DNA from: Siniperca chuatsi
Lineage: Eukaryota > Chordata > Actinopteri > Centrarchiformes > Sinipercidae
Assembly: GCF_020085105.1 (NCBI RefSeq)
Contig: NC_058052.1
Coordinates: forward strand, 18,826,733 to 18,890,732
Length of the DNA stretch: 64,000 bases
Reading direction: 5' to 3'
Shown here: positions 1 to 64,000 of the stretch, in pieces
Layout of the letters: each line of letters opens with the position of its first letter
Numbering within the stretch: position 1 is the first letter of the stretch
Made by a program: the position numbers and the translations under genes
The notes under the pieces: model-generated
What the model was told of the DNA's origin: nothing
The model's input: only the letters and a program-made list of their open reading frames with translations
Database searches by the model: none

Positions 1-343
1 ATGAGGATATTATTATGTAAGATTACTCATTTTCAAGAGATTTAACTCAGGGTCTGTTCCTTTGCAGCCGCTCCCAACACCCAAACCCCACCCTGCTCCA
101 CACCAATCCCTTTACATCGTCCTCACCTCATCTGTCATCCCCACTAGCAGACAGCAGGGGACACTTTTCAAATCACCCAGTGTTTTGCCCACGAGCACTG
201 TTGTGATGCTAATAAGATTTTCATTTATTTGAAAATATATTACTTCATTTTAGCTCCCTGCATGAGTACAGGTATTTTTAATGGTTTCAGATTTTTAGCT
301 TGGTGTTAATGTCAACCATCAGGAAGTTGCCAGAGTTGACAGC

Positions 344-347
<4 letters not shown>

Positions 348-388
<41 letters not shown>
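348..388. repeat. (GT)n microsatellite
   Basis: About 20 uninterrupted GT units. Confidence 0.97.
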
Positions 389-395
<7 letters not shown>

Positions 396-2640
396 AGGCA
401 TTGCTGCTCTCTGGCAGCCATTTGCAAGGTTAATGTTGTAGAAAACAACATCCATCTCTCCGCTCCCCCCTCTCAAAACAGTTTCATTAGTCCTAGCGCT
501 CTGACCCCTCTTCTTATAGTGTTGTCAAATGTGACATGCATCATATTATCGGCGAGTGATGCAATCAATAAAGTTTTTAAGTCCGTGCTGCTGCCAAGTT
601 GCCCGGCCTGGTGTTCACAGCGTGCATATTTTAAAACACAGGGTCAAATTGGCATTGTATATGCCGCCTGACCGTCTCGCATTCATCCCCAGTTGGCTAA
701 TAAATAAGACAGGCTGAAGGCACTGACTATCAATAATAATAACAGAGTGAGTTTAGTTTGGGACCCTATGATGAATGAAGCCTGTGTGCTTTTGTACAGC
801 TTTGTTTGGTGCTGAAATAGATTTCTGTTCTGAGCAAGTGAGTCACAGACAAACACTTTGATTCAGGGGATTACATTAGTTAAACAAATATCCAACTGAA
901 TCAAGGCTATGGTGCTTTCTCTCTCTTAGACCATCTGCACTGTTCAGTTTGCTCTTTATATTTAAACTATGTTGAAATGAAATGATGTACAGCCAAGTAT
1001 AGTCATATTCGCCAACCCTTTGTGAAAGAAAAATCTTCTTTGTTTCTCATTATAACTATAAAATGTTACAATGAGGTAATAACATGATGTGACAACATTT
1101 TGTTTATTTTGTTATAATAAGAAGCTTTTCTCATTATAACAAGCCATGGTGGTACGTTGTTTTAAAAAAAATGCTTTCAAATATTTGATGTTATAATTAG
1201 GAAAAAGATCCATTGAAGTCCAAAGACACTGTAGCCAATAGTTAATTGGTGAAACATTTTAAAATGTATGGGGCTGTACAGTAAAACAGGTAGTATTATT
1301 TGTCACTGATCTGTTAGAGGGACACAAAAGGCTACAACCATAGAGTCCTAACCTAGTCCTGGATTAAAGTACACCATCATTGGGTTTCCTACACTGAGGA
1401 TTATTAGAATAGGGTGATCAGTGATCAGGAAACCCGATGGTTTAAATTCAAACACAAAAATACTCAATCACTGTAATCTGCTTCCCATCACAATTTATTC
1501 TCTGATCAGTAAAACCTATTAATAGAAATAAAAAACACCAATAGAAGAACAAATACATATTAGAGAACCCTCCCAAACACACACAAACAGGCTTTGACTG
1601 AATGTTTTTCTCATTAAAACTCAACTGTTCCTTGTATTAACAACATACCTTGAAAGTTATTATGTCATTGTACAAGAAAAAAAAAGTTAGATAAAATAAG
1701 TATCTTGTTAAAAGAAAATGATATCATTAAAACATAGAATAGAATAGAATAATAATAGAATCTTGTTATCAAAAGAAACCGAGCAAATTGTGTGTAGTGG
1801 TAGCGATAACCTGCCGTAAATTCAAGTAGACTATAGTAAGTAAGTAAGTAAGTAGAAATAAATTATTTTTTTAAAAACAATGAGAAGATTTTTAAAAATG
1901 CAGAAATATGCACAAAGAAGAGCATAAATGTACTGTAACTAGGGCCTTTATAATAACATCCATCTCTTTAAATATTTAAGTGAGAGCTGACGGGCTACAG
2001 TATACTGCCAGCTGGTCATTGTTATTTCCAGCCTAGATGCTGTCAAAATATTGATGCCGCTGTTTTCTGTGTGTGTGTCAAATGTATTTTTAAAATGGAC
2101 AAAACAATGTAGTGAAGGTCTCATGTTCAAACAAAGTTAGAGTCTGACACATTTATAAAATGGCCTGTGGGTAATCACTAAGTAAAATATGCTTAAGCCT
2201 GAGCCAACAGAAATGGACAAAAAAGCACTGATAAATTGCTGTGCTCATTGTGGATTCCATGCTCAATTGTGGCATTTTCCAGGGTAAATGGAATTGTACA
2301 TTAAAGTCTGAATATGCCTGACTTTGGGGGAGTGATACATTTTATTTTCCCTCTTTCTCCCACAGATGTGGCCTGCGGAAGCCACAGTATTGCGGTGCTT
2401 TCAGGAAAAAGGCCATCTTTAGGACCTCTTGATCAATCTGTGACCTTTAAGTACATAGCCATCTCATAAATAGGAGGGTGCGCTTACAGAGACTTCAAAA
2501 GCAAGGGGACCCGATAATTTCAAAATGGAGCGGTGTGGAGTGGCGCTGGTGGGGAGTCCATAAAAGCCTGCCTTGTTCTCTACACACCTCCTCTTTGCTC
2601 CACAACAGCCAGTTAGGGTTAATAGCTCAAGGGAGAAAGG

Positions 2641-2643
<3 letters not shown>

Positions 2644-2679
<36 letters not shown>
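2644..2679. repeat. (AG)n microsatellite
   Basis: About 18 AG units, followed by a purine-rich GGAGGAGG stretch. Confidence 0.97.
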
Positions 2680-2682
<3 letters not shown>

Positions 2683-5600
2683 GAGGAGGGGTGGATGGAG
2701 GGAGAGAAAAACAGGTAATTACTGGTAATCATTGGTCGAGGAAGAGCTGATGATCACTACAGTATAACAGATTGTACTCTTCCCTGTTGAAAAACACTGA
2801 GGAGACCGGATGTGGCGCTGTCAGCAGGTAACAACTGGGAAATTAGTCGGTAACCTTAAACCCCACTCGCAATCATAGAGAAACTCTCTTCCCTCTTTCT
2901 CTCCTTTTCTCTCTTTTTCTCTCATTGAGAGGAGTTATATAAATCTCAATGTTCCACTCAATAAGTACTGTATAAGTAGGGACTATGGGTCCTTTATTAT
3001 ATTACAATCTTTTTTATTTAGATTGGACATCAAGTAGAGGCAAGTAGCTGTGGTTCAACAAGGAGACAGGGTGATACAAACAGAAATTTTAGAGTGAGAC
3101 ACACCAGCACTTGGAGTTGTACCTCAGTCTTGATTTAAATATATTCATGAAATACTTCTGTTGATTTAAACTAAAGTACTAAGTCAAATTCACTAAGCAA
3201 TAAAAGCCCTGCAGTGAAATGTGATTTTTTTTTTTGTTGTTTACCCATACGGTGCAATAAGATTCTTCAGTAATTCCCCTGCAAATAGCTTCATTTTTCT
3301 GAGTCTGGCTGTCCAGTAACATTATCAGTTTTCTGCTAAAACCACGTACGTTAAACACAGACATACAACATTAATTAAGTGTCTCTAACCATTTGGTAGA
3401 ATGCGCCTCAACCTTTTCCAGAAATTACTGGGCATTGATTGCAACCACTACTACTTTTTTTTTTTTTTTTTTTACCCAAACAGCAAATTTTAGTCTCTTA
3501 TGATAATAGATGGGAGAATTGCGATGCAGTGTAGATAAGCCAAGCAGCAGACATATTTGTGAAAAAGTGTGACCTTTGTTTAGTCACAAAAAAATAAATG
3601 TTTCATGCAAAGGAGTGAAAAATCAAGTAAATATCCTGATCATTTCCACAAGGTCAGAATTAAATTATATTTGGCAGTTAGGTTTCAAATTTCTTGAAAA
3701 CAATGTATGCAATTAAAATCATCAATGCAGCTGTGTTGTGGCACAGTACTTCAATGATTTCTTACACTGCCTCTCACATTCAAAGTGATGAGCTATTAGA
3801 AGTGCAGACTTTAGCAGAGCCAGTGTCACAGGAAGACTTATTGATTTTGAGCAGTGTCTTCCTTGGGCTCTGTGTGACTAGACAGTGGCCTCATCACATT
3901 GGGAGTCTTTAGTGGATCAATTGGGACCACTTGCGCTGCTTGTACCTGTTTGTAACTGATAAGACAACACTTCAGAGAACTGATAATGATTAGCTGAGGA
4001 TAAACACAGCAAATCAACATACCGGGGAGGAGAAAAGAAAAATATGGAAGAGAATTAGCCTGGGACATTGATTGTCCATTGTTTTTACAACATAAAATAA
4101 AACTGCGGTGCTATTTTGTCTCACTCACCTATTCACAATTATTAATCCAATTAGACATTGGTGTATTTAACAGACAAAGAATCACAATCATCAACAAGAA
4201 TCTAAATCCTGGAGCTAAAAATTGCATTGCAATGTTTTCTTGGAACTGTGTGACAAGATCTACTAAGTGGCCATGTTGTGATACTTAAGACTCATGAGAT
4301 CATTACAGTTTTATCCACATCCCATAATGGTGACACGGTGAGCCCATATCCTGATCCTTCCCCAGTTGAAAAGGGAGTCGTGAGATCATTCAGTCTTGAC
4401 CTAGATGCTAAAGAACATACCGGAGATGACCCTGCCAGAAACAAAAGTTATATTTAATATGTAGGCACAGAACATTTCAATGAAGACAACCTTTTATTGG
4501 TTGTAATTAAAAAAAAGATGTGTGTGAAATGAAAGAAGGGCCCAAAAAATATGACTGAAGTCAAGGACAGAACGATGTTTGAGGGCAGATGTCTCTTGTG
4601 TTGACATGTGACAGCGCTAACTGTTGTCTTGGGAAGCCTATCACTTAAAACAGGTCAAATCAAAATGTGCCGCTGGGAGTTATGCCTTCCATCAGTGCTG
4701 CCAAACAATGCCACACCAATGGAGGTGTAATTCTCACTCTCAGTTTGTTTTCAAAATTACAGTATCACTAGCACATTACCCACACCCATGCGGTATCCTG
4801 TTTTTTGAAGTCCACCTTAGCCAATGCAGAGTTTTTGTCATGGCCATTCAAAAGGAATTACCAATAACACTGCTAATAATAAAAGGCTTGTAACGGATAC
4901 ATAGGGGGTTTGTCATCTCGCTATAGTTTAATCTGGCCTGCAGGTACTCCGGCAGTGGAGGACAAGTAACGTGAGACTCAAAGATTCGCTGCATTAGTTC
5001 TGCTTAGCTAACCGTGAATGCTAATTGCAGGAAGAACAAACTACTACTCTCCCCTCCTTTTCCTCTCTCCTCCCCCTTGGCCAACGGTAGAGCCTGCTGA
5101 GAAGCACAGAGAGTGTCATACAGCTTTGCTTGGAGTGGGAACAAAGAAGGTTGTTCTGCAAGCGAGATTCAATATGTAGAGGGAAAACACAGTTGAACAT
5201 ACAGCCGTTGATTTCCCCATAGCCATCATTTTGTCCTCTCATGGGCACTATACAAGTGTGCGGGGGTCAGGGTTCACTCAACAGTCTGACATGTACATTA
5301 ACTCTTACCCAAATCAGTGGAAATCTTCATCTTTCCCCTTCCCCTAAGCTAAGGCATGAGTTTCATCTTTACCATGTCAGGTTAAATACTGTATTTTTAT
5401 TGGTTTCCTTTTAAGCACCAGCCTTTGAAAGCCATTTTCCCCCAAAGTACTAGTGGTATGCCCTCTCAAAGGAACAGAATATCTACATGTTTAGGATTTC
5501 AGGTGTAATTAGACCAAATATCTGCCAAGCATTTGACACCCAGAAATTATTATTGTGGAAATGAGATAGTCAGGAACACAGATTTAAAAGTTATGTTAGC

Positions 5601-7782
5601 AGAAATTCCAAAACCATCATCCAGCGCTAGCATTGTCTGACCAAACAGCCTCTAATGCAAACATCTCTTTGAAAAAACTAAAGTATTACAGTATGACTAA
5701 AGAGATCAGAATTATACTAATCACAATAGCATAGCAGAAGGCTAAAATCTCAATTAAAAGAGGAACCCAACCGTGACACGTTCTTTGTGAGAAAACAAGA
5801 CAATGTAAGAAAGAAGAATGGAAGAGTTAAATCCAGTACTAATACTGATACTGATACTAATCTGTGGGCAAGGTCAAAGACCCAGTTACACACCGGAGGC
5901 TATAAAGGCTCAGAGGTGCTGGTCAGCCTGAGCCGTCAAAGCTGTGATCACTCTCTGAGGTTCTGACCTGGGCAAATGAGAGGCTACTACCCTAGTGGCA
6001 ACCACTATCTCCCATCAGTCTTCTATCCAGACATCTATAGGCTACCTGCAGGCCCTTGGGCGAGAGCTATCATATAGCCACTGTACCAAGCACTCCTGTC
6101 TTTACCTTGCAGTGGAGATTTATTGTAATTAGAAGATTCTTTTACAAAAGCTTGGGATCAGCGTTTCTTCAAGGATATCTGTGCGGTCCCATGGGGGACA
6201 CCCTTTGATCCTGACCTTCGAACCCTAAGGGTTAAGCCTTCCCTTTGCAAATGAGTTTGACATGATGGACCACTTCCTAATTGGCCAATTGCTCAGTGCC
6301 ATTTCTGGATCCTGCTGGTTTAACAAGTGTATGTTTTCCTTCCCACTCTCCGATGTCTTACCACATCAGTACTGATGGCTTTGAAGTGAGTCTTTTCCCC
6401 CCACAATATAAATTCATACACTTTGCTAAAAAAAGTCTACAGAGTCATCATGCATGGAAAATGTTCATATGGCAGAGCCCTTACAAGTTGGAAAATACAA
6501 TCTTAAATAAAAACAGAATTAAATTCCAATCACACCACTCCATTAGAACTTTAAAATCTGTTGAAATCAGTGTTGTTGTGTATCCCACATGTTTTCTCTT
6601 TCGCTCTACCTCCCACTGTGTGTTAGCCTGATAATGCTGAAGGCTATGGTAGCTCTTAAACCATCAGAGGCATTGGAAGAGAGGACTGGCGGTGTCGAGT
6701 CCCGCCCTGCAGCATGTGGTTTGTAAGTTTCTGCCCCTCCCCACCTCCATCTTTTTCCCAATCAGATTAGTTTGCCTAATAGTGAGAGGAAAGGTTGTTG
6801 CCAGTAGGCCCTGCAGGCTTGGAAGAACAGGTGGCCAAGCGCTGAAATGGTTTCTCAGCATTGACATCGATCTGCAAAAATTATGTGCCAGTCTGCATCT
6901 GTGTTATACTCCTAGATCACAAACATCTGAAAGTTAGTACAGCTATATAAGATCAGCGTATCCACAGCTTTAGAGCAAATCTGTTGTTTTTTAATACTTA
7001 AAATTCTTAATTGCAACAGTATAATGTATTTGGTAAACCTCATTCTGCAACAGTATGAATACTTCGTCCTGTTCACTTACATCTTGACTACAGTTAGGTT
7101 CAACAATTATTACCTGTACCTGTATTGTGAGACATCTTTCCAATCTACCTACAGACCGTTACTCAGATGGATTACCCAGTAACCTTTACCGATGACCTCT
7201 GTAGGGTTTGTTCACCTGCAGGACCATGGGAATCTCCCCTGCCAAAATACCTCCTCCCCAGTACACCGAGAACGTGCCTCACCAGCCGCCTAGCACCAAG
7301 ATGGATTGTTTAGGGGTGCAGAATTAGTCAGGTCAGGGAATCCTTGGCCTCAGGCCTGGCTAATTACTTTCTAACGTGACGACGATTCTTTTGAAGAGCT
7401 GTTTTCTCGCTGACCCAATCCCTTTAAAAGCATCTTGGGGGTCCAAAGGGGGCCGAGAGGGATTGCACTGTGACAGGCCACACCAAGGCCAGAGGGGGGG
7501 CTCAGGTTACACTCTGCCTGTCATGATGCATTGTTGGTGGGACGCCTGGGCTCCAGTGCTCCCCCTCCTCCTCCTCCTCAACCACCTCCATCCTCCTCCT
7601 CTCAGCACTGTCCCTCCAAGAGAGACTGCTGCAGAGCCTCGCAGAAACTCTGACACCAGTCCAGAGGATGCACTCTGCACATGAAACCTTACACTCAACT
7701 AATGGTTACAAATGTGTTTTCAAAGAAATCCCAGGTCTCCTGTATAAACCATAGACTCACACTGCTGGATGGGCATATATGT

Positions 7783-7806
7783 ACACACACACACACACAC
7801 ACACAC
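7783..7806. repeat. (AC)n microsatellite
   Basis: About 12 uninterrupted AC units. Confidence 0.95.
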
Positions 7807-9649
7807 AGTCATTGCACACGCATGTGGGCACATTGGGACACACAATTGGGGACAATTGGTGTTGCTGAACTGGGAGATTTAAAAAGGACTGCATGAATGT
7901 TGAGATATGAGGTTCTTATTTTAGTTCACTCCTGTGGGAGACAAGACAGAAAAACCAAACACTTTATATTTGAACTGGTGTCAAGTCATTTGATTTTTAC
8001 CACCATAATGATAGCACATTAACAATTTACTACAATGACAACCAAACATATCATATCTTCAAGGAATTGCCTGTAGAAACTGCAGGTGGATTGTGGCTTT
8101 GACTGACACATCACACGAATTTCAGCGACCTCTTGCTTTCTTTCTCTCATTCCCTCAAAGAGAATGTATTCCCTTCCAGGGGAGTAATCCCTAATTAGCT
8201 GTCAGGTGATAGTGTGCTGCTTTCATTGTACTCCCTGCAGCTATGTGGTCAGCAGTCAGTCTCAGACTGAAGTGACAGATCATCTCTCTATACACCAGAC
8301 CCCTGCAGCTGAAAGAGACCACTTGGTCCTTACAAAAACATCCCAACTCTCCATATTAAGAAGAACTCAATATCAAATCTCATAACAAACAGATCACTGA
8401 CCCAGCAAAGACAAGAGGATCACTTGAGAATCTGTCTGTGCTCTCACAAATAAAAACAATAGCCAGTGATATGTTTGTCTCCCACCAATAGACGACTGAT
8501 GACTGGATTTGGATCTGAATTATTTAGTGGCCCTTTGTGTTTGTCAGTTTGTTCAATGTAGGTGATTTTTATGGAGAAAAAGATACTTCTTATATTATGT
8601 TCCAACATTCAGTGAAACTGACAAAAGCTTTTGGAAAATCACAATCACATTTTGCCATATAAGTGTGAAAAATAACTATCCTTTCCTGTATTTCCCAATA
8701 AAAGCCATATCTTCTAACTTCACAGGATATGGTAGACAGGTAATTCCTGATAAGAAGATATGATTTCTTCCTGTCTGTCTGTTAGTTTCACTGCAGGTCT
8801 CCTCCAGACAGTTCCAGTATCCATCAAGACAGCAGAGGGACCTTGTTTGAAGGTCATGTCAGCACCAGAGCGTAAACGTTAGACCTTTTTGTGGTCAGGG
8901 TAAATGTACAAGGCTGCCCTGCGGGAGCACTCCTTCCCTCTCTTTAATCGGCGTATAACAGGCCCTTGTAGAGCCAAACTGTCTGCGACACATCAGCACT
9001 TAGAAATAAAAACCCCTTAGCCAACCCTGCGACGGCTGCGGTTGGAGTACGGCAGCTGGATCATTTAAGAGGGACAACACAGACAGTTTCTGCCAGCAAA
9101 AGGGAAACAGGAAAGGCAAAATCCATTCTCAGACTGCATTTTAAAATATTCCAATTCAAACTTTAAATCTAAAAATATTTATTTATTATCCCTAAGATAA
9201 AAAAAGACTTGAACTGCTCCACTGACTTTGTTGACACAGTAGCAGTGCAGGTGTATTTTATGGCACTATTGGTGTCTGTTAGCTCTACAATAAATCAATC
9301 TAATTAGTATGTATGATTCCAGTGTTCAGTTCTTTGCAAATTAATTGTGAGGTTTGTCCCTAAATGACATTAGATTACAGTTTAAGATCTCTGGTTTTAA
9401 GCCTTTGTCTTTAAAATGAACCACATAAGATCACAAGAATATATAATTTCATTTTAATTATCTGTATATGTTTTTGTTGCTCTGTGATCTGGGACACATG
9501 TCCTCATCATTTCAAAACTATTCCCATAACAAATTTTTCCAACATTCAGCTCCCCTAACATTTGTTGTATACTCTGTAAATAAACAGTCTATAAAGTTAA
9601 TAAGACAAAACACAGAATATAAAGCCATCTCTCTGTCATTGAAGCCAAT

Positions 9650-10110
9650 AATTTGAAGGAGCCGAGAAAGCAAACTTAACAGTTCTAATGCTCCAGCCGA
9701 GAAACTTAATTTACCAATTTGCAGGAAGACAAGATGGCAGGAAACAAGCCAATTTGCCACGTGTGCAGCACACAACAAACCCCAGCCTTGCTCCCCGGCC
9801 TCATGAGAGGTAATTATCCCTAAAAAAGAATGCCATGCTGTATTAAGATGTAGCCGCATCAAAACGAGGGAGACAGCCTCATTACAAGTAATTATGAGGG
9901 AATTAGAAACATCATTTAACTAAACGAGCAAATAATGTCCAGGATATTGAAGAAGCTGCCTGCACTTCTGCCGACCGCTGCAAGTCCCATTACAAAAATT
10001 GTAGGTCTTTAATAGAATAATGACATGCTTTATCTTCCCTGCCTCTCTGTGAGAGGGTCTTAGAGCAGAGGGAAGGGCTGAGGGAGAGAGGGGAGGATGT
10101 GAAAACAACT
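9650..10110. promoter_or_regulatory. Candidate conserved non-coding element
   Basis: This is a low-repeat stretch with many homeodomain-type TAAT/ATTA cores (AATTACA, GTAATTATG, GGTAATTATC) and no coding similarity. It lies 4 kb downstream of hmx2 within a gene desert, the usual place for long-range developmental enhancers. I have no alignment, so calling it conserved is inference from texture only. Confidence 0.25.
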
Positions 10111-10899
10111 GTTGCAGAGCTCTCTGCCTCAGTGTGGTCTCACTCTTGAGCGTGTAGCATAAGGCCTTAAAGATAATCCCCCTATTATCCTTACAAATAC
10201 AAAATGGAGAGCAGAGAATTGTATCTCACATCCATTATTGTGTTGAAGGTAATGCTAATGGACTTATCCCTAGAGTACTAGCTGAGTTCTTTACATGTTC
10301 TGTAGCCTATAATAGTTTGATGCATTTTGGACAGTGAATGGCACTTCAAAACAGGCAGGTCAAGAAATGGTTGATAATTTAACAATCAAGCATAATACAT
10401 TTTGCCATTAAAGCCCTAATCCAGATTTTTGGTTAAATATTGTTCATGGAGAGTTTAACTTGGAGATGGAAAGGCTTTCATTGTAGTTCAAATAACAGAG
10501 CTGCTTGAATTTGACCTTGAGTTATAAAAATCTCAAAATATTTCGCGTTAATACTGCCAGTCACAGTATCATGAGTTTAAGCAAAGTGATTTTAAGACTG
10601 AAAGCCATTCTTTGGTTTCGATTTAATCAAATGACAAAACCTATTTTTATTTAAAGCTTGGTATATCCAAGTGTTTTTATGCCTGTTTAAGTAACCATTT
10701 GCATTAGGATTCTGGGTGTCTTTAAAGTCCCCCACATAATTTCCAAAGCTATGACTTTACCATAATTTACTTAATACAGTTTATCCATATGTTGCATTTC
10801 CCATTTCCCTTTGCCTGGTACAGTAGCATATTCCTGGCCTGTTAAGGAGAAGGGATGGGGGCTGGGAAGGGGGGACAAACACAATTTCCCTTCAGCTCC

Positions 10900-11160
10900 T
10901 TCATTTCCAGTTGATATAAAACAGAATCATGAAAAATCACTTCTGGTCCAAGCTCTCCTTTTTAACCATTAACCCATAAATACAGAAGCTGGTTAAAGCC
11001 AGCGGATGACAGGGCCTGCCTCAAAAACCTTGTTATGCTCCCCTCAAATTCATTTAGGGAGCAAACAGGTCTTGAGAGTTGTCTGGCTTAATGCATTGCG
11101 ATCGCTTTTAAAACTCTTGTCTTGAGGCAGACCCGAGGCTCTGCATCTGCTCATGGTGTT
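10900..11160. promoter_or_regulatory. Candidate conserved non-coding element
   Basis: A non-repetitive, moderately GC-rich patch containing GCGATCGC and several TTTAAA words, 3 kb downstream of hmx2. No coding potential was recognised. Proposed as regulatory only from its composition and position. Confidence 0.22.
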
Positions 11161-12366
11161 ATACTTCATAACCTTCCACTCTAATATAAAGCCACACATA
11201 CCCTTTTTAAATCAAATGGCTGTAAATATGTTGGGAGGTAGTTGAAAAAGCCCTCATCCAAATAAATGATGAAGGGATGGAATATGTAAAAAAAAAAAAA
11301 AAAAAGGGGGGGTTCTTCAAATATTAGAAGAGAACATTATAAGTAAAAAAGTAATGCTGTTGCAGCGTGTTTAAATTTAATGGGGTCTCTATTAAGTTAG
11401 TTTTGATCTACATCGTTTTATCTCAAGACGTAAAAGAGGTGATATCCGGAGGTTTTAGTATAATTCATTATGATCCTGTAAATATGGTCTAAAAACTATC
11501 CAGAGAGTCAATTTGCCCAGTGCTCTCTGTCTTTGCCTCTCCCTCTCCACACTGTGTGTAGCCCACAGTTTCCATTACTCCCATCATAAATTATACCACA
11601 GAGTGAATTACACTTGCTTTTCACCTTACCAGGCAGGTTTGATGAATCCTAAGGCACAACACATCATCTCAACAAATCTTCATCACCATGCCAGTCGCTG
11701 TCTCTTTGCAGTTTAAACCACTTCAAATCATTTTCATTGCCCTGCTATTAAAATTTGTAATTCACACCTGCCATTGCAGTGATACATAGTTACATCGAAC
11801 CCCCTCCTCTACCCCACCTATTCCTTTCTTTCACTTTCTCTCTCTAGCTCTCTTTCTCTGCTTTGCTCGTCACTGCATCTCCACACATCTCTCTCTCTCT
11901 CCCTGTCTTGTAAATCAAACAACCTCAGGTGACAGGTCATGCAGATTCCCCACAAGTCAGTGGGGTACAAACATCCATCCAAAAGAGCGCCGCATTGCCG
12001 TCACACCTGATGACATAATGACCACTTGGAAACTAATAAACAGCTTCATTCAACCAAAGCTATTGCTCCTTTTCATAAGCGTTACGGTCCCCCATCACTC
12101 TCTCTATCCTTCTTTTCTCTCCCTCTCCTATCTGTCACAAATTCATCCTCCTGCACCTCACCTCTTCGCTGCTGCTGGAGTTACCCATAAATCACTGCTG
12201 TTGTCTAACGCTATCCATTTTCCCAGAAACACAGGGCGGCTGTTGCAGAAATTGGGTCAGGCATAATCTGCAGGGCAGCAGAGCCTGGCTAGTCATGATT
12301 CTGCTAGGTAATGTAGCCATTAGCACACAGGGAGAGATTGGTGGGATGGGTAGAAGAGGTTGGGTG

Positions 12367-12389
12367 GGTGGTGGTGGTGGTGGTGGTGG
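12367..12389. repeat. (GGT)n microsatellite
   Basis: About seven GGT units; the complementary strand would read as a poly-His/Pro frame, which is not a gene. Confidence 0.9.
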
Positions 12390-12476
12390 GTGGTGAAGGG
12401 TCCCTTGTACATGATGTGACACCCAAGAAAAGCTGGCAAATGACACAGTTTTATTGCTCCCCATCGACCACGGGAT

Positions 12477-12481
<5 letters not shown>

Positions 12482-12507
<26 letters not shown>
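12482..12507. repeat. (GT)n microsatellite
   Basis: About 13 GT units. Confidence 0.95.
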
Positions 12508-14198
12508 CATGTGTTTGGGAGTGAGTAGGTGTGATTCTGTTCAGGCTTGTGTTTAGTATTTGCATGTATTGTATTGTTATGAAATAGTGCATTCAATTTT
12601 GACAATGTGAGCTGACTTGAAAATCCAAACTAGCTTCTGAATGAACAAGACATACTGTATATGGTGTCCAGAATTCAAAGTGTAACTGATAGTGACTCAT
12701 TACGCAGATGGAGAAAAGAGAAGAGCTTTGATTAATAAGAGTCTTGAACTTTGACAATATGCCTCTTTATTATGTTTCCCCTTACTAGGCCTAATGCTAG
12801 GAGGCAGACTTCAAATGAGAGAAGATCCGGCCCAGAGGAATGATAAGCTTGTGATAGCGTGCATCTCTTTTCCACCCTGCAATGTGTTATATCTACTTCT
12901 TAGTTACCTCTGTATGCATTACCTTTATAAGGCAGCTTGCTCAGTGCTTAGGTCATCCACCTCTTGATTTATAGCAGAGTGCTGCAGTTACTAGCAGTGT
13001 TCATAAATTCTAAATTAATCTGAAAGCATGACTTTAAAGTCATTGCCTAATGAAAACATCTGCAGTTCTGCTTGTAGGCTAATGTGCTTAGGAATCAAAC
13101 ATATATGGAAGCTACAGTATGAGCCTTTCAGAAGGATAAATGCATGACAGTTCACAATGCATCCCTACAAATGCTTTGTCCCTCCACAGATACAAGCTGA
13201 AATTAAAATGCACCTGTCAAGAAGCTCACAACCCAATATGTGATGTAATAATAGGAGGTGTATGGTAAGATGTGTGAGCCAACAGCAATGTAAACTACAG
13301 TATGAACAGTAATGTTATATATGTTAATTAACGCCAGTATCTTCCAGGTTTTTTCGTCGCTTTAGTCGTGGTTAAAGCCCTCCAGGTGAGAATTACTGCA
13401 ACTCTGCAACACAAATTCACGATTCATTTCTGATGATATGATCAGCCTTTAACATATATAGATTATCACACTGGATCATTACAATTAATGCCTTGTAAAA
13501 AAAAAAAGTGCATTGTTTGTATGTTCTTCAGGGCACAAGAAGTGTCAACACAACTAAGTAGAATTTAACATTAGGTTTGTTTGCAATTGCTTTAAGTCTT
13601 TGCCTTCTGTGTTAAAAATTAAACTGTCAGTAGTTAAGTTTACAAATATAAGTGAACAAAAACAGCACATAAAATAAAACCAAGCAAGCCCAATTTTCAC
13701 TGAAATAGAAAATTTATTGAATGAGGTTATTATTGAAGGTCTAAATTACAATAGAAACAATGATATTTTTCCTTAAATGGAATAATTATTCCATTAATTA
13801 ATTAAGTAAAATGACTGATGCTTTGCAATATATTTGGCAAACAAATTATGAATAAAAACAGTGTAAAAGCATTTCTTGTGGAATCCATTTTTCTTGAATG
13901 TGATATGAATGCCAAACTCCATTATTTTTATCACTTAAGGGAGGAGATGGAAAATCAAATAAAAGTAAAGAAATTATTATAATTAATTATACACACGGTG
14001 TATTTTTTTACACGCAGGGAAGCTTGATTGCTTTCTTGTGAGACGTACAGTTGCTGCATAATTTCCTCAACAAATAAAGTGATACAATTAATATACAGCG
14101 GTTATGTGGCGACACTTATGAGAATGTTGTATTGTTTTGTAATGCGTTTTTTTTTTCTTTTTACGTGGAGAGCAGTGTTGAACATACAGAAGAGTCAA

Positions 14199-15717
14199 TC
14201 AGTACTCAATCTTGTTATACAGGTTGTATAAAGGTAAAGCTGGCAGGTTGCTTCCCGGGTAATACAGGGGCGTCGGAAAGGCGATAGACCGGGGAACTGG
14301 AACACGCAGTAAGGAATTATCTCTGAAAACCAGCGGCATCCCCACTAGTGTCTGTGCGGAGGCGTGGGCCATGTTGGCCGCCTCCAGTTCAGCTGATAGC
14401 TGCCGTTTCCATTTGTTCCTCCTGTTCTGAAACCACGTCTTGACCTGAGTCTCCGTCAGCTGCAGGCTGGAGGCTAAGCAGGCCCGCTCCGAGCTGCTCA
14501 GGTACCGCTTCATGTCGAAGGTGGACTCCAGCTGGTACACCTGACTCCGGGAGAAAACCGTGCGCGTCTTCTTCTTGGCTGAGTTGCCCTGCTTGTCCGC
14601 ACCGTCTGTCTGTCTCTCCTCCGACAGAGGTGACATTTGATGGCACGGTCTCTCCCGCTCCTCCTTATAATCCTGCAGCAGAGGCTGTGGCAGGTGCGGC
14701 CGCCGTGCGAGCCCGTCATTTCCAGACAGAAGTCCTTTAGCGGGACCTTAACGCGAGCAGGAGGAGAAGGAGGTGATGAATATCATAACCGACAAACACA
14801 TCTGTGTTTTTCAACAGGCGAGTGAGAAAAAAATCATTTTACATTTTTTCGACATACTCAGTTTGAGAGTTCGTCAAGTGTGAACTCTGACTTACTAAAT
14901 CGACTGCTGAAAGCCGGTCACTTTTTAAATAAACAATTCAGCATGAGTATGCTCGGTGTACAGTAAGCTATTAATTAAATCCCGCTCTATTTAACGCTCA
15001 GTTGACGACGTGTAGTGAAGCCATTTTAGAAACATGTTTCATCAATTAGCAGGCTCAATTAAATTTGAAATGAGAGGAAAGACAGAGGGCTAATTATTCG
15101 ACCTTCCACTCCCCCGCTGCTGCTGCGATGATAGTGTGCACATAACAAACAAGTGGAAGTGGATGAGCTGCATGTGAGTGTTACAGTCACAAAAACAAGC
15201 TAATGAAATGTGAGCTGAAGTGAAAACAAAAACATAAAACAGGCCTGGTTATTTTTCTTTTTTTTAAAGGACCTAATTAGGCCTGCTTTCGTGCGATTTT
15301 ATATAGTAGGCTACCTAAATGAAAAATATGAAATAAATATATGTAATAACAGTTTAATTCTTCTTTTGTACCACTTCAACAATTGGTTTCGTTCCCTTTT
15401 CTGTAATAGGCTAATAATGATAATAATAATAAATATCCCTCACCTAAACATGAGAAGTTATGGGCTTGGTGCTGGGTGCATGGCTCGCTGTGACCCGTGT
15501 CGGAGCAGAAGCAGTCTGCTGAGTCCTCCCCGCCGCTGCACTCCTCCTCGGAGGACACCGACAGTGAGCGCCTCCGCGGCGGAGGCGGCGGCCCCTTGGA
15601 GAGCTCTTTGGTCCCGGAGCGCGGCGCATCGGACGGCGTCCCTAAAATTGACTGGATGGTAAAGCTGGAAATCGGGCCCGACGAGCACTTGCTCCCGCTG
15701 TCTTCTGCGCTACTCAT
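14199..15717 (-). CDS. hmx2: Homeobox transcription factor HMX2 (NKX5-2), two exons
   Basis: Exons on the minus strand are 15717-15444 (274 nt, ends at a GTGAGG donor) and 14746-14199 (548 nt, preceded by TTAAG). Joined in phase 1 they give 273 residues, the length I recall for human HMX2. An eh1-like repressor motif FTIQSIL lies at residues 19-25, followed by [12 protein letters not shown] near 50-60. The homeodomain spans about 149-208, starting [12 protein letters not shown], with helix 3 [14 protein letters not shown]. Thr47 distinguishes HMX2 from HMX3, which has Ile. The C-terminal tail [10 protein letters not shown] matches the HMX2 tail. HMX proteins are nuclear DNA-binding factors; from family knowledge HMX2 and HMX3 act redundantly in inner ear, lateral line and hypothalamus. 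The gene lies 7 kb downstream of hmx3 in tandem. The start is the first Met of the exon with HMX2-like N-terminal sequence. Confidence 0.97.
14746..15443 (-). other. hmx2: hmx2 intron
   Basis: The single intron of about 0.7 kb splits the coding region upstream of the homeodomain, at the same relative position and phase as in hmx3. That fits an origin of the two genes by tandem duplication. The donor is GTGAGG; the acceptor TTAAG is preceded by a pyrimidine-rich stretch (TCCTCCTGCTCGCG). Position 14746 itself is the first base of exon 2. Confidence 0.85.
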
Positions 15718-15775
15718 TCTCGCTTCATAACAGTAGTGAAGTATTGACTGAATCTGTCTGCCCCGTTGTATTCCG

Positions 15776-15995
15776 TTATTGGTCTCTACACGATTGGTGC
15801 GTAAAAATTACGAAAGCGGCTTTTGTCTAGCCTGTTTAATTGTGAAGTTTAAACATTGAAGGAGTTCACGGTGTTTTTTCTAGAGCTCGGGGAACATGAG
15901 TGTATTCCTGGTCCTCCTCCTCCCGCTCTGGATCAGAGGCAGCAAGGTTGCGTTGCTTCATTTGCATGTAGGTAAGCTCCTCCTGGGCCAATCGC
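15776..15995 (-). promoter_or_regulatory. hmx2: hmx2 proximal promoter region
   Basis: Two CCAAT boxes on the gene strand (plus-strand ATTGG at 15778-15782 and 15793-15797) lie 60-80 bp upstream of the hmx2 start codon. An octamer ATGCAAAT on the gene strand (15960-15967) and a plus-strand CCAAT at 15988-15992 lie about 250 bp upstream. No TATA box is evident. The motifs are seen; promoter function is inferred. Confidence 0.5.
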
Positions 15996-16879
15996 AGCCT
16001 CCAACATAAGCCCGGAAATTTCAAACTCCTGTCAAGGTTTTGAGATGGGATGAGGAGAGCGACAGAGTCGAAGAAGATCAACAGTGCTCATTTCTGCTTT
16101 CAGCTGCACTTAGAACACTTAAAGTAATGTTTATACTATGTTTAACTCGGGAGCTGCAACCTCTTTTAGTTTGTTATTAAAACAAATGCAATATGGGTTG
16201 TCACGGGCTAATATGATTTTGAGTAAATTCAAACTTGGTTATGAATTTTACAATTTTATATTGCCATGTCATATCTTGAGAAAATATGTCGAGATTAATG
16301 AAAAATATAATTTTGAAAATCAAAGTTTTTTCGCAATATCTCGACTTTAGAGTGTGTTATGTGGCTTAGGCCTATGCCTCATTTATAAATACAATTCTAT
16401 CTTGTGTGATTCATGAAAAATAGGAAATATGTCTATTCTCCTATGCAACCTGTACATCCAGGGAAAGGCTCAGTGAAGTGAGTATGACCTCATGCAAGAA
16501 CTGTCATGTCCGCTTTTTTTTTTTTCTATTATCCTATGCATGCTAAATTGGCTGGGGTGACGTTAACACGCATACAGTCTTGGAACTAATACAGAGGCCT
16601 AACTCATTTTTTCTGAAAATAATAAACTCATTCCGCGTCCATTATCTGCGATTAAGAATTAATTTGATCATTACTGGGCTAATCTGCCTCGTGATGACCG
16701 CGCTTGGAGTGGAGGCCGGCTAATTGATTGACTAATTGATTGGAGGCGGTGGGGGCTGAGTGCGCGCCTGCCTGTGTGTGTGCAGTGTGAGAGGGGCGCA
16801 CTTCCCACCACCGCCCTCCTCCCACCTTCATCACCCATGCTCTATCTGTGTGTGTGTGTGTGTGTGTGTGCGTGTGTGT

Positions 16880-17097
16880 TCCATGTTCTTATATCCCGGT
16901 GGGGACTTTAACCTGATTGCACATTAACCCATGGGGGCTTGTGTCACCGTGGGGACAAAAATTTAGGTCCCCATGGGTAGAGACTGCTTTTTGAGGGTTA
17001 AGACTTGGTTTTAGGGTACAGATTACAGTTTCGTTAAGGTTAGGATTAGGGTTAAGGTTAGGCATTTAGCTGTGATGGTTAAGGTTAGGGTAATGGG

Positions 17098-17171
<74 letters not shown>
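16880..17171. repeat. GTGGGGAC / GGTTAGG composite repeat with long (GT)n
   Basis: A GGTGGGGACTTTAACC and TAGGTCCCCA region is followed by repeated GGTTAGGGTTAAGG-type words, then an uninterrupted (GT)n of about 35 units at 17101-17171. A related unit with the order reversed lies at 26268-26480 (long (TG)n, then GTGGGGAC, GTCCCCAC and TTAGGGT words). Confidence 0.8.
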
Positions 17172-17172
<1 letters not shown>

Positions 17173-17367
17173 CTGCGGGACAGCTGCGGGGCTCGAGCTG
17201 GCGGTTCGGGCACATTATCCCTCTTTTACTGCTTTGTAAGGGAGCCCCAGACACATTACAAATGGTCAGCTTTAATCATCATGTCAGAGCTCTTCCCGGT
17301 AGCCACACAACCGGCATTCGGTGTTAAGACAGGCTGGTAAAGGGAGAAGACGGCTACTATGGACATT

Positions 17368-17433
17368 GATGATGATGATGATGATGATGATGCTGAAAGC
17401 AGCTTCTGTCGTCATCATCATCATCATCATCAT
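17368..17433. repeat. Inverted trinucleotide repeat (GAT)n ... (CAT)n
   Basis: A 25-nt GAT/ATG run (17368-17392) is followed after 20 nt by a 21-nt CAT run (17413-17433). The two arms are complementary and could form a 21-bp hairpin in either strand. Confidence 0.9.
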
Positions 17434-18032
17434 AGCAGCCAGACAGAAGCATCTGGATCCGCGCGTAAATATCGTCAACTGGCAGCGGGGCCGGCAGCTG
17501 CTTAACGATCTTAACAAAACGCTTACGCAGGGGAGGCTTTACTGAAGGGGGGCAAATATATGAGGGCAGTCAGGGCGGATGCTGGATTTATGGTGGTTAC
17601 ACATAAGGCGTGAAATCTGCAATGACAGTTAAATGGGTTTATTTTATATGCCGCTCTTTTCAAACAAAGACCTTTGTCAGTGTAGCCGCCTTCATCACTT
17701 TCAGACGACTTTTGCAAAGTGCGATTACTTCATCATAGAGATAGTGGACATAACAGGCTGCTATTGTGCTGCAGAGAATGAGTTACACACGCTGTTTTTA
17801 TGTCAGAGGTGGCGTTTATAGGCCTTCGTGCAGGCCGAGCAGTGTAGTTCTCTCTATTAGTATGGAAATGTTCATCCCTTACCCATGTTTCTGCGTTTCA
17901 CCGAGGTCTGGCGAGGCCCAAACAGCAAGGAGCGGGCCTAAGTTCGTGCTCTATCACAATGATAGGTGGTGGTATGGCCGCCCTACCGCAATAACAGAAC
18001 AAGATCTTTAGTAGGAGAGAAAGGTCTGAGAA

Positions 18033-18267
18033 AGACAGATGAAGCTATGAGGCGCTTTGATCTGGGAATCAAGCTTCGATAAATATTAAACAAAGACCCT
18101 TTACACGTGTGTATTATGATGTATGGCGTGTCCAACTCTAGAATAAGGAAATTACCAGAGAAAATGATATCAATAAATTTTCTAAGTATAAACGTTGATT
18201 ATGTTTCGATTTTCATTCAAGAAAGCGGGGCCTGCTCTTTTTTCAGGAGGTGTGTGTGTGTGTGTGT

Positions 18268-18324
<57 letters not shown>

Positions 18325-18566
18325 GTAAACGCAAGCAGAGCGCCCGAGCCCTGGAGGTGTACAATTTATGTAATCTGAGTGTGGAAATGAACTGGGTAAT
18401 TTATTGGAAAACACAAAGTCAGGAAGATTGGATCAGTACAGCCTATCCACAGGCTCCTATCCATCAAGTTCCAATTAACAACCTAACCATTGAGTTTTAA
18501 TGGCTTTCCAATCTACTGCCCTGATAGACTCATCAATTCCTCGGGGAGAAATTAAGAAAATCGACC
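18033..18566. promoter_or_regulatory. Putative hmx enhancer, copy between hmx3 and hmx2
   Basis: This block is a diverged copy of 30394-30920 in the same orientation. Shared words in the same order are AAGACAGATGAAG, GAATCAA..CGATAAAT.TTAAAC, CAATAAATTTTCTAA, TTGATTATG.TTCGATTTT, GGAGGTGT, GTAATTTATTG, TAATGGCTTTCCAAT, GATAGACT and ATTAAGAAAA. It lies 2.3 kb upstream of the hmx2 start. Family knowledge: a tandemly duplicated enhancer pair is reported at vertebrate Hmx loci (cranial sensory ganglia). Equating this block with the element between the genes is inference. A (GT)n(GA)n microsatellite (18252-18322) sits inside it. Confidence 0.75.
18251..18322. repeat. (GT)n-(AG)n compound microsatellite inside the putative enhancer
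   Basis: About 8 GT units are joined by ATA to about 26 AG units. The other copy of the element lacks this tract and has a G-rich stretch instead. Confidence 0.95.
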
Positions 18567-19220
18567 GCCCCTCGGCGTTTCAGTGTCATTCTTCACAGCA
18601 ACTATATGTCAAATTAAAAACACAATTAAAATTTAAACTGTTCCAATCAGACGGTGCCCCGCAACCTATGTTTCACTTAATAGAACTTTGATGAAAATCT
18701 GATGCTCGCATTCAATCAGCAAAGCAAATGGGATGGGATTAAAAGAAGATTTCCTCTTCAAGAAGTGTCAAAAGAGTTGTTCAAACACAAGAGTTTTGAC
18801 ATGTCACACCAGGGACTGTTTAATTTTGGAAATTCGCCAGTGGTGTGTATCTATAACAGGATGCGTTTTTTGACGCACAGGACCAATGTGAAAGGTGCTT
18901 TTTACACGCATTAACTTTTGGCCCATTTTGCCCGAGGAGGATGTTTATTGTTTGATATGATTTGTTAAAGACATGGAAAACTTTATAGGTGAGGATTAAG
19001 TTTATATATTCTACATCATTCTCGTACAGCTTCAATTGAAGTATCACTGATTCACATGGATAGGGAACCCTCTGCCAACCCCTCAAGGACCCCAGAGAAC
19101 CTAATTTCATGAACCACCTGCCAGAAATTATTCTTTAGGCTTCTGCCATTACAGAACCTATTTTGGTTTTCTAAATAAATGCTTTAATCTCTGCATGCCA
19201 CCTTTAAGTCCCGCTATACA

Positions 19221-19260
19221 CTTTAATAGTACACTACACATGTGTGGTGTACTATTAAAG
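19221..19260. repeat. 40-bp near-perfect palindrome
   Basis: The left half CTTTAATAGTACACTACACA and the right half are reverse complements with one mismatch and no spacer. CACATGTG is at the centre. Confidence 0.93.
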
Positions 19261-21295
19261 TACACTATATAGAGGCTAGCGTTAGGCAAGGTGATCGGGC
19301 CACTTGTGTGTTTCCAAACTGTAACTAAAACCTATGATAGGGCTTAAAATTACCCATTCAGCTCTCCATTTTAATGTAGCTAATACACTGAGCGCATTTC
19401 CCGGTCACGTCCGTTTGCCCCCGTTCCTGCAAATGTACTTTATCTGATTTGGCCCCGCTCCCTTCTCTCCTTTACATAAAGATGTTGCACAAATGGAAAT
19501 TATCGAGTGGTCATTTTTTCAATTTATGCGCGCAAATCAAGGTCATACGCTGAGTCGAAGCGGCGCGTGAACGTTGCTCTTACTTGACGCAATATGATGC
19601 AGACGTTTATGGATCGATATGTGCCAGAGGAATAATGCTATATTAATCTATTAATTTGCAGTAATGGGGCCGTGTTGAGTGTGCATGGTAGGTACGCGTC
19701 AATACTTGGGTGATCTGACGATATTTGAATGAACCCTTTGTCTCATGATGAGGTCATCATAGAGTTTATTGCTGACTGATGCATTTCAAATAATTAGCCT
19801 ACAGATGAAAACAGAAAATTACCTTTGAGGCAAAGGCTGTTCTAACTATATGTGAGTAATTTTTACTCATAGTCCCATCTGTTAAAATTTGAATTTCAGC
19901 AATTTCCTTTATGGCTATATGTCCATATATATGTTTGGGCAATCCAAGTGCAGTCATATTGTGCAGTCTGTTCTTAGATGTATTTCTGCAGTATACTGCA
20001 GGCAGATGTTCCTAAAACTGCCTCAAACTATGAAGCTATCAAACACTCTGGGAATTAAGTTTTGTTGAGTGTTTTAATTAAAGGGACCACGCAGACGCAG
20101 GTTGTTGCCTCTCCTGCAGATGTCAATAAGTGTCCAACTGGACTCTGTCACCTGATTACAGTCTGGAGGTGGATTCTCCTCAGATTCGTAAAGAAATGTT
20201 AAAACCTTTATTTAAATAAAAACATTACATCTTGGTGATTATTTATTACTGGTATTTATTAGGCTACTGATTACTGATAATTGCTATTTATTGTCCTTGC
20301 GCCCAACTCAACAGAGGCTCCCCTCATAGCCTTCTCCCCTAGGATCTGCATTGCTCCCTTGTAACTTTAGCATAAAACATCCAGTTTTGTGAAAAATAAA
20401 AATAATATAAAAATACTATATGCAGTTATATATACAGTATAGCCTATGTAGCCTAACTGTAAATACGAATTTCAGGCTTAGGTTCAGTCTCGGCATGATA
20501 TCTAACCTGGATCGTGTTAAAAATACCTATATTGAAATGTTATTCTGAAACTTTTTTTTCCTTAAGATTAAAAAGCAATATCACCACCATGGGGTGGGGC
20601 AACCTGTGTCGTATTTTTTATTACACTTTTATTCATTTCCATTGATTTTCTCAAATCACGCAATATCTCGAATCAAGTTGGAATTCAAATCTATCCACAT
20701 TCGCTCCCAAGTTCTGCTTTTCTTATTCAAGAAAAACGTTTATTTGCATGAAATTATCTCGTCATATTTCTTTTAGCTTTTTTATACCTTTAACTGTAGG
20801 CCTATTTATTTATTTTGTCTTCGCTGAGATACTCGCATCAAGTGTCTAGTGACACCATAGGGTGGCATGTGTTACAAAATACCTTTTTTTCAAACTTTTT
20901 TTTAAAAGATGAAACATTCATTTAGGCTACTATGTGCAATATAGGCTATAACTGTGGAGACATTGTGAGATGTTATTGTACAGATTTAAAAAAAAACAAC
21001 ATAATAGTAAGAATATAATTTTTCTGTTTTTTATAACCTGAAACAAGTGTCCTACCTCACCACTTAAATATAGCCTGAATGGCATCACAAATGTTCCTTG
21101 TAAAGAGAGATGTATCCTCATATCAAAAAATAAAATTACGTTCAGAAATAAAAAAGTGTTTGAAATACAAAAAGAAAAGAAAAATAAAATAAGAATGACT
21201 TCACAGAAAATTGACGGCTTGCTACAACAACAAAATAGGGAGGTGGAGATACGTGCCATAGATCCTGACATCCTTCCACCTCACACTGAACATAC

Positions 21296-21298
<3 letters not shown>

Positions 21299-21328
<30 letters not shown>
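21299..21328. repeat. (AC)n microsatellite
   Basis: About 15 AC units. Confidence 0.95.
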
Positions 21329-21330
<2 letters not shown>

Positions 21331-21536
21331 CCATGAGAGAGAGGGAGGAAAAAATGTTAAAAGACAGTAGCTCATGCTCAGGGAGTAATGTCCTCTTCTG
21401 AATACATTACCCATAATTTTGGCAAGATAGTGGCAATTACGCATGTAATTGACCGAGCCACTTTTTATGTAAAATAACGTTTTTAAAGTGCATAACACTA
21501 AGATGATTACAGAAACCCACCTGCCCAAGCGTCACG

Positions 21537-21570
21537 TGTGTGTGTGTGTATGTGTGTGTGTGTGTGTGTT
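21537..21570. repeat. (GT)n microsatellite
   Basis: About 17 GT units with one interruption (GTATGT). Confidence 0.93.
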
Positions 21571-22495
21571 GATGGAGGGTTCCGCGTGCATCTATTATCA
21601 GAAGATTAATTTGGCTCATCATCTCGGCTACTTTTAATATTTTTTTTCTTTTGGTGTCTCTTGGTGCACACCATTTTTTGTGAAAACTGTTTTATACTAG
21701 TGATTAAAAAAATAAAATATATGTTAATTATGAAATGGCTCCATTTAACCTCCTCTAGTCATTAGTGAGATTTTCTAATCCATCATTGGATATATAAGTC
21801 ATACAAAAATATCCTAAAATGTAAGGAATATTCTCCATTTATTTCACAACATGGTTCAGCAATACAATATCAAAACGTTATTTTACTGTACAAAGGAGAA
21901 GCCGCAAGTGGCAGGCCCTCTCCCCGGACCTCATTAAATATATACATTTACATATTTGTTTACAGCAGTGTCGTCGATATTTTTGCTGCTCCTGTTCAAA
22001 AACACAAGTAGATAAAGAGACATTGGAGCTCACACTTGTGCTTGAAGGACGTGTCCATGTGGAGGGAACAAGAGTGAGAATCACGAAAACTAAACATAAA
22101 GCTACATGGGTATTTTACAGTTGAGAGTGTCTTGATTGTCCCCTGTCAAGCGCTTTAAAAAGCAACAAAGAAATTACAACAAAAGCCTCATCAATATTCC
22201 ACCGAGAATAGATGCCAAAACATGTATATTTCCCATTCACAGCACACCGTCAGTGTATTGCACATCATCGTGTAATCAGTTCTGGAAATGTAAATAAAAT
22301 CAAATAATTATGTTAGATGATAAGCAGGCCCGCGCCTTTAGGCCGCCATTTTTTGTAAACAAGGTAAAGTTTTTTTTTTTTACACATCACACAGAGTTGG
22401 CCTGCCCAGCAACAGTCATGGTGTAAAAACTAGTGGAAAAATAAAAGACACTCATCAGACAGTGTAAGCAGGTGGACTCCTGAGGTGATAATTAC

Positions 22496-22545
<50 letters not shown>
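22496..22545. repeat. (ATA)n microsatellite
   Basis: About 16 ATA/AAT units, 230 bp downstream of the hmx3 stop and probably within its 3' UTR. Confidence 0.95.
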
Positions 22546-22775
22546 TAAAACATGGGCTTTGAATTGTCGGATCACGTGTAAACGGCACCCTCATGGAAAA
22601 TGACACAATATATTTGTAAAAGTAGGTCCATGTCGGCCCGACAGTGTGTCTCTTTTCTTTCTTTTTTTTCTTCATTCAGTCAGTTGTACAAAAATATTAA
22701 GTCTTTTTTTTTTACTTTTCGGATGAGCTGATTTTGAAAATAGACACCAACTTGTGCCGCAAGACTCAGCTCTTT

Positions 22776-24657
22776 TCAAACCGGTCTGAGCAGCGGCACG
22801 GATGTGACGATGGGGTGGGAGTAGTAGACGCCCGGGTGCGGGAAGGTGAGCAGCGGTTGGCTTGCGGGCACGTTGGCAGCGGCGCCTCCGCTCTCCGAGG
22901 CCGAGTTCTCGTGGTAGAGAATGGGCACCCGGACTATCCTCTGCGCCGCGGCGTGGCTCAGGTTGGCGGCCTCCAGCTCCGCGGCCAGCTGCCTTTTCCA
23001 CTTGTTCCTCCTGTTCTGGAACCAGATCTTCACCTGAGTCTCCGTCAAGTGGAGGGACGCGGCCAGACCGGCCCGCTCCGAGCTGCTTAGGTACCGCTTC
23101 ATGTCGAAGGTGGACTCCAGCTGGAACACTTGGCTCCGGGAAAACACCGTGCGCGTCTTCTTCTTGCGGCACGGTTTCTTGTCGTCGTCCCTCTTCTTCC
23201 ACTCTTCCAACTCGTCTTTTTTGGCTTCTTCAGTATCGCTCTCTTCCAGGATTATCTCGTCGCCGCTTTTGTTGTTGTGCTCATCGTCATCGTCGTCGTC
23301 TTTGGCGTCTGGCTCGGATTTGAGAACCAGGTCCGGCGAGTCTCTGTCTGTGCCCGAGGTTGGAGAGCAGTCTCTGGCTCCTGGTTTCTCGGTGACTGAA
23401 ATGGGGACACAGGGAGATGTGGTCATAAACACTGGGGCCTGAAGCTGTGTTTGGGATTTTATTACAGCCTGTTGATACTGGGCAGCCTGTGGGAAAACTA
23501 AAATGGTTATAAATAGTGCCAGAAAAATACGGCTTGCGACATAAACATAAACCATTTAGAGCTAGACGCGACTGACAAAACCGTGTTCAAATGTATTCAA
23601 GTAATTGTTTTTATCCAACTAAAGAGAACACTTTTAATAGACTAAACAAATAAAATATTCAAAATATGTTGGTCTTTATTTATAAGTTTTATTTGAACAA
23701 ACCAGGGTTGTACATTCACTCTCCTAACTGAACAGGCTTTCAAAAATCCCATGAACGCATGATAGTGCCATTCATATCAGCGTGTTTTAAATCCCACGTG
23801 AATAAATCACCGAAACAGGCAGGTAGAAAAGCTGCCAGGGACCGAGCCTCTGGGGTAAGATGTTCTTAGTGAGGCCAATAGACAAATCAAAAGCACGCTG
23901 CGCATCGTCGCCCTCATCCGATGATTTGATGATGTCTACTTCATTTTATGCTCAGTGTGTCACTTTATTGATCTATTATCCCGCGTCGTGGCATAACAAT
24001 ATAGGCCTTCATAGAGGACAAGGCGTCAAATCACTATGTACTCTGTGGTGTGGTAACACAAGGTATGTAATAATATTTCCTATCACCAAAACGCACAAAA
24101 TCCACATTTATCGAGTAGGCTACATATCTGAGTAGGCAGTGCAGTGACTGGTTTCTGACAAGTTATTATTGTGTCACAAAACGCACATAGGACATGCTCC
24201 TGAAAAAGTTTCCCCTCTATTTCACAGATTAAGAGGAAAAACTCCAACATCAAAATGGAATTCAACGGCTAAAAGTGTGACAATTGCTTGCTCATAAGAG
24301 ATACACTATATTTGCGCCCATAACAGGCTACATAATAAATATTGTTGTTTTCTGTCTGTCAGTCTTACCTTCGGTTCTGTGTAGGTGGACGGATGAGCTG
24401 AGGGCGTAGGGGTACCACCACGCCGAGGTGCGCTCCAAGTAGTGAGCCGGTAGACTGAACCTCTGTGCGGGCAGGTCAAAGCGCGGAAAGTTGAAGTCCC
24501 CGACTTGGGAGAGGGAAAATCCCCCCTCCAGGGCCGCCTTGGCGGCAGCCAGAACGGGCTTGGGTTTGGACGGTTTGCTATCACAGTTCAGCAGGTTCTT
24601 AATGAAGAAAGGAGAGTCCTTGGCCGAAGCGCACGTCTCTTGCGTTGTCTCTGGCAT
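22776..24657 (-). CDS. hmx3: Homeobox transcription factor HMX3 (NKX5-1), two exons
   Basis: Exons on the minus strand are 24657-24369 (289 nt, GTAAGA donor) and 23395-22776 (620 nt, preceded by a CCCATTTCAG acceptor). They join in phase 1 to 302 residues. The N-terminus has an eh1-like motif FFIKNLL (17-23), then [20 protein letters not shown] and SAWWYPY, all HMX3 hallmarks. SGTDRDSP and DEIILEESD follow the junction. The homeodomain is at about 174-233, with helix 3 [14 protein letters not shown], and the tail is SVPLLRPV. A run of six Asp (129-134) precedes the conserved acidic motif. The protein is shorter than human HMX3 because the long alanine and proline runs are absent. It is a nuclear regulator of otic vesicle, lateral line and neuronal fate, partly redundant with HMX2. 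The chosen Met (MPETTQE) starts the HMX3-like sequence; an upstream in-frame Met gives no family similarity. The a/b paralogue was not decided. Confidence 0.97.
23396..24368 (-). other. hmx3: hmx3 intron
   Basis: An intron of 973 nt, phase 1, at the same place relative to the homeodomain as the hmx2 intron. Reading open through the acceptor extends the frame upstream, but that extension lacks HMX similarity, while the spliced join [15 protein letters not shown] aligns with the family. Confidence 0.85.
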
Positions 24658-25082
24658 CGTTGTGGCTGTGGTCTGAACGCAGAGGACCACGGAAGCAGGA
24701 ATTAAAAGAGAAAAAAGCAAGGCTGACTTACAGACTGTCGATATCCTGGCTGTAAAGGTCCCTGTTTTATTCTTCTCAGTAATTTAACGCGGAGACTCGA
24801 TTTCACAGCCGGAGAGCACGTCAAAACACACGTCCTTCTAGTCTAGCAAAATAATAAAATAAAATGTTTGAGAGGTAAAAAAAACAAAACATGTATAAAC
24901 ACAGAGATGGCTCATTCCGGGCTCTGTCGTCAAAACGCAAACTGTGTCCACCGTGTCAGTCAGTCTGGCGTCTGATGCTAATGATGAAATAAAAATGTCA
25001 TCCAAGTTAAATGCGGAAAGTATAGGCGATTGGGCATGTACAATGGCAAATGGGATTAAGGGAGAGACGGTGAGGAGAGAGG

Positions 25083-25126
25083 GAGAGAGAGAGAGGGAGG
25101 GAGAGAGAGAGAGAGAGAGAGAGAGA
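25083..25126. repeat. (AG)n microsatellite
   Basis: GA-rich tract with GGGAGG interruptions, about 430 bp upstream of the hmx3 start codon. Confidence 0.93.
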
Positions 25127-26264
25127 CCATCCTCCCCTCTCTGTGCGCTCTGGCTGCAGGCTGTGTGTGCTCGCCTGTTATTGGTCTCATATAGTCCAAT
25201 TAGGCAGCAAATGAACACGAGGCTGTTAGTGCCAAAAAGGAAGGTTTGGGATAAGCGCCGTCAGAACAAGCGCCACATCACACAACTAACATTACAGTCA
25301 GACACAGACCGACTGCACGAGGTTACTCATTATCCAGTGTTTTGTTTTTGTTTTTTGTTTTTTGGGGTTTTTTTTTGTATATTTAATGAGACATTTTTGA
25401 ACCACTTTCACACTTTTTTAAATTCGGCTATTTATGAATATATTTTAGGAGATCTTAGACTCTATTTAACTTCTAAAACTATCAGAAAAAGCTATGTATT
25501 TTAAAGAAATATTTTGTAATATATAGCCTCCAAGAATACTTAAAGCTTGCAATGATTATCCAAGGTCTAAAGGTGATTCTTTTAGTGAGTCAGTTCAAAC
25601 AGATTACATTAAAAGGCAAATTATTCTAACGACAAATTCCCGTCCTGCGTGTGTGTGAGATGAACAAGCCAGCTATCTAACAGCTATCCAACTGCACATA
25701 ATACTCCCACAACCATGCAAACTCATAAAATAACAGTAACACCAACTTAAATAGTGCAAAAGTCTCGGAATCACGCGTTATTTTTTTTTTTTTTTGAATC
25801 AGTAAAACGCCTCCTTTCTTGTGGAGAATTGTTGCAATTATCATTCTAACTTGACAACACAAAATTAAAAAACTAAGAGTGTGGTCACCATGCCAGCACT
25901 CAAATAGTCCCCAAATGTTTGCTTCTCAGACTCTCAGACACAATATGAGAAAGGCCTGAGATCAGGCGGCAGCTACTCAACGTGTCACCAAAGGGCGATT
26001 AGATTCATATTTCTAATTCATTGATTTTCAGCTAGGGCCACTTCCACAATGTCTGCGGGTCGCATAGTCATTTATTCCTCCCTAATCGATTTGGTTAATT
26101 CATCCCTCAGATTGCACTCTTTGTAAATGTGCTATGTATATTCACTCATTGATATTAATTGACTTGTTAAAAAGCAGTCCATTGGTTGGAAGCTGGTGTA
26201 GAAAAAGAACGGGGAGACAGCGTCCTCTGTGGGTCACGAGGAGGAAAAGCAAGTGTGTGGAGAG

Positions 26265-26267
<3 letters not shown>

Positions 26268-26331
<64 letters not shown>

Positions 26332-26480
26332 CGAAAGCCTTATCACACTATCACACTGTGGGGACTCACCTCCAATACGGGGGCAAAAAGCAGGTCCCCA
26401 CAAGGCAAACCACCACATTTTAGGGTAAAGATTAGGGTTGGGGGTAGGCGTGTAGCAGTTATGGTTAGTGTTAGAATAAG
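26268..26480. repeat. (TG)n with GTCCCCAC / TTAGGGT composite repeat
   Basis: An uninterrupted (TG)n of about 31 units (26268-26330) is followed by GTGGGGACTCACC, GCAGGTCCCCACAAGG and then TTAGGGTAAAGATTAGGG and related words. It shares these modules with 16880-17171, so a recurrent repeat family is likely. Confidence 0.8.
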
Positions 26481-28289
26481 TCTCCAACGAATGAATGCAA
26501 GTCAATGTGTGAGACCAGGACAGATAGCGACAAGACTGTTTTGTTCTAAGTTCAGCATATTTGTCCTATATATGTTTGATCACATGTGTGACCTAACTGA
26601 GATGTACTTATTTCATTATCATGATCATCATCTGTTCCCTAAAGACACTCGTTAGCCATGTGATATGCAGCCATAATAAAGGGTGTCACTGACAAGGTAA
26701 AGGTTGCACCGGGTGCCATGCTGCTTCTATTCCCATCATCTGTAGAGTTCTTACATGCACCAGCATGTCCGTGTAATTAACACGTGTTATTCATTTAGTG
26801 AGCTGCTCATGTGGGGATATCCTGTTACTGTGATGTAATTACCACCTTTCCTTATCATCACAGGTATTTAATGGCACTCTCAGACTGAGGTGCAAAATGT
26901 GTATATTTGGTTGGGATCTGCTATTAGTACAAAATCAAAATAATTCACATTATTCCAATTCCAATATATACTTTCATACTTTGTACTTTGTTTTGACTTT
27001 TACATCCAGATCATGCAGTGATTTTATTTTATATTATTTTATTGCAGCAGTACTACCACTACTATCAGGTGGGTACCAGTTATATTTATATTCCTAAAAA
27101 CAATTTGGATACTATCACTGGGTCCACCAAAGCTCTATTCACACAGGGACAGCATTAAAGAAACAGAGTAACTCAAGCTCTTGGAAACTCTTACTTGTTG
27201 CAGTTTCACCCATGTTTTTGAAGTGTTTATATTGTTTATATGCTCCACAACATTACTGAACACAGAGAAGAAACTGCTATAAAAAATTAAATACAGAGTT
27301 GTTCAAGATTATTGTAAATGATTTTAAACATTTAAGTCACAGTATTTCAAAAAGGATAGAAGGTGGAAGGATCTAGGAAACACAAAGAGAAGCTGATGCC
27401 TAATGAAGGTCTATGTGACCAAAATAGTGCATGAAATAAATAAATATATATTTTGGGAGCTGTTCAGTGTGCAGCTATTACTCTCCTCTCTGTATTATTA
27501 TTTTAACCCCTGGGTAAAGGTGACTCGTGTAGGCATTTATCATATTGGCCTGATTCCCAGGTTGTGTTTTTGAGTAGTCCAAATGAGATTGTTGAAGGGC
27601 CCGGTAATATTTACGCTACAAATAATACTTTACTACAATGCTTTACTACTATAATGGCAGTCCAACATGCTAACTGGGGATAAAAATAACACAACAGATG
27701 TTAACCCTGAAAATAAACTGTACAAACTAAGATCATGTAGTCTGTACTTAAAAAATACAGTTCATATTATGCATTGATTAGAAACATTCAGTAGACATTG
27801 CCCAGAGGCCATATAGGCCTTCTGAATGCTCCATAAGTCTATTTTTGCTGCTCCTCGGGTAGGTTACTATGACTTTTATATTATTTATTTCAAAGCGCCT
27901 AGATATTGATTATTTCACAAGGAAAAATGACAAATGGCAGGAGGGAATGACACGGTCAGCAGGTTCTATTAGAGAAATGATAGTGTTGCTCGTGGTTTGT
28001 TAAAAGGTCCCGTTTAGATACTTTATAGGTTTACATCCATCATCGTCTAATGACCTATTTGATGAAAAACACGCGCTCTGGTGACAACGGCCCTGTGCAG
28101 CCAACTTCGCTTTGTAATTGCTCCCATATTAAATATAGATTTTTGTTTTGATATCTTGTGAGAATTCCTTTCTGTGGGTCAAAATTGTGATAAAAGACAT
28201 GGATGCAACAGCAAAAGCTCAGAGGGAGAAAAGTGGAAGGAAAATGGGAAAAATAGGCGAGTATGAGATGTTGACGGTGGAGTGCTGAG

Positions 28290-28615
28290 CAGTGGTGGAG
28301 GAAGTATTCAGATCCTTTACTTAAGTAAAAGAAGCAATACTGCAATATGAAAATATTATTGGAAGTATTATTGGTAAAATGTACTTAAAGTGAAGTACAC
28401 ATAATGTAAAAAAAAAATCTGATTATTATTTCCGATGCATTAATGTGAAAGTAGCATTTTACTGTTGTCGTTGGTCGAGATGGAGCTAATTTTAACATTC
28501 AACTATTTTGTAGTTTAATCTACAGAAATGCATCATATATTATTAACTGATGATAGTTTTAAGTAAAATCTTAATCTTCAAAGTAACTAGTAGCTGAAGC
28601 TGTCAGACAAATGTG
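28290..28615 (+). mobile_element. CAGTGGTGG-ended interspersed repeat, copy A (3' truncated)
   Basis: It starts CAGTGGTGGAGGAAGTATTC and carries TACTTAAGTAAAAG, GATGCATTAATG and GTAGCATTTTACTGTTGT, like the complete copy B immediately after it. Its right end is missing where copy B begins. This is a non-autonomous, MITE-like family; the superfamily is not assigned. Confidence 0.8.
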
Positions 28616-28617
28616 CA

Positions 28618-29044
28618 CAGTGGTGGAGGAATCAGATAATTTATCAATACCACAGACAGAAATACTCCATTACAAGTAAAGGCCCTGCATTCAAAATGAT
28701 ACTTAAAAGTATGCAAGTATTATTAGAAAAAATTACTTTAAGTATCAAAAGTAAAAGTACTCAATGCCTAAAAATGGTCCCTGAGTGTTATACCATTATA
28801 TATGATATTGATAGATTATTATTGCTGATGCATTAATGAGAAAGAAGCATTTTACTGTTGTATGTAAAAGCTTAATCTTAAAAGTAACTAATAGCTAAAG
28901 CTGCCAAATGTAGCAGGAGTAAAAAGTACGTTTGCCTCTGAAATGTATTGGAGAAGAAGTATAAAGTGGCACAAAATGGAAATACTCAAGATTGTACTTA
29001 AGTACAGTACTTGAGTAAATGTACTTAGTTACTTTCCACCACTG
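28618..29044 (+). mobile_element. CAGTGGTGG-ended interspersed repeat, copy B (complete)
   Basis: It starts CAGTGGTGGA and ends TTACTTTCCACCACTG, so the ends are inverted repeats. The interior has GTACTTAAGTACAGTACTTG. No coding capacity and no clear target-site duplication by eye. Confidence 0.87.
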
Positions 29045-30393
29045 GTTCTGAGGTTCTGAGTGTTTGTACTTGTTTAGGAATCAGTTAAAATAAAGAAAAA
29101 ACTATTTTAGCCTAATTGAATAATAATATGGATCACATTCTGCTATATTACTAGCCTCTGTTATGACACAATGTAATAGTACAAACTGACTCTGGCTTAG
29201 GTAAACATGGATGTTAGCTGATGAAACACTATCCCTGCATGTCACCTTTCAGAACATATTGTTTTCATTGGGTATGAGGAACTGAAACAGATAGTTTGCA
29301 CAGAATCCTGTTGGACAACAAGATCTTGGTGTCAAACTGCATCCACACAGACAGCAGCATTTATCACTTTAACCTGTCCACCCTGTGTCCTTCTTGCACT
29401 TTTAACTGGACACTCCTGTTGGGATGAGCCATTAAACCATTGAAGGCCACACTGAGATTGCTTAGTTTTAAGTATTGCTTTTAACTTGTAAGGGAATTGG
29501 TGGCCCACCACTGACCCGGCAAGCTTTAATTGGGATTGTGCAAGTATTGATTGTAAGTGGCCAGGCGAATCTTGAATTACAGCCTGATTAGCTTTTACTC
29601 GGCCCCTTGCACCAGCCAGTCGAAGGAGCTCAATGTCACCCAAGTTGGAACACGGCCACTTGACTAGAGGGAGTTTTGTTACTTCTGTGTAAACAGGAAA
29701 CAACATATATGTAAGGAGGGGAATGACAGTTCTTCTGGCAAATGTACAGTAATAGTCCCTTAGTGTATGATCACTCGCTTTTAGAAATAATTTGAAAACA
29801 TGTCGCTTAGCATGTACCCTTATGAGGAGATATGGGCGCATAGAAGGTGTATTCTGCATTTTATCTCCCCTGCTTTCATTTTATTCACATTTTATCACTC
29901 CTTCTCTTCCTTTATTGTTTCTCAGCAGAGATGATGGCCTCTATAAGGTTTGGATGGAAACAGTCATAGGAGTGATGTAGCCCTTTTCCTCTATTATGAG
30001 CAGCTTCATCTGAGCCCTCCAGACACCCAGCCTCAATATCCACCCTCTGTACCTCCAAAAACTCTGCCCTGGATCGTCAGCTTTTACCCAGCCTGCCTGT
30101 ATGTGTCATTACAACTCGATAATCTGGAGAGGGCAACAGAAAAGTTCTCATCAGTGTCAGCCTGAGATATAGATATGGGCCGGGTAACAAATGGCCAAAT
30201 GCACAGGCGGCAGAGCAGACCATCAATAAAGCAATTTCTTGTGTCATAACAGCCGCGCTTTTCCTAAAGCCAACCTTTCAAAACTTTTCCCTCTGCAAAT
30301 CGCTGCAGCCCCACCATTAGAGTCCTGCCTTGTGAATTTAATGGATTCCGTACAAACAATATTCCACCATAATGGAAAAGGTTGAAGTCACTG
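29045..30393. other. Non-coding stretch left of the upstream putative hmx enhancer
   Basis: No gene recognised. The segment at 29500-29660 (CAAGCTTTAATTGGG, CTGATTAGCTTTTACTCGG) and the segment at 30180-30390 are non-repetitive and look constrained. The second abuts the duplicated element and may be an extension of the same regulatory region. One open frame through 29332-29859 has no recognisable protein similarity. Confidence 0.4.
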
Positions 30394-30920
30394 AAGACAG
30401 ATGAAGTCATAAACACATATAATTGAGAATCAAAGACCGATAAATTTTAAACTGCTATCCATTTTCTCTTTTTAGATGATGATCTATGTCAGCACGGCTG
30501 CAGGAAAATGGAAGAGATTATGGGGGAAAATTATAACAATAAATTTTCTAAACATACACCTTGATTATGCTTCGATTTTTTGGAGGGGTAGAGGGCGAGG
30601 GAGGGGTTAGAAAGAAAGCTGGGATCGCTGAAAGCTTGCTGGCTAAATGGCACCATAAAATAGGTTCCCTGCTCTTTTGCCTGCAGAGCGTAGGCATGCC
30701 TGGAGGTGTGATTTCACCCCCTCTAAATGGGGGAAATGAATTGTGTAATTTATTGCAAACGCGCACACAGTGAGATTAGATCAGCATATCCCATCAAAGG
30801 AACAACAATCAATCAGCCTCTAGTTAACAGCTTGAAACACATAAACCAGGGCACCTAATGGCTTTCCAATTTAACAGATTGATAGACTTATCCGGTCCTA
30901 AGGGATGAATTAAGAAAACC
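30394..30920. promoter_or_regulatory. Putative hmx enhancer, copy upstream of hmx3
   Basis: This is a diverged, same-orientation copy of 18033-18566, with shared blocks in the same order and nearly constant spacing (offset about 12.36 kb). It lies 5.7 kb upstream of the hmx3 start codon. It contains TAAT-type sites, GTAATTTATTG and TAATGGCTTTCCAAT, and lacks the microsatellite that interrupts the other copy. Identification with the upstream member of the known Hmx enhancer pair is inference from position and the internal duplication. Confidence 0.75.
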
Positions 30921-31325
30921 GGGTACTTTCACACAGGCACTGGCACTTTTGACAAGACCTTTCCCCCCTCTAGCTTACTTACCATCTTTACTCCCAAATA
31001 CAGAGATAAGGTTAACCTGAAAATAAAGAGAAAGTCGGTTTTCCCTCTTTTCTTTTTTTTTTTCCACTCCAGAGCTGATTTGTTATTCAGATGAGGCGGA
31101 AGTGGAAGTGTGTCAGATGTGGAGAATGGGCTCATTTTAATGACCTGATTATCGCAGGTCATTTGGAACTGTGAAATCAAGGGAGCTATTCAAAGCCACT
31201 TGACAATATCTAAATGTGACCCGGGCAACCCATTCAACCAAGAATGTATTTTTAAAAAAGGAACTTGTTTGTTTCAAATCTTATTACTCACATCATTGAT
31301 TCATGTAAACTCATCAGTGAAAAAA
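30921..31325. other. Non-coding flank
   Basis: No gene or repeat recognised. There is a pyrimidine-rich run near 31045-31066 and GATTATCGCAGGTCATTTGG near 31147. Confidence 0.4.
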
Positions 31326-31329
31326 ATAT

Positions 31330-31745
31330 TAAAAGGTATAGTTTGACATTTTGGTAAATACACTTATTCTCATTCTGAGAGTTAGATGAGAAGATTGATA
31401 CCTCTCTAGCATCTGTATGGAAAACATGCAGCTGGAGCAAGCAGTCGGTTAGCTTATCTTAGTTTAGCATAGCATAAAGACTGGAAATGGGGGGATATAG
31501 CTAGCCTGGCTCTATCCAAAGATAAAAAACCTGCACCTTTGCAAAATGTCACAAATAACCATGTTATATCTTGTACGTTTATCCGTACAAGAACCAACAT
31601 GTAAAAATTCAATGTCTTATGTGGAGTTATGTACCAGACTATTTGTTGGCTACCAGCAGAGACTCCAGGAAGTAACTGGTCCCAGACAAACAATACTCCG
31701 GCACATAACCCCCCGTAAAACAGCAAATACTAATTTTTACACATT
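31330..31745. mobile_element. Teleost interspersed repeat (GAGAGTTAGATGAGAAGATTG family)
   Basis: It contains GAGAGTTAGATGAGAAGATT, GGTTAGCTTATCTTAGTTTAGC, AAAGACTGGAAA and TAGCCTGGCTCTATCCAAAG, a string of words that I recognise as a very common non-coding repeat of perch-like fishes. No open frame. Class not assigned. Confidence 0.65.
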
Positions 31746-32000
31746 CAATTCAGTTTTATTTATATAGTGCCAATTCATAACAAAAGTTATCTCATTGCAC
31801 TTTTCCTATAGAGCAGGTCTAGACCGTACTCTTTATATTATCTTTATCTTCATATTATTTACAGAGACCCAACAAATCCCACCATGAGCAAGCACTTGGC
31901 GACAGTAGCAAGAAAAAACTTCATTTTAACAGGCAGAAACCTCGGGCAGAACCCAACTCAATGGTGGGCGGCCATCCTCCGCTGCCATGTTAGGTTTTGA
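31746..32000. mobile_element. Teleost interspersed repeat (TTTATTTATATAGTGCC family)
   Basis: It starts TTTTATTTATATAGTGCC and continues with GAGCAGGTCTAGACCGTACT, TTTACAGAGACCCAACAA, GAGCAAGCACTTGGCGACAG, AACAGGCAGAAACCTCGGGC and GGTGGGCGGCCATCC. This is a recurrent fish repeat resembling a retroelement 3' tail. It abuts the previous repeat. Confidence 0.65.
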
Positions 32001-33500
32001 GAGAGAGAGAGAGATTGGTTGGTACCGATTAAACAAACATGGTCCACTTGGAGTATGTAAATTATGTGCTCAACGTAACTCACATTCAGAGCTACACACT
32101 TATGAGAGGCCACTGCCTACTATTTTGTATCTGTATGTGTGAATGCTGCGTAAGAAACAGTTCTTGCACAGGCTTAGTTTTGTACTGAACAAAACGTAAC
32201 ATCTTGAACAGGCAAAATACTGAAGACTGAAGTGCATCTGAACAGTGATGCAGTCGCTTAGCTTAGAAAACAAGTGAAAGAACTACATAGTCAGTGACTA
32301 CAAATCTTTGAACTGAACAAAACAATTTGAATCAGCAAAGTGATTAGAAATTTCTACACCAAATACCAGCCACAAAGAAAAACATTCAAATAAGGTTAAC
32401 TGGCTGTACTGTCTTCTAAAAAGCTTGGCTACAAACCCAGAGCCTTGACCTGGAGAACTAGCGTAATGCACACTCTGTGTCACCATATTATCTTGTCCAC
32501 ATCAACAAAGACAGCTGATCTCTCTGTGTCACTGCATAATTGAGGAGCTGTTGCTATCAAGGATGTGACCCAGAGAGGGATGAGAAAGTGTTACCCTAGA
32601 CCCCCGCAAGCAGACCAGAGGAACAGACTCAAGTGAGACCAGAACCACAGATGGGGTGCATCCACAGGCCAGAGACAGCAGACAGTCTCCCCTCAGCTTC
32701 AATCTCTCAGACAGCCTCTGAAGCCAGTGGCCCATAACATATACATGTGAATGATGTGTGCACTCCACTGACAGAACTCTACACTAAAGAGGAACCAGAT
32801 CTTCTCAGCAGAATCAAGTATGTGAAGGGCTGGGGTCAATTTTGTCTCGTCTCTAGACACTTCAGGAAATGGATTAAGATTCAGCTCGTGGGTTGGAAAT
32901 GAGCCATAATTGATTACTGATGAATCAATAGATTGACTAATGAATAAAAACCCCTTACTAACCAATCAAAAAACAAAGAGGCAACTGACTAAAGCAGTTG
33001 CCTCTTTGTTTCTGCATTTCCAGTCAGGTTAGCAGAAAACCTGCAGCTATCTGACACAAAGGGGGATGAATGCTCCAAAACTGAAGAGGACAACACAGGA
33101 AATGCCTAAACACAAAACAGGAACATTAGACTCGACAAGAGTCTCACCTTCCAGGTCAGAGAACAAAAATTGGGTTTTCCTACTTGACACTAATACTCGT
33201 ATCCTCCCTGTGGACACAACTCTGCTGACCCTCTTGTACGGCCTGTGAGTATAGCAAGGAGCACATGATCACAAAGAACATGATTGCCCCCCTCATGATG
33301 GACAGTAATTGGTGTTTGTTTGCTCTCTTTTCTCCCTCTCTTGTGTCATGGGGTGGTAAAGAGTAATATTACTGTCAGCTGATTAGTATGGCTCCTCTGC
33401 CTCTTCCAGCAGCTGTCAGGATTACCTAATGAGAGGAAATTTGAGCAGTGACGAGAGGCCTATGCACACATACACAGACACACATATACATGAATTTACA
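32001..33500. other. Non-coding stretch with a perfect hairpin
   Basis: No gene. GA-rich sequence lies at 32000-32015 and a 17-bp perfect stem-loop at 32971-33011. Nothing else recognised. Confidence 0.4.
32971..33011. repeat. Perfect 17-bp inverted repeat with 7-nt loop
   Basis: The left arm AAACAAAGAGGCAACTG (32971-32987) and the right arm CAGTTGCCTCTTTGTTT (32995-33011) are exact reverse complements around ACTAAAG. Confidence 0.95.
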
Positions 33501-33514
33501 AGACAAGGAGAGTT

Positions 33515-33660
33515 TGGTGTGGTAGAACTTGACTGTCATGCACAGAGCCCTGACCTCAACCCCATCCAACACCTTTGGGATGAACTGGAAGTACTTCTGC
33601 AATGAAGTTGATTTTGTACCAAAAGATAGGGGTGTCCACATACATGTTATTCTGCAAAAA
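33515..33660 (+). mobile_element. Tc1/mariner-like transposon fragment
   Basis: One reading frame encodes QSPDLNPIQHLWDELE, the C-terminal motif of Tc1-type transposases. About 60 bp on comes AGGGGTGTCCACATAC, which resembles the 3' terminal region of such elements. Only the tail remains, so it is a dead relic. Confidence 0.75.
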
Positions 33661-34398
<738 letters not shown>

Positions 34399-34559
34399 AG
34401 TACCCTCATATAGCTGGATTAACACCGAATAGCCCAATCAAATGTTTTATGACTGAGATAGCACACCATATGTAACACCCATTTTTTCCACATTAACTAC
34501 ACACCAGCCTTACAGGATGTGACAGTCTTATAGAAACGCAGATACAGCAATGTTACCTT

Positions 34560-35075
34560 CAGTGGTGGAATATCACTAAGTACATTTACTCAAGCACTGT
34601 ACTTAAGTACAAATCTGAGGTACTTGTACTCTACTTGAGTGTTCCCATTTCATGTTACTTCTACACCACTACATTTCAGAGAAATATTTACTTACTTTAT
34701 AGATTTATAAGATTTTACATACAACAATTATGATGAGCTATGGATTAAACTACATAGAGTAGTACTAATTTACGACATACAGTATATATCGTAAAATAGT
34801 TCAAATTAGCTCCACCTCGACCAGCTACAACGATAAAATGCTACTTACATATTGATGCATCAGTAATGAGGTGTTATAATATATACTAGCTCAACACCCA
34901 CAGGAGCGATATATTTTACAGGAATACTTTTTCTTTTTTATACATAGTACATGTTGCTAATAATTCTTACATACTTTTACTTAAGTGACATTTTGAAGCC
35001 AGGACTCAGCTTGTGACAGAGTATTTCTATATTTCAGTATTTTAATGTCTGATCTGAATACTTCCTCCCCCGGTT
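34560..35075 (-). mobile_element. CAGTGGTGG-ended interspersed repeat, copy C (inverted)
   Basis: It begins CAGTGGTGGAATATCACTAA with ACATTTACTCAAG and GTACTTAAGTAC, which is the reverse complement of the right end of copy B. It ends in a degenerate CTGAATACTTCCTCCCCC. Confidence 0.82.
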
Positions 35076-37450
35076 GCCATGACGGATTTGTAGTACACCT
35101 AAGATGATTCTGTGTTTAGACTTTTTAAAACCACTCTGCACTGTTACATCCTGGCATTTATCTTTTCTGTCAATAGCATTCCAATTAATGGCTCTTACAT
35201 CTTTCCATATTTCTCCCCTTTTCCCTCTCTGACGATGTATACTGTTACAGGCCCTTGTATTAGTCAAAATGGAGCATTGATTATTTGTAAAAACATAAGT
35301 GCAAATCAAATCAACATTGTGCAGGGACAGATGAGAGCTGCCTACCTGTGCACATGCAGGAATAGGGGGCAGTTATTGACCAATTGATTTGATGTGAAGG
35401 AGGGGCATTCGTTTTCCAGCAGTGGAAAGACCTTCACTGTGAGGCTAGCAATCACCCCGCCACCTTACCTCCAACTACAACTACCTTTAACACCCAACTG
35501 TGTCCTCAGTCTCCACTCCAACGGACCCAAGTATGCAACTTTTCCGCCAGCACCGTTGTGTATTTGGCTTTCTATTTCACTTTAATAGAGGAGAAATTGG
35601 CAACATATTCTTTTACAGCCCCCTGGCACCATTAGAAAGCCTGCTGTCATTTGGATTATTTATGAAAAACTATTTCATGCTTACTTACATTTGCTGCTTA
35701 TTTTCCCCCAGTGTGACCTGCAGCAGATTTAGTTCCATTTCGAAAGCCTTAAAGCCAATTCTTTATGTCTGCAGGTCAGCCTTCTCGATTGAGTTGAGAT
35801 TGAAATACCAGTGTGTAGTGGGAAAGGTATGGCAAGAGGAAACCAATGATCTTTTATTGCGTAGTGGGCTATAGTAAAGAGAAAAGGAAGGGGGATGCTG
35901 AAAGAGAAGAAACGAAAGAGGGTTGAAGGCAGGAGAAACGGGGTGATTTTTAGGTCGATGTAGAATTGGAGACACCTTGCAGAAATAAGAGGCAATGCAA
36001 AGGCAGCAACAAAAGTTGAGGAATGAATGGGCCACAAACATCCAGCTGCTCGTGAGCAGCAAAGACAACAAAGACCAGCCAAGAACTGAGTCAGCAAATT
36101 GGCATAGAAAGTAAATACAGAAAGGACATAAAAAGAAAGTGGTCTTAAATCTGCAAGATTTTATATTTCATCCAAAAACATGTCAAATACCATTGCTTGT
36201 GAGGTGTTTTACAGGGACTACAATGATGAACTTTGTTGGGGGTTTTGTTTGTGATTTTTCTCCATTTCTAGAATCTATACTCATATCCTTGTCTGTACAA
36301 GAAAATTGGCAATCTTTGTCTTTCAACATATCAAATAAATCAAAATAAACATCCCCACTAAGGAGCTCGACAGGCCAGGACAAAGCAGTCACACTCACGC
36401 ATCTATACTCATAATCCCATACTGTATGAGATGGGGTCTTTCACTCCCCATTGCACATGCATGTGCGCACACACACACACACACACACACACTTTTGATC
36501 TGGGTTTGGCCTGGGTTTTATACAGTGACCCTAATAAACTGCGGCGTGGCTGGGCATGTTTGTCACTGTCACAGGTAAATGATGTAATTAATGACTGTGT
36601 AGCGGAGTGGATGGGAGCCAGGGTGTTAGCTTTTAAACACCTCTCCAGCTGACTGGGTTTGGGGAGGCCCAGCTGGACACAGCCAGCAGATCGATACAGG
36701 GTGAGGGGTCAGTCAACCCTCCCATTATGACCTAGGTAGCTCCCATCATTGTCTGGCTAACGATGCCTGCAGGAGGGCCAGAGATGGAGCCACTGCAGGG
36801 AGAGGAAGCAGCCCCAGGAGCTTCAAACTGCAGTTGGTGTGGTTTCTGCTATCTGTGTTTGTTAATGTTGTTAATGTACAAGTCTGTATGAGTATTATGA
36901 TGGAGTACCCAACTGGCTTTACTGCAGGTTGATAGTCTCCATATTCTGTTATTGAGAAATGTTGGTCAGCTTGTCAGGTCCCACCTGTTTGATAATGCCA
37001 ATAAAGTCCACAGTTCCAACACAGTGCACACTTCTGACTGGAAGTGATGTGTTTGTATTTTCACACATCGAAATCAGCATAATCCCAGCAGTACTGGCAG
37101 GATGGAATAATGTCTCTTGCTCCAAGTGCAGTTTCCTTGGATGCTTGAGAATGTTTTTGAAATAAATTGATTTGGATTGGAAACATCAAATCTCACCCTA
37201 GTGACAGATTATTTAACCTATATTAAGAAAATGTTACTTTAGAAATAAAGAGCCAGTTGAAATGAAGATTGCTTGCAGTGCAGACTGCGCAGGGCTGTTG
37301 GTTGTCCAGATCACCAGCTGACAGACCAACAGTGCAGAGCTGAACAATACTGCGTAGCGTGACAGTGTGTTGCTGTGTGTTATCATTTGTAAACTGCATC
37401 TTTCAAAACATTTCTGTCATCAAACTAAAATAACCTGTATAATAAAATAA
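35076..37450. other. Non-coding stretch
   Basis: No gene recognised. There is (AC)n at 36470-36492. Non-repetitive sequence near 36520-36830, including TGATGTAATTAATGACTGTG, may be regulatory. The remaining sequence is unremarkable. Confidence 0.4.
36470..36492. repeat. (AC)n microsatellite
   Basis: About 11 AC units. Confidence 0.93.
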
Positions 37451-37457
37451 CCCAACA

Positions 37458-37505
37458 TGATCAGAATCAGAAATACTTTATTGATCCCCCGAGGGGAAAC
37501 TCAAC
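37458..37505. mobile_element. Short interspersed repeat fragment (CAGAATCAGAAATAC family)
   Basis: ATCAGAATCAGAAATACTTT followed by ATTGATCCCCCGAGGGGAAA is a very frequent fish retroelement tail. Only this short piece is present. Confidence 0.6.
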
Positions 37506-38567
37506 CCAACTGTATCTGCAATGATGGCCTCTGGCTAATGTCAGTACTGTCACTGACTAGAAAAGGACAAAGAGAACAGCGCTTCGCATGGGAAAATTGT
37601 TCCCGGTCAGAGTGGTTTAATCAATAATTGTGAGTCTATTGATAGAGAGCTTTTTGTTTGGAAAAACAAAACTCATTATGTCACAAATTTTGCAATGACA
37701 AACACTATCAGATCTTGTGGCCTTTTAGATTTCACTTCCCTGAATTACAACTTTAAAATAAACTGGATAAAAAATATCTTACCCTCTTACCCAGAGTTTT
37801 TCACTTTTTGTTGATGTCCAGATACAGTATGGCAAAATTACCCTTAAACTGGCCAACTTTCACAAACATTATGCTAATGTTGATGCTTACTTTATTCTGA
37901 GATGTTCTATTGTTTTTTTTTGTCAATGTAATGCCCCTGTCACCCCAAAATAATTTGATACTGTAATGGATATAATTCCCAAGGATACTATATGTTATTT
38001 GAGCACATCACTGAATCACCCCTTCAATATTGTTTCCTTTTTCTTTTAAATAACACCTCAGCAGTAACATATGTTTGTTTGTTTTTTACCAAATACTATA
38101 TTTGGAAGGATTTGTCTAAAATATTCAGTCAATATAAAAATGGTTTGGACTGCCATTAGATAATTATAGGCACATGTTTTGCGAATGTTTCAAACTTAGA
38201 TTCTATCCAGCAAAACATTATTCACAGAAAATAAGACAAGACACTTGTCAAGATTGTTAACTGTTGGTAAGATTTCCTCCTATAAGATTTATGGATCATA
38301 TCATTAAATGTGTTATTTTTCATTACTGCAGAAATGAGCTGTTGAGTTGCAGCTACAGCTAAAAACCTGTTTCTTCTTTTTGAATTAATTTAAAGTGAAA
38401 TTTCCATTCAGTAACTCCAAAATTACGTGAGCTGTTTTTCTTTTCTCCTTTATGAAGCCCAGCCATTTTGTTTTTATTCCTCTGTATTGATGGTGTAACA
38501 GTATAATTCATGGTTTCTTTGTTTACACTAAAAGAAATTAAAATTTTAAAGAATTTTAGGAGTCTGT

Positions 38568-39048
38568 CCTCAAAAGGGCAGAAGCTCATTAATCTAAATT
38601 CCCTCACATTAGCAACACTATGCATTTCAGACTGCTCTTTACTCAGACTCAATAGCCATTCCAGCAGATCCATACATAGATCAAAACTCAACAGCTAATT
38701 CTAAGTGTGCCTCACATTTCTTGGAGCTTTGAGTTTTTTATCCTGTAGGTGCCCTGAGGAATACTGTGACCAGTTTTGTTCATGATGTTGATACATTATT
38801 AATATCACAGCAGGGGAGCAAATCGTTCCTGGCCAGATTGGGTTTGATCAATATCCTCAAAGGGCAGAAGCCTCATTAATCTAAAACTTCCCTCACATTA
38901 GCAGGACTGTCCAATTCAGACCACTCTTTGCTCCAGCGGATCCATACAGAGATCAAAACTCAACAGCTAATTTAGGAGTCTTGCTGTGAGCTCCCCAAGG
39001 AATACTGGGACATGTTTTGTTCATGATATTGATGCATTATGATTATTA
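38568..39048. repeat. Non-coding tandem duplication
   Basis: Copy 1 (38568-38805) and copy 2 (38855-39048) share in order GGGCAGAAGC(C)TCATTAATCT, TTCCCTCACATTAGCA, GCAGATCC/GCGGATCC-ATACA, GATCAAAACTCAACAGCTAA and GGAATACTG..(N)TTTTGTTCATGAT. Copy 2 is about 45 bp shorter. The spacer at 38815-38852 (GGAGCAAATCGTTCCTGGCC) is itself similar to 37591-37625. Confidence 0.88.
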
Positions 39049-39592
39049 TTATGGGGATCTTAATTTGTAAAGAAAACAATATGTTTTATAAAACATCCCG
39101 ATGAACATGTTTTACTTCTGTCAGGTAACAGCATTATTAGGTTTATTCAGTGCTTTCTGAAAGATTTTCATGAGCATAAAAGAGCTGGAGAATGTTTTAT
39201 TACCTGTAGAGGTCTATTATTCTACAATTAAAAATCACAAAAAACACCCATTTTCACAAGACTTGGTTTCTTTTCCTGAATTACACTGGAAATTTTGTGT
39301 CCTAATTAGGGTATAGATATAAGGTAAGTTTATTTGTAAACTGAAGCACCTTTCAACAACAGGGCAATTCAAACTGTTTTACATAAAAAAGGCATTAAGA
39401 CAAAATATAAAAGAAAGGCAAGTCAATAAAAAGGCCATAAATAGTTCTTTAAAAGAATAATATAAAAAGATAAAAAATAAGCTAAAATGTGTTACTCTGT
39501 ATCATTTATCTGATTCAGGAATTTGCTTTATATTGATCATATTTTAGGTGACTACCAGCAAAATTAAAAGAGATAAGTACATTAAAAGAGTA
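39049..39592. other. Non-coding stretch with a retroelement-tail-like repeat
   Basis: AAGTTTATTTGTAAACTGAA, CACCTTTCAACAACAGGGCA and ACTGTTTTACATAAAA (39325-39400) resemble a common fish repeat. The rest is AT-rich and unrecognised. Confidence 0.45.
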
Positions 39593-39897
39593 GAGCTGAA
39601 ACGATTAGTCGATTAATCAATCAGCCGATCGACAGACAATTCGAATCTAAATCATTTTTTAAGCAAAAATTCCAAACATGCAGGATTTGCTGCAAGTCTT
39701 ATGTGATAGTACACTAAATATCTATAAATTCTGGACTGTTAGTCGGACAAAACAAGCAATTTGAAAATATCACCTTGGCCTTGCCATGTATATTTTTCAC
39801 TATTTTCAGACATTTCATAGACCAAATTATTAATCAATTAACCAAAAAAAATTATCGGCAGACTAATCGATAAAAGTAATCGTTAATTGCAGCGTTA
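39593..39897. mobile_element. MITE-like repeat with CGATTAATC ends
   Basis: It starts AGAGCTGAAACGATTAGTCG ATTAATC and ends CTAATCGATAAAAGTAATCG followed by TTAATTGCAGC, forming imperfect terminal inverted repeats. The interior (GGACTGTTAGTCGGACAAAA, CAAGCAATTTGAA) matches a repeat that is abundant in teleosts. No coding capacity. Confidence 0.75.
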
Positions 39898-40985
39898 ATT
39901 TTGTTTTCAGCCAGAACTACAAAGATGATGGCTAAGGTCAATACTAAATGTGAGCACTGTGGCAGACATGCTGAGAGGTGATATTCTACCTGAGACCCAT
40001 TGCTGTTTAAAGATGTGCACGCACTATGTTATCTTCCTATGGACAGGCTAATCCATTACCAGCCTTCTTGCGGTGTGAGTGAAATACTCGTATTAGGGCA
40101 ACTGTGCGTTCAGAGGCATCATTCAGGACAATGAGCTATAGCCAGAGAGTGACAAGCTAGAAAAATGCCCCCACTTTTCAGGCTGTACAAATGACGTTTG
40201 GCCACGATAACTCACAACTGGACACTTCATTTCAAGTCGGGAGCTAGCTGGCCAGTCAAAAGCTATTATACCATCTTCTTTATTTGTGACCCATGGTTTT
40301 GGTAGTGGGGCCATCAAATAAATACTGCTAAAATGCCACTTCAGTCAAAAATATTGGCCAATTCTTTCTCTGTCGTGACTGGGTCCGGATGGCAACCTGT
40401 TTCTGATGGTATAAACCTTTTAAGAGTCAGGTGGTCGGGCAGCCGGCATCCATCAGGCCCAACAGCAACCCGAGTTAAGTGTTGGATATATATGCAAGTG
40501 AATAAGAGTGACCAATGCTGCTGATCCTTAGAGCTACTCTGAAAGCATAATAGTCAAATGAATTGATTACCAATTTATCATGGGGGAATTGCTTGCTTAG
40601 AGGAATAATCACTCACCGATAAAGAAGAAATGGCTATGAATACATTTCAAGGATGACAATCTTTGAGGAGTAATAGTATAATTTGTCACTTGTGACAGTC
40701 TATTTGATTGTTCTCGATATTTCAGCCTCCTGGAATATTGGACAGAATCACGCCGGATTGCCAGAGCCAGGCTGAGGTGTGTGAATTTGTCGAGTGGTGC
40801 TTTAATACGGTAATAAGGCAGTCAGAAGAACACTTAGACTTCCTAAGGTGACAGCAGCTTTATCGTGCATCGCCTCATAAAGTCCCATCATATCTGTTTG
40901 CCACTATTATCAAATGGCTGTTTAGCGTGCTCCTGTGTGTCCGTGTGTGGGTGTTTGAAAGAGAGAGAAAGAGAATGAGTGAACA

Positions 40986-41076
<91 letters not shown>

Positions 41077-44000
41077 CAGAGTGTGATGATGAGAGCACAA
41101 AAAGATCAGCATGAAAAGTGAGTTGATCCTGGCTGGGGGCAGAAATACTGTAAGGGCCACAAAGATTTTTAGCTTTTATAAGAAAAATAAGCCCATCCTC
41201 CCACACTTAAGTGAAACATTTCTTTTTTTGCTCCTATTCCCTCCTGAAGCCCAGGCAGTTGTGGTCAAACTTAGGTCAATAAAATGTCTGTCTGTCCATT
41301 GAGTTGCCACATCTATCAAAAGATGAAAGTTTGTCTTTAAAGGAGAGATAGAATTCAGTGGGGAGAGAGTGGGCCCTTTCTGTGAGGCATGCAGGAAATT
41401 AATCAAGGAAATGGGGTTTTTGGTGTGCCTATATCACATCTAATCTATCCTTTGTCCACATGTAGCCGACTCCAAGCCTCACCAATCAAGAGCGACACGC
41501 TGGCTTTATGAAAAGCCACTTGTTCCCTGCATAATTGGGGGGTCTCATTGCTGAGTTAAATGGGAGGTGGAGGTGGAGGGAGGGGCAGTCTTGTTTGCCC
41601 ATGTAAAGTGTGATCCAGATAATAGCATTCTCATCAAAGGCAGCAATTACATTCATTACAACAGCGCAAGGCGCGCCTGCAAGGAAATTAAGTGGTGAAA
41701 GGAAAGAAAAGCTTAATATATACCTCCTTTATCCTATCCCCCACCTCTCAGTTCTTTTTCAAATGCTCCTCGTGGAGCGGGAGACCTCAAGAAAGAAACA
41801 GTCTCAGTAAGAGAAGAATAAATCTTGTCAAAGTCCCCCTTCACCTTTCTGCCTCCAAGAGGCTCCCGTCTACCGTTACTATGGCTGCACTTGTCTAGGA
41901 TTAAAAAGCTTTTCCTGGAGGGTAATCTCTAATGCAGTTTTTACACAAGCCCAACAAATGACACCAAGTCTTTAAAAACTGCTTAAGACCTTCTCTAAAT
42001 TAAATTCCAATTTCTTTCAGGAAAGGAGGAGCAAATGAATTGTCTTGTGTGGCGTTAAACTACAAACAGCCTGTAAATCAAGCAGTTAAGAGGAGAAGGG
42101 AACCTTTTCATTCAGCCTTTTAAATGTGAATCAGAGCAAGTGGATAACACTGCAACCTTCTCAAAGACAGGTGTTGTCCCAGAGCCCTTTCTACACGTGG
42201 CAGTGTGTATATTCAAACTCGCTCATATAATTTAGTTGAGTCTTGTAAAGGCTCTGAGTTCAAGTCAGACCTTTACAAAACGTTAAGTATATGAGTAATT
42301 GTGTAATTGTATCAAAATAGACAAATTTTGGATTAGCGTGTTTGATTTATATTACATTAAATCTTATGTATCCATGGCTGAAGGTAACTCATTCAACATC
42401 CAACACGGTTTTTCAACAAATCTGAAGTTTACTGTAGGAAGTAATTTCTATGCAAGCTTCCATCAGTGTGACCACAGCATTATTGGGTGTAAATGCCAGC
42501 CCTATTAGAGTATTACCTGCTCTCAGTCTCATTAATACATGCTCACTGCCCTTTAAAAGAACAGCTTAATATATCGTGCAGTGGACATGTCATTAATGCA
42601 AAATTAAGTTTGACCAATTATTCCCCTTAAGTATTTTTAGGCTTAATAAATCTGTCCTTCAAACTAAATGCCACATTGGTTATAACTGCAGGAAATGCTT
42701 AGTTGGAAATACAACACAAGATTATTGTTTTAATGATTTATGTTATAAGAATTAAAAACAAAACTATTGAAACAAATGAGAGCACGAGAAGTGTGCACTT
42801 TGTCTTTTCGTGCCGACAAATCATTGTGGCTGTGTGTAAATTATTCAACAGGATCTGGCCCCGGTGGAAACCTGAGCATAATTCAATTGCAATAAAATAA
42901 CATTAGTGTGGACAGGCTGTTAGAAGGTGATGTAATTGGCCACTCCGGCGGTCATGGTTCAACTGATAAGGTCGACTGTCCCGTCTTTCACTGGTCCTGT
43001 ACATGCTGTCCCTGGGGACTGGCAGCTGACACAGGCAGGACTCACTTGCTGACTGTACACTGAGCTTTCCATGTCTGTACAGTGACAGCCATGATCTGTG
43101 TAATCTTGATGAGTCAAGCCTTTTTAGTAAGGTTAGGACTGAACAATACCAGCCTATGTGTCTTAGCTTTGTATCTTGTGTCATGTGGAGTACCTGTGTC
43201 TCAAAACAGTGTGTGGTAGAATGGGAAGTACCTATTTCACCACTGAGACATGTTCGCCATCTACTGTCCATATGTAGAACTGTACTCACATGTGGATGGG
43301 CAACAGCAGGTGTACATGCAGGACCAAATGTACCTCAATCAAAAAATATTAGAATAAAATGGTAAAATACTCAAATAATTATCTAAAGTGACACACAAAC
43401 ACATCATACACAAGCCCAGTTACTATACAGAATATAGTGTAGATAGTTAGATTTCTTAGATTTCTTTCAACACCAAACGAGTGACTCATGTTACAAAGTA
43501 AAGAATTCACTGATAGCAGGTTTACATTACTGCTGTAATTACTGCTCTGACAGTTGCAGTTGTAATGTGGTAAAAGGATACAGTGGCGTAACTCAACTTA
43601 GTCATTTATCATCTTCTCCTCAGTGGTTTTCCTACAACTTTGACACAAATGGGGCAATGTGATCTTCACCAAGCGCTTACTGGTAAATTATTGATTGTGA
43701 TAAAACATGAATGAGCCAATAGCTTTTGAAAGTAATGCAATTGTTGTGCCTCATTTGCAACTTGCGCATTTGCGCAATTGCAAGCTGTAAAAAAGTGTGT
43801 CATGTCACGGATGTGAGTGGATATGCTATCAGTTAACTTCATTAGCTGGTGGCAAATGATGGGTGTTTCAAATCCACAAATGCTATTTAAAAAGAGATTG
43901 TAGAAAACAAGTCCCTTCAAGAATAAGCCTATACTTGAACATTTAAATGCTGATACTAAACACCAACTCAATGGTAGGATCTCACCATGTGCCAATCTAA

Positions 44001-44500
44001 AGTTGTGCACTAATCAGAATTTAAGAGAAAAGTTTGTTGTCTTAGCCTAATGTTAATGCTGAAAATTTGCAAGGGGAAAAATAGTTGCATATTTTATTAG
44101 AGAGCCAATAACACACTGTAACATCACTTTCAGGGCTGTTCAAATGTGAATCCCCTGTCAAAGGTGCATTTTAGCTAGTTGCATCAAGTTTGTTTGTAGA
44201 TGTATGGAAAGCACTGCTTTACACATTTATTTTCAAAACATTCTAAATGAGTACGCCTATGCATTTCTAAATAATACATTATTTATGATAAACTTACCCA
44301 ATCCTCTGAAGCACGTTCCTAGGCCTTGTTCACTATCAGAATTGATAACTGCGGTCTTCAGGCACAAAAATATGTCAAGTAGGTGCGTTGTCGATTCATA
44401 TTGCACTTCAAATGTTGAATAACAATCTTTCTGTTGATTTTCATACTATGTGAGAAACTGTATTACTTTGTATTTTGAACAAAGTTACAGCTTCTGTGTT
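39898..44500. other. Non-coding region left of ikzf5
   Basis: No gene recognised. There is a very long (GT)n at 40990-41074. Patches at about 40120-40300, 41480-41720 and 42000-42200 are non-repetitive and could be regulatory. Acadsb, which I recall beside IKZF5 in mammals, is not seen in this interval. Confidence 0.4.
40990..41074. repeat. (GT)n microsatellite
   Basis: About 42 uninterrupted GT units, the longest pure dinucleotide GT run in the window. Confidence 0.97.
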
Positions 44501-45006
44501 GGGAACCTCTTCGCGGTTACATTGCGCTTGTGGCGGGACGGTTTTTACCGGTGCACACACAGAGTGAACTTTCACCCCTCAAACTGGTTTATTGTTTTGA
44601 TTTAACAGGTTGTCTTTTCGTGTGAATTGTAGCAAGTGGGTCGACGGGAAGAAAATTTTAAAACTAGCAGTAGTGTTGAGGATTTACTCAAACGCGTACA
44701 GACGATGTAAATAATGAACATGTCGACCAGATACCGACGTTTTTGTTGACAAAGATGCTTCATCCAAGATAAGCTAACGTTAGCTGTCTGGCTAATGTAG
44801 CGTACGTAGCTTTGGTAACAACATGACGGTGATGAGAAGCGGTGTGTAGGAGCGACCGACCAGTCATCGGATCGCGTCGATTTCCTGCTTGTCAATCACA
44901 GATTTCCAGGATTTTCCTGTTTTTGTGTCTGGATAGCCACAAAACGGCGTTTCCAACCAAACAAACAAAACTGATTATATTTAATCGACAAGTTATCTTG
45001 GAAGAG
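44500..45006 (+). promoter_or_regulatory. ikzf5: ikzf5 promoter and probable non-coding first exon
   Basis: The region is CpG-richer than its surroundings. A GAAGAG|GTAGGTG splice donor at 45006/45007 would end a non-coding exon, since a matching acceptor (TTTGCTCTTCAG) opens the first coding exon at 45179. A 12-bp palindrome GCTAACGTTAGC lies at 44773-44784. The transcription start was not located. Confidence 0.5.
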
Positions 45007-45217
45007 GTAGGTGTAAGTTAACGTTACATCTCTGAAAATCAGCTAGCTAACGTTGGCGATAGTGCTACTTTGACTTTTTTTTTTTTTTAATCCGGTTGGT
45101 TGCATGTGTGTGTTTCTATAATATTTTAGTCATGTAGTTTATTTCCTGACTTCATGTTGATTCATCTTTGCTCTTCAGTAATTGTGGTCGGGTGGACATT
45201 TGCATCACTTTCTTTCA

Positions 45218-47076
45218 ATGGGTGAAGAAAAGCCGGACACGCTTGACTTTGTGAAGGATTTTCAGGAGTATCTGAGCCAGCAGACTCAACATGTCAACAT
45301 GATATCAGGCTCTGTCAGCGGCGTCAAGGAGGCGGACGAGCTGCCTCCAGGTAACTAGCTATGTATCATTTAGTGTTTACAACCCTTAAACGTAAATTCA
45401 CCAGTTTTCAAGAGCAGTTAGGAGGCTGAGTTTGGTGCTGTTTGACAGTTTATTTTTAGGCAAACTGCTGACATATTCACCTATAAGCATTATCTGATAT
45501 CTGATACTTAACACCATTTGCAGTTTCATGAATGTTATCATAGGGGTAACTGCTGAGTAATAAGGTATAGTTATCCATATGATTCTTCAATAAGTCTGTG
45601 ATAAATATTACTGTATGCAGTTCAACACAAATGTAACTGAAGTGTTGGACTACATGTTATTTTGTAATCAACTGGAATGCCAGCTGTAGAAATGCACTAA
45701 AAGCAGCTACAGTGTTCATGAAAAGTATATATCACTGCTGAATAATTTGTTTCCCTAGATAGTAAAGTATAATCTGAGTTTGCATGGTATGTCATTTTTC
45801 ATTTTTTCTGTGTATAAATTAAATAAATAAATAAGTCCTGCTAATGTTCCTGTATGCAGACTGCAGTCAGAATGGACTGGATCACCCCTCAGTGGACATG
45901 TCACTGGAGGACAGCTCAGGGATCCTGGTGGATGGATTTGAGAGGACCTATGACGGCAAGCTCAAGTGCCGCTACTGCAACTATGCCACCAGAGGCACAG
46001 CAAGACTCATTGAGCACATCCGAATTCACACAGGTAAGTGTTAATAGTTAATTTTCAGTGGATAACATTGACACAGTTTTGTTACTTAGCCTGCTTTCCT
46101 CAATTAAACAGGAGAGAAACCTCACCGCTGCCACCTCTGCCCATTTGCTTCAGCCTACGAGCGTCACCTGGAGGCCCACATGCGATCACACACAGGCGAG
46201 AAGCCTTATAAGTGTGAACTGTGCTCCTTCCGCTGCAGTGATCGTAGCAACTTGTCGCACCATCGGCGTCGTCGGCACAAACTCCTACCAATGAAAGGTG
46301 CTCGCTCACTTTCCCATAAGAAGATGCTGAGTGTTTTACAGAAGAAGGCGAGCTCACTGGGCTACGGCCGCCGACTCCTCATCAACTTCAGCCCCCCTTC
46401 TATGGTGGTGCACAAGGCTGACAATGTGAACGACTTCTCCCATGAGCTGCCCCACTTACGTCAGGAGACCTATGATAATCAGAGTCGAGCAGTCGAGAAC
46501 GGGCACTCCACAAATCAAAATCACCATCACCATGATATGGTTATGGATAACCCCCTGAACCAGCTGTCCACTCTGGCAGGCCAGTTGGCCAGCCTCCCTT
46601 CAGAGTCCCAGGCCCAGACTCAACCTCCCATGTCTCCAGGAGCAGAATCTATCGTCGATGAGAAGCCCTTCCTCATCCAGCAGCCCCACCCTGCCACAGC
46701 TCCCGTGGCTGTCACAGCCAGCATGGTCCATGCCTCCTCCTCTTCCCCAATCACCCCAGAGCCCCGGGCTCCTCCCCACAGCAATTGCAGCCCTGGAGGG
46801 GGACCCTGTAGCGAGCACAGTGGCCGCACCAGTACCCCCAGTATCTCCAATAGCCAACCCAGTACGCCGGCCCCAGGCCTGTCCGCTCCACTCCAGGACC
46901 CCCACATGCTGCATCACTGCCAGCACTGTGACATCTACTTTCCCGACAACATCCTCTACACCATTCACATGGGCTGCCACGGCTACGAGAACCCATTCCA
47001 GTGCAACATCTGTGGCCACAAGTGCAAGAGCAAATATGACTTTGCCTGCCACTTTGCCCGCGGGCAGCACAAGTAA
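45218..47076 (+). CDS. ikzf5: Ikaros family zinc finger protein 5 (Pegasus), three coding exons
   Basis: Coding exons are 45218-45350, 45860-46033 and 46112-47076, with GT-AG junctions in phase 1. They give 423 residues, against 419 that I recall for human IKZF5. The N-terminus MGEEKPDTLDFVKDF and VNMISGSVSG match IKZF5. Three adjacent C2H2 fingers bind DNA: finger 1 starts at Cys81 and Cys84 (CRYCNYA), finger 2 at Cys109 and Cys112, finger 3 CELCSFRCSDRSNLSHH. The middle is Pro/Ser-rich with DNPLNQLSTLAGQL. Two C-terminal fingers (about 372-423, HCQHCDIYF and CNICGHKC) form the Ikaros-family dimerisation domain. From family knowledge it is a nuclear transcription factor; human variants affect platelets. 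The upstream non-coding exon is inferred. The 3' end faces the 3' end of the CUB/ZP gene about 2 kb away. Confidence 0.97.
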
Positions 47077-49045
47077 TGGATGTGCAGTGAGGAAAAATTT
47101 GAAAGAACTTTTAATGGACAACTTTGTTTTATTAATTCCATAGTAATTTTATTTATTGGTCTTTTACTTGGCCCTGATGTAGCCTAGCCTTTGAAAGTTC
47201 TACTTATACCAGAAAATGTCAACATTCATATGGTTTCATTTTGTATGGTGCCCATTCAAGTGTATTATAAAGGGATGATCAGTGTTTTCAACAGGTTGAG
47301 AATTTGTTTGTGGTGGCGGAAGGAGTTACATACATGTGCTGTTATAAATCAGAAAAAACAACTTCTCTACTTAGCCAAACTAATTAACCTGGTTTAATGC
47401 ATTAGGTTAACAAATTCACAATATCCTCCCCATAAACATAACATCACCTCATGGAGTGGGAAAAAATGACTAGTTCACCTGTGCCTGCCAAGACAGATAA
47501 GGGGGAGGGCCTATTCACACAGAAAATAGTCTCTCACTCTCAACAGCATGTCCCTTTAGAAAAATACAAAATGGAAAAAAAAGAAGGAATAAATGTTTTT
47601 TGCAGGGCGACTCTGAGTGGGCTACCCAAATAAGTTCTCAGCACTCCTGGAGCTATATCTAAAGATTGCTCTGATGATACTAACACAGGAGTGAAACCGT
47701 TGGCCTAGAGTGATCTTACTTAAGCCTTGTTGAAATTATTTCAGTGCTTGGTGCATTACTACTATTTCTTTGCAGTGCCTGACATAGTCACTTTTTTGTG
47801 TGTCCAATATAGAGAGGACTGTTATTTTGAAGATTAATAGATATTATTAATAAGATAATATCCTCTTCTTACTGTAATGGATAGGCCTAGAACCTTAGAA
47901 AAAGGTTGGCCATTGTAGTTTTCTATTGTAGCCATGATTTTTTTTGCCAAAATTCTGCTCCATGAATGCTGCTAAGAAACCTTGGGATCAAAACTATATG
48001 GATGGCACCCACAGTAAAAACTGGCCACACTTTGTATCAGTGGTTTTTGGTCAACCAGCTAAGTGATTAAATTAGATTTTGTAGAAGTTGTGTTGTTTTG
48101 AAGTCCCTCCAGTGCCCTTCTTTGACCAGCATCATGGTAACTTCACTCATTTAGTTAAAAGGGTTTTGCATATCCTTTTAATTACGTCATGTCACATTCT
48201 GATCTTTGGATATTGTATGAAGACTTTGATATCCAGTGTCTTCGTGTTTAGGACAGAATCACAAAGTCTCATCTGATGTGAACACTTTTTCAGAATTGCC
48301 ACGTAGTACTGGGGATGCCACATTTTAGCCTATGTGATAAACACCGAGATTCCCCATTTATCATATGGATCCCAGTGCTTTTCTGAATATTTACTGAGTA
48401 TTGTATTCTGAGTGGTTGGATAGATGTTCAGTGTCAAAAAAGCAAAATCGTGTTGTAGTAAGACTGCTATTTTAGCAAGATTGTTCTTTGTCTTGGGTAC
48501 TGTTGTCTGTTGCTTAGCAACATGCGTGGAAAACATAGTTACTGTTTTTAGGGCCACCTCCTTGTCACCATGCTTACCAGTAATAGGGGCATCCAGTAAT
48601 GACTGCCTTATGTTCTCTCAGTGTGTCGTAGGTTCATAGGTAAAGGTGAATGTTGAAGCCTTTTGGCGATCTCTCTCTCCCTCTGGGATGGCAAATCATT
48701 TTATTGTAACATGGATTAATCAAACTAATTTATAAGTAAAGTGTTTTCTAACTGAGTTGCACTTTGTCTTTTGTTTTCTTTTTCTTCATCTTCTTTGTAT
48801 TCAAGAACAAAAATCAATACCAGTGATATTATTATTATTATTATTATTATTATGTTTATATTCAATGTTCATTTAACAGTATGACATAATGAAATACACA
48901 AACAGATTGTCTTTTGATGATGATTTTAATCAGGTAATGTGATAAAGAGAAAAATGGTGAGTATAATTCAGTATCACAATTAACAGCATGGCAAGAGCTG
49001 TAATGATTGATAAAGATGATTGAAGTAGCTCATTGCATCATCAAG
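47077..49045. other. Tail-to-tail intergenic region between ikzf5 and the CUB/ZP gene
   Basis: It probably contains the ikzf5 3' UTR; GGAATAAATG near 47588 is one possible polyadenylation signal. (ATT)n at 48831-48853 separates it from the 3' flank of the minus-strand gene. No further gene recognised. Confidence 0.5.
48831..48853. repeat. (ATT)n microsatellite
   Basis: About eight ATT units. Confidence 0.92.
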
Positions 49046-52000
49046 TTAAGCCTTGTCCTGCTTATCACTCCCTTCTTCCTTTTCCTCAGGGTCTGGTAAA
49101 GAGAAATAGGAAAATGTCTTTTATTGTAATGCTTTCTTGAGATCATGATATCAAAATGAGGTTTCTTACTGCTAACCTAATTATAATAATTCTTCAATTG
49201 ATCCACTCTGGGTATCAAAACCAAGTACAAATGGCTACAGACCTTTGAGTTGGATGGGACCCAGGACCAAAGTTTGGCTGTCATGTTCTGACCCCAGGTC
49301 TCTGGCCTTACGTTTTTGGCAGCCACGGCGGCAGCGGGAATTGTAGTCCGAGGCTTGACATATCAGGACCTTGCACTGGATGTACACCGACTCTGTGGCT
49401 CGCAGGAACTGGAAGGCCTTAAATGTGAAACGGGCATAGGCTCGGGTGCCAGTGATGTAGACCTGGTAGGTGTTGTCCACAGAACATCTAAAGGTGAAAC
49501 AGACTGTTACTGGACAATACTAGTACTATGAATATATAAGGTTAACAGAAGAGCAAGGTCCTGTATCCACCAAGTACTTTTTTTTGCAGTGGTAAAAAAA
49601 AGAAGTATTCGGTTCCCCTACTTAAGTAAAAGTACCAATACCACAATGTAAAAATACAGGTAGAAGCCCCACATTCAAAATCCTACTTAAGTAAGTATCA
49701 TCAGCTAAATGTACTTAATTATCAAAAGTAAAAGTACTTCTGTAGAAAAATGGCCCTTGACTTACATATTATTAAATATTACATTATCAGATTGTTAATA
49801 CTAATGCATAAGCAGCATTTTAATGTTGTAGCTGGTCATGGTGCAGCTACTTTTAACTAGTTGGGTAGTTTAGTCTAGTGCAACATGAGGATCCGGCCTG
49901 TTCCAAAGAGTCACCAGATAAATCTGGGGGTCGTGAGATGATTATTGGGATAGGGGGGAAAAAACAAGTTCTTCAACACAAATTTATATTGTATTTTTTT
50001 TTTTTACTTTCTGTAATCTTTGCTTTTTTGATGTAATATTCGATCCTTTTGTATTGTTATTTAAATGAAGCCATCAGAGATGTTTACAAGGGAAATGTCT
50101 CTGGTGGAACTGCTAAAAAGTCAGAGTGAAAGAGTCACAAGTCAAAAAGTATTCTTTAATCTTTAATAATGCAATATATAAGCCTATCATATGTGTTTTA
50201 ATGTAAAATCTTAATCTGAAAAGTAACTAGTAAATAGCTGTAAAATAAATGTACTAAAGGGAGTAAAAAGTATAATATTGCCATCTGAAATGTAGTGGAG
50301 TATTAGTATGAGGTAGCAGAAAATGGAAATACTCAAGTACCTCTAAATTGTTCAAAAGTACAGTACTTCAGTAAATGCACTTTCTGCCACTGATATTTGG
50401 TGGTATTTACTAGATGTTTCAGCATTAATCACACAAATCTGTTCTTACTTTTAAAAAACAGGCACAGGAACCCAGCGTAGGTTAGTTACTTAATCTACAC
50501 TGCTTGCAGGGAGCAATGAAGCAAGGTACAGTCTCATCTTACCCGTTACGGACCAGGTAGTAAGATCTGGACTGGAAATCATGGGGTGATGGTGAGGCCA
50601 CACAGGTGTCAAGATAGAGGACCAGGGTGTTGTCACCCCTCCTCAGGTCCACTTGGACATACAAGTTCTGGTTGAGTGTCACTTTGTATGGAACTTGAGT
50701 CACCTGAGAGTGTAAAAGCAAAATGTCAGCATGGTGTAAGTATTTACAAGAGGAATTTTCTGTACAGTCACCCCTTTACTACCTGAACACACCTTGTAGT
50801 AGAAGCTGCTGGATGTATAGAAGTCCATGCTGGTATTGAACCTGCCTGTGCCTGTAATGCTGCTGTTATCACGATGATGGACAAGGTACATAATCTGGGC
50901 CACTGAGTCCTGCTCCATTCGACAGCTCACGTTCAGCTTCAAGTGAGACTGGCGTGTGATCTCTCCGGAGTTAGAGGTGTAGGCACGGAGAGCGTTGGTG
51001 TACACAACTCTGCCATTCTCAAACTGGTCATGGTAGAAGATATTGAAAAATAATCACACTCAAGATTCCACTGACATCTGCATCAATGTCCTTAACATCA
51101 CAGTAATTTGTGGGAGAATTATTAGGAAGTATTGTATATTGTTAATGTTTTCAAGAAGGTGATGAGTTGTCTACCTTTCGAATGTTGCCACAAGTGTTTA
51201 TGGGGAAACTGAAGACCACCTGATATCTGGAAACCTGGGGTCTGCAGTGTGGGTCATTCAGGTACAGACTGTGGTCGTCGTAGCCGAGAGAATTCAGATA
51301 AGTCTTCTCAATCACAATGTTCATGTTGTCTGAGGAGCAGTCCACTCGACCTGACAAAGGACCGTGTTCACAAGATATTTACAACAGCTTAAATTACTTT
51401 TAGGATGAAGGTGTAAGATTACATAATGTTTTAAGCCATGCTAGCTGTGTGGTTCTATGGTTGGTTGGTCGGTTTGTTGGTTGGGCTTTCCACCACTTTG
51501 GTTAAAAAGAGAATAACCTAAATTGAAGCAGCAGAGGCCGAAATATCCTGACTTTTAGTCCCTGGAATGCGAGTAAAAATGCTGGATCCTACATTACCCA
51601 CAATACAACAATATCTTTTTGGTAGACCCTCCCTGCCTAATAAATTCCCATGTCTTTCAAACTACATATTCCCCAGTTTGTAATTCATGATTTCTGTGGT
51701 AACTGTAGTCTACTGCCCAAATTGATGTAGCCCTCATGACATCATCATTTCCTCTGACTTTAAAAAAGCTTTACAAGCCACACTAGACATTATTCATTTA
51801 CACAGGAGCTAAGTAAGTCCACAAGAAACATTTAACACACATATAATAAAATCAAAATTAGACATATTTTACCCACTATTAAATCTACCATAATGGTACC
51901 TGAGTTTGGTGGCAGAGAGCTTATGAAGTCAGCGCTGAACCCCCGGCCAACCACAGAACTATCAGTCCGGAAGAGCACAGTCATGTAGTTGGAGGAGGAG

Positions 52001-55000
52001 TAGAAAGAATTCAGACTGTTGTTGCACACTTTCCCCAGATATCGTGAGCCAACAGACGGCCCATCGTAGACTGAAATGTAGTCACAGGAGCAGCAGTTCT
52101 CCAGTCTTTTTTATAAAAAGACAATAAAGGCCATAAATTATTGACTTATTGAAGCAAAACTCAAAAAATAGTTCCAGTGTGTCCACGATGATTTTTAATT
52201 TACAGCCTAATTCAATTGGTAGGTATGTTGTACACAAGTTAATAATATTCTTGAGATCTGTATGTAATTTCTGTCATCACATAATTTCTCCATTTGTAAT
52301 TTGCATAATAATTCTGCTAATTCATACTTATGATCTCCAAAAAGCAGTCTATTCTTCACTCACTGTAGGTACGTGAATGCCAGGAAGATTCTTTGGTCAA
52401 ACGCAGCTCTGAGCTGCCAGACACAGTAGGCGTTGTCGTGGTAGTAGTTGGGGTGGTTCGGGCTGGAAAAGGTGCCAGAGCCAAACAGAGAGCCTCCACA
52501 TGGGCTTGCTGAAAGTGGACAAAATAACACAAATTTCATTGCAATGAAGTATATTTGCAGCAGGTTCATTTTGCACACTGAGGATCCTACCTGTGGTTGG
52601 CATGTCACTTGTGACTTGGCAGTAGGCTGTTAAAAAACAGTGAACAAAAACATGGATTTCAGTATTGCTTTTTTTGTGGAAACTGTGATCAAAGTGTGCT
52701 GAGCTTTGAGGGACATGATACTTACAATAGTAGTCATAACAACAGTTTCCGTTGTATCGACAAGAGCTTGAGCAGGAGCAGCTTCCCATGTGCCGGCCAC
52801 AGTTGTATCGACATGAGGGCTGACCTGAGAGACACAGGGGAGTAGTAAGACAGTTCAGTAATTGATGATGTGTTTTATTCTTTCACATATATGTTGTTGA
52901 GAGGTTCTCATACCTGTGGTGGGTCTGACAGTGGTTGACTGGCAGTAAGCTACAAGACAAAGAGAGGAGAATAATATGATTACAATCGTTAACACCTCTT
53001 CTTACTGTGTAAAACACACATTCTGATACACCCGCTGTTTATTCTGCAACTGGGAACAAACAAATATTATCCCGCCATGTCAGTATTGTTATCCAGTCGG
53101 CCAGCAGTTATTTTAAGTACACCAGTAAGGAGGACATTGCAACGGTCTAACTTACTAAAAAATGAATATCTGAACAGGTTTTTTTTCTACATCTGGCTGT
53201 GACAGGAAGCCTCTTACTTTAGATACATTTTGTAAGTGGAGAGTATGGTCAGCATCAGCAACTACAGGTTTCTGGCTTGTGTGGTACTTTCTAGAGACAG
53301 ACAGGCTAAATGAGGACATGTTTCCTGCTCCTGAGGCTTATAGCACCAATAACAAGAATCTGTGTTTCGTTGTTGCTGAGTTGCAGGAAATTGTTGGACA
53401 TTTTAGGGTAGTCAGGGCTATATTGGCGGGGAGGTAAAGGTGCCAGTATACGCCATCAGAACTGCTTGTCAGATGATCGAATAGCTTCAGAAACCCCCTT
53501 TCCCACATCAGAATTGGGGGGGACTGTGTCCTACCATATCTATACTGTAACTTTCCGAAACTGGCTCTGTTTGGACAAAATTTGGCATCAAAGAATATAC
53601 AGAAGTGACCTGCCAAAACAGAATCAAACACAGAAACTGAAATGCCATTAAAGACCTCATGACACGCACACTTTAAATGTCTGGAGAACTGTGAATCTTT
53701 AATGAATTCCTCATCCTGTACAAGTAAACAAAAGCTTCAACCAATAAAGTTGCTGCATTTTTCAATAAATTCTGCCAGTCTGTCCTTCATATCAAATCAT
53801 ACAGTTTTTCTTTTCCTTGACTAATATCCCTTTGGTTCAGAGTTTAGAACGATCTCCCACAGTGTGTCGTGCCCCACCATCCTGTTTCAACAGGAAATAC
53901 ATCATATTAAGAGGAAAAGATGCCAATGCCAATGTCTATGGAAACTTTGGATAATAATTCAGTAAAATCCTTTATGAAGGTCTTGGTTAAGGAATGATAT
54001 TGGAGTAGTGCATTTCTGTGTGATGCAGGATGCTATCGGTAGAAATTGTGATCATGGTGTGCAGCGGCTTCTCTGCTGAGCTTTGAGGGACATGATACTT
54101 ACAATAGTAGTCATAACAACAGTTTCCGTTGTATCGACAAGAGCTTGAGCAGGAGCAGCTTCCCATGTGCCAGCCACAGTTGTATCGACATGAGGGCTGA
54201 CCTGAGAGACACAGGGGAGTAGTAAGACAGTTCAGTAATTGATGATGTGTTTTATTCTTTCACATATATGTTGTTGAGAGGTTCTCATACCTGTGGTGGG
54301 TCTGACAGTGGTTGACTGGCAGTAAGCTACAAGACAAAGAGAGGAGAATAATATGATTACAATCGTTAACACCTCTTCTTACTGTGTAAAACACACATTC
54401 TGATACACCCGCTGTTTATTCTGCAACTGGGAACAAACAAATATTATCCCGCCATGTCAGTATAAGCACTGAGGAATTTGAGTGTATTCCTTCAGCAAGA
54501 GAGGGATTCAGAACCTGTTAATACTGTTGATTTGTTAGACTCGGCACTTACAGTTGTAGTCATAGCAACAGTTGCCATAGTATTGACAAGAGCTTGAGCA
54601 GGAGCAGCTTCCCATATGCATGCCGCAGTTGGAACGACATGAGGGCTGAGCTGGGAAACACAGAAGAACAGAGTCTTTCCTAAGTATTTACAATTCTCTG
54701 TAAGGATAAATGAATGTTTTGGAGCTATTTCTTTCAAAAATGTTTGGTCTGGTTTGATTTTTAATATTTTTAAATACCTGTTGTTATTAGTGGTTCAAAA
54801 GTCGAGGTTGGGCAGTAATCTGAAAGAAAGATGAGAACAACAGAAGTGAATTTTACAGTTTTCACTCCTGTTCGGCTTCTCTTCACCTCTTCTAGTAAAC
54901 ATGAGGTTTTAATAATGGTGAGATAGTGAGGCTGTTGAAGCTTGAGATCTGCTGGACACTCACATTGGTAGTCATGGCAGCAGTTGCCATAGTATTGACA

Positions 55001-57860
55001 AGAGCTTGAGCAGGAACAGCTTCCCAGGTGCACACCACAGTTGTAAAGACACGAGGGCTGAGCTGGGAGATAACATTTACTTTATAGCAAGATTACTTGG
55101 AAAAATGGAAAACTTTTTTCTTTAATGGAACTTTGATTTAGAGAGATTAAATTACCTGTTACTGGTGCAGAAGTGGATAAGCAGTAATCTGTATGACAAA
55201 GAGATTAGATTGGTTGATATATGAACCCAACTCACTATTTTGACCAACCACCATTTTACTGCTACAGCCTATTCTTACCCCCCGTGGTGGAAGAAGTATT
55301 CAGATCTTTAACTTAATTAAAGATAACAATACAACAATGTAAAAATACTCAAAGTCAAAGTCCTATATTGTCATAAATCATATTGTTGTTAATACTGATG
55401 CATCAGTACATCAGCAGAATTTTATAGTTGTAGCTAGTTAAGGCAGAGCTAGTTTTAACTACTTAATTTACAGTCACATAGTTTAGTCCAGTGGTTCCCA
55501 ACCTAGGGGTTGGGCCCCATCCAGTGGGTCACAGTATAAATCAGAGGGGTCGTGAGATAATTAATGGGGCGGGAAAGAAGAACAAACTAAATTCTGCTAC
55601 ACAAATTTGTTTTCACATTTTTGACATTTCTCTAATCTTTGCTTTTTTGTGAATTATTTAATATTTTATTCTATACCTTTGTATAAACAGTTATTTAAAT
55701 TAAAACCTGTGAATGGATGGTGTTACTGCTGACAACTCATAGACATCTGAAACATAAGAAGAGGCACCAACCACACACTGCTTTTTTGAGTATAAGTATG
55801 AAGTATCATAGAATGGAAATACTAAAGTAAAGTATAAGTCCCTCAAAATTGTACTTAAGTGCAGTAATTATTAATGTACTTAGTTACTTTCCACCACTGC
55901 TTACCTTCATAGTCTGGACAACAGTTCCTTTTGTATCCACAGCTTGAAGAGCAAGAGCAGTATCCAACCTGGTAGCCACAGTTGTATCTGCAGGAACCTC
56001 CAGCTGCAGAAAGAACAGACAAAACAATTCCCATCACTGAAATCAAACAGTTAAGGTCGATCTCTACATGGTTGTAATGAGATTTGTTTGTGTTTTAATG
56101 CTATTGAAATCATAGATAGCATTAAAATGACAACTAAACATCTTGGTCATAATCATTGTGACTTACCCCCAACTTGATAGTCAGCACGAAATCCTGAGTA
56201 GCTAACAGTACCATCACTCCTGAAGCGCACAGTCAAATAAGCACCAGTGGAGTGGAAGGTGGTACTGTTGGTGCCACACACTTTCCCCAGAAGCCTGCTA
56301 CTGGTACTGGAGCCATCATAGACATAAATGGCATCATAAGCACAAGTTGGGTGATTCTCAATGCTGTGATAAGGGCAAAAGAAGAACAGAGGTTTGAATT
56401 TGTGGCTAGAGATGATACACCAACAGCAGTTAGTGATCACAGGAGCCTCTTGCACATGCTTACTTTACATCAAGGAACGCCAGCTGTATGATTCGATTGC
56501 TTGTTCTGATGTACCATGTACAATCTGCGTTTTCCGGGTACTTGTTTGGATAGTTGGTGCTGTAAAAAGTGCCATTGTTGCCATACAGGTTGCCACCACA
56601 GCGTACACCTGAAGAAACACAGGATCATGAAAACTAAAAAAGAAATAACTCATAAACAATGGAAAAATAACAAATGAATGGCCAGATAAAAACAAAAAGA
56701 ATGCAATCATACAAGTGAGAAATATAGTGATCAATACATAAATAAATAAATAATAACTATATTATACTATTTTTGTGTGATACAGAGAATTTGTCTACGC
56801 CAATTGCATCTGTGTGAGTATCTCTACTGACAAAAACTAAGCCAGTTACAATGATTCTGTGACCGTGATACTTACAGTTTGTAGTTCATTGCAAAAATGT
56901 GTTGATATGGATTAGTTATTAAAGATATGGTTTTGGAGCACAACCATCAGAGAATAGTTCAGCTTCTCTGTAACATGTAACCAGTGAAAGTATTGTATTG
57001 CGATTGCTGGGCTATGCCTGCAAGTTGTCCAGAACTATACATTTATTTGCAAAAAATACAAAATAAATACGTGTTTTAGATATGTTTAGATATGAAGAAA
57101 CCCAGGACCATGATGTGACATTATGCTTCTTGTTTTGGTGGTACTTATTTTACCTGCAACAGCAGAACCTGTTACACCATCTGCATATGTTGGATCTGGA
57201 ACTGCTGGATTTTAAACAACAAAAGAGTAGAAAGACAGAGAGATATAACACTTAAAGGCAAGTATAAACACATCTCGTGACTCCGATCCAAGACACTTGA
57301 TAATTATCCTGATAATCAGATCTGTCCACTTTTAATACAGTAAATGGCTGTGATTTAACTGACACTGTTGGCTAAAACCATCTGAAAGCAACAACACATC
57401 AATCAAGCCATTCTGATAGAGACAGGGTAAGGCAAACAACATTTTGGATGTATGCAGGACACTTAAAACTAAACCAGTTACATTATTCTTTTTATTTTAG
57501 TGGTAGTGTTTTTTACCTGGAGAATCTGGTGTTGCTGTATTAACTTCCCCAGTTGTTTGGAAGCGATCAGCACCTGATGGATTATGAGAAAAACAAACAA
57601 ACAAACATGACAAAATGTCAGAGTGCATAAGCCACTTAAAGACCAGTGACAGCACGGTAACAACATCCAAAGATCCTGTCATGAAGACTAAATGTAAAAA
57701 CACATAGATACAGGAGCTTTTCAGCAAATGCAAGACTGATGTTGTCAATGAAAAAACATTATCCAAAACCAGAGACAAACATAACAATATGAAAATAGTG
57801 AACAATACCTTGCACTCCATAAGAGCTGATCACGCTGCAAAGAATCAAGAGAGTCCACAT
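49046..57860 (-). CDS. Secreted CUB - somatomedin-B x5 - CUB - ZP protein (DMBT1/CUZD1-like), 22 exons
   Basis: All exons join in phase to 795 residues. Minus-strand exons: 57860-57809, 57573-57517, 57201-57154, 56608-56464, 56363-56167, 56003-55905, 55188-55156, 55062-54964, 54819-54778, 54650-54552, 54326-54291, 54201-54103, 52949-52914, 52824-52726, 52626-52591, 52508-52364, 52105-51900, 51350-51175, 51023-50793, 50703-50543, 49487-49243, 49092-49046. A signal peptide (MWTLLILCSVISSYG) leads. CUB1 (about 53-166) has CGGNLYG, YDAIYVYDG and FRADY. Five modules (167-392) fit C-x3-C-x6-C-x-C-x3-C-x5-CC-x5-C, the somatomedin B pattern with a shortened first loop; each uses a 99-nt exon plus a 33-42-nt exon carrying the eighth Cys. 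CUB2 is at 393-509 and ZP at about 510-772. A furin-like site QKRKAR follows the last ZP cysteines, and LVLGPIQLK resembles the DMBT1 C-terminus. No transmembrane segment is seen. Likely an extracellular polymerising mucosal protein (inference). Confidence 0.88.
49587..50392 (+). mobile_element. CAGTGGTGG-family repeat, copy D, in an intron of the ZP region
   Basis: It starts CAGTGGTAAAAAAAAGAAG and ends AAATGCACTTTCTGCCACTG, with the family interior (CCTACTTAAGTAAAAGTACC, GTAGCTGGTCATGGTGCAGC). About 806 bp, longer than copy B. It includes GGGGGTCGTGAGATGATTAT, which is also in copy E. Confidence 0.82.
52698..53086. repeat. 389-bp near-identical duplicate, copy 1 (SMB module 5)
   Basis: Identical to 54075-54463 except for one base (G versus A, in CCGGCCAC / CCAGCCAC). 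It spans the fifth SMB exon, the intron and the linker exon before it. The offset of 1377 bp is constant throughout. Confidence 0.96.
53087..54074. other. Intronic spacer between the two identical SMB segments
   Basis: 988 bp without a recognisable SMB exon on the minus strand. Non-coding, of mixed composition, possibly an old mobile-element insertion, but no family was recognised. Confidence 0.4.
54075..54463. repeat. 389-bp near-identical duplicate, copy 2 (SMB module 4)
   Basis: Partner of 52698-53086. The single difference changes one residue between modules (GWHMGS here, GRHMGS in the other). Intronic sequence is identical. Confidence 0.96.
55282..55899 (+). mobile_element. CAGTGGTGG-family repeat, copy E, abutting the SMB1 splice donor
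   Basis: It starts CGTGGTGGAAGAAGTATTCA and ends TTAGTTACTTTCCACCACTG. The interior includes CCAGTGGTTCCCAACCTAGG and GGGGTCGTGAGATAATTAAT, a nested or composite segment shared in part with copy D. Its right end is four bases from the minus-strand GT donor at 55904-55903. Confidence 0.85.
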
Positions 57861-57904
57861 AATGAATTCGTTCACCTTCCAATCTGCTTTAGATGCTGAT
57901 CATG

Positions 57905-57920
57905 GCAGCTTATATAGCCA
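57905..57920 (-). promoter_or_regulatory. TATA box of the CUB/ZP gene
   Basis: The minus strand reads GGCTATATAAGC, centred about 52 bp upstream of the start codon. This predicts transcription starting about 20-25 nt before the ATG. The motif is seen; function is inferred. Confidence 0.7.
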
Positions 57921-58416
57921 TTAGACACTTTGATGGGTTAGGGTTAGGGTCACCGACAAAGTTTCTGATGCCACCAATAGTGACAGTGATAGATTAATCA
58001 GTAATAATTGTGCCTGAGAAACACTATCATAAAGTGTATAACTATCATAAAGTGTAAACAAAGATTGTTCAGTTCAGTCCTCTAGTTTCAGGATGTGTTT
58101 TAAGGTATTTGCTTAAGACATACAGTAGAACTTCATGAGAGTTTTGGGAAACTTGCCAATGAGCAGATAATAAAATATCCACTATAATAATCTTACTTGT
58201 GTAACTGGCATCTGCTACAGTAATTGTGACTGACTATTGTCACCACATGAATCCTGCTGCATCAGTTGCATCCTTGTAAAGTTACATTTTATTTTCAAAC
58301 TAATGGAAAAACTATAATACTGATGCAGTTTCATGTATGTTAAAGCCTGGAAAATGTCACCATACAATAGGTTATAAGTGTCCTGTAAACATTCCATATA
58401 TGGCAAATGACAAAAT

Positions 58417-58439
58417 TATATATATATATATATATATAT
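58417..58439. repeat. (TA)n microsatellite
   Basis: About 11 TA units. Confidence 0.93.
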
Positions 58440-58555
58440 TAGCCACACTAATAGTTAGCAGTGGCTCTATAGATGAGCAGATTAGTGATTCGTTCGGTCC
58501 ACAACTTTGTACCAGACTGAAATACTTCAACAACTGGATTACCATGTCATTTTTC

Positions 58556-58912
58556 ACAGACATTCATGGTTCCCAGAGGATGAATCCTACTGACTTTGGT
58601 AACTTTGATCTCCTGACTTTTCATCTAGCACCATCATCAGGTCAAACTTTGTATTCATCCAATATTTTGGTGACCAAATACAAGCACTAATGACAATACC
58701 ATCAGCCTCAGCTGTACTTTGTGTTTAGTGGAAGTTAGCATGCTAACTTGCTAAATGAAGATGGTGTAGATGGTAAACATTATACCTGCTAAACATTAAC
58801 ATGTTATCATTGTCATTGTGAGCATGTTAGCTGACAATAGTATTTAGCTCAAAGCACTGTCTTGCCTAAGCACAGCTTCACAGAGCTGCTAGCATGGCTG
58901 TAGACTTTTATT
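58556..58912. mobile_element. Teleost interspersed repeat (AGCATGTTAGC family)
   Basis: GGTTCCCAGAGGATGAATCC, ATCATTGTCATTGTGAGCAT, TAGCTCAAAGCACTG, TTCACAGAGCTGCTAGCATG and GCTGTAGACT form a common non-coding repeat of perch-like fishes. No open frame; SINE-like, class not assigned. Confidence 0.7.
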
Positions 58913-60780
58913 TACTCAAAGTCGAGATTTTTAAATATTGGCATATGTTGGCAAATAAACATTGTAGTTTAGTGTAAATGTTTTATAGGTTGGATTGTTA
59001 CATATTAATACAACTTTAAAATATATAAAATATAAATTAAATTTTGTAATATCTTATTTATATTTGTATATTTGTGTATTTGTTTTATATATTCTTCAAT
59101 TATTATTAATGAAGTTTCCTGTTCATCTTATACTATTACTGTCACCTAGGATAGTACATTTTATTATTTAAGTATATGACGTGAAAACCAAAAAAAAAAA
59201 AAACAAATCTGATCATTGTCAAAAATGTTTATTTCTTCTGTAAAGTAGGAATATTGGACTATATCAATATCAAAAATGTGTTTACTCTTACACATTGATA
59301 TCAGTATCAACATAAATAATGCTGTATATGATTACAGTAAAAGTGTAAAAAATACTGGTGTGTTAAGAATGAGTGAGACCCAATAAGTCAGAGATTTTCC
59401 AGTTTCATATTCATCAAGTATTTCTTAAAGATCTAACTTTTTTACCTTGTATTAGTTCTAAATAATCTATAAATTAAGATAGAATTTTGCCCACTTAGGG
59501 GTTGACGGGCATAAGTTTCCAAAATACATGTTAGAAACCCACCAAGCATCCATTAACAAACTAAAACCCAAATCACAATAAGTTGATAAGAGACCAGAAA
59601 AGACACATGAATGTTGTTTTTAGATGAGTGATCTAAAGGTCAAAATTGTCAGCAATGCATAAGGGGATTTTCATTTTTGCGTTATAGACTCTTAACTTTT
59701 CATTTATTATTACCATAACAATGTTTGTAAAAGATAAAAGCAGGGCTGTAAAACACTTAACGTGACACGATGTTTCTCTTTCTGGTGAGAAAATCTAGTG
59801 TACCCTGCCCTATTGAATCAGGTGTGTGTGAAGGGTTTTCTTCATTATGTTCACGGATGTCGCCTTTTAATAGTTTATACGAACTACTATTGCTTAATAA
59901 ACTTGTTTGCCTGTCTATAAAGAACATTTGGAAGGTGTTTACTCTTTTCCCTAGCACACATTGGGTTTGGCCCTCTAAATCCACTCATAATATCCTTTAA
60001 ACAGTTTGATATTGACCTGAAAGAAAGATGAAGTGAGGATAAGAGACAGTATTGGTTTATTTTATATAATTCCATTTATCAGACATTTTGTTAGTTCTCA
60101 CTTTTGAAGTGGCTCATTAAGTGAAAAATGCAAGTCAGTGGGATGTCTGTAGAATTTCTCATATCAGTAAATGTGATTTCATGAGTATTAGTGTAAATGT
60201 ATAGTAAACAGTAAATTTGACTAATGAATAAGGTGAATAATGATTCACACGGATTATATCAGAAAGTGAAACTCAAGAGAAAGTGAACAAGTTAATAGAG
60301 ATGAAGACAGGAAACATGAGTAACATAATAATATGATACAACATGAAAATCTGTTTCATTTCTTGACTTGCCATCCCTCTCTCCCCTCTTTCTCTCTTCT
60401 TATTTTTGCTTATATAGATGTAAATGATTCAGGTTTAGACTTGTTTACTTGATACTTGTTTGACCCAGAGGTTGAGCAAAATTTCAAAGAACATGCGTAA
60501 TTAATCAGGAGCACTATTCCTCATTTACAAATAAACATCTCCACAATATGGTGACATTTCTGTTAGTCACTCTCAAAATATGGCCAACACAAACAAGTCT
60601 GGCTGTCCCTCTGCTTCCCACTCCTCCTTTATGGAAGCTGAGCTCTCCTTTCACCCCTTCCAGGATGCACTTGCATCATCCTCCCAAAGTCAACATGTAA
60701 AGGGACATTGGGTGGTCTCTTTCTTCTCTCTGTCAGATGTATTTATCTATAGCAGTAGCGTGTCAGTACAAAGCGGGCTG

Positions 60781-60929
60781 TGTGTCAGGGCAGCAAAGCC
60801 CCTGACTCAGTGCTGCTTTGGTTAATCAGTAACCAGAGTGGGAGAACCTTGGCTGGCTGGGTTAAAGTAAGGGAGCAGAGGAGCCAGGACCTCACTCAGC
60901 ACCTCACTCAGCAGCAGCAGACACACACG
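60781..60929 (+). promoter_or_regulatory. agt: agt promoter and probable non-coding exon 1
   Basis: GTTAATCAGTAAC at 60821-60833 is an HNF1-type dyad (one mismatch from GTTAATNATTAAC). About 75-95 bp on, ACACACACG|GTAAGAG gives a strong splice donor at 60929/60930, while coding begins only in the next exon (62319). Liver promoters of plasma-protein genes commonly carry HNF1 sites. The transcription start is not fixed, and no clear TATA box is seen. Confidence 0.6.
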
Positions 60930-62318
60930 GTAAGAGCAAACTTTGACTTTATCTCAGTAATTGCTATTTGATCATGCAGTACAGGGAATGTACAAAGTCC
61001 GTCAGAGATGAGGGGAAATGTTTGAGTTTACAGTCCTATAATTTATGGGATTAATCCATTATATTCTTCAAAACCAAAAAATAATGCACAAAAATAAATG
61101 TCTAAAACTGGTGTACAAGAAAGCACCTCTATCAAACTTTGACCTACTTTAATTTGAGGGTTATCCACTTAATAGTAGTAAATAGTACCACTAATGTCTG
61201 TAAAGTTAGGAAACGGGGTGATAATGAATTGGATCATATAAAGAATGTAGTCAAAATTCTGGATCTTGACAGAAAACATCAGCCATGTTTTTTGACCTCA
61301 TCGAGTCATCGGGTACACAGTTAGTTAGTTGTGTATAAGAACATTTGAGTGCACCGATTTTATTGATATTGACCAAGGCCGTGTCCTGTGGTACATGTCC
61401 AAACAGAGGAAAATCCAGTGTTTGCTCACCTCTTCCAAAAGTCCATCAGTCCACATTTCTGCACATTCAACTCGAGGGATAAAGTCTTATTTTTGCATAA
61501 GAGCACTCACCCAAATTATTCTCCTTCACAGACATCTAGGTTAATGCATAAAACGTGTTCGTGGAGAAGAGAAAGTTGTCTGTTCAACTTAGATGGCCAA
61601 CTGCAGCACTTTAAACAGTGTTTACTCTGCATTCATTAGGAGCTCCAGCAACAGAATTAAAATGGCCAGTTGAGAAAATGTGAAATGAACTTGTCAATAA
61701 TCAAGCAAAATACTAATAAATAATTTTAATTTTTACTATATACTTTATGTCTGTGTAAAAGTTAATTTTGTAACTTATATTTATTCATGCATTCTACATG
61801 TGTGTTTATTTGTACAGTTATTGCAACATAAATTGGTCACAAGTATCATATTTTCCAGTCAGTGTCCAGAGTGAACAGTTTGTCTTAAAAAGTATGTTTA
61901 TTTGTTCGATGACTACCTGAGGTATTCCAAACTATATCCAAATAAAACATCCATCATATTTTAGTCTGTGAACACATGCAAATTTGCACACAGACGCACG
62001 TAGATATGTCTTCATTATCAATGCGCCCTCTGCTGCAGAGGGTTATGCCTGCTCTCATTCACTGACCAGCAGGAGAGAAGACACACAAAGAGCAATCAAT
62101 CCATCTCTGACATGCCGCTCTGTGTCCAATGTTCCTGCCAGCCAATCCTGTCAGAGATGGAAAACCAGATCCAGCCAGATTTCTGACAAAAGCCACACTA
62201 ATAGTGATATACAATTCAGAGGCCACCCAATACTAAGTGTTCACTAAGACACAAGAGGCAGTTGATAGGTTGATATACTCAAGCATCGTATACTAAAAAT
62301 ATCTGTCTCCCTCCGCAG
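60930..62318 (+). other. agt: agt intron 1
   Basis: A 1.39-kb intron from the GTAAGAG donor to the CTCCCTCCGCAG acceptor. No repeats or exons recognised inside. Confidence 0.6.
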
Positions 62319-62357
62319 AAGGAATCATTTTAAAGGTGACTACCAACAAAAGGTAAA

Positions 62358-63877
62358 ATGCAGATTCTGTGGTCGCCTCTTCTAGCTCTCCTACTCTGCT
62401 GCTACCTCTCAGGAAGCCAAGCCAACCGTGTCTACGTTCACCCCTTTCATCTCTTTGCTGCCGAGAATGTCAGCTGTGAGACCCTGCAGACCCAGACGTC
62501 CAAGCCTCTGGAGACACTTCCTGTGACGCTCCTTGATATTGAAGTCCTGACACCAGACAGCAGGGACCCGTCTAAACTGGATGCACAGAGGCAGAACATC
62601 ACAGAGAGGACAGTGGTCCTGGCAGAGCTGTTGAACTCTCTTGGCCTGAGGATGTACCAGGCTCTCAGCAGCAAACAGCTCAGCTCCAATATCCTCCTCT
62701 CTCCAGTGAACACCTTCGGATCCCTCGTCACCTTCTACCTGGGAGCCTCCAAGAAGACAGCAAGCTCGTTCCAGGTCCTGCTCTTGATTTGATCTTATTG
62801 TAGAGATAGCCAAAAAAAATAGTCTATTGATACAGTCCTAACCATCTATCTGATTATCAGGTCTTGTACGTTCACTCAAAGAAGTACATTTTTCCCAATT
62901 CTCTCCTTTCCTTCCAGCTTCTACTGGGCCTGAGCAGCGGCACCGACCGAGAGGACTGTGTGTCCTTAGTGGACGGACACAAGGTTCTCAAGACCCTGCA
63001 GAGTATTAACTCTCTGGTGGACGATGGACCTAAAGATGAGATCACCACCCAGGTCTGGACCTTCACTCGCCAGGATGCTCAACTGTCCGAGGACTTTATT
63101 CAAGGCACACAGGACTTCTCAGACACATCGTTCATCCGCGGGGTCGACTTCTCCAAACCTCAGGAGGCTGAGCAGCTGGTGAACAGCTTCGTGGAAAAGA
63201 CGTCAGACGGGAAGGTGAAGAGCGTCTTCAAAGATCTGAACTCCAGCAGCAACCTTCTGTTCATTACTTCCTTCAACTTCCAAGGTCTGTCTCTTCCTCT
63301 CTTTTGTTTAGACGTCTGTTAAATTTATTTGACAGAATACACAAATTGCAATTCATGAGTCAAAACTCACTTGTATTTAAGGAGCGCAATGTAAACATAT
63401 ACCACATTTTAGGACTTTAAAAATCTTCATCACAATGCCAGGATGATAATATTAAATCAACTACCTAAGCCTGTTACACTGTGTGTGTGGCACCAAAGAT
63501 TGTATGTGGAAAGGAAAACATTTTGCAGATATGTGTTGTACTTGTTGAAAGTTTTCACTTTAAATTAATGTGGGACAGATGCAGTACTGGACCACTTATT
63601 ATGATCAGATTTGCAATAAATTCAAACACACTTAGTTGACCCAGATGCTGATATACCAAATGGAAATCCTACAGATAATAATGTTTAGAGTACTGTCAAC
63701 TACTGCACCACCTTACAGTACCTGATTGTGTTCTTTGGTTGTGTCTGTTTAGGCAACTGGAGGACAGCCTTCCAACCAGAGAAGACCTCTTTGCAGGAGT
63801 TTCATGTGGATGAAACAACCACAGTGATGGCTCCACTGATGACCCACACGGGTCAGTACCACTACTTGAATGATAAG
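62358..63877 (+). CDS. agt: Angiotensinogen (serpin A8), 5' part; continues beyond the window
   Basis: Coding exons are 62358-62774, 62918-63284 and 63753-63877, in phase, giving 303 residues before the gene runs past the right edge after a GTAAAT donor. The signal peptide is residues 1-22 (MQILWSPLLALLLCCYLSGSQA). Cleavage exposes angiotensin I, NRVYVHPFHL, the renin/ACE substrate giving NRVYVHPF. A glycosylation site NVS follows, then Cys40, mature position 18 as in human AGT. Cys153 in EDCVSLVDGHKVL matches the disulfide partner that controls renin access. The serpin body begins with LGLRMYQALSSKQLSSNILLSP. It is a secreted plasma protein and the only precursor of angiotensins; the serpin fold is non-inhibitory. 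Human exon 2 corresponds to the first two coding exons here, so an extra intron splits it. The reactive-centre region lies outside the window. Confidence 0.96.
62775..62917 (+). other. agt: Extra intron within agt (143 bp)
   Basis: The donor is CAG|GTCCTG and the acceptor TCCTTTCCTTCCAG|CTT, phase 0. Reading through would hit a TGA stop after a few codons, and splicing restores the SSFQ-LLLGLSSG continuity expected of the serpin helix region. Confidence 0.88.
63285..63752 (+). other. agt: agt intron after the NFQ(G) junction
   Basis: The donor is CCAAG|GTCTGT and the acceptor GTGTCTGTTTAG|GC, phase 1. The junction residues NFQ-GNWRTAF sit where human AGT exon 2 ends (HFQGKM, from memory). 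The intron itself is AT-rich without recognised features. Confidence 0.85.
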
Positions 63878-64000
63878 GTAAATCTTAGTTCAGGAGATTT
63901 GTCTTTTTTATACTGATTTGTTGGCTCATTTGTGCATTTCTGTTCACCACATATTTGCAGCTGTAAAATATGAAATGTATTTGGGTGAGTGAGCTTGCTC
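63878..64000 (+). other. agt: Start of the next agt intron at the window edge
   Basis: Follows the AAG|GTAAAT donor. The remaining agt exons, including the serpin reactive loop, are outside the window. Confidence 0.8.

Follow-up and report, generated by a model that had tools for sequence, protein, structure and literature searches.

Two diverged copies of a non-coding block upstream of hmx2 and hmx3 in Siniperca chuatsi, a candidate pair of sister enhancers

The DNA analysed here, a 64-kb stretch of the Siniperca chuatsi genome (the window), carries two homeobox genes, both on the minus strand (Table 1). The names hmx2 and hmx3 are presumptive, being assigned by resemblance to known Hmx proteins beside the Pfam homeodomain matches. 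Along the plus strand the order is hmx2, block A, hmx3, block B, each of the two non-coding blocks lying upstream of its gene. An earlier note, made from the letters of this DNA, had put A at 2.3 kb and B at 5.7 kb upstream of their respective genes, and the distances to the start codons indeed measure 2,316 bp (A to hmx2 ATG) and 5,737 bp (B to hmx3 ATG). The hmx2 ATG lies ~7.1 kb from the hmx3 stop in Siniperca chuatsi, and a gap of 6,454 bp is given for zebrafish hmx2 and hmx3a (PMC7768253). The rest of the window contains several further features. A dispersed repeat family is represented by at least four diverged copies (28292-29047, 34560-35028, 49600-50382, and 55284-55903), of which the one at 34.5-35.0 kb is inverted relative to the rest. 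The copy at 28.3-29.0 kb is located between hmx3 and block B, and may account for part of B's longer distance from its gene. A plus-strand ORF (46180-47076) returns PDB matches to general zinc fingers, with Pfam matches below the curated cut-offs; we take it to resemble ikzf5, which would fit the HMX2/3 neighbourhood. Two 390-bp copies (52697-53086 and 54074-54463), 99.7% identical, lie 1,377 bp apart near a CUB-domain ORF (56153-56455, minus strand), and 54.5-55.2 kb holds further, diverged copies; to judge from their sequence, the two arose by recent duplication in tandem, within or close to a CUB gene. Lastly, the start of an angiotensinogen gene (62358-63322, plus strand; best PDB match 8h55_A, E=6e-36; serpin Pfam matches) is found ~38 kb from hmx3.

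Table 1. Genes, paralogous blocks, and conserved words at the hmx2/hmx3 locus (window coordinates)
Feature	Position	Strand	Remarks
hmx2 gene	14199-15717	-	First ORF from ATG 15717; homeobox ORF 14199-14636; Pfam Homeodomain E=8e-22
hmx2 homeobox	14335-14577	-	83% identical to hmx3 22924-23166
Block A, non-coding, paralogous	18033-18566		2.3 kb upstream of hmx2 ATG, 4.2 kb past hmx3 stop
Shared word AGACAGATGAAG with E-box CAGATG	18033-18044	+	B: 30395-30406
Conserved core CAATAAATTTTCTAA plus TTGATTATG	18171-18203	+	B: 30537-30569; 47/54 identical around core
(GT)n(AG)n microsatellite	18250-18322		Inside A between conserved halves, absent from B; trf
Conserved core GGAAATGAA and GTAATTTATT	18383-18405	+	B: 30732-30754
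Conserved core TAATGGCTTTCCAAT, TGATAGACT, AATTAAGAAAA with CCAAT box	18498-18560	+	B: 30856-30918
hmx3 gene	22776-24657	-	First ORF from ATG 24657; homeobox ORF ending 22776; Pfam Homeodomain E=3e-22
Block B, non-coding, paralogous	30394-30921		5.7 kb upstream of hmx3 ATG, orientation as A

Blocks A and B are homologous over their whole length. The earlier note had counted at least eight words shared in order at a nearly constant offset of ~12.36 kb; 12 exact words of 7-15 bases are found, in order, at offsets of 12,348-12,366 that step at indels. The initial blastn comparison of regions A and B reports three same-strand pieces in order above noise (best 47/54, weakest E=0.018). The same-strand self-comparison of the window with tandem repeats masked, which is more permissive and joins the pieces into one alignment, pairs 18032-18563 end to end with 30394-30921 (95.4 bits, E=7.9e-20; 552 columns, 56.2% identity with gaps and masked bases counted in the denominator), while the top match of its reversed-sequence control reaches 41.1 bits. 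In the global alignment, 336 of the 479 ungapped columns are identical (~70%), or 302 of 423 (~71%) once the GT/AG microsatellite of copy A is left out. The pairwise check that the earlier note had proposed was run as well, and the local alignment score of 202 exceeds by far those of 1000 dinucleotide-shuffled pairs (mean 28.8, maximum 48). A microsatellite artefact is ruled out, since the match survives repeat masking. Other pairs reported by the unmasked searches were discarded: the blastn match between 18250-18322 and 34313-34385 is the microsatellite itself, whose length may differ between individuals, and the forward pairs 17034/26420 and 2630/25080, which involve the hmx region, resemble GGTTAG-type or GA simple repeats and vanish after masking. 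With masking, same-strand matches at E up to 0.05 leave two paralogous pairs in the hmx region, the homeobox and the blocks, besides repeats internal to the dispersed element at 28.4-28.9 kb; the flanks of A and B are without similarity at E<0.05, and no further non-coding paralogy between hmx2 and hmx3 was found.

The window does contain a dispersed repeat family, and the blocks might be conceived as members of such a family. This origin is very improbable: within the 64-kb window, A and B align at E<0.05 neither with that family nor with a third site, and the next-best match has an E-value of 0.097. Alternatively, the blocks might be transcribed, as exons of hmx 5' transcripts or of a non-coding RNA, and be conserved at the RNA level, and their consistent orientation upstream of both genes would suit such exons. 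We give this possibility hardly any credence: stops interrupt all six frames of both blocks, Rfam returns no match at gathering scores in the window, and the predicted fold of block B, the block that was folded, is no more stable than those of shuffled sequences (z-score 0.08), which together led us to reject a coding or RNA explanation. ARAGORN likewise detects no tRNA in the window. In sequence collections beyond the window, three core patterns return 0, 0, and 1 matches among viral contigs, and one core pattern returns 1 match among bacterial and archaeal genomes. These matches were judged to be due to chance, as they involve only 23-29 bases around the pattern (best E=8e-7, for an 8-kb locus), and the remaining pieces at these sites have E-values of 0.018 or more. 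Block B has no match among plasmids.

The identity between the two copies is unevenly distributed. Exact runs of at least 8 bases hold 134 bases, as compared with means of 51, 35, 24, and 15 in simulations of uniform divergence at four rates, and this value was reached in 0/300 simulations at each rate. The variance of windowed identity is matched by 1-3% of the uniform simulations (permutation P=0.014), and the longest run (15) is ordinary by permutation, as it is under uniform simulation at three of the four rates. Clustering thus stands out in one of these measures and is modest in the rest. The retained words within unrelated flanks would fit purifying selection acting on clusters of binding sites in both copies. 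The earlier note had read the blocks as an old duplication under constraint, a reading that the clustered identical words, the flanks devoid of similarity, and the matching position and orientation at two tandem paralogues all favour. Still, a later, small duplication or transposition might have copied the 530-bp block alone, independently of the ancient hmx2/hmx3 duplication. The edges of the similarity are sharp, the blocks are the only non-coding paralogy found between the two genes, and third-base agreement in the homeobox dates the genes poorly, dating by fourfold sites having been abandoned because these sites (19/28 the same) are too few and too biased. Such block-only copying is nevertheless unlikely, given that both copies take the same side and orientation with respect to genes that are themselves paralogous, and that their identity is clustered in short words instead of being uniform.

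Most motif names used here, including the meaning attached to the E-box, are provisional assignments. At aligned positions, the two copies share an E-box CAGATG (18036/30398), a PBX-HOX-like TGATNNATK (18117/30480), CAATAAA at two places (18171/30537 and 18400/30749), a CCAAT (18508/30866), and a TGATAG (18522/30880). The full PBX-HOX word of PMC4489388, TGATNNATKR, occurs once per copy, at 18117 in A and on the minus strand at 30806 in B, at places that are not aligned. The MEIS/PREP word CTGTCA is absent from both A and B, and the hindbrain syntax of PMC4489388 is consequently not found in them. An Hmx-like CAATTAA is present in A only. Over a list of 16 consensus words, 9 sites are shared, against a mean of 2.2 for permuted consensuses (reached in 1/1000). 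This excess is weak evidence, as the list was drawn up after the sequence had been viewed and holds overlapping entries (CAGATG/CAKATG and YAATAAA/TTTATKR); without the latter the count is 6, the permutation control covering the full 16-word list.

Papadogiannis et al. (Nature 2022, doi 10.1038/s41586-022-04742-w) reportedly described a unique pair of Hmx enhancers, duplicated in tandem, in the stem vertebrate, one element of which is said to lie upstream of Hmx3 and the other between the genes. The locus studied here similarly displays two mutually homologous non-coding elements at hmx2/hmx3. Their side and orientation are the same at each of the two tandem Hmx genes, in keeping with the reported layout of that pair. 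Compared in this way, by layout, A is probably the counterpart of the intergenic member and B that of the member upstream of Hmx3, and copy A differs by the GT/AG microsatellite that it carries here. This layout makes it likely that A and B belong to the published pair, and thus that they are already known in kind, as another species' copy of a described system. A and B are very probably the surviving copies of an ancestral enhancer that was duplicated in tandem with its Hmx gene, and most likely the teleost orthologues of the published elements.

Other conserved elements have been described around Hmx genes. The CNE literature mentions 24 CNEs of the HMX2/3 region studied in mammals (PMC4302572) and the CONDOR elements CRCNE00009713, 9716, and 9717 at HMX2/3 (PMC4302572, PMC4489388). 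In a bat, CNE 9716 is ~4 kb away from the start codon of Hmx2 (PMC4302572). The zebrafish CNE hmx2.9713, picked for its PBX-HOX motif, drives reporter expression in the hindbrain and spinal cord, ganglia not being named in the passage describing it (PMC4489388). In position and motif, A and B resemble these CNEs, as they are non-coding, lie near HMX2/HMX3, and have, like hmx2.9713, one PBX-HOX match each (18117 and 30806). The paralogue Hmx1 likewise has a conserved enhancer, the downstream ECR/CNE, but this element is distal and downstream, and is required in craniofacial mesenchyme, cranial sensory expression being normal without it (PMC3896894, PMC12085581). The paralogous CNEs described in section 10 of another survey, which also lists hmx2 among the genes associated with teleost CNEs, are retained at both paralogous loci in the same manner, but stem from whole-genome duplications, whereas A and B are arranged in tandem (PMC11034925).

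The sister-enhancer reading suggests the following scenario. An ancestral Hmx gene and its 5' enhancer would have been duplicated in tandem, yielding the order B - hmx3 - A - hmx2 in the direction of transcription, and the enhancer would have retained its upstream place in each duplicated unit; the presence of a block in the same orientation upstream of each gene fits such a joint duplication. PMC7768253 reports that Hmx2 and Hmx3 are usually adjacent, and takes their neighbouring positions, like those of Hmx1 and Hmx4, as a sign of tandem rather than whole-genome duplication. As both Hmx pairs are adjacent, we infer that the tandem step preceded the vertebrate genome duplications. Each block would constitute a cluster of transcription factor sites, comprising the neural-type E-box, the homeodomain/HOX-like CAATAAA, the PBX-HOX-like site, and the CCAAT box. 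By binding to the shared words, neural bHLH and homeodomain proteins would open the locus in cells of the sensory placodes and CNS, and the blocks would activate both hmx genes in sensory tissue of placodal origin and in the CNS close by. Neither promoter is more than 17 kb from either copy, and the two blocks therefore probably form a partly redundant pair serving both genes.

Regarding the tissue of activity, the earlier note had associated the vertebrate pair with cranial sensory ganglia, which is the weaker part of its reading. In jawed vertebrates, Hmx2/Hmx3 expression is described in the otic vesicle, lateral line, and CNS. Fish express Hmx2/Hmx3 in the brain and spinal cord as well as in the ear and lateral line (PMC7768253, PMC10982350). 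By analogy, placode, otic, and CNS activity would be expected of the putative enhancers A and B. Jawed-vertebrate Hmx2/Hmx3 are reported to be absent from the trigeminal ganglion and from mouse vestibulo-acoustic neurons, and this absence speaks against a role chiefly in ganglia; any ganglion activity of the putative element may be ancestral or latent.

A still older origin can be considered as well. It is suggested by a description of a bilaterian Hmx enhancer by Frith and Ni (2023). The enhancer in question is conserved at long range and lies near HMX3 (PMC10735318; Royo et al. 2011 cited there), features by which it can be compared, at the level of description, with A and B. It is a doubtful but conceivable proposal that A and B are duplicates of this Hmx enhancer, conserved across bilaterians and cnidarians and carried through the vertebrate tandem duplication. 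If true, a pre-bilaterian enhancer would have been kept in both daughter units and the shared words would represent its regulatory code; how this code came to be split between hmx2 and hmx3 would be visible in what distinguishes A from B.

Non-coding paralogues that can still be aligned after a duplication of vertebrate age are few, the survey mentioned above counting 89 paralogous CNE clusters in human and 202 in zebrafish (PMC11034925). Two copies residing in one genome provide an internal comparison, in which the kept words can be listed without a second species. If A and B are indeed the published pair, Siniperca chuatsi would offer a compact 17 kb locus in which to test the redundancy of sister enhancers acting on sister genes.
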